A DNA stretch of 64,000 nucleotides from the NCBI RefSeq assembly GCF_014203355.1, contig NZ_JACHIR010000001.1, positions 8,062,038 through 8,126,037 on the forward strand. Direction: 5' to 3'. Below the pieces are notes generated by a model, which was not told where the DNA came from, did no database searches, and worked only from the letters and a program-made list of their open reading frames with translations. Origin of the DNA: Kutzneria kofuensis. Lineage in GTDB: Bacteria; Actinomycetota; Actinomycetes; Mycobacteriales; Pseudonocardiaceae. Shown one piece after another: positions 1-64,000 of this stretch; position 1 is the first letter of the stretch, and each line of letters begins with the position of its first letter. The translations under genes and the position numbers were made by a program.

Positions 1-70
1 TCTAGGACCACCAGGCGTTTCCGATCGAACGACGACACGTTCTCCGCCCAAGTCATTGTGAGGATCATTC

Positions 71-1093
71 ATGACGGAAGTGCTGGTCACCGGCGGCTCG
101 GGGTACATCGGCAGCTGGTGCGTGCTCGCGCTGCTGGCGCAAGGGCACACGGTACGCACCACGGTGCGAGACCTGAAGAAGGAGCCGACGCTGCGGGCGA
201 CGCTCCGTGCCGGAGGGGCGCCCGAGGACGCGAAGCTGACCGTGCTGCCGGCGGACCTCCAGCAGGACACCGGCTGGCGCGAGGCGGTCGGGGGCTGCGA
301 CTACGTGCTGCATGTCGCCTCGCCGACGCTCACCAGCCTGCCCCGCTACGACGACGAGATGGTCGTGCCCGCCCGGGACGGGGTGCTGCGCGTGCTGCGG
401 GCCGCGCGCGAGGCCGGGGTGAAGCGGGTCGTGCTGACTTCGGCGTTCGGGGCGGTCGGGATGGGGCACCCCGAGAAGTCGCGGGTGTTCACCGAGGCCG
501 ACTGGAGCAATGTCGACGGCGGGATCCCCCCGTACCAGAAGTCCAAGACGCTTTCGGAGAAGGCGGCGTGGGAATTCGTCGCCGAGCACGGTGGTGTCGA
601 GCTGGCTGTCGTGAACCCCGTGGGTGTGCTCGGACCGGTCCTCGGCTCCGACTACTCGCCGTCGCTGGGGCTGGTGCAGCGGATGCTGGACGGTGAACTG
701 CCCGCTCTGCCGAAGTTCGCGATGGGGTACGTGGACGTGCGCGACGTCGCGGACCTGCACCTGCGGGCGATGACCGATCCGGCCGCGGCGGGTGAGCGGT
801 TCCTCGCGATCTCCGGGCACAGCCTGTGGACGCGTGAGATCGCGGCGATCCTGCGGGACCGCCTCGGCGACCGCGCGTCGAAGGTGCCCACGCGTGAACT
901 GCCGGTGTGGACGGCGCGAGCCCTCGCCCGCGTCAACCCGGGACTGCGCATCCTGCGCCCACAGCTGGGCCGGAACTTCGACGCCACGTCGGAGAAGGCT
1001 CGGCGGGTGCTGGGCTGGTCTCCGCGGCCGATCGAGGACACCATCGCCGACACGGCGGAGAGCCTGCTCGCGCTGAAGGGGGCGACCGTCTGA
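71..1093 (+). CDS. NAD(P)-dependent epimerase/reductase, extended SDR
   Basis: 340 residues. The N-terminus (VTGGSGYIGSW) carries the TGxxGxxG dinucleotide-binding motif of extended short-chain dehydrogenases. A YQKSK stretch at about residues 157-161 supplies the catalytic Tyr-xxx-Lys, and TSAFG before it supplies the Ser/Thr region. The family includes dihydroflavonol-4-reductase-like enzymes that reduce carbonyls in the cytoplasm; the substrate cannot be read from sequence. The ATG is preceded by GAGG about 8 nt upstream. It stands alone upstream of the secreted protein gene at 1188 and shows no functional link to the cell-wall genes that follow. Confidence 0.9.
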   Translation: MTEVLVTGGSGYIGSWCVLALLAQGHTVRTTVRDLKKEPTLRATLRAGGAPEDAKLTVLPADLQQDTGWREAVGGCDYVLHVASPTLTSLPRYDDEMVVPARDGVLRVLRAAREAGVKRVVLTSAFGAVGMGHPEKSRVFTEADWSNVDGGIPPYQKSKTLSEKAAWEFVAEHGGVELAVVNPVGVLGPVLGSDYSPSLGLVQRMLDGELPALPKFAMGYVDVRDVADLHLRAMTDPAAAGERFLAISGHSLWTREIAAILRDRLGDRASKVPTRELPVWTARALARVNPGLRILRPQLGRNFDATSEKARRVLGWSPRPIEDTIADTAESLLALKGATV

Positions 1094-1187
1094 CGGCCGT
1101 CGGGGGACCAGTGCTCGCCCACTTGTGACGGATCGAGGACGTGGTGCGCCATCGTGGTGAATCCGATCTGACCAGGAGAGGAAGCCC

Positions 1188-2780
1188 GTGATTCACCACT
1201 GGAAGAAGACGCTTGCGATACTGGCGGTCGCCGCCCTGGCATCGGTGTCGCCGGGCACGGCGACGGCGGCGCCCACCGGGCTGACCCCGGCGAACTTCCG
1301 CCTGCAGCAAGGCTCCTACTCGGCCACGATCGCCGCGCTGGACAAGGTGCTGCCCACGGCCGGGTTCCCGGACGTGGTGGCGAGCGCGAACCGCACGGCG
1401 AAGCCCTGCTCGGCGCACGCTCCGGCCGCGGTGGAGGCGTTCTGCTGGCAGTCCGAGCCCGGCGCGGACGACGAGGGCGGGACCGACTGGTACCCGCAGG
1501 GCATCACCTCCAGCGCCGACGCCGACCCGTCCGGCGCCTACCAGGGGCAGACCGTGATCGCCGCCAGCTGGTACTGGCACGCCGGCGGCGTCGACCGCGG
1601 TGACCGGATCGCGTTCGTGGACTACTCGGACCCGGCCCATCCGGTGTACCGCCTGGTGCTGCTGGTGCTGCCGACGACGAACTCGGCCGGCAAGCCCGAC
1701 TTCAAACCCGTGACCAACAGCAGCGGGGACGCCGTGCACGCCGGCGGCATGTTCTGGTACGGCAACTACATCTACGTCGTGGACACCAGCGGCGGCCTGC
1801 GGGTCTTCGACCTGAACCACATCTGGTCGGTCGACACCGGCGGCGACGGGATCGGCCTCCAGTCCGACGGGTCCTACCAGGCCTTCGGCTACAAGTACGT
1901 GCTGCCGCAGGCCTTCACGTACAACGCCTCGACCGCCGGCGGCTACCCGGCGTTCCGGTTCTCCTCCACGGCCCTGGACCGCACCGGCGCCTCGGACACG
2001 ATGGTCGTCTCGGAGTACAACACCGAGACCACGGACACCCACCGCGTCGTCCGGTATCCGCTCAACGCCGCCGACCACACCCTCGCGGCGTCGACCGACG
2101 GGCTGGTGCACGGGATCGAGGCGTACGAGACCGGCATTCTCAAGACGCAGGGGACCGCGTCCGTCCGCGGCCGCTACTACGCGTCCACCAGCTACTCGAC
2201 CAGCACCGCCCACTACGGCTCGCTCTACTCCTACACCGCCCGGCAGTCGGTCGCGAAGTACGAGAACGTGTTGCAGCCCTACCCGGAGGACCTGAGCTAC
2301 TGGCCCGGCCGGGACGAGCTCTGGTCGCTGTCGGAGGACCCGGGAAGCCGTGTGGTGTACGCGATGCGGGAGTCCCTGCTCGCCTGGCCGCTGGTGCAGA
2401 ACGGTGACACCGGCGCCGACGTCAAGGCGTTGCAGTACCTGCTCAACAGCCAGCACAACGCCGGCCTGACCGTGGACGGCGACTTCGGCCCGGCGACCCT
2501 CGCCGCGGTCAAGAGCTTCCAGACCGCGCACAAGCTCACCGCGGACGGTGTGGTCGGCCCGAACACGTGGTCGGCGCTCGTGCCGACGGTGAACCCGGGC
2601 AGCACCGGGGACACGGTGCGGGCGGTTCAGACCGAACTCACCGCCCACGGCTGGGCGACCACGGTCAGCGGCACCCTCGACGCGGCGACGGTGACGTCGT
2701 TGAAGGCCTTCCAGGCCGCCAACGGCCTCGCCGCCGACGGCGCCGTCAACCGCGACACCTGGCGTGACTTGATCAACTGA
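1188..2780 (+). CDS. Secreted protein with unknown N-terminal domain and tandem peptidoglycan-binding module
   Basis: 530 residues, GTG start 5 nt after a strong GGAGAGGAAG site. Residues 1-30 form a Sec signal peptide (charged N-end, hydrophobic core, ATAAP cleavage region). Residues about 40-400 form an Asp/Gly/Trp/Tyr-rich beta domain with segments such as GMFWYGNYIYVVDTSGG that look propeller-like; I do not recognise the family. The C-terminal 135 residues contain two peptidoglycan-binding (PGB_1) repeats (VDGDFGPATLAAVKSFQ, DGVVGPNTWSAL). Nearly the same module ends the proteins at 3562 and 5920, suggesting that all three bind the same wall structure. It probably acts outside the membrane. 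No enzymatic motif is visible. Confidence 0.85.
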   Translation: MIHHWKKTLAILAVAALASVSPGTATAAPTGLTPANFRLQQGSYSATIAALDKVLPTAGFPDVVASANRTAKPCSAHAPAAVEAFCWQSEPGADDEGGTDWYPQGITSSADADPSGAYQGQTVIAASWYWHAGGVDRGDRIAFVDYSDPAHPVYRLVLLVLPTTNSAGKPDFKPVTNSSGDAVHAGGMFWYGNYIYVVDTSGGLRVFDLNHIWSVDTGGDGIGLQSDGSYQAFGYKYVLPQAFTYNASTAGGYPAFRFSSTALDRTGASDTMVVSEYNTETTDTHRVVRYPLNAADHTLAASTDGLVHGIEAYETGILKTQGTASVRGRYYASTSYSTSTAHYGSLYSYTARQSVAKYENVLQPYPEDLSYWPGRDELWSLSEDPGSRVVYAMRESLLAWPLVQNGDTGADVKALQYLLNSQHNAGLTVDGDFGPATLAAVKSFQTAHKLTADGVVGPNTWSALVPTVNPGSTGDTVRAVQTELTAHGWATTVSGTLDAATVTSLKAFQAANGLAADGAVNRDTWRDLIN

Positions 2781-2820
2781 TCCTGGCGCGGCGCGCGGGC
2801 GCCGGTCCCGCGCGCCGCGA

Positions 2821-3558
2821 TCATCGGGCCGACGCCAAGGTGTCGATGAGCAGGTTCGCCCGTAGCCGGCGGAGCTCCGGGCTCGGCCCGACGCCGAACT
2901 GCGCACGCAGGCGGAGCTGGGCCGAGTCGTACGCGGCGAGTGCCTCGCCCCGGCGACCGGAGCGGACCAACGCCGTCATCAACTGGCCGAGAAACCGTTC
3001 CCGCAGCGGGTGTTCCCGCGTGAGGGCGGCGAGCTCGACGACGACGTCTCCGTGCCGGCCGAGCGCGAGGTCGGCATCCAGCCGCGCCGTCAGCACGTCC
3101 AGTCGCAGCTCCTCGAGCAGGGCGGCGTGATGGGGCAGGTCGGTGCCGGCCAGTGCGGGGCCACGCCACAACGCCAGCGCCCAGCGCGCGGACGTTGCCG
3201 CCGCCTCATGGCGGCCGTGTCCGAGCTGCCGGTGCGTGTCCCGCGCGGCCTGCTCGAACGCCACCACATCCAGGCTCGCACGGTCCGCTCGGATCCGGTA
3301 GCCGGAAGGGCAGGTCTCGATCGGCACGCCGGCGAGCCGCAGCATCGACACCCGGTTCTGCACCTGCCGGTGAGCGGTGCGCGGCGGCCGCACGTCCCAG
3401 ACCAGGTCCACCAGCCGCTCCACCGTCACCATGGAATTGGCCGCCAACAACAGTGCCGCGAGCACCGTCCGGCTGCGGGGGCCGCCCACCGGCAGCGGCC
3501 CGTCCTCGTCATGGGCCTCGACGGGCCCCAGGAGCGTGAAGGTCACCGTGCCCGCCAT
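2821..3558 (-). CDS. SARP-family transcriptional regulator (BTAD domain)
   Basis: 245 residues, close to the usual size of small SARPs. The N-terminal ~90 residues (FTLLGPVEAHD, TVERLVDLVWDVRPP) match the OmpR-type winged helix of AfsR/DnrI proteins. The remainder is the all-helical bacterial transcriptional activator domain (REHPLRERFLGQLMTALVRSGR). It starts 3 nt after the stop of the gene at 3562, so it is the last gene of a four-gene minus-strand operon (lysozyme, CHAP protein, PGB protein, SARP). SARPs usually activate promoters by binding short direct repeats. It is a candidate for the shared operator at 7181 and 11082, but no sequence evidence ties it there. Confidence 0.88.
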   Translation of the reverse strand: MAGTVTFTLLGPVEAHDEDGPLPVGGPRSRTVLAALLLAANSMVTVERLVDLVWDVRPPRTAHRQVQNRVSMLRLAGVPIETCPSGYRIRADRASLDVVAFEQAARDTHRQLGHGRHEAAATSARWALALWRGPALAGTDLPHHAALLEELRLDVLTARLDADLALGRHGDVVVELAALTREHPLRERFLGQLMTALVRSGRRGEALAAYDSAQLRLRAQFGVGPSPELRRLRANLLIDTLASAR

Positions 3559-3561
3559 CGG

Positions 3562-4890
3562 TCAGTTCACCAGGGCCTTCCAGGTGTCCGCGTCGGTGCC
3601 GCCGGTGGCCGGCAATCCGTTGGCAGTCTGGAAACTCCGCAGGTTGGTGTCGGTGGTGGCGTCGAAGACGCCGGTCACGGGAGTGGCGATGTCGTGCGCG
3701 GTCAGCTCATTCTGCACCGCCCGCACGGCGTCGCCGGTGCTGCCCGACGCCACCGCCGGCACGAGCGCCGACCACGTGTTCGGGCCGACGATGCCGTCCA
3801 CGGTCAGGCCGTGCGCGGACTGGAACTTCTTCACGGCCGCGAGCGTGGCCGGGCCGAAGTCGCCGTCGACCGTGAGGCCCGCCTGCTGCCGGGCGTTGAG
3901 CAGGTACTGCACGGTCTTCACCGTGTTGCCGGTGTCACCCTGCTCCACGATCGGCCAGGTGGGCGCCGGCGTGCCGGAGCCGGTCCACTGGTAGGTGACC
4001 TGGATCCAGCCGTTGTCGGTCATGCCCAGGCCGTCCCAGAACGTGCCGTCGGCGAGGTCGATGCCCGCCGGGTTGCCCACCGAGCGCCCGTACTGGTCCA
4101 GACCGCCGTTGTAGTCGTCCTGGTAGGCGGCCTGCGCCTCCGGCTTGCCCTGCGGCAGGTCCTTCCACGACTGGCGCACCGAGGACGGATTCCAGTAGTC
4201 GTCCCTGGTGTTCCACGGCCCGACGTCCCACACCGGCGCGACCTCGCACTTGTTGTTGGCCGGATTGCACAGTTTCACCGAGTAGGTGGAACTTCCCTTG
4301 GCCGACAACGCCTTTCCAGAGGGCAACGCGACGAAGTGGTCCCGGGACGTGATGGTGTGGCCGTTCGCGGTGGTCTGGCCGGCCAGGCCCTCACGGGTGG
4401 CGAACACGCGGTAGGTCAGCGGAGTCCCGGTGACCAGCGGACGAATCCCCGACTCGTCGGCGGACAGGCGTAAGCCGGTGACGGTCGGGGCCGCCGACCC
4501 GTTGGTGTGCAAGGTGATTCGGGCCTGCACGGCGGTCGCGGCCGCCGGCAGCGTGGTTCCGGCCGCCGTCCACTCGGTCCAGCTCCGGTCGGCCAGCCGG
4601 CCGCGGACGTCGACGTCGACCTGGGCGCCGGCCGGAATCCGGGCCGACAGGCGGGCGTCGACCCGGTCGGTCGGCGTGGCCAGTTCGTGCACGGCCAGCA
4701 GATCCACCGCGTAGCCCTGTCTCCAGGCCGGGTCGAGAACCGTGACGACACCGTCCCGTGTGGACATGTTGGTCTGGACGGCATCGGTGACCAGATCGGC
4801 CTGCCAGCCCGGCGAAGGGGTGGCGAACGCGGCCGGCGGGAGCAGCGCGGCCACGCCGATCGTGGCGGCCGCAAGGGAGATGACACGCAC
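3562..4890 (-). CDS. Secreted protein with tandem C-terminal peptidoglycan-binding domains
   Basis: 442 residues from the GTG at 4890, chosen because AAGGAC lies 8 nt upstream and the signal peptide (ISLAAATIGVAALLPPA) then begins at once; an in-frame GTG at 4911 has no good site. Residues 30-300 contain a beta-rich region (WQADLVTDAVQ; VKLCNPANNKCEVAPVWDVG) with a paired-Cys loop of unknown function, perhaps an N-acetylmuramoyl or carbohydrate-binding fold. The last 135 residues hold two PGB_1 repeats almost identical to those of the 1188 and 5920 proteins. Third gene of the operon read from 7125, separated from the upstream CHAP gene by 66 nt. Confidence 0.85.
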   Translation of the reverse strand: MRVISLAAATIGVAALLPPAAFATPSPGWQADLVTDAVQTNMSTRDGVVTVLDPAWRQGYAVDLLAVHELATPTDRVDARLSARIPAGAQVDVDVRGRLADRSWTEWTAAGTTLPAAATAVQARITLHTNGSAAPTVTGLRLSADESGIRPLVTGTPLTYRVFATREGLAGQTTANGHTITSRDHFVALPSGKALSAKGSSTYSVKLCNPANNKCEVAPVWDVGPWNTRDDYWNPSSVRQSWKDLPQGKPEAQAAYQDDYNGGLDQYGRSVGNPAGIDLADGTFWDGLGMTDNGWIQVTYQWTGSGTPAPTWPIVEQGDTGNTVKTVQYLLNARQQAGLTVDGDFGPATLAAVKKFQSAHGLTVDGIVGPNTWSALVPAVASGSTGDAVRAVQNELTAHDIATPVTGVFDATTDTNLRSFQTANGLPATGGTDADTWKALVN

Positions 4891-4956
4891 TTGCTTGTCC
4901 TTTCCGAACACGGGCCACGCCGGCCGCGCCCCTCGACACGGCCGGCGTGGAGTCGG

Positions 4957-5898
4957 TCACTTGACGACGGGCGAGGCGTAGCCGCCGATGCTGGTGCCGC
5001 TGCGGGAGATGGTCTTCTGCAACAGGCCGTCGTCGTTGCCGGTAGCCGGGTTGTAGGTGTTGCCGGAGATGTAGGTGATGGTGCTGCTGGTCGCCGACAC
5101 CACGATGCCCACGTGGCCGTAGGTGAAGTAGACGGCGTCACCGGGCTTGGGATTGCTGGTGTGCCAGGTGCCGTGCGCCTTGCCGTAGTCCTCCAGGCTC
5201 GACGCGAGGCCGTTGATGCCGCTGGTGTTGGCCCCGGCCTTGATCCAGTCCCAGCGCACGAAGTCGGCGCACCACGCCTCGGAGCGCCAGCCGTTCGAGC
5301 AACCACCGCTGCCGACGCCGAGCTGCGTGCTGTAGTAGTTGCAGTTGTAGCCGCCGATCTCGTGGTTGTGCGCGGAGTTGGCGGCCTCCTGCTGCGCGAT
5401 GGTCAGGATCTGCTGGACCATCTCGTCCTGCGTCGGCCGCGAGCACGGCGTCTTGAGGCGGTCGATGCCCATCGCGGTCATGGTCGCGGCGTCGGCCTGC
5501 CCGTTCTGGGTCAGGTTGTGCGCGGCCTGCCAGGTCTTCACGGCCGCCTCGGTGTTCGGCCCGTACATGCCGTCCTGGGTGGTGCCCGCGGCCGCCTGGA
5601 CCTTGGTGACCTGGGCGGACAGTTCGGAGTTGGTCTCCGGCCCGACGACGCCGTCGACGGTCAGGCAGCGGTCGGTCTGGAAGGCCGACACGGCGCCGGT
5701 GGTCTGCGGGCCGGACACGCCGTCGACGTCGGTGAACGTCAGGTAGGCCATGCCGGCCAGATCCCACTGCGTCTGGCGGACGTCGGTGTCGGCGAGAGCC
5801 TGTCCCGGGGTGATGGCGGCCATCGTGGCGGTCATGGCCGCCGCGGCCAGGGCGAGGCCGACACGGCGGGCCCACGCTGAGCTGATGCGGATGTGCAC
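4957..5898 (-). CDS. Secreted CHAP-domain peptidase/amidase with N-terminal peptidoglycan-binding repeats
   Basis: 313 residues from a GTG with AAAGGA 6 nt upstream. Residues 1-36 form a signal peptide (ALAAAAMTATMAAITPGQALA). Two PGB-like repeats follow (residues ~45-165: VDGVSGPQTTGAVSAFQ, DGMYGPNTEAAVKTWQ). A CHAP domain fills the C-terminal ~150 residues, with the catalytic Cys in SEAWCADFVRW and the His in YGHVGIVVSA. CHAP enzymes cleave peptidoglycan peptide cross-bridges or the muramoyl-Ala amide bond. Unlike its neighbours, the binding repeats sit before the catalytic domain. It lies 21 nt from the lysozyme gene, so the two are co-transcribed. Confidence 0.9.
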   Translation of the reverse strand: MHIRISSAWARRVGLALAAAAMTATMAAITPGQALADTDVRQTQWDLAGMAYLTFTDVDGVSGPQTTGAVSAFQTDRCLTVDGVVGPETNSELSAQVTKVQAAAGTTQDGMYGPNTEAAVKTWQAAHNLTQNGQADAATMTAMGIDRLKTPCSRPTQDEMVQQILTIAQQEAANSAHNHEIGGYNCNYYSTQLGVGSGGCSNGWRSEAWCADFVRWDWIKAGANTSGINGLASSLEDYGKAHGTWHTSNPKPGDAVYFTYGHVGIVVSATSSTITYISGNTYNPATGNDDGLLQKTISRSGTSIGGYASPVVK

Positions 5899-5919
5899 GG
5901 TGATCCTTTCCGTCAGGAG

Positions 5920-7125
5920 TCAGGAGACGAGTGCTTGCCAGGTGTCCGGTCCGACGACGCCGTCGGCCGTGAGTTGGCTGCTGGTCTGGAACGCGACGAC
6001 TGCCGCACGCGTGGCGTCGGTGAACTGGCCGTCGACGGTCACGGCGGCGCCGTGCGCGACGAGCTCGGTCTGGGCGGCCCGCACGGCCGGGCCGGAGTCG
6101 CCGGACTGCACGGTGACGACCAGCGCCTGCCAGGTGTTGGGGCCGACGATGCCGTCGGCGGTGAGCCCGTGCGCGGACTGGAACGCCTTCACCGCCGCGA
6201 GCGTCGCCGGACCGAAGTCGCCGTCCGCGGTCAGCGTCGCGCCGCGGGCGTCGAGCAGGTCCTGCACCGTCGTCACCCGGGTGCCGCTGTCGCCCTGCTG
6301 GACGATCGGCCAGGCGCGGACCGGCGGGGGAGTGTAGTCACCGAGGGCGAAGGTGCGCAGGTCGTCACGGGTGCCGTTGAACGTGTTCTGGTCGCCGGGG
6401 AACGGGCCGGAGTCGGCGTACTGCCAGATCGTGTCGCTGGCCCAGCCGGCCGGCAGCGGCAGCGGGGTGCCCGAGTAGTTGGCGATCCACAGCGGGTTGG
6501 TGGCGCCGAAGCCGGCGTAGTCGCCGGTGCACTTGTGCCACCAGTCGGTGGTGGAGTAGATCACCGGCGCCCGGCCGGCGCGGGCCCGGTAGCGGCTGCT
6601 GAAGGCGGAGATCCAGGAGACCATCGCGCCGGCGCTGAGGCCGTAGCAGGTGTCGCCGTGCGGGTTGTACTCGATGTCCAGCGCACCGGGCAGCGTCTTG
6701 CCGTCGGCACGCCAGCCGCCACCGTGGTCCACGAAGTAGTCCGCCTGTGTGGCGCCGCTGGACGCGTCGGGATGGGCGAAGTGGTAGGCGCCGCGGATCA
6801 GGCCGGCGCCGGCGGCGCCGTTGTACTGCTGGCCGAAGTAGCTGCTGACGTAGTTGGTGCTCTCGGTCGCCTTGACGTAGGCGAAGGACGCGCCGGCGGC
6901 GGCGACCGATGCCCAGTCGACCGCGCCCTGGTAACCGCTGACGTCCAGGCCGCGCACCGAGCCGATCGCGGCCGGCGTCACCGGCTGCGCCGTGCGGGCG
7001 GCCAGGCCGGAGCCGGCGTGATCGAGGTCCGGTCCGCTCGCCGCGGCGGCGGGGATTGCCGCCGTTACGGTGAACATGAGCGCGACCGTCAGACCCACGG
7101 CCACCGTTTGCCCTGTTCTCGCCAC
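5920..7125 (-). CDS. Secreted GH25 lysozyme with tandem peptidoglycan-binding domains
   Basis: 401 residues. Start set at GTG 7125: AAAGGA lies 9 nt upstream, a signal peptide (VGLTVALMFTVTAAIPAAAA) begins directly, and the longer alternative at ATG 7212 would lie inside the operator at 7181-7226. The GH25 (muramidase) domain spans residues ~50-255: RGLDVSGYQGAVDW carries the first catalytic Asp and GALDIEYNPHG the Asp-x-Glu pair. The remaining ~135 residues contain two PGB_1 repeats like those of the 1188 and 3562 proteins. GH25 enzymes hydrolyse the beta-1,4 MurNAc-GlcNAc bond. First gene of the operon running to 2821; 54 untranslated nt separate it from the operator. Confidence 0.93.
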   Translation of the reverse strand: MARTGQTVAVGLTVALMFTVTAAIPAAAASGPDLDHAGSGLAARTAQPVTPAAIGSVRGLDVSGYQGAVDWASVAAAGASFAYVKATESTNYVSSYFGQQYNGAAGAGLIRGAYHFAHPDASSGATQADYFVDHGGGWRADGKTLPGALDIEYNPHGDTCYGLSAGAMVSWISAFSSRYRARAGRAPVIYSTTDWWHKCTGDYAGFGATNPLWIANYSGTPLPLPAGWASDTIWQYADSGPFPGDQNTFNGTRDDLRTFALGDYTPPPVRAWPIVQQGDSGTRVTTVQDLLDARGATLTADGDFGPATLAAVKAFQSAHGLTADGIVGPNTWQALVVTVQSGDSGPAVRAAQTELVAHGAAVTVDGQFTDATRAAVVAFQTSSQLTADGVVGPDTWQALVS

Positions 7126-7180
7126 TGCCGTGAATCCTTTCGTCGGGGAGTGCGTGGCTTCCGGTCTACGGCGAACGTGG

Positions 7181-7226
7181 TTGTCCGGCTTCGTTCGCTG
7201 GACGCCGGACATCGGAGTTCGGACAA
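7181..7226 (-). promoter_or_regulatory. Composite operator/promoter element, copy A (lysozyme operon)
   Basis: Read on the minus strand, this 46-bp block has TTGTCCG, then GATGTCCGGCG, then GCCGGACA, with repeat-unit offsets of 14 and 21 bp. The same architecture occurs at 11082-11127 on the plus strand (31 of 46 positions identical by hand alignment). The inner pair is GTCCGGC-N14-GCCGGAC, a dyad. The distance to the downstream start codon is 55 nt here and 53 nt at the other copy. This indicates a shared regulator or a shared sigma-factor promoter; which one is not decided by the sequence. Confidence 0.75.
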
Positions 7227-7253
7227 TGGCTCCCTGATTGACGAAGCTGGGGG

Positions 7254-10200
7254 TTGGTGGCGGTGCCGAGATCCGAGCGGCCGCTCGAGGAGAACGACGC
7301 GCTGGGCCGGTTCGCCGCCGAACTGCGGCGAGTGCGGGAGAAGGCGGGCAAGCCGCCCTACCGGGAACTGGCGCGGCAGGCGCACTACTCGTCGACCACG
7401 CTCGCGGACGCCGCCGGCGGCCGGCGGCTGCCCAGCCTGGCGGTCACGTTGGCGTTCGTCGAGGCGTGCGGCGGCGACACCGTCGAGTGGGAGCAACGCT
7501 GGCGCGAGGTGGCCGCCACGCAGACCCTCGACCGCGCCGAGAACCCCGCCGTGGGCGAGTCCTGCCCCTATCCCGGCCTGGCGGCGTTCCAGCCGGAGGA
7601 CGCGGATCGCTTCCACGGCCGGGAAGCGCTCACCGACGACCTCGTCTCACGCGTCGCCGGACGCCGGTTCGTCGCGGTGTTCGGTCCGTCCGGTTCCGGA
7701 AAGTCGTCCCTGATCCGCGCCGGTCTTGTCCCCGGACGGCGGGGGAACGGGCCGGTCGTGCTGTTCACCCCGGGCGCGGATCCGCTCGACGAGTGCGCGG
7801 CCCGGATCGCCGCGCTCGCGGGCGGTTCCGCGACCGCGTTGCGTCGCGAGCTGGGCAGCGACCGCCGGGCACTGCACCTGACCGTGTTGCAGGCACTGGC
7901 GAACGGACCGGCCGACGCCGAACTGCTGCTGGTCGTCGACCAGTTCGAAGAACTCTTCACGCTGTGCCCCGACGCCGGCGAACGCGCCGCGTTCATCGAC
8001 GCGCTGCTGACGGCCGCGCAGGCCGGGAACAGCCGGACCCGCGTCGTCATCGGGGTCCGCGCGGACTTCTACGCCCACTGCGCCGACCACGCCGGGCTCG
8101 TCGAGGCACTCCGCGACGGGCAACTGCTCGTCGGCCGGATGACCACCGACGAACTGCGCCGCGCGATCAGCCAACCGATGGTGGACGCCGGCGGCGCGGT
8201 GGAAAGTGCCCTGCTGGCCAGGGTGATCGCCGACGCGGCCGGCCAACCGAACGCGTTGCCGCTGGTGTCGCACGCGCTGCGGGAGACGTGGTACCGGCGC
8301 CGCGGCGCCATGATGACGCTCAGCGGCTACGAGGCGTCGGGCGGAATGCACCAGGCGCTGGCCCGGACCGCCGAAGCCGTCTACACCGGTCTGACTCCCG
8401 ACCAGCAACGACTGGCGCGCGCCGTCCTCCTGCGCCTGATCGCCGTCAACGCCGGCGCCGACGACACCAAGCGGCGAGTGCGACGGGACGAGCTGCCGGC
8501 CGATGCCGAACCGGTGCTGGACACGATGGTGCGGGCGCGACTGGTCACGGTCGACGCCGACACCGTGGAGCTGACCCACGAGGCCCTGCTGCACGCCTGG
8601 CCCCGCCTGCGCGAATGGGTGGCCGAGGACCGTCAGGGCCTGCTTGTGCACCAGCAACTCGTCGACGCCGCGCTGACCTGGGACCGGGAGGGCCACGATC
8701 CCGCCGTCCTGTACCGGGGAAACCGGCTGGCCGTGGCCATGGAGTGGGCCGCCCGCCACCGCGAGGACCTGGAGCGGGATCCGCGCCTGCGGCGCTTCCT
8801 CCTTTCGTCAGCGGGACGTCAGAACCGCGCCCGCCTGCTGACCCGCGCCGCGATCGCCGTGTTGGCGGTGCTCGCGGTCCTGGCGTCGACCGCGGCGGTG
8901 TACGCACTTCAACAGCGCGACACCGCGCAGGCGCAACGCGACCGTGCCGTAGCGATGCACACCGCGGACGAGGCGCAACAGGTGCACGACACCGACATCT
9001 CGTTGGCCGCCCAGTTCTCGCTCGCGGCCGAGCGAATGCAGGACACGTCCCAGAATCGGACTGCGGTGCTCGGCACGCAGAACGTCGCGCTGTCCTCGCT
9101 GGTCGACGGCGGTACGAAAACCGTGTACGGCGTGGCGTACAGCCCCGACAAGCGCACCCTGGCCACGGTCGGCCTGGACGGCGCTTTGCGGCTGTGGAAC
9201 ATCACCGATCCCGTGCACGTGAGGTTGTGGACGCCACCGCTGACCGGGCACCGCGACAAGGTGATGTGGGTGGCGTACAGCCCGAACGGCCATCTGGTCG
9301 CCACGGCCGGCAGCGACCACACGGTCCGGCTGTGGGACGTCACCGATCCCGCCCACGCCAGGTCCGCTGGGCCGCCGCTGCTCGGGCACAGCGACATCGT
9401 GTTCTCGGTGTCCTTCAGCCCGGACGGGCACACGCTGGTCAGCACGGGCGCCGACCGGACGCTGCGGTTGTGGAACGTGACGGATCCCGCGCACGCCACG
9501 CCGATCGGGCAGCCGCTCATCGGTAGCCACACCGACGCCGTCGCCTCGGCCACGTTCAGCCCGGACGGGCGCACGATCGCCAGCTCCGGCCACGACCACC
9601 TGATCCAGCTGTGGAACGTCACCGATCTGGCCAACCCGACACCGTGGGGACAGCCACTCGCCGGGCATTCCGACACCGTCTACGCGACCGCGTTCACCCC
9701 GGACAGCAGGCTCATGGCGTCGGTCAGCAACGACCACACCGTGCTGTTGTGGGACGTCAGCGATCCGGCGCACCCGGCCCGGCTCGGACACCCGCTGGCC
9801 GGGCACACCGACACCATCTTCGCGGTGGCGTTCAACCATGACGGCACCGTGCTGGCCACCGCCGGCGCCGACCAGACCATCCGGCTGTGGAACCTCAGCC
9901 AGCCGGCCGACCCGGTCCCGCTGGGCCAGCCGCTCACCGGGCACACCGGCTACATCTACTGGCTCGCGTTCAGCCCCGACGGGCAGACCCTGGCCAGCGT
10001 CGGGGCCGACAGCATGGTACGGCTGTGGCACCTGCCGGCGACCGTCCTCATCGGCCACACCAGCTACGTCAACGGCGTGGCTTTCCGGCGCGACGGCAAG
10101 GTCATGGCCAGCGCGAGCACCGACCGCACCGTCCGGTTGTGGGACACGGCCGACCCGAGACGTCCGAAGCCGCTCGGGCCGCCGCTGACCGGGAACACCA

Positions 10201-11081
10201 AGGCTGTCAACCAGGTCGCGTTCAGCCCCGACGGACACACCCTGGCCAGCGCCGGCCGTGACGGCACCGTGTGGTTGTGGGACGTCGCCGATCCCCGGCA
10301 TGCCGTTGCCTGGCCCGAACCGGTGAGCGGGAACTCCCAGGCCGTCACGGAGGTCGCGTTCACGCCGGACGGGCGGACCCTGGCCGCGGCCGGCGCCGAC
10401 GGCGTGGTGCGGCTGTGGAACGTCACGAACCGCGAGCACGTCACACCGGCCGCGACCCTCCTCGGCCACCGCGAGGACGTGACCTGGCTGGCGATCAGCC
10501 CCGACGGCCACGAACTGGCCGCTTCCAGCAGCGACGACACCGTGCTGCTGTGGGACATCACCGATCCCGGTCGTCCGGGGCAGGCCCGGCGGCTGACCGT
10601 CAACACCGGCGGCGTCCGGTGCGTCGCCTTCGCCCCGGACGGGCGCTACCTGGCCACCGCCGACAGCGACCACACCGTCCGGCTCTGGGACGTCAGCGGC
10701 ACGGGGACGCCGCAGCAGATCGGCGCACCGCTGACCGGTCACACCAGCTTCGTGTACCAGGTGACGTTCACGCGTGACGGCACCACCATGGCCAGCACGG
10801 GCCAGGACGGCACGATCCGGTTGTGGGACGTCCACGACCCGGCCCACGCCAGCCCCGTCGGGCCGGCGCTGACCACGCACACGGCAGCCATCGACGGCGC
10901 TGCGTTCAACCCGGACGGCACGGTGCTGGCGACCGCCAGCGACGACCGCACCATCCAGCTGACCCCGATGGACGGGCAGGAGGCGGCGCGGCGCATCTGC
11001 GCCGACACCGCGGGAGTGCTGACGCCGCAGCGCTGGGCGCAGCACGTCCCCGAAGCCCCGTTCCCTGTTTCCTGCGGGTGA
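7254..11081 (+). CDS. HTH - nSTAND1 NTPase - transmembrane - WD40 (14-repeat) protein
   Basis: 1275 residues from a TTG start (GTG codons at 7257 and 7263 are alternatives). Residues ~15-70 form an XRE-type helix-turn-helix (RRVREKAGKPPYRELARQA). Residues ~100-500 form a STAND ATPase of the nSTAND1 type: Walker A GPSGSGKSS, Walker B LLLVVDQFEELF. A hydrophobic segment (IAVLAVLAVLASTAAVYAL, ~residues 530-550) may cross the membrane. The rest has 14 WD40 repeats (e.g. FSPDGHTLASAGRDGTV), with a short linker between repeats 7 and 8, so two seven-bladed propellers. STAND proteins are signal-dependent switches. It sits between, and partly divergent from, two operons sharing one operator, so it is a plausible sensor for them; direct DNA binding at the operators is inference. 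Confidence 0.9.
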   Translation: MVAVPRSERPLEENDALGRFAAELRRVREKAGKPPYRELARQAHYSSTTLADAAGGRRLPSLAVTLAFVEACGGDTVEWEQRWREVAATQTLDRAENPAVGESCPYPGLAAFQPEDADRFHGREALTDDLVSRVAGRRFVAVFGPSGSGKSSLIRAGLVPGRRGNGPVVLFTPGADPLDECAARIAALAGGSATALRRELGSDRRALHLTVLQALANGPADAELLLVVDQFEELFTLCPDAGERAAFIDALLTAAQAGNSRTRVVIGVRADFYAHCADHAGLVEALRDGQLLVGRMTTDELRRAISQPMVDAGGAVESALLARVIADAAGQPNALPLVSHALRETWYRRRGAMMTLSGYEASGGMHQALARTAEAVYTGLTPDQQRLARAVLLRLIAVNAGADDTKRRVRRDELPADAEPVLDTMVRARLVTVDADTVELTHEALLHAWPRLREWVAEDRQGLLVHQQLVDAALTWDREGHDPAVLYRGNRLAVAMEWAARHREDLERDPRLRRFLLSSAGRQNRARLLTRAAIAVLAVLAVLASTAAVYALQQRDTAQAQRDRAVAMHTADEAQQVHDTDISLAAQFSLAAERMQDTSQNRTAVLGTQNVALSSLVDGGTKTVYGVAYSPDKRTLATVGLDGALRLWNITDPVHVRLWTPPLTGHRDKVMWVAYSPNGHLVATAGSDHTVRLWDVTDPAHARSAGPPLLGHSDIVFSVSFSPDGHTLVSTGADRTLRLWNVTDPAHATPIGQPLIGSHTDAVASATFSPDGRTIASSGHDHLIQLWNVTDLANPTPWGQPLAGHSDTVYATAFTPDSRLMASVSNDHTVLLWDVSDPAHPARLGHPLAGHTDTIFAVAFNHDGTVLATAGADQTIRLWNLSQPADPVPLGQPLTGHTGYIYWLAFSPDGQTLASVGADSMVRLWHLPATVLIGHTSYVNGVAFRRDGKVMASASTDRTVRLWDTADPRRPKPLGPPLTGNTKAVNQVAFSPDGHTLASAGRDGTVWLWDVADPRHAVAWPEPVSGNSQAVTEVAFTPDGRTLAAAGADGVVRLWNVTNREHVTPAATLLGHREDVTWLAISPDGHELAASSSDDTVLLWDITDPGRPGQARRLTVNTGGVRCVAFAPDGRYLATADSDHTVRLWDVSGTGTPQQIGAPLTGHTSFVYQVTFTRDGTTMASTGQDGTIRLWDVHDPAHASPVGPALTTHTAAIDGAAFNPDGTVLATASDDRTIQLTPMDGQEAARRICADTAGVLTPQRWAQHVPEAPFPVSCG

Positions 11082-11127
11082 TTGTCCGGCAGGTGATGTC
11101 CGGCGCGGTCGGCACGACGCCGGACAT
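11082..11127 (+). promoter_or_regulatory. Composite operator/promoter element, copy B (beta-helix/PLD operon)
   Basis: Begins immediately after the stop codon of the WD40 gene. Contains TTGTCCGGC, ATGTCCGGC 14 bp later and GCCGGACAT 21 bp after that, matching the minus-strand copy at 7181-7226 in order, spacing and flanking bases (GATGTCCGGCG is identical). It lies 53 nt before the ATG of the beta-helix gene. The same orientation and distance relative to the regulated gene at both copies argues for function. Confidence 0.75.
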
Positions 11128-11180
11128 CCGTCACCGCTCTACACAGGTGGGACGGAGTCACCAGCAGACAGGAGAACACG

Positions 11181-12254
11181 ATGCGTGCGACAGCGATCGC
11201 CGCCGCACTGACGTTCCTGCTCACCGGCGTCGCACAGGCCGACCCCGCGCCGCCGCCGTTCACGGTCTATCTCGACCCCGCCGGGTCGGACGCGAACAAC
11301 GGCCTGAGCACGTCGACGGCGGTGCGGACACTCGCCCGCGCCCAGGACGTGATCACCGCCGCCCGGCCCCAGGCCGACGTGCAGGTCCGGATCAAGCAGG
11401 GCACCTACACGGCGCCCACGACGACCTGGACCTTCGTGGTGCCCGGCCACACCGTCACGTTCATGCCCGTCGACTACCAGTACGGCGGCGGGATCGACGA
11501 CATCGCCGGCCGTCCCGTCTTCCGGGGCAACGGCACGGCCGGATACTGGTTCAAGGGCCGCATGCCCGACAGCGCCACCGCGGGCGGCGACGGTGGCCTG
11601 CGGTTCTACTACCTCCAGGTCCAGGACTACAGCGAGGGTGGCATCGCGCTCGCCGGCCGGACCACGACGGACTCGGCCACCAACCTGCGCGTGCCGGCCG
11701 ACGCCGGGTTCAACCACAACAAGGTGTTCGGCCTGGAGTTCGTGGACATCGGCTCCAAGTGGTCCTCGGCCGGGTACGCCTACGGCGGTGTCGACCTCGT
11801 CAACTCCAGCGACAACGTGGTGCAGAACAACCACTTTGTGCACCTGGAGAACGCGGGCGGCGACGCCGACCTCCTGCACGGCGTGTATCTCGCGCACGGC
11901 AGCAGCCGCAACGTCGTGAGCGGCAACCAGTTCGCCTACGTCAGCGGTGATCCCGTCCGGGTCCGCAACGGCAGCGACGACAACGACGTGTACGGAAACA
12001 CCCTCACCCGGTCCGGTCAGCGCGGGCTGCTCTCGGACTGGTTCTGCGACACCACCACCGGGTGCGTGTCACCGGGCCATCCACGCGAGTGCGCTTCGCA
12101 CGGCAACCTGTTCCACGACAACGACAACGTGTCCGGTTACGACGGCAGCAGCATCTCCAACTGGGCCACGATCGTCGGGGACCTCGACTACGCCGGTGGC
12201 GCGCCGTGCAGCCTCGGCGGCGAGGCGCGCATCCGCACCTGGGGCAACACCTGA
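11181..12254 (+). CDS. Secreted right-handed beta-helix protein (pectate-lyase-like fold)
   Basis: 357 residues; ATG with GGAGAA 6 nt upstream. Residues 1-20 form a signal peptide (AAALTFLLTGVAQA). FTVYLDPAGSDANNGLS and TAVRTLARAQDVI are typical openings of secreted parallel beta-helix proteins. Beta-helix rungs follow (SDNVVQNNHFVHLENAGG, SSRNVVSGNQFAYVSG, NDVYGNTLTRSGQRG). Such proteins are usually polysaccharide lyases or hydrolases, but no catalytic set can be assigned, so the substrate is unknown. A C-terminal loop has four cysteines (FCDTTTGCVSPGHPRECASH). First gene of a two-gene operon with the PLD-like gene, controlled by the element at 11082. Confidence 0.82.
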   Translation: MRATAIAAALTFLLTGVAQADPAPPPFTVYLDPAGSDANNGLSTSTAVRTLARAQDVITAARPQADVQVRIKQGTYTAPTTTWTFVVPGHTVTFMPVDYQYGGGIDDIAGRPVFRGNGTAGYWFKGRMPDSATAGGDGGLRFYYLQVQDYSEGGIALAGRTTTDSATNLRVPADAGFNHNKVFGLEFVDIGSKWSSAGYAYGGVDLVNSSDNVVQNNHFVHLENAGGDADLLHGVYLAHGSSRNVVSGNQFAYVSGDPVRVRNGSDDNDVYGNTLTRSGQRGLLSDWFCDTTTGCVSPGHPRECASHGNLFHDNDNVSGYDGSSISNWATIVGDLDYAGGAPCSLGGEARIRTWGNT

Positions 12255-12302
12255 GCGCCCGACGTTCAGATCCGCCGTGACCGAAACAGTGAAGGAAATC
12301 CG

Positions 12303-13439
12303 ATGAGACCTGCCCGCATGATTCTGCCCGTGGTCGCGGCGCTGGCCGCACTCCTGGTCCCCGGGCCGGGGACGCCGGCCGCCGACGCGGCGGTCGCCTC
12401 CGGCGCCGTGTTCAACAACCCGACCGACCCCGCCCAGCAGTACGCCATCGTCAACCAGCTGCGTTCCCTCATCCAGACAGCGGCGGCCGGATCGGACATC
12501 CGCGTCGCGATGTACCACTTCACCGACACCACCGTGGCGGGCGACCTGCTCGCGGCACACGACCGTGGTGTCAACGTCCGGCTGGTCGTCGACCACTCGG
12601 CCGCGGACTCGGCCGCCGTGGTGCGCCTGGTCGGGGGACTGGGCACCGACCGGAGCAAGTCGTCGTGGGTGACGTTGTGCACCGACGGCGGGGCGTGCAT
12701 CGGCGACGTCGGCACCCCGATCATGCACAACAAGTTCTTCCTGTTCTCCCAGACCCAGGGCTCGGCCGACGTGGTGGTCCAGTCCTCGGCCAACCTCACC
12801 GTCGACAACGCCGAGAAGTACTGGAACAACGCGGTCACCCTGGTCGGCAACACCGCCCTCTACAACGGTTACCTGAGCTACTTCAACGACCTGGCCGCCC
12901 AGCACAAGACCGGCGACTACTACCGCACGGTCAGCGCCGGGGACGTCAAGGCGTACTTCTTTCCGAGGGCCGGCAACGACGAGTCCACGGACACGATCTA
13001 CAACATGTTGAGCGACAACGTGACCTGCGAGGGAAACACCACCGTCGGCACGCCCACCGGCCGCACCGTGATCCGGATCGCCATGTGGGACTTCACCCGC
13101 GACAACATCGCGCGGGAACTCCGCGCGCTCGCCGACCGGAAGTGCTGGATCGAAATCGCCTACACCGGCATGGACGCGGGCACGCTGGGCTACCTGAGCG
13201 GCCACGACCGGATCAAGCTGCACCAGATCGACGGCACGTACATCGTGCACTCCAAGTACATGCTGATCGAGGGCACCTACGCCGGGGAACGCGACAGCAA
13301 ATGGGTGATGACCGGTAGCCACAACTACACCAACGCGGCGTTGCGGGAGAACGACGAGGCGATGGTCCGCGTGCACTCCAACGCGATCCACGACCAGTAT
13401 CGCGCGAACTTCGACGCGTTGATGGCAGCCACCGGCTGA
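12303..13439 (+). CDS. Secreted phospholipase-D-like protein (two HKD motifs)
   Basis: 378 residues; ATG with AAGGAA 6 nt upstream, 48 nt after the beta-helix gene. Signal peptide at residues 1-30 (ILPVVAALAALLVPGPG). Two PLD half-domains: the first HxK is in PIMHNKFFLF followed by VVVQSSANLT, the second in YIVHSKYMLIEG followed by WVMTGSHNYT. Both His-x-Lys motifs are complete, so the enzyme is predicted to be active. PLD-superfamily enzymes cleave phosphodiester bonds in phospholipids, nucleic acids or teichoic-acid-like polymers. Given the wall-lytic neighbours, a teichoic-acid or lipid target is possible but is inference. Confidence 0.88.
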   Translation: MRPARMILPVVAALAALLVPGPGTPAADAAVASGAVFNNPTDPAQQYAIVNQLRSLIQTAAAGSDIRVAMYHFTDTTVAGDLLAAHDRGVNVRLVVDHSAADSAAVVRLVGGLGTDRSKSSWVTLCTDGGACIGDVGTPIMHNKFFLFSQTQGSADVVVQSSANLTVDNAEKYWNNAVTLVGNTALYNGYLSYFNDLAAQHKTGDYYRTVSAGDVKAYFFPRAGNDESTDTIYNMLSDNVTCEGNTTVGTPTGRTVIRIAMWDFTRDNIARELRALADRKCWIEIAYTGMDAGTLGYLSGHDRIKLHQIDGTYIVHSKYMLIEGTYAGERDSKWVMTGSHNYTNAALRENDEAMVRVHSNAIHDQYRANFDALMAATG

Positions 13440-13713
13440 CCCGGATCCCGCGCGAACGGGCAGGCCGGATGGCTGGAGTCGAAGGACCAACACCGGCCTG
13501 CCCACCGAGTTTCCCGTTGTCACCCGGGCAGATCGCACAGGGGAGAGGATCCTCTCGTCCAGTTCCCGTCAACGGCGCGTTTGCGTCGCGTCCGCCGCTT
13601 GCGTCCGTCCCGCTCGTCATCCAACGCTTGCTTCTGAACCGTTCCGCGGTACGCGCTGATGCGGCGTGCGCGAGTCGGTTGGCAGAGCACGTCGGGGGTG
13701 GGGGAGGAAGTCC

Positions 13714-16653
13714 ATGGGAGCTGCCGTAGGGCAGCCGACGTCCGAGATGGCCAGGGGACACCGTGGGGGGTGTTTCGTCGGACGACGCCGGGAGTTGGGT
13801 CGGCTACGGCGGTTGCTGCAGTGGCCGGAAGGAGAGCAGGTCGCGCGGTTCGTCCAGGTGGTCGGCGAGCCGGGGATCGGGAAGACCCGGTTGTTGCAGG
13901 AGTTCGCCGGAGCGGCGGGGCGGGCGGGCGTCCCGGTGTTGTGGGGGCGCGCGGACGAGTTCGAGCGAGAACTCCCGTTCGGCGTGTTCATCGACGCCGT
14001 CGCCGACCACCTGCCCGAGGCAGCGGTGGAACGGATCACGCAACTGGGCGAGGATGCCTGGGGCCTACTGCGCACGGTCTTTCCGCTGGGCCGGGGACCA
14101 GGACCGAAACAGCCTGCGGTGGAACTGCTGGATATCGAGCGTTATCGCCTGCACCGTGCTGTACGAGCGCTGTGGGAGACCGTGGCTGCGCCGGAGGGCC
14201 TCGTCCTGGTGTTGGACGATCTGCACTGGGCCGATGCCGGCTCGATCGAGCTGCTGGACCATCTGATCCGCCACCCACCCCGCGCCCGAGTGGTGGTGGC
14301 AACGGCCTTCCGCCCGCGGCAGGCGCCCGCACGGTTGAGCGCGATCCTGTCGCAAGCTGAGTTGATTGAGGTTGGGCCACTCGCCGCAGCGGAGATCGAG
14401 CAGTTCCTCGGCCCTGGCGCCGCGGCCGGCCGCCGGCGAGAGTTGTACGACGTCGGCTGCGGTAACCCGCTCTACCTGCAGGCACTGGCCCGTGACGGCA
14501 GATGGACGCACGACGCCGACCGTGTGTGTCCGGCAGGTGACGCTTCCGACCTGCTTCGCGCGTCGCTGTCGGATGACTTCGCTGCCCTGGGATCCGCCGA
14601 ACTCGGGGTCGCGCAGGCGGCGGCGATCGCCGGCGAGGAGTTCGACGCGGATCTGGTGGCGGCGGTCGCCGACTGCGACCGGAACGAGGTCCTTGCCGTG
14701 ATCGACCGACTGGTCGACCGTGATCTTCTCCGCCCGGCGGGTGTGCCTGGTCATTTCCGCTACCGGCATCCGCTGGTGCGCACCATGGCCTACCAGACCG
14801 CCGGGGCAGGGTGGCGAGTGGCCGCACACGCCCGTGCGGCAGCCGCGCTGCGGCAGCGCGGGGCGCCGGCCACCGCACGGGCGCACCACGTGGAACGTTC
14901 CGCTGCCTACGGCGACCCGGCTGCCATCGATGTCCTGTTGGACGCTGCCGTCACGACCATGCACACCACCCCGGCCACGGCGGCACATTGGCTGGAGGTG
15001 ACGCTCCGCCTGCTTCCCGACGACGCGACAGCGCAGCCCATGCGGCTCAGTCTGCTGGGCATGCGCGCACGAGCCCTCGGCGTCACCGGACGCTTGGCCG
15101 ACAGCCGGGAGTTGCTGCACGAGGCGTTGCGACTGCTGCCGGCTGAATCGGCCGAAGAACGCGCCCGGGTCGCGGGCTTCTGCGCCGTGATCGATCGCCT
15201 GCTCGGCCATCACGCCGAGGCCCGGGCCCTTCTCCTGCACGAACTGGACGGCCTCGCTGATCCGGACAGTGTTGCCGCGGCGCTGCTCAAGCTGGAACTC
15301 GCCGCCGGTCGACTCACCCGCGGGGACTTCACGACACACCACCCGTGGGCGTACGAGGCCCTCGCGATAGCACGCCACCACTCGGATCGGGCACTGCTGG
15401 CCACCGCGATGGGAATGTGCGTGCTGAACGGTTTGCTCGACGGCACGGTCGACTCCCAGACCTTCGCCTCACTTGACGAGACCAGTGCGGTGGTCGACGC
15501 GCTGCCGGACGGCGACCTGTCCCGGCACCTGGAGGCCACCGTCTGGCTCGGGTGGAGCGAGATGTTCCTCGAGCGCCCGGCCGAGGCATTGCGACACCTC
15601 GACCGGGGCCTGCGGCTGGCTCGCACGACCGGCCAGAACCACCTGATGACCTACCTGCGTATGGGGCAGGGCACCACTTATGGGCTGCTGGGCCGTCTCC
15701 AGGAGGCGGCCGACTGTTTCGCGGACGCGCTGGAAGTGTCGCGGCTGACCGGCAGTGACGAGCTGCGCGCCATGGCGCTGGCCAACCTGTGTTGGATCAC
15801 CACGTGGCAGGGAGATCACGCGCGGGCGTTACGGCTGGGTGAGCAAGCCGTTGCCGCGGCCGGAGAAGACAAGGACTGGTATGCGGCTGTGGCGCACGGC
15901 CTGCTCGCCCAGGCTCGTCTGCATGCCGATGATCCCGGCACGTGCATCGAGATCCTGGTCCGGGCGGGTGGTGGCCCCGGGCTGCCCAATCTCGACCCCT
16001 TGTCCCGGGCCGGCTGGTACGAGCTGCTGGCCGCCGCCGACGCGCGTCTCCACCACGCCGAGCGAGCCGGCGACTGGGCACACCGCGCGGAAACACTGGC
16101 CGCCACGCTTGGACTGCACATGCGCACCGGATTCGCGCGGCTTGCCCGAGCTCACGCGCTGCGGTCGGCCGACCCGGCCCACGCCGCCCGACACGCCGTG
16201 GCCGCCGCGGAGTCCTTCGCCGAGGCAGGCGATCGCGTGGATGCGGGGAGAGCACACCTGCTGGCCGGTGTGCTGCTCGACCGCTGTGGCCACAGCGGGC
16301 CGGCCGGTAGGGAGCTGGCCAGCGCGCATGCGCTGTTCACCGCGTGCGGAGCGCGTGGGTTCCAGGCCAGGGCGGTGCGCGCGCAACGACGTGTCAACGC
16401 GCGGGGGCCGCGGCACTCCAGCCGCTCCGGACGGATCGGGAGCCTGACCCGTCGCGAGCTGGAGATCGCCCGTCTTGTCGGGACCGGCATGACCAACCGC
16501 CAGATAGCCGCCCAGCTGTGCGTGAGCAGCAAGACCGTCGAGGTGCACGTTTCCCGCATCCTCGCCAAGCTTGCGGTCCCCGCTCGCGCCGCGGTGGCGA
16601 ACGCCCTGGCGGGGGCCGAAAACGGCGGTGACGGCGGATCCACCGGACGGTGA
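13714..16653 (+). CDS. LuxR-family LAL transcriptional regulator (AAA ATPase - TPR - HTH)
   Basis: 979 residues from ATG 13714, chosen because GGGAGGAAG lies 6 nt upstream; a GTG at 13666 would be longer but has no ribosome site. Residues ~20-250 form the ATPase module: GEPGIGKTRLL (Walker A) and LVLVLDDLHWAD (Walker B). The middle is helical and TPR-like. The C-terminal ~65 residues are a LuxR helix-turn-helix (LTRRELEIARLVGTGMTNR, CVSSKTVEVHVSRILAKL). Large ATP-binding LuxR regulators commonly sit in natural-product clusters as activators. Its position just upstream of the peptide/E1 genes at 17188-19644 makes it a candidate regulator of that locus. The 274-bp gap before it shows no gene. 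Confidence 0.92.
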   Translation: MGAAVGQPTSEMARGHRGGCFVGRRRELGRLRRLLQWPEGEQVARFVQVVGEPGIGKTRLLQEFAGAAGRAGVPVLWGRADEFERELPFGVFIDAVADHLPEAAVERITQLGEDAWGLLRTVFPLGRGPGPKQPAVELLDIERYRLHRAVRALWETVAAPEGLVLVLDDLHWADAGSIELLDHLIRHPPRARVVVATAFRPRQAPARLSAILSQAELIEVGPLAAAEIEQFLGPGAAAGRRRELYDVGCGNPLYLQALARDGRWTHDADRVCPAGDASDLLRASLSDDFAALGSAELGVAQAAAIAGEEFDADLVAAVADCDRNEVLAVIDRLVDRDLLRPAGVPGHFRYRHPLVRTMAYQTAGAGWRVAAHARAAAALRQRGAPATARAHHVERSAAYGDPAAIDVLLDAAVTTMHTTPATAAHWLEVTLRLLPDDATAQPMRLSLLGMRARALGVTGRLADSRELLHEALRLLPAESAEERARVAGFCAVIDRLLGHHAEARALLLHELDGLADPDSVAAALLKLELAAGRLTRGDFTTHHPWAYEALAIARHHSDRALLATAMGMCVLNGLLDGTVDSQTFASLDETSAVVDALPDGDLSRHLEATVWLGWSEMFLERPAEALRHLDRGLRLARTTGQNHLMTYLRMGQGTTYGLLGRLQEAADCFADALEVSRLTGSDELRAMALANLCWITTWQGDHARALRLGEQAVAAAGEDKDWYAAVAHGLLAQARLHADDPGTCIEILVRAGGGPGLPNLDPLSRAGWYELLAAADARLHHAERAGDWAHRAETLAATLGLHMRTGFARLARAHALRSADPAHAARHAVAAAESFAEAGDRVDAGRAHLLAGVLLDRCGHSGPAGRELASAHALFTACGARGFQARAVRAQRRVNARGPRHSSRSGRIGSLTRRELEIARLVGTGMTNRQIAAQLCVSSKTVEVHVSRILAKLAVPARAAVANALAGAENGGDGGSTGR

Positions 16654-16661
16654 GCACGGGC

Positions 16662-16702
16662 CGTCAGCGACTCAGATGGTTGCACCACCTGAGTCGCTGA
16701 CG
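16662..16702. terminator. Bidirectional hairpin terminator
   Basis: A 14-bp perfect stem (CGTCAGCGACTCAG at 16662-16675 pairs with CTGAGTCGCTGACG at 16689-16702) is extended after one mismatch by TGGT/ACCA around a TGC loop. It lies 8 nt after the LAL regulator stop and at the 3' end of the small minus-strand gene, as expected between convergent genes. There is no U-tract, which is usual in high-GC actinomycetes. Confidence 0.75.
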
Positions 16703-16915
16703 CCGTCCTCCCGTGCACGCCGGCGGGCATCGTCGATGGCCGGCCGAGGGGCTTGCCCGCGGAGACCGACCGCCCGCGACGCAGGTGCGGTGGGCGTGCG
16801 TCGGGTTCGAGTTGGCCGCGGACGCCACTGTTCCCGTCGCCCCGGACGCGGGTATGACGCTGACCACCGTGGCGAGCGCGAGCCCGACGACAACAATCTT
16901 CCCTGTCCTGGTCAC
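16664..16915 (-). CDS. Small secreted protein, possibly frameshifted
   Basis: The GTG start at 16915 has an excellent GAGGAGGAG site 6 nt upstream and opens a clear signal peptide (KIVVVGLALATVVSVIPASGA). The mature part in this frame is Cys- and Arg-rich (CPPACTGG, WCNHLSR), and the reading runs into the terminator hairpin. Codon quality is good up to about position 16750, then falls in this frame. In an overlapping frame the last ~22 codons (AIDDARRRAREDG, SDSGGATI) have better third positions. Either the gene is 83 codons as given, or a one-base frameshift moved the end. Function unknown. Confidence 0.5.
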   Translation of the reverse strand: MTRTGKIVVVGLALATVVSVIPASGATGTVASAANSNPTHAHRTCVAGGRSPRASPSAGHRRCPPACTGGRRQRLRWCNHLSR

Positions 16916-17187
16916 GTCGGTCTCCTCCTCGAAGGCTGATCGGATGCCAGTCAATCCGGCGTTACTCGGTGGAGCATCGGGGAATTCCCCATGTCTGGCG
17001 GATCATGCGCCACCGACGACCGCGCAAGGCCGGTGACACAACTGAGACAGCCACGGTGACCGGGGAGCGCCAGGCGTGAGAAGTAGTGGATTTCCCTGAT
17101 GCTGTGGTCGGTGGCGGCCGGAGACGATGGCCGCTCACCTTGTGCGCCCGCCTGCGCGCACGAGGTCCACTGAGGAGGTGAGGAAAC

Positions 17188-17262
17188 ATGACCATCGAGA
17201 TCAGACGGGTCGAGGACATCAAGGTTACATCGATCCACGTCATCGACACCTGCGGCGCGTGA
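17188..17262 (+). CDS. Putative 24-residue RiPP precursor peptide
   Basis: ATG with one of the best ribosome sites in the window (AGGAGGTGAGG, ending 5 nt upstream). The 24-residue product starts MTIEIRRVED and ends VIDTCGA; it has a charged first half and a Val/Ile/Thr-rich second half, with a single Cys third from the end. It is too short for most gene finders. It is followed by a perfect hairpin and an E1-like (ThiF/MccB) enzyme gene in the same direction. MccB-type E1 enzymes adenylate C-terminal carboxylates of short peptides such as the MccA heptapeptide. The size, site strength, hairpin and neighbour together suggest the peptide is the enzyme's substrate. No homologue is recognised, so this is an inference from context. 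Confidence 0.65.
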   Translation: MTIEIRRVEDIKVTSIHVIDTCGA

Positions 17263-17272
17263 CGCCGAGGCG

Positions 17273-17302
17273 GTGGCCCTGCCATGGCGATGGCAGGGCC
17301 AC
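17273..17302 (+). promoter_or_regulatory. Perfect 13-bp hairpin between peptide gene and E1 gene (attenuator)
   Basis: GTGGCCCTGCCAT (17273-17285) pairs perfectly with ATGGCAGGGCCAC (17290-17302) around a GGCG loop. It starts 10 nt after the peptide stop codon and ends 25 nt before the E1 start. RiPP precursor genes are often followed by such partial terminators or mRNA-stabilising stems so that peptide is made in excess over enzyme. Confidence 0.7.
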
Positions 17303-17327
17303 ACATGCGCAGAGAGAAGGATTCTTG

Positions 17328-18446
17328 TTGATACCGCGTCTGAAGTCCTTGACCTGCCTGGTCGGCGTCGGACGGCTGATCGTCACCATCGACCCGCGCA
17401 GGCGGATCGAACTCACCGATCCCGACGGCCACGTGTTGTTCCTGCTGCGCCTGCTGGCCGAGGGGACGAGAGACCTCCCCGAGTTGGTGGCAACGATGCG
17501 TGGTCGTCGACCGCGTGTCAGACAGTCCGATGTGGAGAGTGCGCTGAGCGCGCTCGACGAACTCGGCTGGCTGGACAATGCGCGGGCCCCGAGGATGCTC
17601 AGCGACGAGCAGCGCGAACGCTACTTCAGCAACCTGGCCTTCTTCGACGTGTTCACCTCCCAGCGCCGCGGGCGTGAGGAAGTGCAGCGCCAACTGGTCG
17701 ACGCGCATGTGCTTGTCCTCGGCGTCGGCGGCCTCGGGTCGAGCGCCGTCCAGCATCTGGTGGGCCTCGGGGTAGGCCGCCTCACGTTGGTCGACTTCGA
17801 CACTGTCGAACAGCGCAACTTCGCACGTCAGTACACCTACACCCCGGCGCAGCTCGGCCAGTCCAAAGTGGAGCAGGTCGCCGCCTGGGTTCGCGCGTTC
17901 GACCCGGCAGTCCGGGTGACCGCGCTCCACCGGCAGGTCACCGGCGGGGGCATGGTCGCCGAACTGCTGGACGACGTCGATTTCGTGGTCTCGGCGATCG
18001 ACCAGCCGGCAGGAGTGGATCTCCAGGTGAATCGGGCCTGCGTGTCGGCCGGGGTGCCGTTCGTTCGGGGCGGACTGGCCTACGCGCAGGGGCTGTACTG
18101 GTCGGTCGACCCGGGCCGCAGCGCATGCCGGCATTGCCTTGAAACGCACCGGGAAGCGCAACGTCGCCAGGACACCAGCGGAGAGCTGTCCTGGCCGCGG
18201 GCACTCGAACAAGATCAGGTCAATCGCGCCATCGGACCGGTCGCGGGCATGCTCGGCGCGCTCGTGTCGATGGAGGCCCTGCGCTACCTCACTGGCGTGA
18301 TCGCCCCGGTTGCCGCCGGCACCTACCATCTGATCGATTTCACGGGCGACTGTCGGATCACGACCGAACCGTGGCCGCGGGACGACAAGTGCCCGGTGTG
18401 TGCTCTCGCGCCGGTGTCACGCTCGGCAGCGAGGCGCGCGTTGTGA
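17328..18446 (+). CDS. ThiF/MccB-like E1 adenylating enzyme with N-terminal peptide-recognition-like domain
   Basis: 372 residues from a TTG at 17328 (GAAGGA 6-7 nt upstream; TTG 17325 also possible). Residues 1-95 form a small mixed domain ending in a winged-helix-like part (DVESALSALDELGWLDNA), like the leader-binding regions of RiPP E1/cyclodehydratase proteins. The E1 core has VLGVGGLGSSAVQHLVGLG (nucleotide loop), DFDTVEQRNFARQYTY with the conserved Asp and Arg, and FVVSAID. Two CxxC pairs (CRHC near 266, CPVC near 354) form the zinc site. E1 enzymes activate carboxylates as acyl-adenylates. Its partner is probably the upstream peptide. The product could be a nucleotide-peptide conjugate, a thiocarboxylate or a ring; the sequence does not decide. 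Confidence 0.88.
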   Translation: MIPRLKSLTCLVGVGRLIVTIDPRRRIELTDPDGHVLFLLRLLAEGTRDLPELVATMRGRRPRVRQSDVESALSALDELGWLDNARAPRMLSDEQRERYFSNLAFFDVFTSQRRGREEVQRQLVDAHVLVLGVGGLGSSAVQHLVGLGVGRLTLVDFDTVEQRNFARQYTYTPAQLGQSKVEQVAAWVRAFDPAVRVTALHRQVTGGGMVAELLDDVDFVVSAIDQPAGVDLQVNRACVSAGVPFVRGGLAYAQGLYWSVDPGRSACRHCLETHREAQRRQDTSGELSWPRALEQDQVNRAIGPVAGMLGALVSMEALRYLTGVIAPVAAGTYHLIDFTGDCRITTEPWPRDDKCPVCALAPVSRSAARRAL

Positions 18447-19096
18447 CCGCGGACGGTCTGCCCAGGCGCCGTCGATACTGGCCACTGCTCGTCGGCACGT
18501 TCTTCGACGGCACGGTGTTGCTGGGCGCGCTGCTGGGCCGACTCGGCGGGCAGCTCCGCTGGTGGGAACTGGAGCCCGGCGCCGACAGGTTCCTGGCGGC
18601 ACTGGCATTCCTCCAACTGTCGCTCATCGCCAGCCAGTGCTTCGTCTTTCTGCGGACGGACATCTACGCCGTGCTGCTCACCGCCGCCGGCTGCTTCGAC
18701 CTGTGGCGGGTCAACCAGTTGCTCCTCCGGCGCAGGCTGAGGCTCATCACGCCGGCGCAGCGGCAGGAGCTCGACGCCGCCCATCCCAGGGATCTGGCGG
18801 TGGCCCGTTGGTACTGCTGGGTCTACATGGCCGGGCTTGTGCTGGCTGGCTGGTTCTTCGTCTGCTTCTTCGCTCCGGCCACCGTGCGTCTGCTGTGCTG
18901 GATCGCGCAGACGGTGGCCGGCGCCGAGCTCGCGGATCCTTCGTTCTGGGAGGCATTGGTCTTCGGAGCGGTCGTCCTGTCTCCGCAGATGGCGACTCTG
19001 GCGATAGCGGTTCGAGACATCAGCCGTCGGCGGCGTACGCGGGCTGCCGCTGGGCCGATGGGGCGACGACGAGTCTGGCCGGCGGTGCCCAGATGA
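18443..19096 (+). CDS. Membrane protein resembling the C-terminal half of RiPP-associated M50 proteases
   Basis: 217 residues; the GTG start overlaps the E1 stop (GTGA). Four membrane segments are visible: YWPLLVGTFFDGTVLLGALL, FLAALAFLQLSLIASQCFVF, WYCWVYMAGLVLAGWFFVCF and EALVFGAVVLSPQMATLAIA. The stretch FVFLRTDIYAVLLTAAGC followed by an LW-rich arginine segment closely resembles the region after the catalytic half in M50-like proteins of actinomycete RiPP clusters (from memory). No HExxH motif is present, so the zinc-protease half is absent. It may act in export, immunity or as a scaffold for the modified peptide. The missing half is not encoded just upstream, where the E1 gene lies. Confidence 0.65.
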   Translation: MTADGLPRRRRYWPLLVGTFFDGTVLLGALLGRLGGQLRWWELEPGADRFLAALAFLQLSLIASQCFVFLRTDIYAVLLTAAGCFDLWRVNQLLLRRRLRLITPAQRQELDAAHPRDLAVARWYCWVYMAGLVLAGWFFVCFFAPATVRLLCWIAQTVAGAELADPSFWEALVFGAVVLSPQMATLAIAVRDISRRRRTRAAAGPMGRRRVWPAVPR

Positions 19097-19644
19097 GCGA
19101 AGCGTTCTACGCCGTCACGTATACTGTCGGGCCGCTGATCATGGCCCTCGTGACGATCGGCATCGGCACACTCGTCACACAGATCCGGCGCGTCCGCGAC
19201 CGTGGAACGAAGAAGCGAAGTGGTTCCGAGCGCGTTGATCGCTGCACCGAAACGAGCTTCTACCGGAAGGGTGCGGACCTGATGCCGTCCATGGACGATC
19301 TCCAGGCGGAGTCCGTTACGTTGCGGATGCCTGCCCGCATCTGGGCTGGTATCGACGCCGGGATGGACAATGTCGTGTCCCTTGCCACTGTTGACGGCGA
19401 TGCGCATGCCGTACGCGTCGGGCAGGCCATCCGTGAGGCGGGCTGGGCCCAGGTTCCCTGGGTGGACGGGCTGTGGCCGCCCATGGACCAGATCATCTCC
19501 ATCCGGTTGACACGAGCTCAGTGGCGGTTCGCGGCCGATGAGGCGCGTGAGAGCGCCATCGACTACGAATCACTCCGTGACGAGGCGTCGGCGCAGTTGT
19601 GCAGAGATGCTCTCGCGGTGATCGAAGCCGCCGACGTGCCGTAG
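19093..19644 (+). CDS. Membrane-anchored hypothetical protein of the peptide locus
   Basis: 183 residues; the ATG overlaps the upstream stop (ATGA), so it is translationally coupled to the membrane protein gene. One N-terminal membrane segment (YTVGPLIMALVTIGIGTLV) is followed by a basic stretch and a soluble domain of about 115 residues (VTLRMPARIWAGIDAGMDN, IISIRLTRAQWRFAADEARE). I do not recognise the soluble domain. A second ATG at 19281 could start the soluble domain alone (AAGGG 9 nt upstream), which would make this two genes. Coupling suggests a role in peptide export, maturation or self-protection. The operon ends here; the next gene is convergent. Confidence 0.65.
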   Translation: MSEAFYAVTYTVGPLIMALVTIGIGTLVTQIRRVRDRGTKKRSGSERVDRCTETSFYRKGADLMPSMDDLQAESVTLRMPARIWAGIDAGMDNVVSLATVDGDAHAVRVGQAIREAGWAQVPWVDGLWPPMDQIISIRLTRAQWRFAADEARESAIDYESLRDEASAQLCRDALAVIEAADVP

Positions 19645-19716
19645 TGTGTCGCCGGTCGCCTGAATAGTGGGGCCAGCGACGGAGCGCCACATCCGCCGCC
19701 GGCCCCGACCTCGCCA

Positions 19717-20217
19717 CTACCGATACCACCGCTGCTGAGGACCGTTATTGCAGTTCCAGACCTGGACGACACCGGTGAGCGTGACGCCGTCCAGCGTTTG
19801 GGCGTCCAAGCACTTGTTCCAGTTCAGGCCGTTGTGGATCCTGTGGTCGGGCGTGAAGAACCACCGCTGCTGAGGACCTCCGTTGCAGTCCCAGACCTGG
19901 ACGGCGCCGGTGAGCGTACGGCCGTCCAGCGTCTGGGCGTCCAAGCACTTACTCCGGTTCAATCCGTTGAATTTGGTGCCGTCGCTGTTGTCGAACCAAT
20001 CCTGCTGAGGACCTCCGTTGCAGTCCCAGACCTGGACGGCGCCGGTGAGCGTGAGGCCGTCCGGCGTCTGGGCGTCCAGGCACTTGTTCCAGTTCAAGCC
20101 ATTGTGCAATTCCTGGCCCGAGGCGGCGGTCGCCGACGCGACATAGCCGTTCGCGGTGGTCAGCGCCACTGCCGTAGCCGCGGCGATGGTCAGTACGCAA
20201 GCTTTCTTTCCCGGCAT
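19717..20217 (-). CDS. Secreted ricin-type beta-trefoil lectin of three near-identical repeats
   Basis: 166 residues from ATG 20217 (GGGGAGGA 6 nt upstream; longer in-frame starts lack a site). Signal peptide residues 1-32 (VLTIAAATAVALTTANGYVA). The mature protein is almost nothing but three 45-residue beta-trefoil lobes, each with KCLDAQT, GAVQVWDCNGGPQQ or a close variant, and a final W (the QxW motif of ricin B lectins). A complete trefoil therefore forms with no catalytic partner. These domains bind galactose- or GlcNAc-containing glycans. It stands alone, convergent to the peptide locus. Confidence 0.88.
   Translation of the reverse strand: MPGKKACVLTIAAATAVALTTANGYVASATAASGQELHNGLNWNKCLDAQTPDGLTLTGAVQVWDCNGGPQQDWFDNSDGTKFNGLNRSKCLDAQTLDGRTLTGAVQVWDCNGGPQQRWFFTPDHRIHNGLNWNKCLDAQTLDGVTLTGVVQVWNCNNGPQQRWYR
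19726..20130. repeat. Three tandem 135-bp coding repeats in the lectin gene
   Basis: Units begin near 19726, 19861 and 19996, spaced exactly 135 bp (45 codons). The second and third share long identical runs such as CTGAGGACCTCCGTTGCAGT, and silent positions agree too. This indicates recent duplication or ongoing homogenisation within the gene. Confidence 0.8.
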
Positions 20218-20925
20218 CCGATCCTCCCCTTGCTCGGTGAAGTCATTGCGGCGAATTGCGTGGGCTCTTCGGAGGAGACGAGGCGGATGCCACCTGGGCG
20301 GCGGTACGCCGTGAGATTTGGCCGACACCGAGTGCGGTAGTGGATCCGCTGACCGCCACCAACGGCGCATCCTCGGCTGACGGAAGATGCTTCGGATTCA
20401 TTCTTGGCTTCCCTTGTGAATAACCGTTGGATTACCCTCGGGTGGCCGTCATGAGTCTCCTTCTTTGGTTTCGTGGCAACAACGACGGCAACGAAGAGCC
20501 GCATCGCTCTCGGTCGGACTATCGCCTACTGTGGCCCCGCTGCCGGTGGTCACGCTGCCCGAAACAAGTTAAGTTGGAAGAACCGCAAACCAGCTCTACT
20601 CGCGTCGCTCCAGTCCTGGCAAGACTGTGGCGTGGCATATGTTCACCCATGGCGCGGCATGGCCACGCAATTGTTTGTACCCGCAATCGAGGTCTTCTTG
20701 GCGGATAGCCGTGTTCGAAACGAGTGGGCATGAGTGCGCTTGGCTATGGTGCTGATCCGACGCCGGCCGAACTGGTCGAAGCCGGCCACGCCGCCGGCGA
20801 GCGGCCAGCCTGGCACCCTGCCGGCGGCGGCCTACTTCACCGTCGCGCCGTGCTGGACGACCGGCTCCCACCGAACGCCCGAGCACCATCGAGCGCTCCC
20901 GCGCCCTCGTTCCGTGCGCACGAGG
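20218..20925. other. Gene-poor, lower-GC stretch; only doubtful ORFs
   Basis: About 700 bp with visibly lower GC and no recognised gene. An 86-codon plus-strand frame (20473-20733, MATTTATKSRIALGRTIAYC start) and an overlapping 93-codon frame (20427-20708) both lack convincing ribosome sites and family signatures. The part next to 20217 must hold the lectin promoter. It may be a decayed gene. Confidence 0.5.
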
Positions 20926-22539
20926 TCAGGAGCTGGCCAGGTAGGCGCGCCAGCCCCCGTGTGCGGTGATCTCCCGCGTCGGATCGGCGCAGCCGGTGTC
21001 GGCGACGAAGCCGAGCACCGTCGTGCCGTCGTCCAGCGCAAGAGGTCCCAGGTGCAGCGGTGGCGCGATGCCGGGCAGCAGATCGGCGACGGCCGCGGCG
21101 GGCAGGTCCCACACCTCGACCTCGATGCCGCCCGGTCCGCTGCCCCGAACCAGGCCCGGTCGGGGAAACGGTCCGTCCACTGTGTACATCCGGTAACCGC
21201 GTGCGGTACGCGCCCTGCTGTGCAGGGTGCCGCCGAGCCGGACGAGGTCGGCGTTGGCCGGCTGACCGGTCAGATGTGCACCGGCCACCGCCAGCAGACC
21301 GCGTTCGGCGACCGGCCGCTCGGCCTCGCCGGTCCACCGGGCCGCCAGGTCGAGCAGCGGTCCGTCGGCGAACGCCGGCGCGATCAGCTGCACGCCGAAC
21401 GGCAGCCCGTCGGCGTCACCGGCCGGCACCGCGACCGCGCACAAGTCAAGCAGGTTCACCATGTTCGTGAACGTGCCGAGCCGCGCGTTCGTCCCGATCG
21501 GATCGGCGGCGACATCGGCGAGCCTCGGATGACCGGGCGTCACCGGCAGCAGGAGGGCATCGGCGCCGACGAACGTGGACTCCGCGATCGAACGCAGCCG
21601 GGCCAGTTCGCGCTGGACGGTGAACACATCGCCCGCGGTGAAACGGCCGCCCTCCGAGACGATCCGCCGCACCGTCGGGTCGACGCCCGGGCCGTTCAAC
21701 TGGTCGCCGAACGCCGCCAGCCGTTCGGCGACCAGCGCCGACCCGTAGAGCAGTCGGGCGGCAGCCAGGAACGGGTCGACGTCCACCGGCACGACGTGCG
21801 CGATCCGCGCGAGGTGGTCGAGAGCGGAGGCCCACGCCGCCGCGTAGGACGGATCGAGGTCCAGTGGTCGGTTCGGGACGGCGACCACTCGCATGCGTGC
21901 CGCGACGCCGTGTGGGAGTCGTGTCGGCATCGGCCGCGAATACGGGTCGTGCGGATCGGGGCCGGTCAACGCCTCCAGCACCGGCCGGGCGGCCGTGACG
22001 GTGCGGGTCAGTGTCGTCACGCAGTCCAGCGACGGGCACGCCGGCAGCACGCCGCGGGTGGACACCAGGCCCCGGGTCGGTTTCACGCCGACCAGTCCGT
22101 TGAACGCGGCCGGCACCCGTCCGCTGCCCGCGGTGTCGGTGCCGAGCGCGAACGGCACGACGCCCAGCGCGACCGCGCTGCCCGAACTGCTGCCACCGCT
22201 GACGTGTTCCGGCGACGCCACGCAGTGACATGCCCCGTACGGTGACCGGGTGCCGACCAGACCGGTGGCGAACTGATCGAGGTTGGTCTTGCCGATCGGA
22301 ACCGCACCGGCGGCGCGCAGCCGGTCCACGGCGACCGCGGACCGAGCGGCGGGTTCGGTCCGGTCCGGACACGCGGCGGTGGTCGGGACGCCCGCGACGT
22401 CGATGTTGTCCTTGACCGCGAACGGCATCCCGCCGAGTGGGCCGTCCGAGCCGTCGGGAGCGTCCGCCAGCACCGTGATGAAGGCGGGCTGGTCGACCTC
22501 GGCGGCCAGCTTGAGCGCGGTTCGCACGTCGTGGCTCAT
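20926..22539 (-). CDS. atzF: Allophanate hydrolase
   Basis: 537 residues; ATG 22539 overlaps the upstream stop (ATGA). The amidase-signature core has Lys in FAVKDNIDVAG, cis-Ser in HVSGGSSSGSAVALG and the nucleophile Ser in GTDTAGSGRVPAAFNG. The C-terminal ~120 residues (LVRLGGTLHSRARTARGYRM; GIEVEVWDLP) match the extra AtzF C-terminal domain, which separates it from ordinary amidases. It hydrolyses allophanate to ammonia and CO2 in the cytoplasm, the last step of urea-carboxylase and guanidine-carboxylase pathways. Last gene of the riboswitch-controlled operon. Confidence 0.92.
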   Translation of the reverse strand: MSHDVRTALKLAAEVDQPAFITVLADAPDGSDGPLGGMPFAVKDNIDVAGVPTTAACPDRTEPAARSAVAVDRLRAAGAVPIGKTNLDQFATGLVGTRSPYGACHCVASPEHVSGGSSSGSAVALGVVPFALGTDTAGSGRVPAAFNGLVGVKPTRGLVSTRGVLPACPSLDCVTTLTRTVTAARPVLEALTGPDPHDPYSRPMPTRLPHGVAARMRVVAVPNRPLDLDPSYAAAWASALDHLARIAHVVPVDVDPFLAAARLLYGSALVAERLAAFGDQLNGPGVDPTVRRIVSEGGRFTAGDVFTVQRELARLRSIAESTFVGADALLLPVTPGHPRLADVAADPIGTNARLGTFTNMVNLLDLCAVAVPAGDADGLPFGVQLIAPAFADGPLLDLAARWTGEAERPVAERGLLAVAGAHLTGQPANADLVRLGGTLHSRARTARGYRMYTVDGPFPRPGLVRGSGPGGIEVEVWDLPAAAVADLLPGIAPPLHLGPLALDDGTTVLGFVADTGCADPTREITAHGGWRAYLASS

Positions 22540-24572
22540 GCCCGCCACCGGTCCCGCTCGGCGGCGAACGCGGCCTCGCGCGCGGCCCGGAAGCGCGCGA
22601 TCTCCTCACCGTGCTGCCGCTCCAGGTCGGTGACCTCGGTCAGGCCGAACGTGGCCGGCCGTCTGTCCAGTTCGGACCGTCCGGCCAGGATGTCGGCCCG
22701 AAGATCGGCGAGTTCCTCGACACCGACCGGTCGGAACCGCAATCGGTCGAACTGGCGCAGCAGCCACGGCGGCTCGGCGGAGCCGGGCACGTGGCGCCAC
22801 ACCGGAACGGTGCGCCCGACCAACTGGTAGCCACCGGGTCCTTCCATGCCGTACACGCAGAGGTACACGCCGCCGATGCCGACCGCGTTCTGCGGCGTCC
22901 ACGTGCGCGCGGGATCGTACTTCGTGGTGACCAGCCGGTGCCGGGGATCGATGGGAATGGCCACGGGCGCGCCCAGGTACACGTCGCCGAGGCCGACGAC
23001 CAGATAGGTCGCGTCCCGCACGATGTCGAAGACGTCGGCCCGCTCGGCCAGCGCGTTGACCCGCCGGATGAACTCGACGTTGTCCGGGCACCACGGCGCG
23101 TCCGGCCGCACCGACCGGGCGTAGCGGGCCATCGCCTCGTGCGCCGCGGGGTGGTCGAACGCGATCGGCAGAGTCACCTCGCGCACGTCGAGGGTGACGG
23201 TCGCCGGATCGGGCACACCGGCGGCCAGCTCGTCCAGGACGTCGGCGAGACGCGGCAGCGGGCACGCGAGCGGGTCGACCCGCACCAACAGCGACCGCAC
23301 GCCCTCGACGATCTCCCGGACCCCGTGGACGACGGAGTCACGCAGCGCCTCGGCGAGTAGATGCACCCACAATCGCACCCGCAGGTCGAGCAGCGGGGGA
23401 CCGGCCTCCAGCAGCACGTGGTGATCACCGGCGCGCCGAACCACCACCGTCGGGGCGGCTGCGGTCGCCGGCCGGGACAGCAGCAGGCCGTGGTCGCGCA
23501 GCAGCTCGGGACGGACACTCGGCGGCGCCGACCGCGGTGCCGGAACACCGGCCAGCGACCGCTCGAACGCGTCGGACACGGCGGCGGTGGGGTCGGCGAG
23601 CAGCGCGTCGCGTTCCCGGTTGGCGGCGTCGGCCTCCTCCGGTGACACCAACACCAGTTGCACGACGTCGCCCGGCCGGGCCTGGGCGAACATCCAGCGA
23701 TCGGCGCGGATCACGGTGTACGGCACGACAAAGCCGCCGAGGCTCGGCCCGTCCGGACCGACCACGACCGGTGTGTCGCCGGACAGCATGATTCCGCCGA
23801 TCGGGTAGGCGCTGTCATGGATGTTGGACGGGTGCAGGCCCGCTTCGCCGCCGTCCGGCCGGGCCCACTGCGGTCGCGGCCCGACCAGCCGGACACCGGT
23901 GCGGTCGGCCCGGTGGTCCACCGTCCACGTCGCCGCCAGCAGCGCAGCGGCGCCGGCGTCGGTGAGGTGTTCCGGCGCGCCGTGCGGACCGGCCAGCACG
24001 CGCACCGTCCAGGTCGAGCCCAGCGGCGGCAGCACGGACGTGACGTCCACCGGGGCGGCGAGGTTCTCCTCGCGCCCCAACGGGATCGTGTCGCCGACCG
24101 TCAGCGCGCGGCCGGCGAGCCCGCCGAAGCCACCGAGCAGGAACGTCGCGCGGCTGCCGAACACCGGCGGCACCGCGACGCCGCCACCGATCGCGAGATA
24201 GGCCCGGAAGCCGGGTGCGCCACACGGGCCGACGTCGACGACCGAGCCGGCGCCGACGACGGCGACCGTCCCGGGTCGCAGGGGGCGACCGTCCACTGTG
24301 GCCCGATGCGCGGCTCCGGTGACGCAGACCGTGGCCCGGCGGTCGAAACGCACGACCGGGCCGGTGACCACCGCTTCCAGCCCGGCGGCCGACGCGGGGT
24401 TGCCCACCGCCGCGTTCGCCAGGGCGAAGGAGAGGTCGTCCCAGGCCCCGGAGGGCGGCACACCGACGTCCCACATGCCGCCGCGACCGGCCTGATCCTG
24501 CACGGTGGTCTGGGTTCCGGCCGCGAGCACCGTGAGGGTCGCGGCGCGCACGCCGTGGTCGACGACGGTCAC
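22536..24572 (-). CDS. Carboxyltransferase-only guanidine/urea carboxylase homologue (AHS2-AHS1)
   Basis: 678 residues from GTG 24572, overlapping the upstream stop (GTGA). Residues ~10-300 form the AHS2/KipA-type domain (VQDQAGRGGMWDVGVPPSG), then a linker, then AHS1/KipI (residues ~430-640: VYLCVYGMEGPGGYQLVGRT). This AHS2-then-AHS1 order is that of the carboxyltransferase part of urea/guanidine carboxylase. The full enzyme (about 1200 residues) also has a biotin carboxylase before and a biotin carrier after; both are absent. The protein begins and ends at the domain borders (it ends AAFAAERDRWRA where the carrier linker would start). No biotin-attachment MKM motif is present. Either the missing parts act in trans from elsewhere, or the reaction differs. 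Confidence 0.85.
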   Translation of the reverse strand: MTVVDHGVRAATLTVLAAGTQTTVQDQAGRGGMWDVGVPPSGAWDDLSFALANAAVGNPASAAGLEAVVTGPVVRFDRRATVCVTGAAHRATVDGRPLRPGTVAVVGAGSVVDVGPCGAPGFRAYLAIGGGVAVPPVFGSRATFLLGGFGGLAGRALTVGDTIPLGREENLAAPVDVTSVLPPLGSTWTVRVLAGPHGAPEHLTDAGAAALLAATWTVDHRADRTGVRLVGPRPQWARPDGGEAGLHPSNIHDSAYPIGGIMLSGDTPVVVGPDGPSLGGFVVPYTVIRADRWMFAQARPGDVVQLVLVSPEEADAANRERDALLADPTAAVSDAFERSLAGVPAPRSAPPSVRPELLRDHGLLLSRPATAAAPTVVVRRAGDHHVLLEAGPPLLDLRVRLWVHLLAEALRDSVVHGVREIVEGVRSLLVRVDPLACPLPRLADVLDELAAGVPDPATVTLDVREVTLPIAFDHPAAHEAMARYARSVRPDAPWCPDNVEFIRRVNALAERADVFDIVRDATYLVVGLGDVYLGAPVAIPIDPRHRLVTTKYDPARTWTPQNAVGIGGVYLCVYGMEGPGGYQLVGRTVPVWRHVPGSAEPPWLLRQFDRLRFRPVGVEELADLRADILAGRSELDRRPATFGLTEVTDLERQHGEEIARFRAAREAAFAAERDRWRA

Positions 24573-25207
24573 GGCGACCACCAGCCCAGCAGCCGCACCG
24601 GTGTGGGATCCCAGCCGTTGCAAGGGTTGTTCACCTGCGGGCAGTTGCTGATCAGCACCAGCAGGTCCCGTTCGGCGCGCACCTGGACGTGCTTGCCCGG
24701 CGCGGACACGCCGTCCGCGAACGTGAGGCCGCCGTCCGCGGTCACCGGGACGTTCATGAAGAAGTTGATGTTGTGACCGAGTCGTTGGGCGTCGATGCCG
24801 GCCGCCGCGCCGTGCCGCAGGAACGTCTCGCGACAGGCATGCTGATGGCGGGTGTGCTCGCCGTAACGGACCACATTGGACTCCTGCGCGCACGCGCCGC
24901 CGAGCGTGTCGTGCCGTCCACAGGTGTCGTCGGTGATGGTGGCCAGCACGTCCAGTCGCACCGACAGCAGGCGCGAACCGGTCGTCAGGTAGACAGCGCC
25001 CTGCTCACGGACGGTGTCGAAGGCGCTGTACCGGTTGTCCACGTCGGCGGCGTCGTAGAACAGCGTGTCCACGGCCTGGTTGCCGTGGAGGTCGACGATG
25101 CGGAACGTGCCGCCGGCCGGGATCGTGCCGAGAAAGCCGTCGCCCGCCTCGACGACGGTGTCCAGCACGGCCGTCGCGGGGTCGAACGCGAGTTCGGTCG
25201 CGGTCAC
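24569..25207 (-). CDS. DUF1989 urea-carboxylase-associated protein 1 (carboxyguanidine deiminase subunit)
   Basis: 212 residues; GTG overlaps the upstream stop. PAGGTFRIVDLHGNQAVDTL and LLVLISNCPQVNNPCNG are typical of urea-carboxylase-associated family proteins (DUF1989). Conserved cysteines (DDTCGRHDTLGGAC) suit a metal or catalytic site. In guanidine carboxylase operons the two DUF1989 proteins form carboxyguanidine deiminase, which makes allophanate from carboxyguanidine. Here it lies between its partner (25204) and the carboxyltransferase (22536), each with 4-nt overlaps, giving tight stoichiometry. Confidence 0.87.
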   Translation of the reverse strand: MTATELAFDPATAVLDTVVEAGDGFLGTIPAGGTFRIVDLHGNQAVDTLFYDAADVDNRYSAFDTVREQGAVYLTTGSRLLSVRLDVLATITDDTCGRHDTLGGACAQESNVVRYGEHTRHQHACRETFLRHGAAAGIDAQRLGHNINFFMNVPVTADGGLTFADGVSAPGKHVQVRAERDLLVLISNCPQVNNPCNGWDPTPVRLLGWWSP

Positions 25208-25911
25208 GCCAGCACCTCCTTCGACAGCAGCAGGGCCCGTTCGCTTTCGGCGCGGAACGTCCAGGACGCGTCGTCCGGCCCCGGCGGATCGACGGCCCGT
25301 ACTTCCGCCCGCACGGGCTGCGGCGCCCAGCGCGGGTCCAGCGGATGCGGCGCGGTCGACAGCACCACCAGCACGTCGATCTCGGCGCGCAGCGCCACCC
25401 AGTCGCCGGTGGTCGCGTGGTCCGGTTGGAACGTAAGGGTTCCTGCCGCGTCGTCGGCCGTGGCCGCCTTGGCGAAGAAGTTCACGCACCCATGCAGGTC
25501 CGCGGTGTCCCGCCCGTGCTTGCGCAGTTCGGCGAGCAGCCCCGCGCGGGCCGATCGGCGCCACGCGTTGCCGTCCCGCTGGTAGCTGGACGGGCCGAAC
25601 CGGGCCACGTGCGTGTCCGTGGAGTGACCGCACAGCGCGTCGTGCCAGGGGAGTGACGATCCGGTGACCGAGCACAGCGCGAGGCCGCGGTCGGACATCA
25701 GCACCATCGGCGGTCGGATGGTGGCCGCCATCTGCGCCTTCAACGTGTCGGGAATGTTCAGGCGGTCGACCGGGTGCTGCGCGGTGAACAGCAGCGTCGA
25801 GCAGTTGGCGCCCGGACCGAGCGCGGTGAGCCGTAGTTCCCGGCCCCTGCGCACCAGCACCGACCACGCGGCGCCGGCCGGGATCTCGTGGGAGACGAGG
25901 ACGTCGCTCAT
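25204..25911 (-). CDS. DUF1989 urea-carboxylase-associated protein 2 (carboxyguanidine deiminase subunit)
   Basis: 235 residues; ATG overlaps the permease stop (ATGA). HEIPAGAAWSVLVRRGRELR, NCSTLLFTAQHPVDRLNIPD and HGCVNFFAKAATADD are signature regions of the second urea-carboxylase-associated protein. It pairs with the 24569 product; together they are expected to deiminate carboxyguanidine. The Cys in LHGCVNFF and the His/Asp in LCGHSTDTHV look like conserved site residues. Gene order permease, UCAP2, UCAP1, carboxylase part, hydrolase is typical of guanidine operons. Confidence 0.87.
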   Translation of the reverse strand: MSDVLVSHEIPAGAAWSVLVRRGRELRLTALGPGANCSTLLFTAQHPVDRLNIPDTLKAQMAATIRPPMVLMSDRGLALCSVTGSSLPWHDALCGHSTDTHVARFGPSSYQRDGNAWRRSARAGLLAELRKHGRDTADLHGCVNFFAKAATADDAAGTLTFQPDHATTGDWVALRAEIDVLVVLSTAPHPLDPRWAPQPVRAEVRAVDPPGPDDASWTFRAESERALLLSKEVLA

Positions 25912-27434
25912 TCGGCACCGTCCAAGGCCAGCATGACGATGGCGGGCCGGCGGGTGCGCGCCGTGTACGCGAGCGCTCCGACCGCGAGCGCGCCGACCAG
26001 GAACAGCGGCGCGAACCACTGGAGGTAGATGTGTCCGCCGGCCGGGTCGAACACCTCGGCGCGCGGCCAGCCGAGGTTGACCGCCATCAGGGTGCCCCAC
26101 GCCACCGCGAGCAGGTTGACCACGACACCCCACCGGCCCAGGCTGAACTCGCCGGCTCGGGTGGGCAGGCCACCGCGCAGTCGCCGGACCAGCATCGGCA
26201 GCGTCACCATGAGATACGCCAGGTACAGCAACATGATGCAGACGCTGGCGACGGTGGTGAACAGCGCCGGGTTGCCGACGTTCACCAGCAGCAGCGCCGC
26301 CGCGAGCACCCCCACGAGAACCGAGGCGCGGACCGGCGTTCCGGTGCGCCGGTTGACGGCCGCCAGCCCGGAGGAGAACGGCAGCACGCCGTCCCGTGAC
26401 ATGGAGAACACCATTCGCGTGGCGGCGGTCTGGATGGCCAGGGTGCACACGGCCACCGCGATCGCGACGTCCACCAGGAACACCCGCCCCAGCGTGTCGC
26501 CGAGCCTGCTGGTCAGCACGAACGGCAGGCCGCGGGCCGGGTCGCCCAGGCTGCCGTCGGTCACACTGCCCGCGGCCATCAGCGTGGCCAGCAGCATCAA
26601 CGCGCCGCCGAGACCGGACACCAGCACGGCCCGGACGATGGTGCGTGGTGTGGTGCGGCGCGGATCGCGGGTCTCCTCGGACAGTTCGCCCGCGCTGTCG
26701 AACCCGACCAGCACGTACGCGGCCATCAGGCCCGACACCGCGAACGACCACAGGTAGCCGTGCCCAGCGGTGCCCTGCGTCTGCAGCACCACGCCGGGCC
26801 CACGCTCGGCGTGGGCGAACAGTGCGACGCACAGCAGTGCCACGCCGACCAGTTCGCACGTGACGCCGACGCTGTTGAGCACGGACATCAGGCGCACGCC
26901 GGTCGCCGTCACTGCCGTCGTGACGGCCAGCAGGATCACGCCGAGCACGACGGCGTTGGCGGCGCCGGTCGGGCTGGTCAGTGAACTGTCACCGGGCACG
27001 AGTTGGAACCCGCCCCAGACCGGCGGCAGCACGACCTGCAGCGCGATCGCGGCGCCGGCCAGGGTCACCACCTGGGCGACCATCATCAGCCAGCCGGCGG
27101 TCCAGCCCCAGATCCGGCCGCCCAGCCTCGTGGCCCACTGGTAGATCGCGCCGGAGATCGGGTACCGCGCGGCCAGCTCGGCGAAGCACAGCGCGACCAG
27201 CAACTGCCCGACCAGCACGATCGGCCACGTCCAGAAGAACGCCGGGCCGCCGAATCCGAACCCGAAGAAGAACAGCTGGAACACCGTGGTGAGGATGGAG
27301 ACGAACGAGAAGCCGGCGGCGAACGAGCCGTAACCGCCGATCTTGCGGCGCAGCTGTTGGCCGTAGCCGAAGGTGGACAGATCCCCCGCGTCCGCGGCGG
27401 AGTCGGACTCCGCCTCGATGGATGTCACGCTCAC
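25908..27434 (-). CDS. APC-superfamily permease (guanidine/amino-acid type)
   Basis: 508 residues, GTG start with CGGAGG 5-6 nt upstream. About 12 hydrophobic segments are visible from residue 40 (e.g. ILTTVFQLFFFGFGFGG, LVGQLLVALCFAELAARYP). The motif PISGAIYQWATRLGG in the first third is typical of amino-acid/choline permeases. As first gene behind a guanidine-I riboswitch, it most likely imports guanidine or a guanidino/urea compound across the cytoplasmic membrane. The operon continues to 20926 with overlapping genes. Confidence 0.9.
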   Translation of the reverse strand: MSVTSIEAESDSAADAGDLSTFGYGQQLRRKIGGYGSFAAGFSFVSILTTVFQLFFFGFGFGGPAFFWTWPIVLVGQLLVALCFAELAARYPISGAIYQWATRLGGRIWGWTAGWLMMVAQVVTLAGAAIALQVVLPPVWGGFQLVPGDSSLTSPTGAANAVVLGVILLAVTTAVTATGVRLMSVLNSVGVTCELVGVALLCVALFAHAERGPGVVLQTQGTAGHGYLWSFAVSGLMAAYVLVGFDSAGELSEETRDPRRTTPRTIVRAVLVSGLGGALMLLATLMAAGSVTDGSLGDPARGLPFVLTSRLGDTLGRVFLVDVAIAVAVCTLAIQTAATRMVFSMSRDGVLPFSSGLAAVNRRTGTPVRASVLVGVLAAALLLVNVGNPALFTTVASVCIMLLYLAYLMVTLPMLVRRLRGGLPTRAGEFSLGRWGVVVNLLAVAWGTLMAVNLGWPRAEVFDPAGGHIYLQWFAPLFLVGALAVGALAYTARTRRPAIVMLALDGAE

Positions 27435-27455
27435 GACAGCCTCCGGATCTGCGAG

Positions 27456-27479
27456 CCCGGACCACGCGCGCAGTCCGGG
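27456..27479 (-). terminator. Expression-platform hairpin of the riboswitch
   Basis: CCCGGAC and GTCCGGG form a 7-bp inverted repeat around a 10-nt loop, between the aptamer and the permease start. In guanidine-I riboswitches ligand binding prevents a downstream terminator, so this stem is the likely off-state. There is no U-tract, so a different mechanism is possible. Confidence 0.55.
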
Positions 27480-27486
27480 GCCGTTG

Positions 27487-27590
27487 GCCTCCCGGGCTTT
27501 TCTCCCGCCGTGGAACGGTCCCGTTTCCGGTGTGGACCGCCTGCGTCTCTCGGACCAGACCCGCGTCGCCGCGGCGGAACCCTAGACGCG
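27487..27590 (-). promoter_or_regulatory. Guanidine-I (ykkC) riboswitch aptamer
   Basis: On the minus strand the conserved blocks of the guanidine-I class occur in order: CTAGGGTTCCG at 27585-27575, GGTCTGGTCCGAGAG around 27565-27550, an ACGGGACCG segment near 27525, and CGGGAGAAAAGCCCGGGAG at 27507-27489. Recognition rests on memory of the consensus, but the match is extensive. It sits directly before a permease/DUF1989/allophanate hydrolase operon, the textbook setting. Confidence 0.9.
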
Positions 27591-28002
27591 CCCCGCGCCG
27601 CCGCGGGTCGTGAACAGTGCACCGGCGGGCCGTGTCGTCGCCGGGTCGGCCGTGTGAACCCCGCGTATCGGGACCGACCCGTGCGCGGCCAACGGCGTCA
27701 CATCGTGTTCACACATGGCGGTCTTCGTGTGTGCGCGCACGACGGCGTCCGGGACCCCGGCAGCACCGACAACCTCGCCGAGCACAGCGTGCTCGGCGCG
27801 ATCGCCGGTGACCGTGCGGCGTGGTCACGATGCCGCAACGGCAGAGCACCGGTGCGCTCAACGGCCACTTCACCGTCAGGTGCGGCGTTCGCCACGTTTC
27901 GCGCACTCGTAGGTGACGGACGACCTGATTTCCTTTCGGTGCGCGGCCGCGAATGCGGAAGTTTGCTCGGGCCGTAGGCGAAGAGTGCCCAAGGGAGCGA
28001 CA
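27591..28002. other. Divergent intergenic region between the guanidine and polyketide operons
   Basis: About 410 bp with no supported gene. It must carry the outward promoters for both the riboswitch transcript (minus) and the PKS operon (plus). GTGTGAAC (near 27652) and GTTCACAC (near 27709) form a loose inverted pair that could be a regulator site. I cannot mark -10/-35 boxes with confidence. Confidence 0.5.
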
Positions 28003-29867
<1,865 letters not shown>

Positions 29868-29871
<4 letters not shown>

Positions 29872-31148
29872 GCGGCCGCGGCCGCTCGTCGGTGATCACC
29901 GGCCTTGGCGTGGTGGCGCCGGGGGGCAACGGGCGCAAGGAGTTCTGGCAGCTGATCACCAGCGGTCGGACCGCGACCAGGCGGATCTCGTTCTTCGACC
30001 CGGACCCGTTCCGCTCGCAGATCGCCGCGGAGTGCGACTTCGACCCGCTCGAGGCCGGGCTCACCCCGCAGGAGATCAGCCGCACCGACCGCTTCACGCA
30101 GTTCGCACTGGTCGCCGCGAGCGAAGCGGTCGCGGACAGCGGGCTGGAGCTCGCGAAGGGCGCGGTCGACCACAACCGGCTGGCCGTGGCCATGGGCAGC
30201 GCGGTCGGCGCCACCACTCGGCTCGAGGACGAGTACGTGGTCCTCTCCGACGGCGGTCGCAACTGGCTGGTGGATCCGCGCTACGGCAGCAGGTTCCTGT
30301 ACGAGGCACTGGTGCCGAGCAGCATGGCGACCGAGATCGCCGTCCGGTTCGGCGCCAACGGCCCGGCCGCGGTGATCTCCACCGGATGCACTTCCGGCAT
30401 CGACGCCGTGGGCTACGCCCACCAACTGGTCGAGGACGGTGACGCCGACGTGGTGATCGCGGGCGCGACCGAGGCCCCGATCTCGCCGATCACCATGGCC
30501 TGCTTCGACGCGATCAGGGCGACCTCGGCCCGCAACAACGACCCGGAACACGCCTCGCGCCCGTTCGACGCCACCCGGGACGGGTTCGTGATGGGCGAGG
30601 GCGCCGCGGTGCTCATCGTCGAGGAGGCCGAGCACGCCCGGCGGCGGGACGCGCACCAGTACTGCTCGATCGTCGGGTACGCCAACCGCTGCAACGCCTT
30701 CCACATGACGGGGTTGCGGCCCGACGGCGTCGAGATGGCCGCGGCGATCGGCGACGCGTTGCGCCAGGCGAGAATTCGCGCCGAGGAGGTCGGCTACGTC
30801 AACGCCCACGGATCCGGCACCAGGCAGAACGACGTCCACGAGACCGCCGCGTTCAAGCGCAGCCTCGGCGAGCACGCCTACCGGGTGCCGGTGAGCTCGA
30901 TCAAGTCCATGGTCGGGCACTCGCTCGGCGCGATCGGCTCGATCGAGCTGGCCGCGTGCGCGCTCGCGATCGAGAACGGGGTGGTCCCGCCCACCGCCAA
31001 CTACGAGCATCCGGATCCGTTGTGCGACCTGGACTACGTGCCCAGGACGGCACGGGACCAGCCGCTGGACGTCGTGCTCTCGGTGGGCAGCGGCTTCGGT
31101 GGCTTCCAGTCGGCGATGCTGCTGACCAAGCCGGGCTGGTCCCGGTGA
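29868..31148 (+). CDS. Type II PKS ketosynthase alpha subunit
   Basis: 426 residues; GTG overlaps the cupin stop. The active-site Cys is Cys174 in [14 protein letters not shown]. The catalytic histidines lie in [12 protein letters not shown] and [11 protein letters not shown]. It forms the heterodimer with the KS-beta at 31145 that condenses malonyl units on the ACP. The sequence has a spore-pigment character ([20 protein letters not shown]). No malonyl-CoA:ACP transferase gene is present, as usual for type II clusters. Confidence 0.95.
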
Positions 31149-32386
31149 ACGCGACCGTGGTGACCGGAGTCGGTGTCGTCGCGCCGAGCGGTGTCGGGAC
31201 CGAGGCGTACTGGCGGTCCACCCTGGACGGTGAGCTGCACGTCCGGCCGATCGAGGAGTTCGACGCGGACACGTACGGCGTGTCGATCGCCGGTCAGGTC
31301 CGCGGTTTCCGCTCCGAGGACCACATCGACGACCGGCTCGCCGTGCAGACCGACCGGTGGACCTGGATGGCTCTGGCGGCGACCCAGTTCGCCCTGGACG
31401 ATGCCGGGTACGACATCGGCGGCGGGGACCGGTACCGCACCGGCGTGGCGTTCGGCAGCGGTTCCGGCGGCGTGGAGTTCGGCCAGCGGGAGATCCAGGC
31501 GCTGTGGGCGCAGGGGCGGCGCGCGGTCAGCGCCTACCAGTCCATCGCCTGGTTCTACGCGGCGAACACCGGTCAAGTGTCCATCAGGCACGGCGCCAAG
31601 GGGCCGTCCAGCGTTGTCGTCACCGACGGCGCGGGCGGACTGGACAGCGTCGGGCACGCGCGCAGGATGATCCGGCGCGGCACGCAGGCCATGATCGCCG
31701 GCGGCACCGAGGCGCCGCTGTGCCCGTACTCGCTGGCCTGCCAGGCAGCGAGCGGGCGGCTGACCACCAGTCGCGACCCGCGACACGGGTACAAGCCGTT
31801 CGACGTCGAGGCCAACGGACACGCACCCGGCGAGGGCGGCGCCGTCCTCGTCCTCGAAGACGCTGCCGAGGCCGAACGCAGAGGCGCGGCGCAGGTGTAC
31901 GCCGAGGTCGCCGGATACGCGGCCACTCACGACGCGTACCACCATCACCGGCCCGCCGAGGACAACACGCAGCTGACCAGGTGCATGCGGCTGGCCATCG
32001 AGGACGCGGGTCTTTCCCCCGATGCCGTCGACCTCGTGCTGGCCGACGGAGCGGGCAGCCGCGACCTGGACGCGCTGGAGGTGCGGGCGATCAGGGACAC
32101 CTTCGGGCCGGGGGCGAACAGCGTTCCGGTGAGCGCCCCACAGGGCTTCATCGGACGGCTCTGCGCGGGTGGCTCCGCGTTGAACCTGGTCGTCGGGGTG
32201 CTCGCCATCCGGGACGGCGTCGTTCCCGCCGTCGGCAATCTCACCAACCCGGTGCCCGACTACGGCCTCGACTTCGTTCGCGAGCCCCGTCGGATGCCCG
32301 TCGACGTCGTGCTGGTGACCGCGCGCGGCTACGGCGGATTCAACAGTTCCATCGTGCTACGCAAGCCATCCAAGGACAACTCGTGA
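31145..32386 (+). CDS. Type II PKS ketosynthase beta subunit (chain-length factor)
   Basis: 413 residues; GTG overlaps the KS-alpha stop. It aligns along its whole length with KS-alpha but lacks the Cys ([14 protein letters not shown]). Most chain-length factors have Gln at the position where Gly162 stands here (usual form EQAGGLD); that Gln is tied to decarboxylative priming. The His positions are also altered ([21 protein letters not shown]). It sets chain length and pairs with KS-alpha. The Gln-to-Gly change is the unusual feature. Confidence 0.93.
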
Positions 32387-34611
32387 TCAGGACAATGCTT
32401 CGGATGCGGGCCCGCGCGGGGTGCGACTCCGCCGTGGAATCCGCGTGGCGGACGGCCGCCGCGCGGATCGGGCGGCTCGCCGGCAACCTCGGGCGGGACA
32501 TGCTCCGGGACGCCGGCGACCCGCGCTCGTTCGTCGTCGTCACCGAGTGGGCCGACGAGTCCGCGCGGCACGGCTACGAGAACGGGCCGATCGCCGCGAG
32601 CTTCGCCGACGCCGTTCGGACGCTGTGCGAGGCACCCGCCGGACAGACCTACCGGGTGATGCGCGACCTCGACGGCAAGGGGGCGCGGATCTGCGTGGAC
32701 GTCGCCGTCACCGTGCCGATGTCCCGGCGCGCGGAGTTCGAGCGCGGATACGCCGAGGTCGGCGCCCGGATGGCCACGGTACCCGGCCATGTGCGTGAGG
32801 AGCTGCTGCGCGAACCGGCCACCGACACCTATCACATCATCGCCGAATGGGAGAGCGAGGCGGCGTTCTACAGCTGGGTCGCCGATCCGGCACACGCCGA
32901 GCAGGCCGAGCCGATCGCGCCGTTCCTCCGCGAGTTCCAGCGCCGCGTGTTCCACCTCGGCGCCGACCGAAGGCCCGACGGCACAACGGATGTGCTCGTC
33001 GTCGGCGCGGGACCCACCGGGTTGACCACCGCCATCGAGCTGGCCCGGCGCGGCATCGCGTGCCAGGTGGTCGAGAAGCTGGCCGAACCGCCCGTGAACG
33101 CCGACAAGGCGATCGGCGTGCACTGCCGCACGATGGAGATCTGGGAGGACCAGGGCATCGCGCGGGACGCGATGGACGCCGGCATCTGGCTCACCGGCCA
33201 GGCCGTGTTCGTCAACGGCGCGCAGACCCATCACATGAGCTGGGAGCTACCCGACCTGCCGTACGGGCATCTCGGCCTGCCCCAGTACGAGACCGAACGC
33301 ATCCTGGCCGACCGGCTGGCCACGCTCGGCCTGTCGCCTCGGCGAGGAGTGGAGCTGATCTCGTTCAGCCAGGACGACGACGGCGTGCGGGCCACGCTCG
33401 CGACCAGCGACGGCGGCACGGAAACGGTGCGCGCGAAGTACCTGGTCGGATGCGACGGCGCACACAGCAAGGTCCGTGACGGGCTCGGGCTGACCTTCTC
33501 GGGCGGGCTGGGCCAGTTCCCGCAGCTGTTCATGCTCGGTGACGTCGACGTGGACTGGGACATGCCGGACGGCCACCTGCTCCGGTTCATCCACGAGACC
33601 GACGGCCGGATGGACAACATGCTGGTGTGCGTGCCGTTGCGCGGCGAGGCCCGGTACCGGATCGCGACACTGGCGCCACCCCGGTTCTTCGCGCAGACCG
33701 GCGGCACGGAGGCCCCACCGGGGTTCAGCGAGGAACTCGCCGAACCGACGCTGGAAGACATTCAGGCCGCGCTGGACCAACTCGCCCCGCCGGGCACGCG
33801 CGCGTCGAACCTGCGCTGGTCGTCGGTGTTCCGGATCAGGCACGGGATCGTGAACCGGTACCGCGACCGGCGGGTGTTCGTGGCCGGCGACGCGGCGCAT
33901 CTGCACCCGCCCGCGGGCGGCCAGGGCATGAACACCGGCATCCAGGACGCCTACAACCTCGCGTGGAAACTGGCACTGGCGGTGCGGGGGATCGCGGCGC
34001 CCGAACTGCTGGACAGCTACGAGACCGAGCGGCGCCCGCAGGGCGAGGAGATCGTCGGGCGGGCCGTGCGGATGGCATTCACCGACGAGCTGGACCGTGA
34101 CGACCTGAAGCGTCAGTTCCTGCAAGAGATGTCGATGCTGGTCAGCTACTCGGCCAGCACGCTCGTCGGCGAGTCCGTGTCCATCCTCGACGGTCCCCGG
34201 CCCGGCGAGCGTGCTCCCGACGTCGGCGGTCTGCGCCGGCGAGGCGTCGGCCACGCCCTTCGGCTGCACGACCTGACCCGTGGCACCAGGCACACGCTGC
34301 TGCTCTACGCGGACGGTTCGACCGACGCGACAACGGTGATCGCCGCGGAGAAGTTGTACGCCGAGGTCCGCGAACTCGCCGCCGACGAGGTCGACGTGTA
34401 CCTGCTGATCAGCCCGGACGCCGACCTGCCGCCGACGCTCACTCCTCCCACGCTGCGCGACGCCGGGGGCGAGTTCCGCGCGACCTACGGCGTCACCGGC
34501 GCCGCGCTCTACCTGATACGCCCGGACGGGCATGTCGGCTTCCGCAGCCGGCCGATCGACGCCGACGGGCTCAGGAACAACCTGCGACTGGTGTTCGGGG
34601 GTGCGAGGTGA
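32383..34611 (+). CDS. Fusion of two ABM-like barrels and a FAD-dependent aromatic hydroxylase
   Basis: 742 residues; GTG overlaps the KS-beta stop. Residues 1-200 hold two dimeric alpha-beta-barrel repeats of the antibiotic-biosynthesis-monooxygenase (ABM) type (RTMLRMRARAGCDSAVES; ICVDVAVTVPMSRRAEFERG). Residues ~205-742 form a PheA/TfdB-type FAD monooxygenase: DVLVVGAGPTGLTTAIELAR binds FAD, YLVGCDGAHSKVRDGLG is the DG motif, and RVFVAGDAAHLHPPAGGQG is the GD motif. In known spore-pigment clusters these are usually separate proteins. It hydroxylates the aromatic core with NAD(P)H and O2. Confidence 0.9.
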   Translation: MIRTMLRMRARAGCDSAVESAWRTAAARIGRLAGNLGRDMLRDAGDPRSFVVVTEWADESARHGYENGPIAASFADAVRTLCEAPAGQTYRVMRDLDGKGARICVDVAVTVPMSRRAEFERGYAEVGARMATVPGHVREELLREPATDTYHIIAEWESEAAFYSWVADPAHAEQAEPIAPFLREFQRRVFHLGADRRPDGTTDVLVVGAGPTGLTTAIELARRGIACQVVEKLAEPPVNADKAIGVHCRTMEIWEDQGIARDAMDAGIWLTGQAVFVNGAQTHHMSWELPDLPYGHLGLPQYETERILADRLATLGLSPRRGVELISFSQDDDGVRATLATSDGGTETVRAKYLVGCDGAHSKVRDGLGLTFSGGLGQFPQLFMLGDVDVDWDMPDGHLLRFIHETDGRMDNMLVCVPLRGEARYRIATLAPPRFFAQTGGTEAPPGFSEELAEPTLEDIQAALDQLAPPGTRASNLRWSSVFRIRHGIVNRYRDRRVFVAGDAAHLHPPAGGQGMNTGIQDAYNLAWKLALAVRGIAAPELLDSYETERRPQGEEIVGRAVRMAFTDELDRDDLKRQFLQEMSMLVSYSASTLVGESVSILDGPRPGERAPDVGGLRRRGVGHALRLHDLTRGTRHTLLLYADGSTDATTVIAAEKLYAEVRELAADEVDVYLLISPDADLPPTLTPPTLRDAGGEFRATYGVTGAALYLIRPDGHVGFRSRPIDADGLRNNLRLVFGGAR

Positions 34612-34928
34612 CCGGCGTGCGCACCGTGCTCGCGATGCGCACCAAGGAGGGCTGCGAGCAACGGTTCGAGGCGGAGTGGCTCTCGGCCGCCGCCGAGATC
34701 GGCACGGTGGACGGGTGCCTCCGCCAGGACCTGATCCGGGACGCCGACGACCCGCGCAGCTACCTGATCATCAGCGACTGGGCGGACCGCGAACGGCTGG
34801 ACGCCTTCGGGCGCAGCGAGCTTCGCGACCGGCTGCTGCGCGTGGTCAGAGAGCTTCGCGAGTCCGCGCAACGACACACCTACCACGTTCTGCACAGCAT
34901 GCGGAGCGAGTCCGAGGAGCCGCAATGA
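34608..34928 (+). CDS. ABM-family monooxygenase/cyclase-like protein
   Basis: 106 residues; GTG overlaps the hydroxylase stop. RTVLAMRTKEGCEQRFEAEW and LIRDADDPRSYLIISDW closely resemble the first ~100 residues of the fused upstream protein (RTMLRMRARAGCDSAVES; LRDAGDPRSFVVVTEW), so it arose from the same ancestor by duplication. ABM proteins act as cofactor-free oxygenases or cyclases on anthrone-like intermediates. No catalytic residues can be named with certainty. Confidence 0.85.
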   Translation: MTGVRTVLAMRTKEGCEQRFEAEWLSAAAEIGTVDGCLRQDLIRDADDPRSYLIISDWADRERLDAFGRSELRDRLLRVVRELRESAQRHTYHVLHSMRSESEEPQ

Positions 34929-36169
34929 CCGAGCATGCCGTTCCCGCGGCGGAGTTCTACACCGACGAGTTCGCCGCGGATCCGTACCCCGCCTATGCGC
35001 GGCTGCGCGAGGAGAGGCCGGTGTGTCCGGTCAGTTCGCCCCGGTTCGACTCCTACCTGATCACCAGGCTGGACGACGCCAGGGCCGCGCTGACCGACCC
35101 CCGGCTGTCCAAGGACCTCTACGGTCCCGGCGACCACTACGTCCGGATCTTCGGGCCGAATTCGGCGGCGTTGAACAAGAACATGCTCAATGCGGACCCG
35201 CCGGAGCACAGCCGGCTGCGCCGGGTGGTGTCGCAGGCGTTCGCGCCGCGCCGGGTCGAGGCGTTGCGCCCGCGTGTGGCGGAGATCGTCGACGCCCTGC
35301 TCGACAAGATCGTCCCGCACGGGCGGGCCGAGCTGATGGGCGAGTTCGCCATCCCGCTGCCGATGATGGTGATCTGCGACCTGCTCGGGGTGCCGGAAAC
35401 CGATCACGAGCCGGTCCTCGGCTGGACGCAGGTGATCAGGACCTCCGGGTCGTCCGACCGCAGCCCCGAGGCGGACCGGGCGGCCGTGCAGCAGGCCCAG
35501 CTGCGCCTGCGCGACTATCTCGCCGACCTGGTCCGGCGCAAGCGCGTGAACCCGGCCGATGACGTCATCAGCGCACTCGTCGACGCCTGCGACAACGACG
35601 AGGGGCTGTCGGAGGCCGAGGTCGTGGCGACCACGTTCCTGCTGTTGTTCGCCGGGCACCAGACCACGGCCGACTTCCTCGGCAACGCGACGGTTGCGCT
35701 GCTGACCAACCCGGATCAGCTGAAGCTGCTCCGGGCCAGGCCGGAGCTGCTGCCGGCGGCGATCGAGGAGCTGCTCCGGTTCGACGGCCCGCTGCCGGTC
35801 GCCAGCCCCAGGATCGCCACGGAGGACGTCGAGTACCGGGGGGTGCGCATCCCGCGGGGATCCGTCGTCGGCGTGGTGATCAACGCGGCCAACCACGATC
35901 CTGCGCACTTCGCCGACCCGGACCGGCTGGACCTGGAACGTGGGGGTGGCTCACATATTGGCTTCGGTCACGGCGTCCACCACTGCCTCGGGGTCTCGCT
36001 GGCCCGGATGGAGGCGCGCATCGGCATCGGCACACTGCTGGACAGGCTGCCGGAACTACGCCTGGCGGTGGCGGCCGACGAGCTTCACCGGTTGCCGGCC
36101 GCGTCTCCCTTCCGTGGCTTGCTGGAGCTTCCCGTCCGGTTCACCGCGGGCACCACGGAGCGGTCGTAG
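34925..36169 (+). CDS. Cytochrome P450
   Basis: 414 residues; ATG overlaps the ABM stop (ATGA). I-helix FAGHQTTADFLGN, ExxR in IEELLRFDG and the heme-binding FGHGVHHCLGVSLARME with the axial Cys are all present. Bacterial class I length and layout; it needs a ferredoxin and reductase from elsewhere, as none is encoded nearby. As last gene of the PKS operon it is expected to oxidise (hydroxylate or couple) the polyketide. A P450 is an addition to the usual spore-pigment gene set. Its last 85 nt overlap the convergent SARP gene. Confidence 0.95.
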   Translation: MTEHAVPAAEFYTDEFAADPYPAYARLREERPVCPVSSPRFDSYLITRLDDARAALTDPRLSKDLYGPGDHYVRIFGPNSAALNKNMLNADPPEHSRLRRVVSQAFAPRRVEALRPRVAEIVDALLDKIVPHGRAELMGEFAIPLPMMVICDLLGVPETDHEPVLGWTQVIRTSGSSDRSPEADRAAVQQAQLRLRDYLADLVRRKRVNPADDVISALVDACDNDEGLSEAEVVATTFLLLFAGHQTTADFLGNATVALLTNPDQLKLLRARPELLPAAIEELLRFDGPLPVASPRIATEDVEYRGVRIPRGSVVGVVINAANHDPAHFADPDRLDLERGGGSHIGFGHGVHHCLGVSLARMEARIGIGTLLDRLPELRLAVAADELHRLPAASPFRGLLELPVRFTAGTTERS

Positions 36170-37125
36170 TCCACCGTCCGGAGCAGCCGCCGGATCTCGG
36201 GCGACGGCTCGATGCCCAGTTCCGCCTTGAGCAGTTCCCGGTACCGGTGGAACTGGCGTACGGCCTCGGTGTAGTTCCGCTCGAGCAGGTGCACCCGAAT
36301 GACCGCCCGGTGCGCGCTCTCCCGCAGCGGGGCGATGTCCGCGCACACCAGCGCCGTGTCCAGCGCCTCCACGTGCCTTCCGGCGTCGGCCAGCCGTGCG
36401 GAGACGGCCTCCAACGCGTGCAGCCGCAGCTGCCGCAGCCGCTCTCTCGCGGTCACGACCCACTCGTCGTACCAGCCGGTGAGCAGGTCGTCGGCGTGCA
36501 GCAGGCGCAGGATCTGCTCAGGGGTGGGCGGTTTGTTCGGTTCGCCGTAGAGCATGTCCTCGGCGCACCGAACGACGTCGTGCACGTCGACGGTCACGTG
36601 TGGGGCGAGCGCGAGCACGTCTCGGCTCACCCGGACCACACCGAGATTCCGGGCGAGGAGCCGGGACAGCGCCGAGCGCAGGTTCGCCTGCGCCTGTGCG
36701 TCGGAGCGTTCCGGCCACAACGTGCCCGCGAGGTACGAGCGGTTGCGCGAGCCGACCAGCGTGATCAACGCGATCAGCCGCCGGGCGGTCCCGGGCACCT
36801 CGACCTCGACCTGATCTCGCATCAGCCGCCACGAAGGCAGCAAGCACACGCGGAACTCGGGTGCCGGCGGCGACGTGGGCTCACTGTTCTGCGCCTGTGT
36901 GCCGTGGTCCCGGGCTTCCGGCGCGGCCGCGCTCGACTGCCCTTGAGCAGCGGACAGCGGGGATCTACGCACGGACGCCGCTCCTCTCGCGCCCGATCCG
37001 GGCAGCGGCGCGGCCGCGAGGGCACGCGACAGTGCGTTTTCCGGTACCAGGGCGGCCGTGCGGCCCCACCTCACAGCTGATCCGACAGCAGCCCGCCTCG
37101 GCGGACAAATCCGCAAAAATTGCAC
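36085..37125 (-). CDS. SARP/BTAD-family regulator convergent with the PKS operon
   Basis: 346 residues as written, but the first ~85 are low-complexity Ala/Pro/Arg-rich and the true start is probably later (for instance near MRDQVEVEVPGTARRL). The DNA-binding half (GSRNRSYLAGTLWPERSDAQ) and BTAD half (APLRESAHRAVIRVHLLERN) are clear. The C-terminal end (SPEIRRLLRTVDYDRSVVP) is coded antisense to the end of the P450 gene. SARPs activate polyketide clusters, so control of the 28003-36169 operon is likely, though no binding repeats were identified in its promoter. Confidence 0.82.
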   Translation of the reverse strand: MQFLRICPPRRAAVGSAVRWGRTAALVPENALSRALAAAPLPGSGARGAASVRRSPLSAAQGQSSAAAPEARDHGTQAQNSEPTSPPAPEFRVCLLPSWRLMRDQVEVEVPGTARRLIALITLVGSRNRSYLAGTLWPERSDAQAQANLRSALSRLLARNLGVVRVSRDVLALAPHVTVDVHDVVRCAEDMLYGEPNKPPTPEQILRLLHADDLLTGWYDEWVVTARERLRQLRLHALEAVSARLADAGRHVEALDTALVCADIAPLRESAHRAVIRVHLLERNYTEAVRQFHRYRELLKAELGIEPSPEIRRLLRTVDYDRSVVPAVNRTGSSSKPRKGDAAGNR

Positions 37126-37537
37126 GCGCCCTTTCGTGAGATTCGGCTACCCGAACAACCCGCTGTCGACCGTCGAGTCCGCAGGAATCTGCCGCGGTGG
37201 GGGTTTGCCGAGCGCCATGTCGTGGCTCTTGTCGTCCGGGCGTTGGTGAACTCGTAATCATGTGCCGGATCGGGTGAAGCCTAACAAGAAAACCGTGGCG
37301 GGGCGGAGGAGCCAACCGGGCGGCCCCTCCTGACTCTCGGGTCCGGCTCGACGCCGGTGCTTCTACCGTACGCCGACGCCGAGGGCGCCGGCCGGCATCT
37401 CAATGTGGGCGCTACGGGACCGACTGCCTCGTCTGTGGACGCGTTTTCCGGTATGCGCCGCCATTGTTACATCTCTCGGCTGCCGGCCAGTCAGGCGACT
37501 CCTTGCTTGCCGAATCGCACTGCGATAGAGAAAGGCC
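37126..37537. other. Intergenic region between SARP and SOD-like genes
   Basis: About 410 bp without a supported gene. It holds the promoters of the divergent SARP and SOD-like genes. GC is lower than in coding DNA (e.g. around 37090-37140 and 37240-37300). Short frames here have no ribosome sites. I see no clear operator. Confidence 0.5.
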
Positions 37538-38110
37538 ATGGGACGTAAACACCTTGTCATTCTGCTCACGATGACCGCCGCAATGCTGGGGACCGTCGGG
37601 CCGGCGTCGGCCGAGTCCGCGCCGCCGGCCCGCACGGCAGTCACCACGGCCGACTTCGAGCCCTACCGGCCCGACGCCAAAGCCGTGACCTACAACCCCG
37701 ACCTCGTCGCGGTCGGATCAACCGCCACCGTGCGTTCCATGCCCACCCCGGACGGCAAGACGATGGTGCTCCTGTATGTGGAGGGGCTGGTGGCCGACCA
37801 TCAGTACGGCGCGCATGTGCACCAGAAGTCGTGTGGCGCGAAGGCCGAGGATGCCGGGCCGCACTACCAGAACGTGCCGGACCCGGTGCAGCCCTCGGTC
37901 GACCCGGCCTATGCCAACCCGCAGAACGAGATCTGGCTCGACTTCACCACCGACCGGCACGGCAACGCCCTGGTCAACTCGTTCGTGAACTGGCAGTTCA
38001 CCGACCGGCATGCCGGTTCTGTGGTGATTCACGCCGAGCAAACGCACACCGACGCGGGGCACGCCGGCACCGCGGGCGACCGTTTGGCCTGCGTCACCGT
38101 CGATTTCTGA
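37538..38110 (+). CDS. Secreted Cu/Zn superoxide-dismutase-like protein, probably copper-only
   Basis: 190 residues; ATG with GAAAGG 6-7 nt upstream. Signal peptide residues 1-26 (ILLTMTAAMLGTVGPASA). Copper ligands are visible in YGAHVHQKSCG (two His), AGPHYQN (bridging His) and VVIHAEQTHTD (fourth His). The disulfide cysteines are in KSCG and RLACVTV. The two further zinc histidines and the usual zinc-loop layout are missing; in their place is VDPAYANPQNEIWLDF. That pattern is common in actinobacterial SOD-like proteins. Dismutation of extracellular superoxide is expected if copper is bound. Confidence 0.85.
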   Translation: MGRKHLVILLTMTAAMLGTVGPASAESAPPARTAVTTADFEPYRPDAKAVTYNPDLVAVGSTATVRSMPTPDGKTMVLLYVEGLVADHQYGAHVHQKSCGAKAEDAGPHYQNVPDPVQPSVDPAYANPQNEIWLDFTTDRHGNALVNSFVNWQFTDRHAGSVVIHAEQTHTDAGHAGTAGDRLACVTVDF

Positions 38111-38163
38111 ATGGCCCGCGAACGTCGTTGAACGGTCCGTGCTTTACTGAGTGACCAACTGCG

Positions 38164-38199
38164 GGAGGCCCTGCTGTCCGTGTGGACGGCAGGGCCTCT
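38164..38199 (+). terminator. Intrinsic-type terminator after the SOD-like gene
   Basis: AGGCCCTGCTGTCC (38166-38179) pairs with GGACGGCAGGGCCT (38184-38197), with one T-G pair inside and a four-base loop; the stem can be extended by two outer pairs. It starts about 55 nt after the stop codon. Confidence 0.8.
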
Positions 38200-38729
38200 G
38201 ACGTGCTTCGCATCTACATTCCAGTTCCGCCGGTGAGCACTGGTAGGCTGACCAGCCAGAGTTCGACGCATTGTGGCGGGCCTGTCGGCAAAAAGTAGGC
38301 CGGAAATAGGTTGCCCGTGGCCGTCGTCGGTTCCACGGGCGCAATCCTCATCACGGCTGATGGCACGGGGTTGGGCGGAGGGTGGTGCAGGGCAGTGCGA
38401 CGCACTATGTCGCGCGGTAGGTGTGGAATCGCCGCAGAGGCAACCTCGACGATGACGCGGGCTCCGGGCGCTGGACCGGTGCGCGGGAGGGCGACGTCCG
38501 AGGTGCTCGCGCACCCGGGCGCGGCACCCATGCCTCTACGCGACCGAGGCCCAGCGCCCCCGCCATGACCACCAACGGAAAGGTCAATGTCAGCCACATG
38601 CCTGTGGTGTACCCGCGGCGAACGGTGGTTACGCCGATTGCCTCACCCAACCGGGCGAACTGCTGGCACCGGTCGACGTGTCGCGGCACCAGCGCGCACG
38701 GCCGGTCGGCCGCGACACTCCCGAGCCGG
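38200..38729. other. Gene-poor gap between terminator and alpha-galactosidase gene
   Basis: About 530 bp. Several overlapping frames on both strands (for example 38214-38597 minus) have no ribosome site, poor third-position bias and no family signature. The left third has lower GC. It may contain decayed sequence. I see no RNA gene or repeat. Confidence 0.5.
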
Positions 38730-40628
38730 TCAGCGCAGTGACCACCGTTGGTTGGCTCCGGATCCGCAGGTCCACAGCACGATCTTGGTGCGGTTGCCGG
38801 TTCCGTTGTCGTACGCGTCCAGGCACAGGCCGGACACCGCGTTGGTGATCGTGCCGTCGGAGTTGATGTTCCAGCGCTGGTTGGCCCCGCCATGGCAGTC
38901 CCAGACCACGACGGCGGTGCCGTTCGTGGTCCCGCTGTCGTAGGCGTCCAGGCACTTCCCGCCGTTGACGACGAGCTGGCCGCGCGACGACACCCAGGTC
39001 TGGTTGGGACCGCCCGCGCAGTCCCACAGCTGGGCCTGGATGCCGTTGGTGATCCCGTTGTCGTCGACGTCCAGACAACGCCCGGACTGCGCGCCGACGA
39101 CCTCGGCGCCCGCGGTGCCGGGCAGCGGCGACACCGTGATCGCGCTCGGCGCGTTCGTGAACGACACCGTGTTAGTCCCCTTGGCCAGGGACACGATCAC
39201 CGACACCGTGCGCGGCCGCCCGCCCGTCGCCGGGAACGCCACGACGGTCGGCTGCTGGTCGTTGACCTTCAGCGTCGCGGTCTGCGCGGTGGCGGCCGTG
39301 TAGGTCACGTCGGCCACGGCGAGCCCGGTGGCCTCGGCGGTGACTCCGGTGAAATCGCCGTGGTAGGTCGTCGACGCGGTCTCGGTTCCGTCCACGGTGA
39401 TCAGAACGGAGTCACCCGCCGGCACGGTCACGGTGTAATCCGCGGACCGGCTCGTCTCACCGGTCCAGACGTCGCGCACCCGGGCCCGATCGGACGTCAG
39501 GCCGAGATCGGCCCAGCGCACGGTCATCGCCGCCGGCGCGGACGTCCGGTTGAGCAACACGACGGCGCGACGGCCGGAGCCGGAGAGGACCTTGCCGTAC
39601 ACCTGAAGGCCCGCGCTGTCCTCGGAGATCTTCACGCCCTGCAGGCCGCGCGGGTCCTGATCGACCGCGATCACGTCCCGGTCGGTCAGAATCGACCTCG
39701 TGGCCGCGCTCATCGTCGCGAGGTTGTTGCCCGCCAGCAGCGGCGCCCCCGACACCGCCCACAGGCTCATCTCCGTGCGGGCCTGGGCGTCGGTGAGGCC
39801 GGGCATGCCGACGGTGAGCATGTCCGGGTCGTTGACGTAGCCGGTGTGCTGCGACACCGGGTGCTGCGCCTGGTCGAAGTTGGTCAGCACCTGGCCGAGC
39901 GTGGCGTTCTGGCCGTAGAGGATGATGTCGTTGCTGGTGCGCCACAACGCGCCGGCGCCGGGGCCCCAGTTCCACGGGTTCTTCCGGCCCCAGTCGCAGA
40001 TCGACAGCTTCAGTGTCCGCCCGGTCTGCGCGGTGGCCCGGGTGATCGCGTCGCTGATCGCGCGATAGGTCGTCGCCGGGTCGAGCCCCTCGGCGTCGCC
40101 GCCGCACCAGTCGACCTTGACGTAGTCGAAGCCCCACCGCTGGAACTGCAGCATGTCCTGGTCGTAGTGACCCTCACTGCCGCTACCCGGTGCCGCGGGG
40201 CGGCCGGTCGGGTAGTAGTAGCCGCATCCGTCCTTGCCCGCGTCGGTGTAGATCCCGGCCTTGAGTCCCTTGCTGTGCAGGTAGTCCGCGATCGCCTTCA
40301 TCCCGCCGGGCCACTCGGTCTCGTCGACCACGATGTTGCCCTGGGCGTCACGGGTGCCCTGCCACCAACCCTCGTCGATGTTGACGTAGGAGTAGCCCGC
40401 GGCCTTCATCCCGGACGACACCAGCGCGTCCGCCTGGGCTCTGATCGTCGTGTAGTCGATCTTGGCGGCGAAGCTGTTCCACGACGCCCAGCCCATCGGC
40501 GGCGCCGGAGCGGCGACGTCAGCGACCTTCGAGGCGGCCTCGGGAACGGCGTCGGCCGGGCCGGCGATCGGAGTACTCACCGCCGCCAGCAGGAGCACGA
40601 CGACACCGCGCCGGAACATCGATCTCAT
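38730..40628 (-). CDS. Secreted GH27 alpha-galactosidase with C-terminal ricin-type lectin
   Basis: 632 residues. Signal peptide 1-28 (VVVLLLAAVSTPIAGPADA). The GH27 barrel opens with PPMGWASWNSFAAKID. The nucleophile Asp is in FDYVKVDWCGG and the acid/base Asp in YVNDPDMLTVG. A beta-sandwich and a linker domain follow (residues ~330-510), then a ricin B trefoil (residues ~515-632) with three KCLD/QxW-type repeats (LCLDAYDNGTG, NQRWSLR). It releases alpha-linked galactose from oligosaccharides or galactomannan outside the cell. A perfect LacI-type operator lies 13 nt upstream of its start, so it is probably sugar-induced. Confidence 0.95.
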   Translation of the reverse strand: MRSMFRRGVVVLLLAAVSTPIAGPADAVPEAASKVADVAAPAPPMGWASWNSFAAKIDYTTIRAQADALVSSGMKAAGYSYVNIDEGWWQGTRDAQGNIVVDETEWPGGMKAIADYLHSKGLKAGIYTDAGKDGCGYYYPTGRPAAPGSGSEGHYDQDMLQFQRWGFDYVKVDWCGGDAEGLDPATTYRAISDAITRATAQTGRTLKLSICDWGRKNPWNWGPGAGALWRTSNDIILYGQNATLGQVLTNFDQAQHPVSQHTGYVNDPDMLTVGMPGLTDAQARTEMSLWAVSGAPLLAGNNLATMSAATRSILTDRDVIAVDQDPRGLQGVKISEDSAGLQVYGKVLSGSGRRAVVLLNRTSAPAAMTVRWADLGLTSDRARVRDVWTGETSRSADYTVTVPAGDSVLITVDGTETASTTYHGDFTGVTAEATGLAVADVTYTAATAQTATLKVNDQQPTVVAFPATGGRPRTVSVIVSLAKGTNTVSFTNAPSAITVSPLPGTAGAEVVGAQSGRCLDVDDNGITNGIQAQLWDCAGGPNQTWVSSRGQLVVNGGKCLDAYDSGTTNGTAVVVWDCHGGANQRWNINSDGTITNAVSGLCLDAYDNGTGNRTKIVLWTCGSGANQRWSLR

Positions 40629-40641
40629 GTGCGCACCCCGT

Positions 40642-40655
40642 TGTTAGCGCTAACA
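40642..40655 (-). promoter_or_regulatory. LacI-family operator upstream of alpha-galactosidase
   Basis: TGTTAGCGCTAACA is a perfect 14-bp palindrome with the central CG typical of LacI/GalR-family operators, 13 nt before the start codon. The cognate LacI gene is not in the window. Confidence 0.8.
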
Positions 40656-40769
40656 TTCGGTCGGACTGAGTGAGATGTTCAGGGTTGCCGCGAGCCACGT
40701 CAAGAGCGTGAGTCGAATGTTCGGCGTCGGAGCGCCTCGAGGCCGGCCGTGCCGCCCCGAGCTCGCGAC

Positions 40770-40982
40770 TCAGAGCTCGATGGGCCGGTACGCCAGCGCC
40801 TTGTCCACGATCTCCTCGGGGGAGAGCTCCTCGTCGGAGTAGAAGATCAGGTCGCTGATCGCCGGGTGCGGCACGGACTCGTCGAGCCGCTCGATCCACT
40901 CGCCGGCCTGCTCGTCGTCCCCCTCGCCGCGCTGGAGGCGGTCGACCAGCGCGATCATCTCGTCTCGGGTCAGGCGTTCCAT
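40770..40982 (-). CDS. Im9/colicin-E-type immunity protein
   Basis: 70 residues, highly acidic. HPAISDLIFYSDEELSPEEI matches the hallmark HPxxSDLIxYP region of colicin E immunity proteins (Im2, Im9), which use this helix and loop to bind the DNase. The preceding MERLTRDEMIALVDRLQRG fits helix I. The start codon lies 13 nt after the Rhs stop, so both are co-transcribed. It should neutralise the HNH DNase end of the Rhs protein by binding beside, not in, the active site. Im proteins are usually ~86 residues; this one is shorter at the C-terminus. Confidence 0.88.
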   Translation of the reverse strand: MERLTRDEMIALVDRLQRGEGDDEQAGEWIERLDESVPHPAISDLIFYSDEELSPEEIVDKALAYRPIEL

Positions 40983-40995
40983 GACGTTCCCTGGG

Positions 40996-43900
40996 TCATC
41001 CGTAGTGGTAGCCGCGGTCGAGGACGTCGCGGTGGTACTGCGGCGTCACGACGACGATGTTGCGCATGTCGTACACGGCGCCGCCGTGCTGGATGGGTGT
41101 CACGTGGTGCAGCGCGTAGCTCTTGACCTTACCGACGTGCTGGCTGGAATGCGCGATCGGCGCGTTCTCGTTCTGCATCCGGCGCACGTTGCTCGGGCTG
41201 AACTGGGAGGCCAGGTGCGGGTCGTTGCCGACGGCCTTCCAGAACGCCTTGCGGAAGTCGTCGAAGGAGTTGAACTGCTGGCCCTCCAGCTGCCGGGCGA
41301 TCTGGCCGGGGATGCGGCCGGCGTTGCCGTGCGAGCCGCGCAGCCACTTGCCGTTGACGTCCTTGAGGTGGTGGCCGCCGGCGGCGGTGCCCGGCAGGTT
41401 GCGCGGATCGTCGCAGCCGGCCAGGCCGAGCGGGTCCAGCCACCCGACGGGATTGGGCACGTAGGCGTTCGGGTTGGCGCCGGCGTCCAGCCCGAGCGGG
41501 TCGGGCGCGAGATAGGCGGCGGCCTCGGGGTCGTAGTAGCGGAACAGGTTGTAGTTGTGGCCGGTCTCGGGATCGAAGTACTGGCCGGGAAAGCGCAGCG
41601 GACACCAGCTCTGCTGCACCACGGGCGCGAGTTGGCCGCCCCACAGGGTGGTCTGCTGCCGCCACGCGACCGTGCCGGCCGTGTCGACCAGCTCGTTCGG
41701 GGTGCCGATCAGGTCCGTGACGATGGCGTGGAACTGGCTGTCGATCCACTCCTGGGGTGCCCGGACCCGTTCGGTCTGGGCCAGCGGCGTGAACCCGCCG
41801 GGCTGGTAGTCCCAGGTCAGGGCCTGCCCACCGGAGTGGACCTGCTCGACGAGGGTGACGCCGTCCCAGGTGAAGGTCGTCTGTTCGACGACCCGGTCAC
41901 CGTCCATGCGCAGCTTGGCGATGCGCCGGCCGAGCGGGTCGTAGCGGTAGCGCCAGGTGACGCCGTCGGGCGTGGTGACCGCGACGAGCCGGTCGTCGGC
42001 GTTCCAGGCGTAGCGCCACGTTCGGGTCTGCCCGGACAGTGTGCGGGTGTGCCGGGCGATCACGCGGCCCTGGCCGTCGTGCTCGTAGCGGCTCGCGCCG
42101 GCCGCGCGGGGCAGAGTGCCGGCGTGGGCACGGTCGGAGCCGGCGAGGACTCCGTTCGGGCCGTAGCCGTACTGCTCACGGTGCTGTGGCGTGATCACCG
42201 TGGTGACCCGGCCGACCGCGTCGAGCTCGAACTCCCGGATCCCGGCGAGTTGGTCGACGATCGTCGTCACCGCGGCGTCCCCGCGGTAGCGGTAGGCGCG
42301 GCGCTGGACCAGCCGCTGCTGCCCCGCCGGCCCGGGCGCGGTCACGGCCTGGGTGTGCAGGCGCTGGTTGGCGTCCCAGGTCTGGGTGAGGGTGACCGCG
42401 CCGATCCGGCGGGAGATCTCATTGCCGGCGGCGTCGTAGCCGAAGCTGATCGTCCGGCCGCCCGCGGTCAGCTGGCTGGCCAGGCCGGTGGGGCCGTAGC
42501 TCCAGCGGGAGAGCGCACCGGTCGGGGTGGTGCGGCTGATCTTGCGGCCGAGCGCGTCGTAGGCGCTGGCCAGCACGCGGCCGTCGCACGCCTCGGCGAC
42601 GACCTGTCCCAGCACGTCCCGGGTGATGGTCAGCTCGCTGTCCTGGTTGGTGGCGCGGACCAGCCGGTCGGCCGGGTCGTACTCGAAGGTGGTGACGGCG
42701 TCGGCGGACTCCCGGCGCAGGAGCCGGCCCAGCGTGTCGTAGCTGAACGTCGTGGTCTGGCCGGCGCCGTTGACGCGGGTGACGGCCTGTCCGCAGGCGT
42801 CGCGGGTGTAGGTCAGGCGGCGGCCGTTGACGTCGGTCTCGCCGACCAGATTGCCGGCGGCGTCGTAGTCGTAGCGCCAGACGAGGCCCGCCGGGTCGGT
42901 CGTCGTCGTGAGCCGCAGCTCGGTGTCGTAGCGGTACTCGGTGCGGGCGCCGGTCGGCTCGATCCGGGCCAGCGGCAGGTCGAACGCGCCGTACTCGGTG
43001 CGGAAGACCTGGCCGAACCCGTTGGTGTAGGAGGTTTCGTTGCCCTCGCCGTCGTAGGTCCAGCGCTCGGTGGTGCCGTCGGGCAGGACCCGCTCGGTCG
43101 GGCGCCCGTCGACCGTCCACGCCAGGCGGGTGACACCGCCCAGGGCATCGGTGACGGCGACGACCTGGCCGAACGCGTTGCGCTCGTAGCGGGTCACCGC
43201 GCCCAGCGGGTCCGTCACCGTGATCGTCTGGCCGGCGGCGTCGCACTCGAACCGGGTCGTCGCGCCGGTCGGGTCGGTCACCGCCGCGATGTGCCCGCGC
43301 TCGTCGTAGTCCAGGCGGGTCGTCGCCCCGGTGGGGTCGGTGGCGGCGATCGTGTTGCCGTTGCCGTCGAAAGTGCGGCGCCACTGTGAGCCGTCCGGCT
43401 CGACCACGACGTCCGGCCGGCGATGTTCCCCGTACACGGCAACGGTTTGCGTGCCGTCCGGGCGGGTCAGCCGGTGCAGGAAACCGTTGTCGGTGTACTC
43501 GTAGCGGGTCGTGCGGCCCAGCGCGTCGGTGCGGGCGAGCAGCCGGTCGTGCCGATCCCATTCGGAGACGGTCTCGCCGCCCAGCGGGTCGACGACCTTG
43601 ACCAGCTGGAGTGCGTCGTTGAAGTGGTACGTGGTGGCCTCGCCCAGCGAGTTGGTCATCGTGGTGACCAGATCGCCGTACTCGAAGACGGCGTTGAGCA
43701 GGCCGTCGTCGCCCTCCCCGGCGACGCAGCGGCCGGCGCTGTCGTAGCGGTAGCGGTAGGAGCGGCCGTTGCGGTCGGTCCAGCGGATCAACCGGCCGTC
43801 GGCGTCGTAGGCGAAGCGGTAGGCGCGCCCCTCCGGATCAGCCACCTCCACCAGGTTCTGGTGTTCGTCGTAGCCGTACCGGGCGACCGGTTCGCCGGCC

Positions 43901-44892
43901 ACCGACAGTCCGGTGACCAGGCCGTCCGCGGTGTCGATGTCGACGACGTAGCCGCCGGAATGCCGCAGCCGCACCAGGTTCCCGTCGCCGTCGCGGTCGA
44001 ACTCGACGCGGTGGCCGATGTGGTCGGCGATCGTGGTCAGCTCGCCGTTCTCGGCGAAGGCCAGGTGCAGGCCGGAGTCGATGTCGTCGAGCACGTGGCC
44101 TGTGGCGGTCCGGTGTAGCGGCCAGCGTGGGCCTTCGGCCGGTAGGACCGGCTCGTCAGCCGGGGCCGGGTAGGTCAGCAGCAGGCCGTCCTCGCCGACG
44201 AACACCACGCCCTCGGCGTCGATCTCCAGGCGTTGGTCGAGCGTGGACGCCCAGGATGCGCCGAACAGCCGACCCGTGCGGTAGGACGACTGGTGGGTGC
44301 GCGACAGCAACAGCGCCAACACACCCGGCAGCGCCAGGTCGAGCTGGGTCATGAGCACGTCGCCGGTGGCGAGGTCGACCGGGTCGCCGCCGACGCACTT
44401 CTTGCGCTTGGGGATCGCCCCCGGCCGGGTTTTGCCGTCCAGCTGGTTGCGAGCCGATCGGCGTGAGCCACCGCCGAGCCGTCCGGGCCGGCGTCCGCCG
44501 CCGCCCTTCGACCCGCCGACCCGCCCCGGATGACGTCCGCCGCCGCCCTTCGGGCCGAGGTTTCCCCTGGTGTCCGGGTGATGCCGCTTGAGCAGGCTGG
44601 CGCCGTGGCTGTCCGCCTCCTCGTAGAGGTCGCCGGTGGCGTGCAGGCGCTTGCCGGCGCCCTGGACCACCCGGCCGCCCTCGCTGAACACCTTGCCGGT
44701 GACCTGGATGCCCCGTCCCATGGCCTTGGCCACCACCGCGCCGATGCCTGAGCGGTCGCCGCTGGCGTGCGAGACCAGGTTCTGGCCGGCGGTTTCCAGC
44801 TTCTGGCCGCCGTCGGCGAGCTTGCCGCCGAAGTCGCTGAGCTTGCCGCCGGACCTACGCAGGTGGTCGGGATGCGCATTGATCTTGGTCAT
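40996..44892 (-). CDS. Rhs/YD-repeat polymorphic toxin with colicin-E9-like HNH DNase C-terminus
   Basis: 1298 residues from ATG 44892. Residues 1-100 form an amphipathic helical region, WXG/LXG-like (SGGKLSDFGGKLADGGQKLE), then a Gly/Arg/Lys-rich linker and GDPVDLATGDVLMTQLDLAL, the Rhs N-domain opening. Dozens of YD repeats (e.g. RYDSAGRC) form the shell, closed by YLAPDPLGLDAGANPNAY. The last ~130 residues are the toxin: FNSFDDFRKAFWKAVGNDP and LHHVTPIQHGGAVYDMRNI parallel the colicin E9 DNase. His1262, His1263 and His1287 are present. The position of E9's last metal ligand His appears to be Leu1291. Probably exported by a type VII-like or cell-surface route against competitors. Confidence 0.92.
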   Translation of the reverse strand: MTKINAHPDHLRRSGGKLSDFGGKLADGGQKLETAGQNLVSHASGDRSGIGAVVAKAMGRGIQVTGKVFSEGGRVVQGAGKRLHATGDLYEEADSHGASLLKRHHPDTRGNLGPKGGGGRHPGRVGGSKGGGGRRPGRLGGGSRRSARNQLDGKTRPGAIPKRKKCVGGDPVDLATGDVLMTQLDLALPGVLALLLSRTHQSSYRTGRLFGASWASTLDQRLEIDAEGVVFVGEDGLLLTYPAPADEPVLPAEGPRWPLHRTATGHVLDDIDSGLHLAFAENGELTTIADHIGHRVEFDRDGDGNLVRLRHSGGYVVDIDTADGLVTGLSVAGEPVARYGYDEHQNLVEVADPEGRAYRFAYDADGRLIRWTDRNGRSYRYRYDSAGRCVAGEGDDGLLNAVFEYGDLVTTMTNSLGEATTYHFNDALQLVKVVDPLGGETVSEWDRHDRLLARTDALGRTTRYEYTDNGFLHRLTRPDGTQTVAVYGEHRRPDVVVEPDGSQWRRTFDGNGNTIAATDPTGATTRLDYDERGHIAAVTDPTGATTRFECDAAGQTITVTDPLGAVTRYERNAFGQVVAVTDALGGVTRLAWTVDGRPTERVLPDGTTERWTYDGEGNETSYTNGFGQVFRTEYGAFDLPLARIEPTGARTEYRYDTELRLTTTTDPAGLVWRYDYDAAGNLVGETDVNGRRLTYTRDACGQAVTRVNGAGQTTTFSYDTLGRLLRRESADAVTTFEYDPADRLVRATNQDSELTITRDVLGQVVAEACDGRVLASAYDALGRKISRTTPTGALSRWSYGPTGLASQLTAGGRTISFGYDAAGNEISRRIGAVTLTQTWDANQRLHTQAVTAPGPAGQQRLVQRRAYRYRGDAAVTTIVDQLAGIREFELDAVGRVTTVITPQHREQYGYGPNGVLAGSDRAHAGTLPRAAGASRYEHDGQGRVIARHTRTLSGQTRTWRYAWNADDRLVAVTTPDGVTWRYRYDPLGRRIAKLRMDGDRVVEQTTFTWDGVTLVEQVHSGGQALTWDYQPGGFTPLAQTERVRAPQEWIDSQFHAIVTDLIGTPNELVDTAGTVAWRQQTTLWGGQLAPVVQQSWCPLRFPGQYFDPETGHNYNLFRYYDPEAAAYLAPDPLGLDAGANPNAYVPNPVGWLDPLGLAGCDDPRNLPGTAAGGHHLKDVNGKWLRGSHGNAGRIPGQIARQLEGQQFNSFDDFRKAFWKAVGNDPHLASQFSPSNVRRMQNENAPIAHSSQHVGKVKSYALHHVTPIQHGGAVYDMRNIVVVTPQYHRDVLDRGYHYG

Positions 44893-44947
44893 GAGCGCTT
44901 CCCCCTGGTTCCGGCCCGGCCCTGCCCCGAGTAGTTTGCCCGACGCA

Positions 44948-45139
44948 ATGCCCGGGCTCGACGCGTTCGACGAAATGCGGGAAGGCGATGCGGCCCGCGG
45001 CCCGCGCGACCAGATGGTGGTCACCTACCACGCCGAGCCGGGCTCCGAGTCCGCGACGACACCGACGAACCTGACCGTGTCAGGCCACGAATCCGTGCCG
45101 CCGGGGGAGAACCACCTCGCGAGTCTCATCGACCCGTAG
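44948..45139 (+). CDS. Possible 63-residue hypothetical protein
   Basis: ATG frame divergent from the Rhs gene with G/C at most third positions (MPGLDAFDEMREGD start, PGENHLASLIDP end). No ribosome site is obvious and no family is recognised. It might be a small gene or the 3' remnant of one. The rest of the 308-bp gap between 44893 and 45200 shows nothing. Confidence 0.3.
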   Translation: MPGLDAFDEMREGDAARGPRDQMVVTYHAEPGSESATTPTNLTVSGHESVPPGENHLASLIDP

Positions 45140-45200
45140 CGGGCGCGCCCGTCCCGCAACCTCGCGGCCCGTGCTCAAGCCCGTCCGCGAGCCACCACGT

Positions 45201-46853
45201 TCACAGGTCCCGATCGCGGAGGAGTTCGGGGAGTTCGGCCCGGTCGATCTGCTGGCGGAGGCGGAACTTCTGGACCTTTCCCGACCCGGTCAGGGGAAGC
45301 TCGTCGGCCGTGAGCCAGCGAGCGGGTGTCTTGTGCGGGGCCAGCTTCTCGCGGCACAGGTCCCGCAACTCGGCGACCGTCGGGACGTGGTCGGCATCGG
45401 TCGGCACGACCACCGCGGCGACGATCTCGCCCCACGTGGGATCGGGCAGGCCGAGCACGGTCACATCGCGGACGCCGGGATGGGTGAACAGCACCTGCTC
45501 GATCTCGGAGGCGTAGATGTTCTCGCCACCCCGGATGATCATGTCCTTGAGCCGGCCGGTGACCGTGAGATAGCCGCGCTCGTCCAGCACACCCAGGTCA
45601 CCGGTGCGCAGCCACCCGTCCGCGTCAATGGTTTCGGCGGTGCGTTGCGGCATGCCGAAGTAGCCCGACATGGTCTGGTAGCCACGGGCGCAGATCTCCC
45701 CGACCCGGCCGGTCGGCATGAGCCGTCCGCTGACCGGGTCCCGGATCGCGACCTCCAGTTGCGGCAGCGGGCGCCCGGCGGTGGTGGCCTTGTCGTTCGG
45801 CGCGTCGTCGGGGCTGGTCTGGCTGATCACCGGCGACAGTTCGGTCTGGCCGTACACGGCGGTGAACCGCACGCCGAAGCGCTCCTCGACCCGGCGGACG
45901 AGTTCGGGTGGGACAGGGCTGCCGCCGGAGAGCACACGGGACAGCCGGGACAGGTCGAACCGGTCGAAGTCGGGATGGCTCAACAGGGCGATGAGCATGG
46001 TGGGGACGCCGGCCAGCATGTCGGCGTGATGCCGTGCGGCGGCGGTGAGCACCAGGGTCGGGTCGAAAAGCTGGCACAGCACGTAGCTGGCGCGCTGGTG
46101 GGCGCTGCCCAGCACGCCCATGGCGCAGCCGGCGGTGTGGAACAGCGGCATCGCGGACACCACTGCGCCTCGGCGCGGCAGCTGTGTCCGGTCGATCATG
46201 AACCGGGCGTTGGTGACCAGCCCCCGATGGTGCAGCAGCGCGCCCTTGGGGAACCCGGTGGTGCCGGAGGTGTACTGGATCTGGGCGGCGTCGCCCGGGC
46301 GCACCGTTGGCAGCGCGTCGGTTTCCTGGTGCGAGCGCACGGTGTCCGGCCAGTCGCCGAAGCACACGGTGGCACGCAGGTCGGGCAGTCCCGCGCTTGC
46401 CTCACGCGCGATGGCGGTCATGTCGCTGCCCCGGAACGCGGCGGTGTGGAACAGCCCGGCCGAGCGGGACTGCGCCAGGACGTAACGCAGTTCGGCCGTG
46501 CGCAGCGCCGGGTTCGCGGTCACCAGGATCAGGCCGGCCAGCGCCGCGCCGTACTGCAGGATCGTCCACTCGGGAATGTTCGGCGCCCAGACGGTGATTC
46601 GCTCGCCCGGGGAGAACCGCGTCAGCAGCCAGTGCGCGCACTGCTGGGCGTCGGCGAGCAGCTGGCCGTAGGTCCACTGGCGGTCGGTGCGGTCCGCGCC
46701 GGCCAGCGACGGCGTGTCCGGCGGCGCGACCTCGATCAGCGCGGTCTGGTCGCCGGCGTCGGCGGCGGCCAGGCGGAGCAGGTCGCCAGTGGTCAGCTCC
46801 AGCACGGGGTGGCTGGTGTCGGCGGGCCAGTACGCGAGATCGGCGGCTGCCAT
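45201..46853 (-). CDS. Acyl-CoA synthetase (AMP-forming)
   Basis: 550 residues. The AMP-binding motif IQYTSGTTGFPKGALLHHRG, the adenylate motif VYGQTELSPV, DGWLRTGDLG and the C-terminal hinge and Lys region (LKDMIIRGGENIYASEIE; PLTGSGKVQKFRLRQQI) are all present, so both half-reactions are expected. It activates a carboxylic acid (probably medium- or long-chain, or aromatic) to its CoA thioester. It lies 6 nt after the enoyl-CoA hydratase gene, third of a TetR-hydratase-ligase operon for catabolism. Confidence 0.92.
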   Translation of the reverse strand: MAAADLAYWPADTSHPVLELTTGDLLRLAAADAGDQTALIEVAPPDTPSLAGADRTDRQWTYGQLLADAQQCAHWLLTRFSPGERITVWAPNIPEWTILQYGAALAGLILVTANPALRTAELRYVLAQSRSAGLFHTAAFRGSDMTAIAREASAGLPDLRATVCFGDWPDTVRSHQETDALPTVRPGDAAQIQYTSGTTGFPKGALLHHRGLVTNARFMIDRTQLPRRGAVVSAMPLFHTAGCAMGVLGSAHQRASYVLCQLFDPTLVLTAAARHHADMLAGVPTMLIALLSHPDFDRFDLSRLSRVLSGGSPVPPELVRRVEERFGVRFTAVYGQTELSPVISQTSPDDAPNDKATTAGRPLPQLEVAIRDPVSGRLMPTGRVGEICARGYQTMSGYFGMPQRTAETIDADGWLRTGDLGVLDERGYLTVTGRLKDMIIRGGENIYASEIEQVLFTHPGVRDVTVLGLPDPTWGEIVAAVVVPTDADHVPTVAELRDLCREKLAPHKTPARWLTADELPLTGSGKVQKFRLRQQIDRAELPELLRDRDL

Positions 46854-46859
46854 GACGGG

Positions 46860-47726
46860 TCACTCCTCGTCGAGTTGGGCCCTGGTCGGTATCGGGCCGC
46901 CGCCGTCGGGGATCGGTCGGCCGGCGTCCCGCCACCGCACCGCGGCCGGAAAGCCGTGCTCGGCGGCGAACTCCTGGAACCAGCGCCCCTCGGGGGAGTG
47001 CCGGGTGATGCCGTCGAACAAGGTGGCCAGGATCTGGGTTCCGGACAGCCCCATGTTGTCGTAGGCCTGGTTGATCATCAGCTTCTGCATGGCCAGCTGG
47101 TTGACCGGCACCCCGGCGATGCGGTCGGCCAGGGCCTCCACCGCGTCGTCGAGTTCGGCGGCGGGGACCGCCTGGAGCACCAGTCCCCAGGCGGCGGCGG
47201 TGGTTCCGTCGATGGTGTCGCCGGTCAGCAGCATCCGTTTGGCCCGCTCGGCGCCGAGGCGGTAGACCCACATCGCGGTGGTCGGGCAGCCCCAGACCCG
47301 GGCCGGCATGTAGCCGATGCGGGCGTCGTCGGCCATCACGACCAGGTCGCAGGACAGGGCGATGTCGCTGCCGCCGGCCACGGCGTACCCGTGGACCTTG
47401 GCAATGGTCGGCTTGAGCGAGCGCCACAGGGTGAAGAAGTCGTCGGTGTTGCGCTTCATGTGCTGGTAGTCCTGGATGGGATCCCAGACCGGCGGCTGGG
47501 TCAGGTCGCCCCTTTCCGCGTACTGCTTGAGGTCGTAGCCCGCGCTGAACGCCCGTCCCGCGCCCTGCAGCACGATCACCCTGACCGCGGGATCGTCGTT
47601 GGCCCGATCGACCAGTTCGCGGAGTCGGCGCGCCAGCTCGGCTGTGATCGCGTTCAACCGGTCGGGCCGGTTCAGCGTGAGGTAGGCCTTGCGGCCGCGC
47701 ACCTCGTAACCGATGAGATCACTCAC
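46860..47726 (-). CDS. Enoyl-CoA hydratase/isomerase family protein
   Basis: 288 residues; the GTG start overlaps the TetR stop (GTGA). Crotonase-fold landmarks: LNRPDRLNAITAELARRL, AGRAFSAGYDLKQYAER (oxyanion-hole strand) and VHGYAVAGGSDIALSCDLVV. In hydratases one glutamate lies in a region like VNLAELGxxPG; here that zone reads ARIGYMPARVWGCPTTA, without a plain Glu, so it may be a different crotonase (for example a lyase, hydrolase or isomerase). The partner acyl-CoA ligase supplies the CoA ester. Confidence 0.88.
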   Translation of the reverse strand: MSDLIGYEVRGRKAYLTLNRPDRLNAITAELARRLRELVDRANDDPAVRVIVLQGAGRAFSAGYDLKQYAERGDLTQPPVWDPIQDYQHMKRNTDDFFTLWRSLKPTIAKVHGYAVAGGSDIALSCDLVVMADDARIGYMPARVWGCPTTAMWVYRLGAERAKRMLLTGDTIDGTTAAAWGLVLQAVPAAELDDAVEALADRIAGVPVNQLAMQKLMINQAYDNMGLSGTQILATLFDGITRHSPEGRWFQEFAAEHGFPAAVRWRDAGRPIPDGGGPIPTRAQLDEE

Positions 47727-48364
47727 GTGTCGCTCCCGTCCACGTCCAGTGGGCGGCCGGTCAGGATGGCCCGGGCGACCGCCGCCCAGTCCAGGAGCAG
47801 CCGCTCGGTGCCGCCCCGCTCGCCGCGCAGCACGTCGGAGATCGCCAGTCCGCGCAGGAACTGCACGGTCAGCGAGGCCACCACCGGGTACCGGTCGCTG
47901 GCCACCAGGTCCGCGCCGAACACCTCGGCGACCACCCGATACAGGTCGCGGCTGGCCCGCTTTTCCTCGTCGCGCAGCACATCCCGCAGCGCGTGGTCGG
48001 TGCGGGCGGCGGCCCACAGCTCCAGCTCGGCGACGAACGCCGGGCGGACCATCGACGCCCCCAGCACACGAACCGCGCGTGTCACGTCGTCGAGGTCGGC
48101 CGGCACATCGGCCGCCGCTTCCCGCACGGCCGCCTCGTTGCGTTCCATCAACTCACGGATCGTGGCGCCCAGCATCGCCTCCCGGGTCGGGAAGTGATGC
48201 AGCAGTGCGCCTCGGCTGAACCTGCCGATGCGTTGCACCTCAACGGTTGTGGTCGCGGCCAGCCCGCGGCTGATCAGCAGCTCCACCGCGACCCGCACGA
48301 TGCGCTGCCGCGTGGCTTCCCGCTGTGCGGCCCGCACACCGGGCGGCTTGGTGTCCGACGGCAT
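47723..48364 (-). CDS. TetR-family repressor of the acyl-CoA operon
   Basis: 213 residues. N-terminal helix-turn-helix (RQRIVRVAVELLISRGLAAT; TVEVQRIGRFSRGALLHHFP) is typical of TetR regulators; the rest is a helical ligand pocket. It is the first gene of the operon with the hydratase and ligase and has a perfect palindrome 14 nt ahead of its start codon, so autoregulation and operon repression, lifted by an acyl-CoA or acid, are likely. Confidence 0.92.
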   Translation of the reverse strand: MPSDTKPPGVRAAQREATRQRIVRVAVELLISRGLAATTTVEVQRIGRFSRGALLHHFPTREAMLGATIRELMERNEAAVREAAADVPADLDDVTRAVRVLGASMVRPAFVAELELWAAARTDHALRDVLRDEEKRASRDLYRVVAEVFGADLVASDRYPVVASLTVQFLRGLAISDVLRGERGGTERLLLDWAAVARAILTGRPLDVDGSDT

Positions 48365-48378
48365 GGGCGGACGATTTC

Positions 48379-48396
48379 ACAGTCAGATCTGACTGT
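48379..48396. promoter_or_regulatory. TetR operator palindrome
   Basis: ACAGTCAGATCTGACTGT is a perfect 18-bp palindrome just upstream of the TetR start codon. Size and position are those of a TetR-family auto-operator. Confidence 0.8.
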
Positions 48397-48586
48397 CAAT
48401 GTGCGATGCGTCGGCGGCGAACCCACGGACCACTGGGGTGGCTGAAACCGGCCGTCGCCACCGGGACAGGGGAAGCGGGGGCCGCATCAGCAGATGGTCA
48501 CCAAGTGGCTCCGCCGTCGATCCTGTTCTCGCTGGCCGGTCGGGCCGGTTGGCCGAACCGGCCCGACCGGTGTCGGTGAACGATGC

Positions 48587-48790
48587 TCAGGTATGGCTGA
48601 TGACGACGTTGCGTGCGCGGAACGTCGTGTTCCCGCTGGGGCCGGGCGCGCCTGAGGAACCCTCCATCTGGAGGTTGATGATGACCCACATCGGCTTGCC
48701 GACGAACCCGGTCGCGTGGTGCACGGCCCGCTGCACGCCGTCGAGGAAGTAGCGGATGTCCACGTCGGTGTTGTTGACCTTGGTCAGCAC
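48587..48790 (-). pseudogene. C-terminal fragment of a secreted lectin/glucanase-like protein
   Basis: The last ~67 codons before the stop at 48587 read as a genuine beta-sandwich C-terminus (TDVDIRYFLDGVQRAVHH; GKPMWVIINLQMEGSSG; TTFRARNVVISHT), as in GH16-like or concanavalin-type secreted proteins. Upstream of 48790 the frame becomes nonsense, antisense to the PadR fragment. No start, signal peptide or catalytic part remains. Confidence 0.65.
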
Positions 48791-49000
48791 GGCTCGATAC
48801 TGAGCCTGCTGAAGGTCGAGCCGATGCACCCGTACCGGATGCAGCAGCTGATCAAGCAGTGGGGCAAGGACGAGGTGATCAACGTCGAGCCGCGGGCCTC
48901 GCTGTACAAGATGATCGAACGGCTGCGCAACACCGGCCTGATCGCCGTGCTCAACACCGAGCGGGACAGCCAGTGGCCCGAGCGCACGGTGTACGAACTC
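48791..49000 (+). pseudogene. Truncated PadR-family regulator
   Basis: About 70 codons match the winged-helix core of PadR regulators (ILSLLKVEPMHPYRMQQLI; VEPRASLYKMIERLRNTGLI; QWPERTVYEL). The start codon and first few residues are lost at the junction with the neighbouring fragment, and the C-terminal half is missing after about 49000, where the frame turns to unrelated residues. It is non-functional as a regulator. Confidence 0.75.
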
Positions 49001-49229
49001 GCTCTTTGTCGATGCCGGGGAAACGGTTGGTCCGACTCGGCGTGAGCGGCCGCTCCGGGCCGGGCTCGCGGTCACGTCGACGGACTCGGCGCCGCATCGC
49101 GGACAGCCCTGCCGCAGCCGTCGACGATGTCACGTTGAATCGAGGAAAGCTCGGCGATGGCGTCTCTCGAACAGACCGGGTCGTGGCGACACGGACCGCC
49201 CGGTCACCCGGGCGGTCCGTGTCACGGCG

Positions 49230-50762
49230 TCAGGGCAGCGTCGGCACGCTGATCGTGACGACGTTGTCCCACGGCATGTTCGCGAAGCCTGCGCCGTTGT
49301 GCCAGGCCCGGAGCTGGTAGTTCGGGTCCACGGCGACGGCATCGGAACGGTGGTCGCCGTCCAGGTCGGCGAACTTCAGCGTCGCCGGATTCGGGAAGCC
49401 GGTGGCGACCTGCTGGTCCCCGCCGTCCCACGGCATCGTGGTGAAACCCTTGATGTTGTGCCAGGCGTGCACGGTGCCGTCGGCCATCACCCGCAGCGCC
49501 TCGGCCCGGCCGTCCCCGTCCAGGTCGGTGAACCAGCACTGGCCGGGCTTGAAGTCCACGGCCACGGTGACCGAGCCGCCGTCCCACGGCATCTCCGCGA
49601 AGCCCTTGATGTTGTGCCAGGCGGTGACGCTGTTGTCATCGTTGATCTTGAGGATCTCGGACTTCCGGTCCCCGTCCAGGTCGGTGAACATCAGCCGGGA
49701 CGGGTCGTTGAAGCCGACGCCGACGATCTGGTCGCCGCCGTCCCACGGCATGGTGGTGAAGCCCTTGCCGTTGTGCCAGGCGTGCACGTCGCCGTTGTCG
49801 TAGTCCCGGATCGCCTCGGCCCGGCCGTCGCCGTCCAGGTCGGCGAAGTGCGACCGGTCCGCGGGGAACTCGACGGCGACGACGATGTCGTCGGTGCCCC
49901 ACGGCGCGGAGCTGAAGCCGTTGTTGTTGTGCCGGGCCCGCACGGTGCCGTCCGGGAAGTACGCCAGCAGCTCCGCCTTGCCGTCGCCGTCCAGGTCGGC
50001 GAACTGGATCTTGGTCGGGTCGGCCATGAGCGGCGTGGTCTGGGCCTGGATCCACGAGGCCAGGTCGTCGACGCGGGTCTCGGTCGCGCCGCTGCGGGTC
50101 TCGTTCACGTCCAGACACCCGTGCTGCCAAGACCTGCTGGTGATGCCGACGAGCTCGGGCTGCCCGTTCACCGTCGCCACGGCCGGGCCGCCGGCGTCGC
50201 CCTTGCACGGATCCGCCGCGCCCGCGGCGGCCGCGAGAGAGATGGTTGTCGCGTCGGTGGCCTGGACGGTGTAGTTCGCCGCGTGCAGTCGGGCCGGCAC
50301 CCACTCGGTGTCGGTGCGGCCGGCGCCGGCGACGTTGAGCGTGCTGCCCACGGCCGGCGCGGCGGTGTCGATGGCAATCGGCGTCACGTTGGCCACCGCC
50401 GAGGACAGTTGGGCCAGCACGACATCGCGCTCGGTGCGCGGCACGAGGTAGGTGACCGTGAGGGTGGCCGCCTTGTCGTCGGGGCCGATCGACACCCGGG
50501 CCGGCGTCGTCGGGGCGCCGGTGGCCACCGGCTGGCCGTTGACCGAGAAACAGCTGGACGAGGTGATCACCCAGCGCGGCGCGACCAGGGCGGCGGTGCA
50601 CCCGGCCTGGTCGTTGACGTTCACCTTGGCGGCGAAGGCGAATGTGCCGTCGGGCACCGGCGTGCCTCCGCTGACCGCGAGCGCGAGCGCGCCGCCGAGT
50701 GCGGTGGCCGTCGCGACGACGACGGCGACCGTGGCGGCGCGGCGCAGACCGGAGTTGCGCAT
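49230..50762 (-). CDS. Secreted catalytically dead trypsin-like protein with five FG-GAP repeats
   Basis: 510 residues from ATG 50762 (AAGGGGGG about 10 nt upstream). Signal peptide 1-30. Residues ~33-245 have the chymotrypsin fold: PRWVITSSSC stands where active enzymes have TAAHC, so the catalytic His is Ser70. The Asp (Asp113, ERDVVLAQL) is kept. CKGDAGGPAV replaces GDSGGP, so the nucleophile Ser is Ala190. Two of the three triad residues are lost, while structural Cys and Gly residues stay. The rest contains five FG-GAP/VCBS-like repeats (FADLDGDGRAEAIRDYDNG; HNGKGFTTMPWDGG) that bind calcium and form a propeller. A binding or scaffold role outside the cell is likely. Confidence 0.88.
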   Translation of the reverse strand: MRNSGLRRAATVAVVVATATALGGALALAVSGGTPVPDGTFAFAAKVNVNDQAGCTAALVAPRWVITSSSCFSVNGQPVATGAPTTPARVSIGPDDKAATLTVTYLVPRTERDVVLAQLSSAVANVTPIAIDTAAPAVGSTLNVAGAGRTDTEWVPARLHAANYTVQATDATTISLAAAAGAADPCKGDAGGPAVATVNGQPELVGITSRSWQHGCLDVNETRSGATETRVDDLASWIQAQTTPLMADPTKIQFADLDGDGKAELLAYFPDGTVRARHNNNGFSSAPWGTDDIVVAVEFPADRSHFADLDGDGRAEAIRDYDNGDVHAWHNGKGFTTMPWDGGDQIVGVGFNDPSRLMFTDLDGDRKSEILKINDDNSVTAWHNIKGFAEMPWDGGSVTVAVDFKPGQCWFTDLDGDGRAEALRVMADGTVHAWHNIKGFTTMPWDGGDQQVATGFPNPATLKFADLDGDHRSDAVAVDPNYQLRAWHNGAGFANMPWDNVVTISVPTLP

Positions 50763-50806
50763 GTGTTGTAGTCCCCCCTTGATTCGAGAAGTGCTCACGG
50801 TAGGCC

Positions 50807-51340
50807 TCAGGACGACGCGGTCAGCTGGACGAGCGCGGTCGGGGCGGCGTCGGGCTTGGTGCCGACGCCGACCGGCGTGCTGCCGCTCGGGTTGACGTCC
50901 ACCGTGCTGTGCGCGCCGGCGTCGGTGGTGAGGTCCGCCTTGAGCTTGTGGCCGGCGCCGGAGATCTGGCCGTCGCCGCGGATCTCGTACACGTTCGTCA
51001 CCTTCAGCGTGAGCGTGCCGCTCGCGGCGGTCACCTTGAAGCAGACGGTGCCGTTCTTGCTCGGGCCGATCGGGTCGGTCGAGTGCACCTGGATCACGCC
51101 GATGTTGTTGGCGGGCGGCGTGCCGCAGTCGGCGTAGAGGATGTGTCCGTCGCCGGAGACCAGCGTGATGCCGGCGCTGGCGTTGATGGCGTTCGCGCCC
51201 GGGTAGGAGAAGTCCTCGACGAGCGAGGGCTGCTGGTTGTCGGCCGGGCTCTGCTGGCCCGCGTGCGCCACCAGAGTTCCGCCGGTCAGGGCCACCGCAG
51301 CGGCGGCCGCGCCGAGCAGAACGCGCGCGAGAATTCGCAT
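50807..51340 (-). CDS. Secreted hypothetical protein
   Basis: 177 residues from ATG 51340 (AGGGGGA upstream). Signal peptide 1-28 (VLLGAAAAAVALTGGTLVAHA). The mature part opens SLVEDFSYPGANAINASAG and includes YADCGTPPANNIGVIQVHS and GTVCFKVTAASGTLTLKVTN, with two cysteines that could pair. It is beta-rich with no known catalytic motif. Proteins of this kind are common in actinomycete secretomes. Separated by 44 nt from the pseudoprotease gene, so the two may be co-transcribed. Confidence 0.75.
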   Translation of the reverse strand: MRILARVLLGAAAAAVALTGGTLVAHAGQQSPADNQQPSLVEDFSYPGANAINASAGITLVSGDGHILYADCGTPPANNIGVIQVHSTDPIGPSKNGTVCFKVTAASGTLTLKVTNVYEIRGDGQISGAGHKLKADLTTDAGAHSTVDVNPSGSTPVGVGTKPDAAPTALVQLTASS

Positions 51341-51856
51341 CCGTCCCCCTGTGTCTGTCGCGGACCGGCGTGCCGAAGCGTCGGACGTTTTGTCCGGTCC
51401 GCGAGGAATGTGTGTCGCATCTAGTATCGTTTCCGTTAGCGCGAATCTTTCAGCGGCCATGCGTGATCTGAGTCACGTTTGATGACCGTGAATATCGAGC
51501 TATGCTCGGCTGGAGTCCAGCAGGGGAGGCTGGACTAAAGCGGGGGAAGCGGTTGCGCCATTCGGCATTCGCCGGTCGCTTCGCCCTGCGTCGTTCTTCT
51601 ATTTCTCCGACCCGGCGGATATCGATCGGGTTCTGCGTCACTGGGGTCGCCGAGATGCTCGACTCGACCCTGGACTCCATGAGCAACGCCTGCGAACGCG
51701 TCCGCGTCGCGCTGCACCGTCGCCGATCAGAGGCCGGTTCGCTCGCCCCGAACACCGAGGTCGTCGCCGAACCGGGTGCCATTGAACGCGATCACCACCA
51801 TATTCGCCATCGGCGGTATGGTGGTGATCGCGTTCAGTTTGGATTCGTCGCAGGGG
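51341..51856. other. Intergenic region with inverted repeat 51360-51402
   Basis: About 515 bp between the secreted-protein start and the end of the GH75-like gene. GCGGACCGG (51360-51368) and CCGGTCCGC (51394-51402) form a 9-bp inverted repeat, with a nested CGGAC/GTCCG pair, just upstream of the secreted-protein start; it may be an operator. A 132-codon plus frame at 51502-51900 lacks support. Confidence 0.5.
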
Positions 51857-52642
51857 CTAGAGGCCCATGCTTGCGCCGAGGCTGTTCAGCGCCTTGGTGA
51901 CCATGCCCTGCGCGGTGGCGTTCAGGTTGGCGTTGGTGCCGTTCACGACCCAGGACGGGCCGGAGAAGATCACCACGGTCACGCCGTTGTCGACACCGCC
52001 GGTGGTGCCGCTGGAGGGGATGCCCAGCAGCGAGGCCGCCTTCACGGACGCCTCGCCCAATTCGCGCGAGTCGTTGTCCGAGGTGGTCTGGTCGTTCCCG
52101 GTCTGCGTGTCGCCGAAGATCGCGCCGATGACCTTGCTCTTGTAGAACATCAGCGCGAACTGCCGGCCCTTGATGCCGTGTTCCTTGTAGAAGAAGTGCG
52201 GACACGGGCTCTTGCGTTCGTAGCAGTCGTCGCCCAGCACGTAGAACGGCACGTGGTGCGCGGCCAGCTGCTTGCCGTTGCTGTCCTGGAAAGTCGTCTC
52301 GTCCTGGTGGTCGGGGTCGGAATCGGGATCGCTGCCGTCGTCGTCGACGGCCAGGCTGGAACCGTAGGCGTAGACGCCCGTCGCCACCTGGTACACGTTC
52401 ACGTTCTGGGCCCGGGTCATGGTGTTGATGTGGGGCTTGGAGTTGACCTTGTTCGCGGTCGTGCTGTTCTTCTTGACGCCGGCCAGCACCTGGGCGGCCG
52501 TGTACGTCTTGTCGGCCGGGCTCTGGGCGGCCGTGGCCGCGGTGTTCGTCGTGGCTGCGGCGGCGGACTTCACGGCGAGCGGCGTCGCGAGCGCCAGAGC
52601 CGCGACGGCTACCACAGCGGCGCGCGTGCGGGTGGATGACAT
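51857..52642 (-). CDS. Secreted GH75-like chitosanase
   Basis: 261 residues. Signal peptide 1-29. The mature region shows GH75 features: YAYGSSLAVDDDGSDPDSDP (Asp-rich strand), TTFQDSNGKQLAAHHVPFYV, and VIGAIFGDTQTG followed by SRELGEASVKAASLLGIP, which carries the Asp and Glu in the arrangement used by Fusarium chitosanase (GDT...GEAS). The insertion TGNDQTTSDND between them lengthens that loop. Hydrolysis of chitosan or a related wall glycan is predicted. Its promoter lies within about 90 bp of an IS701-type insertion. Confidence 0.8.
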   Translation of the reverse strand: MSSTRTRAAVVAVAALALATPLAVKSAAAATTNTAATAAQSPADKTYTAAQVLAGVKKNSTTANKVNSKPHINTMTRAQNVNVYQVATGVYAYGSSLAVDDDGSDPDSDPDHQDETTFQDSNGKQLAAHHVPFYVLGDDCYERKSPCPHFFYKEHGIKGRQFALMFYKSKVIGAIFGDTQTGNDQTTSDNDSRELGEASVKAASLLGIPSSGTTGGVDNGVTVVIFSGPSWVVNGTNANLNATAQGMVTKALNSLGASMGL

Positions 52643-52737
52643 GAGTGCAGGGCCTCCGTCGATGGTTAGGAAAGTTTCCTAACGTATTGAAGCACTCGCG
52701 GTGACCTCTGTCACTGATCAACTTCACGACCGGTTAA

Positions 52738-54163
52738 TACTACAGCCGCAGGCTGTGATGTTTGCGGTGTTGCCGCTGGTAGTGGCATCGCCGGGCGTGG
52801 GTCTGATGAAGTCGCCGCCAGTCCGACCATCGATCAGTGTGCGCTCGGGGGTGCGTCGGTCGCGTCAGGATGGCCCACAAACGTCTGATCTCGTTGCACG
52901 ACAACGGGATCAAACACTCGTGGCCGGCTGTGACGCCCCCTTTGCGTCGCGGTCGCGTTCAGCGGACGCGGTCACGGCCAGGAACGCGGCGGCCAGCATC
53001 GACAGCGTGACATGTCGGTACCACGCCTGATACTTGCGGACCTGGTAGTGGTCCAAGCCGGTCTCGTTCTTGGCGAACTGGAAGGTTTCCTCGACACCCC
53101 AACGACTGCCGGCGACCCGGACAAGTTCTGCCAACGGCACGGGACGGCGGGTGTGGCAGATGTAGTACGCCAACTCGTCCGGCTTGCTGATCGACCGGCG
53201 CACCACGAGAAGGTGCTCGTCCGCGCCCGGGTCCAGCAGCAGCCAGTCATACAGCCGGCGCCCCTTGCTGCCCTCACCGGCCGACAGGCGTTGCCAGCCC
53301 TTGCGCGGTGCGCTGCGAGCCAACGCATCCGCCCGCACAGCGCCTTTCGGGGTGGTGAAGCGCTGATCGCAGGAAACGGCCATGACGTAGTCGATGTCGT
53401 TGTCTTCTAGCCAGGTTCGCAGGCCGGGATTGTCGCCGTATGCCTCGTCCGCGGTGAACCAGTCGATGTCCCTTCCCGCCTCCAGCAGGCGAGCCAGCAT
53501 GTGTTGGGCCAGCACGGGCTTGGTCGCGAACTCCACATCCTCGTCGATCCCGGCCTCCGCGCAGCGCTCGCGGTCGTCGGTCCAGGACGCGGGCAGGTAG
53601 AGCTCGCGGTCGATCAACGCCCGCCCCCGGGCCGACACGTAGGTCAAGAACACGCCGAGTTGGCAGTTCTCGATCCGACCGGCGGTGCCGGAGTACTGCC
53701 GTTGGACACCGGCGGATTTGGTGCCTTTCTTGAGGAATCCGGTCTCGTCGGCGACCACGACCCCGGTGGGATCAGTGATCTGGTCCAGCACGTAGTCCCG
53801 CAGGTCGTCTCGGACCGCGTCGGCGTCCCAGCGGTAGAAGTTCAGCAGGCGCTGCATGCCGTCAGGGGCCAGGTCACCGGCCTGCTCGGCGATCGTCCAG
53901 GAGTTCTTGCGCTCGGCGCCCGACAGCAAGCCCAGCAGGTACATCCTGGCCCGGTGGCGTGAGTCTGCCTGTGCGAACCGGCCTGCGACCAGCGCGAACA
54001 TGTCCTCGAACCCTGCCCGCCACCGCGCCAGGCGATCGTCCGCGTTCGTCTCCGGTAGGGCCGTGAGGTCCTGCTCCATGTCCGGCACACCCAAGTCGAT
54101 CACGCATCGGCGGTCTCCGTGAACACGACACGCCGACAAGTATCACACCGTGCGGCTGTAGTA
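52738..54163. mobile_element. IS701-family insertion sequence
   Basis: 1426 bp. Ends TACTACAGCCGCAGGCTGTG (left, 52738) and the reverse complement of the right end match at 20 of 22 positions. It is flanked by TTAA on both sides (52734-52737 and 54164-54167), fitting the YTAR target duplication of the IS701 family. It encodes one intact transposase, so it is complete and probably recent. It landed in the gap between the chitosanase promoter and the epimerase gene. Confidence 0.88.
52910..54103 (-). CDS. IS701-family transposase (DDE)
   Basis: 397 residues from GTG 54103 (GGAGA 9-10 nt upstream); ATG 54079 is an alternative, and the longest frame (54139) would start almost at the IS end. DDE residues: Asp in GVVVADETGFLKKGTKSAG, Asp in DWFTADEAYGDNPGL, Glu in AGSRWGVEETFQFAKNETG. 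No frameshift or stop interrupts it, so it is likely active. It acts on the inverted repeats at 52738 and 54163. Confidence 0.93.
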   Translation of the reverse strand: MIDLGVPDMEQDLTALPETNADDRLARWRAGFEDMFALVAGRFAQADSRHRARMYLLGLLSGAERKNSWTIAEQAGDLAPDGMQRLLNFYRWDADAVRDDLRDYVLDQITDPTGVVVADETGFLKKGTKSAGVQRQYSGTAGRIENCQLGVFLTYVSARGRALIDRELYLPASWTDDRERCAEAGIDEDVEFATKPVLAQHMLARLLEAGRDIDWFTADEAYGDNPGLRTWLEDNDIDYVMAVSCDQRFTTPKGAVRADALARSAPRKGWQRLSAGEGSKGRRLYDWLLLDPGADEHLLVVRRSISKPDELAYYICHTRRPVPLAELVRVAGSRWGVEETFQFAKNETGLDHYQVRKYQAWYRHVTLSMLAAAFLAVTASAERDRDAKGASQPATSV

Positions 54164-54423
54164 TTAAGGCAGGTGTTACGGACTCCGAGCAGTGCGGGAC
54201 GGCTCCCTCGCGGCTGCGTCGGCCACGTCCGGCGAGGCCACGCGGCCGCGGCCGGCCCTTCCCGGACCTCCTCGTTGCGCTCGCCGAGCGGTTGCCCGAC
54301 GAGCGCAACGACCTGGGCGCCTGGTCGTGGACGACCACGAGTCCGAGCCGGAGCTCGGCAGCGTGACCACGGGCGGGAACCGGCGTTCATCGCCAAGGCG
54401 CGGGCCCGGGGAGCCGGGGCACT

Positions 54424-55398
54424 CTAGGCCGCGGCGCGGCCCCGCTGCGCCGTGAGGAACCAGGCCACCGTGTCAGCCAGGCCGTCCCGCAGCGGACGGG
54501 GCGTGAAATCGATGATCTCGTTCATCCTCCGCAGATCCAGCCGGCGACCCGACGGGCCCGCCGGCTTGTCCAGGTCCAGACGGATCCGCTCGGGCCGTCC
54601 CAGCAGCGCCGCGAGGCGGCGGGCCAGGTCCACGATGGACACCGACTCCGCCCCGCCCACGTTGACCGTCGGATGGCGGCTCGTGGCGATCATCGCCAGC
54701 GTGGTCCGGACCAAGTCCTCGACGTGCACGAAGCTGCGGGTCTGGCGGCCGTCGCCCCAGATCACCACCTCCTCGCCGGCGGCCAGCCGGTGCAGCATCG
54801 CCGGGATCACCCGCCCGCCGCTGTCCCGCGGCCCGTAGACGTTGGTCGGCCGGGGCACGTGGATGGTCATGCCGAACTGCTTGCGGTGCAGGTCGGCGAG
54901 GATCTCGGTGAACATCTTCGACAGCGCGTAGCCGTTCTCGGTGAAGTGCGCATGCCGCCGGAAGTCGTCCTCCTCGGCGACCGGATCCGGCGCGGCCGGC
55001 GCGTAGACCTCGGCCGAGCTCATCAGCACCACGTGGTCCACCTGCTGGCGGCGGGCGGCGCCGAGCACGTTGGAAGCGATCCGCATGTTCTCGTCCAGGA
55101 TCCGCGCCGAGTGCCGCCGCTTGAACTCGGCGTTGCCGTCCAGGGCCGCGCAGTGCACCACCGCGTCGACGCGCCGCGCGGCGTACCGGCAGGCCGCCCG
55201 CAGCTCGCTCTCATCGAGCAGGTCGAGCTGGATCAGGCGGAGCCGGGCGGTGTGGCCCAATTCGGCGATCACCTCGGGTCTTTCCGTGCGGTGCAGGCAG
55301 ATGACCTCCGCCCCGCGCGCGAGCAGCTGCTGCACGAAATGTGAGCCGACGAACCCGAGGCCGCCGGTCACCACGGCGGTGCGTCCCACCCAGTTCAC
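54424..55398 (-). CDS. NAD-dependent nucleotide-sugar epimerase/dehydratase
   Basis: 324 residues; the GTG start overlaps the stop of the upstream glycosyltransferase. TGGLGFVGSHFVQQLLARG binds NAD, VVLMSSAEVYAP gives the Ser, and NGYALSKMFTEI gives Tyr-xxx-Lys. NVYGPRDSGGRVIPAMLHRL is the substrate-binding part of extended SDRs acting on UDP- or dTDP-sugars. Because it is coupled to a glycosyltransferase, it probably prepares the donor sugar. A 255-bp stretch between it and the IS holds only a short decayed-looking frame. Confidence 0.9.
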   Translation of the reverse strand: MNWVGRTAVVTGGLGFVGSHFVQQLLARGAEVICLHRTERPEVIAELGHTARLRLIQLDLLDESELRAACRYAARRVDAVVHCAALDGNAEFKRRHSARILDENMRIASNVLGAARRQQVDHVVLMSSAEVYAPAAPDPVAEEDDFRRHAHFTENGYALSKMFTEILADLHRKQFGMTIHVPRPTNVYGPRDSGGRVIPAMLHRLAAGEEVVIWGDGRQTRSFVHVEDLVRTTLAMIATSRHPTVNVGGAESVSIVDLARRLAALLGRPERIRLDLDKPAGPSGRRLDLRRMNEIIDFTPRPLRDGLADTVAWFLTAQRGRAAA

Positions 55399-56537
55399 GA
55401 CCGCACCTCCGCCAGGCGGACGAGATCGTGGAGGCTGTCAGCGACCAGGTCCGGCGACGGCCGGCGGCGGATCTCCGTGCGCAGCGCCCAAGCCGCCGCG
55501 CGATGGCTGCCGTCGTCCAGCAGGGCGGTGACCGACGCGCGGACGGTCTCGGCGTCGACCTGCCCCGGCAGCAACTGGATGCCGGCGCCGGCGGCGGCCA
55601 ACCGCTCGGCGTGCCGGTACTGATCGCACATCTGCGGCAATGCCAGCTGCGGCAACCCGAACGCGGTCGACGTCATGGTGGTGCCCGAACCACCGTGATG
55701 CACGATCGCGTCACAGGTCGGCAGCGCGTGGCTCAGCGGCAGGCCGGTCACGGCCCTGATGTGGGGCGGCAGGTCGTCGAGCGGCGCGAGATTGCCGCCG
55801 GTGACGAGCACGACGTCGGCGGCGACGTCGGACAGCCCGGCCAGCACGACGTCCAGCACGGACGCGTGGTCGCCCGGGATCGGGATGCTGCCGAGCGTGA
55901 CGCAGATCCGTGGGCGGTCCGACCGCTCCAGCAGCCACATCGGCACCGGGCCGGAACCGTTGTAGGGGACGTACGTCATCGGCAGGGTCGCCGAGTGCGC
56001 GTCCGGATACTGCAGGCTGGGCGGACACACGTCGACGGTCCAGGTCGGTTCGGCGACGCCGGCCAGTCCCCACCGGCGATGCAGGTCGGCGAGGGCCGCC
56101 GCGGCGGCGCCCGGCAGCTCCGGCGGCAGCGCGACACCCCAGGTCTGAATCACGGTGGGAATGCCGACCACGGCCGCCGCGAGCGGGCCGGCGTGCTCCC
56201 ACGGGGTGTGCAGCACGACGTCCGCCCGCCACTCGGCGGCCAGTTCGACCGTGCGGCCGGCGAGCCGCTCGGCGAGCGGCAGATAGTAGGCGACGACGTG
56301 GTCGATCAGCGCCGCCGTGGAGCTGTCCTGAACGGCGTGGTCATCGGGGACGAAATCTCGCACCGGACAATCGGGACCGAGTCGGACCGCGGGCAGTCCG
56401 GCGGCGACCGCCACATCGGCGAAACGTCCCGGCAATGCGACGAGAACATCGTGGCCGCCGTTGCGCAGTGCCCAGCACAACGGGACCAGCGGAAAGAAAT
56501 GCCCATAGGTCGGACACGCTGTGACCAGCACTTTCAT
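55395..56537 (-). CDS. GT1-family (macrolide/natural-product type) glycosyltransferase
   Basis: 380 residues. N-terminal TACPTYGHFFPLVPLCWALR is typical of MGT/GtfA-type enzymes, and the C-terminal donor site HHGGSGTTMTSTAFGLPQLA with DQYRHAERL is complete. Such enzymes transfer a sugar from a nucleotide diphosphate to a small-molecule acceptor. No aglycone-forming genes are next to it. The PKS cluster at 28-36 kb is 19 kb away, so a connection is speculative. Operon with the epimerase. Confidence 0.93.
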   Translation of the reverse strand: MKVLVTACPTYGHFFPLVPLCWALRNGGHDVLVALPGRFADVAVAAGLPAVRLGPDCPVRDFVPDDHAVQDSSTAALIDHVVAYYLPLAERLAGRTVELAAEWRADVVLHTPWEHAGPLAAAVVGIPTVIQTWGVALPPELPGAAAAALADLHRRWGLAGVAEPTWTVDVCPPSLQYPDAHSATLPMTYVPYNGSGPVPMWLLERSDRPRICVTLGSIPIPGDHASVLDVVLAGLSDVAADVVLVTGGNLAPLDDLPPHIRAVTGLPLSHALPTCDAIVHHGGSGTTMTSTAFGLPQLALPQMCDQYRHAERLAAAGAGIQLLPGQVDAETVRASVTALLDDGSHRAAAWALRTEIRRRPSPDLVADSLHDLVRLAEVRS

Positions 56538-56704
56538 GGTTGCTCTGCCACTTCCTGCCTGGGTGATGGTCGTGGACGAGCGCGGCGGTCGAGCACTGGA
56601 AAGCTAGCCGATTCGTATGCCTTCCTCTATGACTTCGGGCGAGATATGGCCGAATTTCCGCGAATGACGTGAATTATCGGCGGCGTCGATCGCGGTCATT
56701 GTCG

Positions 56705-57241
56705 ATGGCGGCCGGGCAGTCGTTGGGACAGAATCCTGCCGTGAGCGCATCTGGCCGAGCGGACACCGCGCCGCCGCACCGGCGATCCGGCTGTCTGATC
56801 ATCGTCTGCGGACTGCCGGGCAGCGGCAAGACCACACACGCGCGCCGGCTGGCGGCACAACGTGGGGGCGTTCGCCTCGCTCCCGACGAGTGGATGTCCG
56901 CGCTGGGCGTGAACCTGTGGGACTCCGCGATGCGCGAGCGCGTGGAAACGCTGCAGTGGGCGCTGGCCAAGGACGTTCTCCGGGCCGGCGTGACCGTCGT
57001 GGTCGAATGGGGAACCTGGAGCCGCGCGGAACGAGACACCCTCCGAGTCGAGGCGAAAGAACTGGGCGCCTCGGTCGAACTGTTGTACCTGGATGTGCCG
57101 GTCGACGAGCTGTGGCGGCGCGTTCAAGGCCGCGGCAGCGAGGATCCACCGATCACGCGATCCGATCTCGACGCCTGGAGCCGCGCCTTCCAGCCACCGG
57201 ACGAGGCGGAGACGCGGCTCTACGACGCACACCTCGGGTGA
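56705..57241 (+). CDS. Small P-loop ATP-binding kinase-like protein
   Basis: 178 residues if started at ATG 56705; starts at 56669 or GTG 56741 are also in frame, and no ribosome site decides. LIIVCGLPGSGKTTHARRLA is Walker A, and VTVVVEWGTWSRAERDTLR follows as in AAA_33/zeta-toxin-like or chloramphenicol-phosphotransferase-like kinases. LYLDVPVDELWRRVQGRG is the lid region. Substrate unknown; a role in small-molecule phosphorylation or resistance is possible. The next 220 bp carry no gene. Confidence 0.8.
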   Translation: MAAGQSLGQNPAVSASGRADTAPPHRRSGCLIIVCGLPGSGKTTHARRLAAQRGGVRLAPDEWMSALGVNLWDSAMRERVETLQWALAKDVLRAGVTVVVEWGTWSRAERDTLRVEAKELGASVELLYLDVPVDELWRRVQGRGSEDPPITRSDLDAWSRAFQPPDEAETRLYDAHLG

Positions 57242-57464
57242 CCGAGGAACGTCCGGTCGTGCCGCCGTCCGGGTGGTGCGTCAGCTGGGGCGATGTGAGG
57301 GTCGCGGCGCTACGGGAGATGTAGGCTGTCCGCAGCGCGTACCAGGGCGCCTCCCGTCCGCGGCAAGCACCGAGTGCTCCTGGATCCCACTCACTGTGCA
57401 TCGCCGTGCGCTGACGTCCCTGTCGCACCCGGCCGCAGCGGACCCGGGTGACGATGGAGAAGCC

Positions 57465-58154
57465 ATGGAAGCCAAGGATCTGCCCGACAATGCCGACCTG
57501 GGCCAGTTGCGGGCTCAGGCCAAGGAGCTCCGGCGAGCTTGTGTCGGCGGCAACCCGGTGGCACTGGCCCGGGTCCGGGCTGTGCGCCTGGAGGCGGGAG
57601 CGGAGATCCAACTCCGTGACGCGCAACTGGTGATCGCCCGGGAGCACGGTTTCGCCGGGTGGCGGGAGCTCGTGGCCGCCGTGGTCGCGCGGCAGAGCGG
57701 CGGTCGGGATCTGCACCGCTGGTTCGCGGTCGAGCTGAACAACAGCACCTGGGACGTGCTGGACGCCGGCCTGTCCGAGGACAGTCCCCGGGAGGAGCGC
57801 GAGCTGGCTCTGTACGCGGCCTACGCGTCCACCTATCACTGGATGCACGCCGGGACGGTGGCCAACCGCGGCCGCGGCGAGTACCTGATCGCCAGCGTCG
57901 CGACCAGCATCGGGTTGCTGGAGGTCGCCGCCCGCCACTCGGCCCGCTATGCCGAGCTGATCAAGCTGCATCCGGCGGCGTTCGCCGATTGGGACCGAGC
58001 CTTCGCGGCCGAGGGGCTGGCCCGGGTCGCGGCGAGGTCGGGCGCCCCGGACGCCGAAGGTCTCAAGGCCGAGGCCCAACGGCTCGGCGAGGCGGTCGCC
58101 GATCCCGAGGACCGCCGGATCTGCCTGGAACGGCTGGCCGCAGCGCCCTGGTGA
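57465..58154 (+). CDS. Hypothetical cytoplasmic protein
   Basis: 229 residues from ATG 57465 (GGAG 6 nt upstream). The N-terminal 70 residues (LGQLRAQAKELRRACVGGNP; LRDAQLVIAREHGFAGWREL) resemble the segment that precedes ankyrin-repeat proteins in actinomycetes. The rest is helical (ALYAAYASTYHWMHAGTVAN; LLEVAARHSARYAELIK), like tetratricopeptide-type folds. No enzymatic motif. It stands between convergent and divergent neighbours with no clear operon. Confidence 0.75.
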   Translation: MEAKDLPDNADLGQLRAQAKELRRACVGGNPVALARVRAVRLEAGAEIQLRDAQLVIAREHGFAGWRELVAAVVARQSGGRDLHRWFAVELNNSTWDVLDAGLSEDSPREERELALYAAYASTYHWMHAGTVANRGRGEYLIASVATSIGLLEVAARHSARYAELIKLHPAAFADWDRAFAAEGLARVAARSGAPDAEGLKAEAQRLGEAVADPEDRRICLERLAAAPW

Positions 58155-58314
58155 GCCGGTGAGCGCCGCCCGGCTCAGCGCGAAAGCCGGGCAGCACTCA
58201 AGCCGACGGGACTCTGCCGTGCGCCCCGACGACCCACGCCACGCTGATGACGTCGTGCGCGCGGGACGGACATCCGCTACTGCCGACGGAGCCCGGTCAG
58301 CTGGCCAGTGCGTC

Positions 58315-59766
58315 CTACTTCGGTGCCTGGAAGCCGCCGATCCTCTGCTCGAGCAGTTCGGCCAGCCGCAGCGGGGTGCGGTCCTCGAACATCGGACCGA
58401 TGAGCTGCACTCCGACCGGCAGGCCCTCGGCGGACCGGCCCGCGGGTACGGCGGTGGCGGGCAGGCCGGGCATGGTGGCCAGGCCGGCCCAGACGAGCTG
58501 GTCGAAGTACGGGTACTCGACGCCGTCGATGTCGATGCGCCGTTCCAGCGGATTGGGGTGGTGGTCGTGCGGGAACGCGGGCGTCGGCGTGATCGGGCAC
58601 ACCACAGCGTCGAACTCGGCGAACAGCTGCCGCCAGCCGTGGCGGTGGGCCTCGCGGCGGTTGTTCGCCTCGATCCAGTCGCGGTGGCTGAACAGCAGGG
58701 CGCGCAGCCGCACGCAGTCGAGACTCTGATCGTTCGCGCTCAGCCCGGCTACGCGGATCCGCAGCTGCTCGTCCGATTCGATGGGAAAACGCGCAACGGA
58801 GCCAGAAATCAGCAACTGCATGTACAGCGTCGCGGCTTCGGTCAGATCGGGCAGCAGCGGACTGCGCCGCTCGACGCGGGCGCCGCCGTCGGCCAGCGCG
58901 GCGGCCACCCGGTTCACGCCCGCCCGCACGCCGGACCCGGTCGCAATGAGCGGATGCTCGTCGAGGACCAGGACCCGGAAATCGCGGAGCCGCTCGTGGC
59001 GAGCGGGCGGCAGCGTCAACCGGTGCGCCACGCCGAGCGTCAGCGGGTCCGGTCCGGCCATGACGTCGAGCAGGAGCGTGAGGTCGCGGGCGGTGCGCGC
59101 CATCGGACCGACGACGGCGAGGTCGAGGTCGGCCGGCAATGCCGGCTCGGACGGCGGGACCATGCCGCGGTTGGCCGCCAGTCCGAGCGTGGGCTTGTGT
59201 GCGTAGACGCCGCAGAAGTGCGCGGGGGTGCGCAGCGAGCCGGCGATGTCGGAGCCGATGGACAGCGCGCCGAACCCGGACGCCAGGGCCGCCGCTGATC
59301 CGCCGGAGGATCCGCCCGGCGTGCGGCTGTGGTCCCACGGGTTGGCGGTGGTGCCGTAGATCTCGTTGAAGCTCTGGATGTCCTGCAGTCCCAACGGGAC
59401 ATTGGTCTTGCCGAGGATCACCGCGCCGGCGGCCTTGAGTCGCGACACCTGCACCGCGTCCTCGGCCGGCATGTAGTTCCGGTGCGGCGGCATGCCCCAG
59501 GTCGTGGGCAGCCCGGCGATGTTGTAGCACTCCTTGACCGTCACCGGAATGCCGAGCAGCGGCCGGTCCTCACCACGCGCGCGTGCCTGGTCGGCACGGC
59601 GTGCGGCGGCCCGCGCACGGTCGAAGTCCGGCACGCAGATCGCGTTGATCGCCTCGTCGTCGCGCTCGATACGGGCGATCGCCTCGTCGGTCAGTTCCAC
59701 CGATGTCACCGCTCCGGCGCGCAACGCGGTAACGAGCTCCTCGGCCGTCTGAAAGCTCCATTCCAT
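58315..59766 (-). CDS. Amidase (amidase-signature family)
   Basis: 483 residues from ATG 59766. The Ser-cisSer-Lys triad is complete: Lys in IPVTVKECYNIAG, cis-Ser in TPGGSSGGSAAALASG and the nucleophile Ser in GSDIAGSLRTPAHFCGV. Members hydrolyse carboxamides, or act on peptide amides and indole-acetamide-like substrates; the substrate is not evident. It lacks the AtzF C-terminal domain found in the 20926 gene. A stand-alone gene. Confidence 0.92.
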   Translation of the reverse strand: MEWSFQTAEELVTALRAGAVTSVELTDEAIARIERDDEAINAICVPDFDRARAAARRADQARARGEDRPLLGIPVTVKECYNIAGLPTTWGMPPHRNYMPAEDAVQVSRLKAAGAVILGKTNVPLGLQDIQSFNEIYGTTANPWDHSRTPGGSSGGSAAALASGFGALSIGSDIAGSLRTPAHFCGVYAHKPTLGLAANRGMVPPSEPALPADLDLAVVGPMARTARDLTLLLDVMAGPDPLTLGVAHRLTLPPARHERLRDFRVLVLDEHPLIATGSGVRAGVNRVAAALADGGARVERRSPLLPDLTEAATLYMQLLISGSVARFPIESDEQLRIRVAGLSANDQSLDCVRLRALLFSHRDWIEANNRREAHRHGWRQLFAEFDAVVCPITPTPAFPHDHHPNPLERRIDIDGVEYPYFDQLVWAGLATMPGLPATAVPAGRSAEGLPVGVQLIGPMFEDRTPLRLAELLEQRIGGFQAPK

Positions 59767-60199
59767 GAATTCGAAGCTATCGGCCGGCCGCGGAGGACAC
59801 GAAATTCCGGTGCGCGCAACGAGGATATCGAACGGGCCGCCTTCACCGACGAAGTCGCGCACTCGTTCTACCGCCGAAGGCGGCCCACCGCAGGTCACGG
59901 CACCGATAGTGGGCCAACTCCGCCCGTGCAGGCCATGAAATGCCGCATCGTGCAACAGGATGGACGTCTCAATTCTTGTCCGCTGGCCGTTGACGTTCCC
60001 GATCGCCCATTGGGCCTTGTCCACCACATCGTTTGTCGACGGACGATTGTCGTCATGTTTCGCAACGTCCGCTCATGCCGCGGTGAGCGCCTGCGCCAGG
60101 TGCTCTCTCAGGCCGACGGGGAATGTCGCCAGGCCAGTCTGTCCCCGACCGCTAACACCAGGTTCCGGTGGTTCGATTCACCTGGCGGAGGTGGTGCGC
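59767..60199. other. Intergenic region
   Basis: About 430 bp between divergent genes, with the promoter of the amidase on the left and of the small barrel protein on the right. Long frames crossing it on both strands lack ribosome sites. No repeat or RNA is apparent. Confidence 0.5.
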
Positions 60200-60475
60200 A
60201 TGATCGCACGAGTCGCGGTGTGGGAGCCCATGCCCGATGACGACCGCCAATGGGTGATCGACGCGGCCAAGGCCGTGCCCGGGGTCCTGGGCAGCTACCA
60301 CCTTGTCGACCCGGCCACCGGCAACGGCCTGTCGATCGCGTTCTTCGAGGACGACACCGACCTGGCTGAGGTGAGGGCCGCGATCGCACGGCGGGCCGAC
60401 GAGATCGGCTGGCACACGACGCCGCGTCCGGCGCCGAAGTCGGAGACGATCTACCGCGTGATCCGGAGCGGCTGA
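60200..60475 (+). CDS. Small ABM-like dimeric-barrel protein
   Basis: 91 residues from ATG 60200 (GGAGG 7 nt upstream). MIARVAVWEPMPDDDRQWVI and VPGVLGSYHLVDPATGNGLS followed by IAFFEDDTDLAEVRAAIARR fit the alternating beta-alpha pattern of stress-responsive or antibiotic-monooxygenase-like barrels. No conserved catalytic residue is visible. Function unknown. It ends 120 nt before the convergent MmyB-like gene. Confidence 0.78.
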   Translation: MIARVAVWEPMPDDDRQWVIDAAKAVPGVLGSYHLVDPATGNGLSIAFFEDDTDLAEVRAAIARRADEIGWHTTPRPAPKSETIYRVIRSG

Positions 60476-60595
60476 TCGAGGCCGCGCCGCCCGAATCGGC
60501 CTTGACGGAGCCCAACAGCCGGAACTCCACATCCGCCCCCAAGATCTACCGGGTCCAGAATGACCCCGATCGGCCGTGTGGACAACGAGAACGGG

Positions 60596-61366
60596 TTACT
60601 TCGCCGGGGCGTACACGGTCAGCCGCACGGCGGCGTCGTCGTTGGCCTGGAAGGTGGCGTAGTCATAGGTCAGCACGCCGCGAACCGGGTGGTGCAGCAC
60701 CTTGCGGCCGGAGCCGCGGCCGACGGAGATGTCGTGGTCCTCCCACCAGGCGGTGAACTCGGGCGAGCCGGCGGCCAGCCGGGCGGCGAGACGCGTGAAC
60801 ATGGGATCGCCGGCGAAGACGTCGTGGGCTGCGCGGAACTGGGTGACGGTGTGGCGGGCCATGGCGGCCCAGTCCTTGCCGAAAAGGCGGCGGGTGGCGG
60901 GGTCGAGCAGCAGATAGACGAGGATGTTGCGGTCCTCGTCGGCGCAGGCCCCGAAGTCGGTGAACAACTCGCCGGCGGCGTCGTTCCACGCGAGCACGTC
61001 CCAGCGGCGGCCGGTGGCGTAGGCCGGCTGGTCGAGGCCCTCGATGAGGCGCTTCACCGCAGGCGGAACGGTTTCCGGTTCGAACGCCGGCCGAGCGGTC
61101 TGCCGGGCGAGCACGGCGAGATGGGCCCGCTCGGTGTCGTCCAGGCGCAGCGCGGCGGCCAGGGCGTCGATGGTGGCGGCCGAGGGGCGGACGGTCCGTC
61201 CCTGCTCCAGGCGGACGTACCAGTCGACGCCGATGCCGGCGAGCTCGGCGACCTCTTCCCGGCGCAGGCCCGGCGTCCGTCGGCGGCGGCCCAGCGGCAG
61301 GCCGACCGCCTCGGGGGTCAGGCGTTCGCGGCGGGAGCGCAGGAACTCTCCGAGTCCGGCGGGCAT
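60596..61366 (-). CDS. MmyB-like XRE-family transcriptional regulator
   Basis: 256 residues; ATG with GAGGAGG 8 nt upstream. HTH residues ~5-65 (GLRREEVAELAGIGVDWYVR; LEQGRTVRPSAATIDAL). The C-terminal ~170 residues form the MmyB ligand-binding fold (WDVLAWNDAAGELFTDFGAC; RNILVYLLLDPATRRLFG), which can bind fatty-acid-like ligands. It is divergent from the oxidoreductase at 61482. Regulators of this kind often control the adjacent dehydrogenase gene. Confidence 0.92.
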   Translation of the reverse strand: MPAGLGEFLRSRRERLTPEAVGLPLGRRRRTPGLRREEVAELAGIGVDWYVRLEQGRTVRPSAATIDALAAALRLDDTERAHLAVLARQTARPAFEPETVPPAVKRLIEGLDQPAYATGRRWDVLAWNDAAGELFTDFGACADEDRNILVYLLLDPATRRLFGKDWAAMARHTVTQFRAAHDVFAGDPMFTRLAARLAAGSPEFTAWWEDHDISVGRGSGRKVLHHPVRGVLTYDYATFQANDDAAVRLTVYAPAK

Positions 61367-61439
61367 CAGGGGACCTCCTCAATCCTAGGATAATACCAGG
61401 TCTGGTTACGGGCTCCTGGTCGCCGCACGATGGGTCGTG

Positions 61440-61465
61440 CCAGTGGAACGACCCAGTGGAACGAC
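61440..61465 (+). repeat. Tandem 13-bp repeat in the divergent promoter region
   Basis: CCAGTGGAACGAC occurs twice head-to-tail (61440-61452, 61453-61465) directly before the ribosome site of the oxidoreductase gene. It is a candidate binding site for the divergently encoded MmyB-like regulator, or a simple duplication in the leader. Confidence 0.6.
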
Positions 61466-61481
61466 CCGGAGGAAGCCACCG

Positions 61482-62534
61482 ATGAAGGCCGCAGTGCTCA
61501 CGAAGTTCGGCGCCCCGCTGACCGTGCGAACCGTGCCCGATCCCGTGCCGGGAACGGGCGAGGTGCTGGTGGACGTGGTGGCGGCGCCGGTGCTGCCGTA
61601 CACCGGTGAGGTGATCGACGGCGACCGCGGGTACATGCTGAACCTGCCGGTCACCGTCGGCGCCGGCGCGGTCGGCCGGGTCCGGTCCGTCGGGCCCGAC
61701 GCGACGCGGCTCCGTGTGGGGGACTGGGTGCTGTGCGACCCGACGATCCGGTCCCGCGACGACGCCCTGACGCCGGACATCATGCTGCAGGGCTGGAGCG
61801 CTCGTGGCGACGGCGGGCTGCGCCTTCAGGACCACTTCGGCAACGGGTCCTTCGCGGAGCAACTCCTTGTCCCCACCGAGAACGCGATCCCGCTCGGATC
61901 GATCGACCCGGCGGACGCGGGCCGCTGGGCAGCGGCCGCGATCGTGTGCTTGGTGCCGTACGGGGGACTGCTCGCGGCCGAGCTGGCGGCGGGGGAGACG
62001 GTGCTGGTCAACGGGGCCACCGGCAACTTCGGCAGCGCCGGCGTCGCAGTGGCGCTGGCGATGGGCGCGGCCTGCGTGGTGGCCCCCGGGCGTGACGAGA
62101 AGATGTTGGCGGAGCTGGAGAACCGCTTCGGCAGTCGCGTCAGGACGGTCCGGCACGGCGACACCGAGGAGATGCGGCGGGCCGCGCCGGGGCCGATCGA
62201 CGTCGTGCTGGACCTGCTGCCGCCGTCGGCCGGGAACGAGCCCGTACGGGCCGCCGCGATGACCGTGCGGGAGTACGGCCGGGTGGTGCTGATGGGTGGC
62301 GTGCAGGACGACGTCTCGCTGCCGTACCGGTGGTTGATGCGCAACGGGATCACTGTGCGCGGGCAGTGGATGTGCCCGCGCTGGGCCAATTTCCGCTTCG
62401 TCGAGCTGGTTCGTTCCGGCCTGCTCGACCTCGACCAGTTCACCGTCACGGAGTTCGCGCTCGACGACATCACCGCCGCCGTGAAGCACGCCGCCACCAG
62501 CGGTCGGTTCGCGGCGACCGTGATCGCCCCCTGA
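61482..62534 (+). CDS. Medium-chain (zinc-type family) alcohol dehydrogenase/quinone-reductase-like oxidoreductase
   Basis: 350 residues; ATG with GGAGGAAG about 6 nt upstream. GroES-like N-domain (GAPLTVRTVPDPVPGTGEVL; PVTVGAGAVGRVRSVGPDA) and Rossmann domain with ETVLVNGATGNFGSAGVAVA for NAD(P)H. The catalytic-zinc Cys and Glu of classical alcohol dehydrogenases are not obvious, so it may be a zinc-free quinone-reductase-type member. Divergent from the MmyB-like regulator. Confidence 0.9.
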   Translation: MKAAVLTKFGAPLTVRTVPDPVPGTGEVLVDVVAAPVLPYTGEVIDGDRGYMLNLPVTVGAGAVGRVRSVGPDATRLRVGDWVLCDPTIRSRDDALTPDIMLQGWSARGDGGLRLQDHFGNGSFAEQLLVPTENAIPLGSIDPADAGRWAAAAIVCLVPYGGLLAAELAAGETVLVNGATGNFGSAGVAVALAMGAACVVAPGRDEKMLAELENRFGSRVRTVRHGDTEEMRRAAPGPIDVVLDLLPPSAGNEPVRAAAMTVREYGRVVLMGGVQDDVSLPYRWLMRNGITVRGQWMCPRWANFRFVELVRSGLLDLDQFTVTEFALDDITAAVKHAATSGRFAATVIAP

Positions 62535-62602
62535 AGGCGATCAGCTCCACCGCCGGGCTGTTGCCGCGCCGCTCCTTCAGCGGACGCGTTGTCCCACTGA
62601 CG

Positions 62603-63241
62603 CTACGGTCGCCGGTGAGCCGTGGCCAGCGAGCGTTCGATCTCCTCGGCGCGGTCGCCGGCGCCGAGGAGGAAAGTGCGCAGCTGCGCGTCGTGGCAGG
62701 TGCCGGCGTCGTGGGGATCGGCGAGGTAGCGGCCGAGTTCGAGGGTGACGAGGCCGTGCAGGGTGATCCACAGCTGACGGGCGACGAGGTGGGGGTCGGC
62801 GTGCCGGAGACGGCGCGCGGCCATGGCCCGGCGCACGGCGGAGACGAGGCACGACAGGGTGTACCGGGCCAGCTGGCGGTCGTCGTCGTTGGGGGAGAAG
62901 CCGTCGACGGCGGCGGTGCCGTACATGACGGCGTAGAGGTGTGGGTGCTGCTGGGCGGTGGCCCTGTAGGCGTGGGCCAGTAGGATCAGGTCAGTGACCG
63001 GATCCTCGGTGGGTGCGACCAGGGCGAGCCGGTCGTGCAGTCGCGAGAAACCCTCGTGCACGACGGCCCGCACAAGACCGTCCATGCCACCGAAGTGTGT
63101 GTACACGGCGGAAGTCGAGGCGCCGACCATCGCGGCGAGGCGGCGCGTGGACAGCGCCGGCGGCCCTTCGGCGGCCAGCAGCTCGGCCGCCGCCTCGACC
63201 AAGGCGGCGGCCGTCCGCGGATCGGCGCGACGAGGGCTCAC
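62603..63241 (-). CDS. TetR-family transcriptional regulator
   Basis: 212 residues; GTG start lies 3 nt after the aminotransferase stop, so the two are co-transcribed. HTH: LSTRRLAAMVGASTSAVYTH and FGGMDGLVRAVVHEGFSRL. The C-terminal half (QWITLH-type, here LVARQLWITLHGLVTLELG) fits the WHG/TetR_C family. It may regulate its own operon with the aminotransferase. Confidence 0.92.
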   Translation of the reverse strand: MSPRRADPRTAAALVEAAAELLAAEGPPALSTRRLAAMVGASTSAVYTHFGGMDGLVRAVVHEGFSRLHDRLALVAPTEDPVTDLILLAHAYRATAQQHPHLYAVMYGTAAVDGFSPNDDDRQLARYTLSCLVSAVRRAMAARRLRHADPHLVARQLWITLHGLVTLELGRYLADPHDAGTCHDAQLRTFLLGAGDRAEEIERSLATAHRRP

Positions 63242-63244
63242 AGC

Positions 63245-64000
63245 TCAGCGGGGCGCGATGGTGCCGTCGGGGTGCAGCCGGGTCAGGACGGAGGTCATGG
63301 CCTCGACGGTCCGGGCAGCCTGCTGCTCGTCCATCACCAGCGGCGGGGCGATCACCACGGTGTTGCCGTAGTCGCGAACGATCACCCCGTGGGCCTTGCG
63401 GATCTCGGTGGCGGCGGGACCGGCCATGATCGGCTCACGGGTGGCGCGGTCGGCGACCAGTTCGACGCCGATGGTGGCGCCGGCCATGCGGATGTCGCCG
63501 ACCACGGGCAGCGACTCGGCCGCCGTCAGGCCCTCCCGCAGCCAGGCGCCGATCTGCCGGGAGCGGTCGAGCAGGCCCTCGTTCTCGATCAGGTCCAGGT
63601 TGGCCAGCGCGATCGCACACGCGGTCGGGTGGCCGAAGTAGGTGTAGCCGTGGAAGAAGCCGTCGTCGGTGACGGCGGCGGCGATGTCCTCGTTGAACAG
63701 CACCGCCCCGAGCGGGGCGTAGCCGCTGGTGAGCCCCTTGGCGGTGACGATCATGTCCGGGTCCATGCCGCGGCCGGGGGAGTCGAACCACGCGCCGGTC
63801 CGGCCGAATGCGGTCACCACCTCGTCGGCGATGAGCAGAATCCCGTTGTGCCGCAACAGGGCCCGCACCCGCGGCCAGTAGTCGTCGGGCGGCGGGACCA
63901 CGCCACCGCCGGCCATCACCGGCTCGCCGATCATGGCGGCGATGTTGTGCGCGCCGATCTGCTCGATGGCGGCGGCCAGCTCGTCGATGAGGAAGTCGGT
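63245..64000 (-). CDS. Class III PLP-dependent aminotransferase (partial, runs off the window)
   Basis: Only the C-terminal ~251 codons lie inside the window; the frame is open to position 64000 (TDFLIDELAAAIEQIGAHN). LLIADEVVTAFGRTGAWFDS is the PLP-ring-stacking region, and the Schiff-base Lys is in MIVTAKGLTSGYAPLGAVLF. YFGHPTACAIALANLDLIEN is typical of omega-aminotransferases (for example putrescine, beta-alanine or taurine-pyruvate types). The start and substrate are not visible. Operon with the TetR gene. Confidence 0.93.
   Translation of the reverse strand, partial: TDFLIDELAAAIEQIGAHNIAAMIGEPVMAGGGVVPPPDDYWPRVRALLRHNGILLIADEVVTAFGRTGAWFDSPGRGMDPDMIVTAKGLTSGYAPLGAVLFNEDIAAAVTDDGFFHGYTYFGHPTACAIALANLDLIENEGLLDRSRQIGAWLREGLTAAESLPVVGDIRMAGATIGVELVADRATREPIMAGPAATEIRKAHGVIVRDYGNTVVIAPPLVMDEQQAARTVEAMTSVLTRLHPDGTIAPR

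Follow-up and report, generated by a model that had tools for sequence, protein, structure and literature searches.

A short peptide gene, an RRE-ThiF enzyme and a truncated site-2 protease in Kutzneria kofuensis: members of a probable modified-peptide family of actinobacteria

Gene content of the locus

The window analysed here is a stretch of 64,000 nucleotides from the 10.4-Mb genome of Kutzneria kofuensis. The genes and features of interest are the following.

13666-16653, +, LAL-type regulator with an AAA_16 ATPase domain, TPRs and a LuxR/GerE DNA-binding domain (Pfam; exact start uncertain)
17172-17183, +, Shine-Dalgarno sequence of the peptide gene, GAGGAGGTGAGG (from the sequence; similar sites also lie 5' of 31 peptides)
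17188-17262, +, precursor peptide gene, 24 residues, MTIEIRRVEDIKVTSIHVIDTCGA (homologous peptides adjoin E1 homologues)
17188-17229, +, predicted leader, residues 1-14, conserved at E9 and T14 (per-position entropy and dN/dS)
17230-17259, +, predicted core, SIHVIDTCGA, of the type common to subgroup A3 (His17; Ala or Val as last residue; peptide list and E1 tree)
17273-17302, +, 13-bp hairpin, probably a partial terminator or attenuator (-32.6 kcal/mol, z = -4.66)
17325-18446, +, E1 with an N-terminal RRE (approximately residues 1-88) and a ThiF adenylyltransferase domain with four zinc cysteines (TTG start at 17325 or 17328)
18443-19096, +, RRE-site-2 protease (M50), truncated to approximately 210 residues of the C-terminal part, without HExxH (alignment to relatives)
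19282-19644, +, gene for a 120-residue protein, probably unrelated (an earlier start at 19093 adds approximately 63 residues without counterpart in relatives)

Much of this layout had been recognized in a first-pass annotation, which reported a 75-bp ORF with a strong ribosome site, a perfect hairpin, a ThiF/MccB-like E1 gene coupled to two further genes, and a LAL regulator upstream. The ORF, its ribosome site and the hairpin are all present, the downstream E1 matches the Pfam family ThiF (PF00899, E = 7e-48) with no other family-level match, and Pfam finds both AAA_16 (E = 7e-26) and GerE (E = 1e-15) in the regulator. The coupling holds for the first pair, as the stop of E1 and the GTG start of the M50 gene share four bases (GTGA), but the third, 'membrane-anchored' gene is not confirmed as part of the unit. 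Residues 63-183 of the ORF at 19093-19644 match stand-alone proteins of approximately 120 residues in five other genomes (68-73% identity), and in three of these loci (L063, L064 and L067) an in-frame stop directly precedes the ATG that corresponds to window position 19282. No ThiF homologue was found near the stand-alone proteins in the four neighbourhoods searched, and neither Pfam nor NCBIfam gave a match to the third protein. From these comparisons the third gene is probably an unrelated neighbour with an over-extended start, which may lie at 19282.

The regulators flanking the related loci are not uniform. A large BTAD/NB-ARC/TPR regulator of the SARP type, the domains of which were checked in L099, is the immediate upstream neighbour in 19 of 29 relatives, mostly in divergent orientation. 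The A3 relatives are without it and the window has the LAL regulator instead, which is tied to the cassette by position only. No other constant flanking gene was noticed among the flanks read.

The peptide gene and its relatives

Across 390 genomes from the host's family, relatives of E1 were found with 42-45% identity, along with a broader set with approximately 30-37%. Nearly all of the close set are adjoined by a short ORF with a strong ribosome site and a similar start. An alignment-based scan of public genomes added 30 further loci, mainly from Nonomuraea and also from Cellulomonas, Dactylosporangium, Hamadaea, Asanoa, Phycicoccus, Streptomyces and Kutzneria; the alignment query was productive, whereas a single E1 as the query gave no match. 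The search for homologous peptide ORFs beside related E1 genes, which the first-pass annotation had proposed as a check, found ORFs of 18-28 residues adjoining E1 in 28 of the 29 complete related loci. The sole complete locus without a peptide (L085) has an assembly gap upstream of E1, at the expected peptide site. Pfam and NCBIfam contain no match to the peptides.

Gene order varies among the loci, although the three genes are always together: one subgroup has the order E1-peptide-M50, and one locus (L082) carries two peptide genes in tandem. These arrangements show that it is the cassette, and not only the promoter region, with which the peptide gene moves. Homologues with the same leader occur near almost every related E1, far beyond chance, which shows that the 24-residue ORF is a real gene. 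By the same comparisons the family is an actinobacterial one, made of the peptide, E1 and an RRE-site-2 protease.

The 31 distinct peptides have a common leader of 14 residues followed by a hypervariable core, and their rough consensus is M[KT]I[ET][VI][RK][KR]VE-x-x-x-[ALVS]-T with a variable tail. Positions 1-9, E9 included, were fixed in the search pattern, so that conservation there comes partly from hit selection; T14 lies outside the pattern and is invariant (31/31). At T14 the entropy is 0, and at the very next position, 15, it reaches 2.9 bits. Selection on the peptide codons, the second check proposed, was assessed with ten close independent locus pairs. The leaders of these pairs differ by 14 synonymous changes and one non-synonymous change (p = 3e-8 against the neutral expectation), as is characteristic of purifying selection, while the cores differ by 4.5 synonymous and 3.5 non-synonymous changes (Fisher p = 0.03 for leader versus core). 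Pooled dN/dS values within subgroups, calculated from non-independent pairs with GC-biased codon use, are 0.27-0.52 for leaders and approximately 0.9-2.5 for cores.

Three peptide subgroups can be delineated. Members of A1 have four or five residues after T14, those of A2 end in [DE][ST], as do the peptides of the E1-peptide-M50 subgroup, and in A3 residue 17 is His and the last residue is Ala or Val. The window peptide is of the A3 type. In the E1 tree the window enzyme clusters with A3 (support 0.957), and its closest neighbour there (support 0.895) is the E1 of Cellulomonas fimi HM71, at 58% identity, whose peptide is MTIEIMEVEEITATRIHLDPDAYVYGAA. A short relative of the window peptide is MKIEVRKVEAVKATGFAV. 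Across the 31 peptides the C-terminal residues are A, S, V, T, G and H.

The hairpin of the window was scored against dinucleotide shuffles, and the same was done across the family. A stable hairpin lies within 62 bases 3' of the peptide stop in 31 of 31 loci, although the sequences differ, with a mean z of -3.5 and z below -1.5 in 28 of the 31. In E. coli a transcription terminator is found at the equivalent place, in the gap between mccA and mccB (PMC6495379). It is likely that the hairpin gives more peptide message than enzyme message. A hairpin directly 3' of a short ORF could also be taken as the sign of an attenuation leader, or the ORF could have arisen by chance, and neither would then be a substrate of E1. 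This reading is contradicted by the conserved amino acid sequence and the purifying selection on it, as well as by the location of the peptide after E1 in one subgroup, and we give it almost no credence.

The E1 enzyme

The E1 was modelled with AlphaFold2 from 30 aligned sequences (pLDDT 91.9). The best match of the model among solved structures is MccB (residues 2-361, Z 32.6, rmsd 3.5, 334 residues aligned); MoeB and ThiF match the catalytic domain, and PaaA matches nearly the full length (Z 27.5). Since MccB and PaaA are matched along the full length, the N-terminal approximately 88 residues are, according to the model, the counterpart of their leader-binding domain. The proposal of a RiPP precursor next to an MccB-like E1 with a predicted leader-binding domain is thus well supported by the model and its structural matches. 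Residues R168, K181, D226, C268, C271 and C356 are invariant in the 30 E1 sequences and C359 is nearly so, and these positions were also aligned to MccB. The motifs GxGG, DxD and NxxRQ are kept in addition to K181, D226 and the four cysteines, leaving the ATP, Mg and Zn residues intact. The peptide and the E1 that probably activates it belong to a real and widespread, though uncharacterised, family of bacterial pathways for modified peptides.

The similarity to MccB raises the question of a Trojan horse of the microcin C kind, where E1 would join a nucleotide to the peptide C-terminus through an N-P bond. MccB is the closest solved fold over the full length, and the peptide-hairpin-E1 order matches that of mccA-terminator-mccB. 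However, MccB chemistry uses a C-terminal Asn, in which none of the 31 peptides ends, and the peptides have 18-28 residues, a leader and a protease partner as opposed to the seven residues of MccA. In addition, no MccC-type exporter was recognized among the flanking genes read. Such a product is highly improbable.

In sequence, the E1 catalytic domain is closest to MoeB and ThiF, which make thiocarboxylates on carrier proteins, and a C-terminal thiocarboxylate had been among the products suggested for the window. Carrier proteins, however, end in Gly-Gly, a terminus seen in none of the 31 peptides, of which only two have even a single Gly as the last residue. Moreover, the segment around ThiF Cys184 aligns with QVNRAIGPV in E1, a stretch with an invariant N300 and without a conserved Cys, and the only family-wide cysteines are the four zinc ligands. 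No sulfurtransferase gene was seen nearby, and we regard sulfur chemistry as very improbable and the suggested thiocarboxylate as unsupported. An assignment of E1 as a thiamine or molybdopterin enzyme was also rejected, the scores being far under the curated cut-offs.

The truncated membrane protease

The gene after E1 had been described as a half-M50 membrane protein. Its match to an M50 protein is indeed confined to the C-terminal half, but this odd half is explained by truncation: it is a remnant of a complete protease and not a new kind of protein. All intact relatives (29/29) are fusions of an RRE with a site-2 protease, approximately 370-430 residues long, with HExxH. The alignment of the window protein with that of C. 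fimi begins only at approximately residue 225 of the latter; the first approximately 200 residues are absent, and neither the HExxH zinc site nor the RRE was found in the window protein, which covers only the part after both. It has no match in Pfam or NCBIfam. No second copy of the M50 gene was found in the host genome.

In a structural comparison, the N-terminal domain of the C. fimi M50 model matched the lasso peptide RRE TbiB1 (Z 9.7) and PqqD (Z 8.0), and the membrane part gave middling matches to RseP (Z 7.9) and an archaeal S2P (Z 7.3). These matches come from a second comparison, as Foldseek with the M50 model gave none at E <= 0.001.

Judged from the alignment, the protease of the window strain is probably inactive, and the pathway is either incomplete or dependent on another protease. 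One may go further and regard the window copy as a decaying pseudo-cluster in which the peptide and E1 no longer function, which would concern this strain only and is compatible with the explanation given for the family. Apart from the loss of approximately 200 residues with HExxH from the only M50 copy, this would agree with another Kutzneria (L102/L045) in which E1 is kept but the neighbouring peptide and M50 genes are both lost. On the other hand, the peptide, its Shine-Dalgarno sequence, the hairpin and every catalytic residue of E1 are intact, and the retained M50 half is in frame and evolves no faster than the intact copies. The normal rate means that the loss is recent or that the half still has a use. 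Decay of the whole window copy is therefore a minority view, although a serious one.

Relationship to known RRE-ThiF systems

The first-pass annotation concluded that the system fits no class that it could name. This has to be revised, because RRE-fused ThiF-like enzymes with short peptides are a recognized kind (PMC12250964, PMC12150305). On its sequences and the E1 model, the system falls within the sequence-level definition of RRE-ThiF (TLAT) RiPPs: the model matches MccB and PaaA over the full length including residues 2-90, the adenylation residues are conserved (Arg, Lys and the Mg-binding Asp, with the zinc cysteines), and an adjacent short precursor has a conserved leader and a variable core.

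The family shares a short leader peptide, a ThiF-like E1 with an N-terminal RRE and a small cluster with enterofaecin (EnfA/EnfB), IndA/IndF and GrcA/GrcB, and the (V/I)RKA leader motif of EnfA resembles (V/I)RK(V) of the window family. Unlike these three, it is actinobacterial and no transporter was seen. A dedicated protease gene is also found with IndA/IndF, but the protease of the window family is of the site-2 type and not M16. None of the 31 peptides has the C-terminal WIVI or NWYFI of enterofaecin and IndA, nor the C-terminal Cys that forms the thiolactone with Glu in GRC. One distant relative outside the family (L061) has a peptide ending in SWGII. Microcin C (MccA/MccB) is similar in the full-length E1 fold and in gene order, and differs in its C-terminal Asn and in its shorter peptide without such a leader. 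Pantocin A (PaaP/PaaA) also has an RRE-fused E1, PaaA being among the closest solved structures, but its Glu-Glu-Asn core is not conserved in the window-family peptides. Daptides resemble the relatives in having a membrane protease with HExxH and an RRE at its N-terminus, and at least one full-length member is related to the daptide intramembrane metalloprotease NF041824 (a weak match, E = 1.4e-9, well below the curated cut-off). They differ in that a C-terminal Thr is found in four of the 31 peptides and is not invariant, and in that the protease is here paired with E1 and in the window has no catalytic half.

Proposed pathway and its alternatives

We propose, with a probability of roughly three in four, that these genes form an RRE-ThiF (TLAT) cassette in which the leader is bound by the RRE, the C-terminus is adenylated, an internal group closes a ring and the protease cuts off the leader. 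Judged from the sequences and the model, the RRE of E1 would hold peptide residues 1 to approximately 13, and E1 would use ATP to adenylate the C-terminal carboxylate of the core. An internal group would then attack the adenylated C-terminus to form the ring. Removal of the leader by the site-2 protease would take place in the membrane, and the hairpin would allow the peptide to be made in excess of the enzyme.

It had been suggested that the reactive site is the C-terminal Asp-Thr-Cys-Gly-Ala or an Asp/Glu side chain; these are not conserved in the family and lack support as family-wide groups. Some cores have no Asp or Glu at all (QFMT, GFAV, AAPPV, GLQV and INGTV), which makes the C-terminal carboxylate the only core carboxylate in all members and its activation, on sequence grounds, the likeliest reaction and a probable one. 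For the nucleophile, Thr14 is the leading candidate, because no core side chain is common to all members except this residue at the border. Its attack would give a macrolactone, of 5-6 residues in the shortest members. We put this forward tentatively, as a suggestion drawn from the alignment and somewhat less likely than not. Alternatively, Thr14 may belong to the leader or serve in recognition by the protease, and closure through it would imply ring sizes from 5 to 15 residues across the family. In the window core, Ser15, Thr21 and Cys22 are other possible nucleophiles. Peptides that accompany a more distant group of E1 enzymes have a Cys, or in one case a Ser, approximately 5-8 residues from the end. 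This would suit a ring-closing nucleophile in a comparable location, but is suggestive only.

The known RRE-ThiF enzymes adenylate a carboxylate, after which the nucleophile varies: microcin C acquires an N-P bond, GRC a thiolactone, enterofaecin an imide or amide and IndA an indolylamide (PMC12250964, PMC12150305). As one activation step leads to such different rings, a backbone amide or a different side chain might also attack an activated Asp/Glu side chain or C-terminal carboxylate, in the manner of pantocin, GRC or enterofaecin, with Thr14 only as a mark of the leader-core border or protease site. Many cores do have Asp or Glu, among them those with the [DE][ST] ends of the E1-peptide-M50 subgroup. 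In view of the several cores without either residue, a side-chain carboxylate cannot be used family-wide, and we consider this course unlikely, though well worth keeping in mind. If Thr14 does close the ring onto the activated C-terminus, the products would be small cyclic depsipeptides, in effect ribosomal counterparts of autoinducing peptides, trimmed by the protease and signalling to the adjacent ATPase/TPR regulators (SARP in the 19 relatives, LAL in the window); this extension is speculative and rather improbable.

A global survey lists 27,400 RRE-ThiF candidates (PMC12150305), and the window family may already be within its lists. No description of the family was found in the literature, a weak absence as subscription journals were mostly outside the search. 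Neither TMcin nor a 2026 RRE paper describes a ThiF/M50 system of this kind, and no prior description was found of an RRE-ThiF enzyme paired with an RRE-bearing membrane protease. In nearly every RRE-ThiF family so far a different bond has been encountered, which makes the window family, with its well-delimited leader, its invariant Thr and its very short, variable cores, a good place to look for another, and the approximately thirty natural core variants make its chemistry easy to test.

Other features of the window

19717-20370, minus strand: protein in which a ricin-type lectin-like repeat (NKCLDAQTxDG...VWDCNGGPQQ) occurs three times
27487-27596, minus strand: Guanidine-I riboswitch (Rfam RF00442, 78.3 bits)

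The lectin-like protein is secreted-looking, and the minus-strand ORFs downstream of the riboswitch resemble, by eye, genes for urea carboxylase and for allophanate hydrolase.

Variants of the cassette and peptides of E1 relatives

The loci below are those of E1 relatives in other genomes; the intact cassette comprises a short precursor peptide, the ThiF/MccB-like E1 and its M50 protease partner.

L082, about 6166-6390: a tandem pair of precursor peptides, in the order E1 - peptides - M50

Both of these peptides contain Cys, their cores being AHTCNSCES and SYSYCSANTISCDS. In Kutzneria sp. CA-103260 (L102 / L045) the E1 gene is present without M50, and the peptide gene has apparently been lost in a deletion reaching the E1 start.

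In a separate E1 subgroup (L046-L051) the peptides end in Glu-Gly (for example, MTITVRIRKTSIASGAVEG); a protein of approximately 590 residues, which by eye resembles an M3 oligopeptidase, is encoded upstream, and a transporter gene, MFS-like by the same kind of judgement, lies close by. At L061, the actinobacterial peptide MSFTVNRVPTDKKISWGII encoded 5' of E1 has the same type of ending as IndA, the precursor of a known RRE-ThiF (TLAT) RiPP, with Trp four from the end and a terminal Ile. Short peptides 5' of more distant E1 relatives (L021, L022, L024, L027, L028, L030, L031, L034, L035 and L053-L055) have the C-terminus [FY]C-x(3-6), as in MIEIVMVERAEAIHHVYCHDNN, an arrangement that might be compatible with a thiolactone ring.
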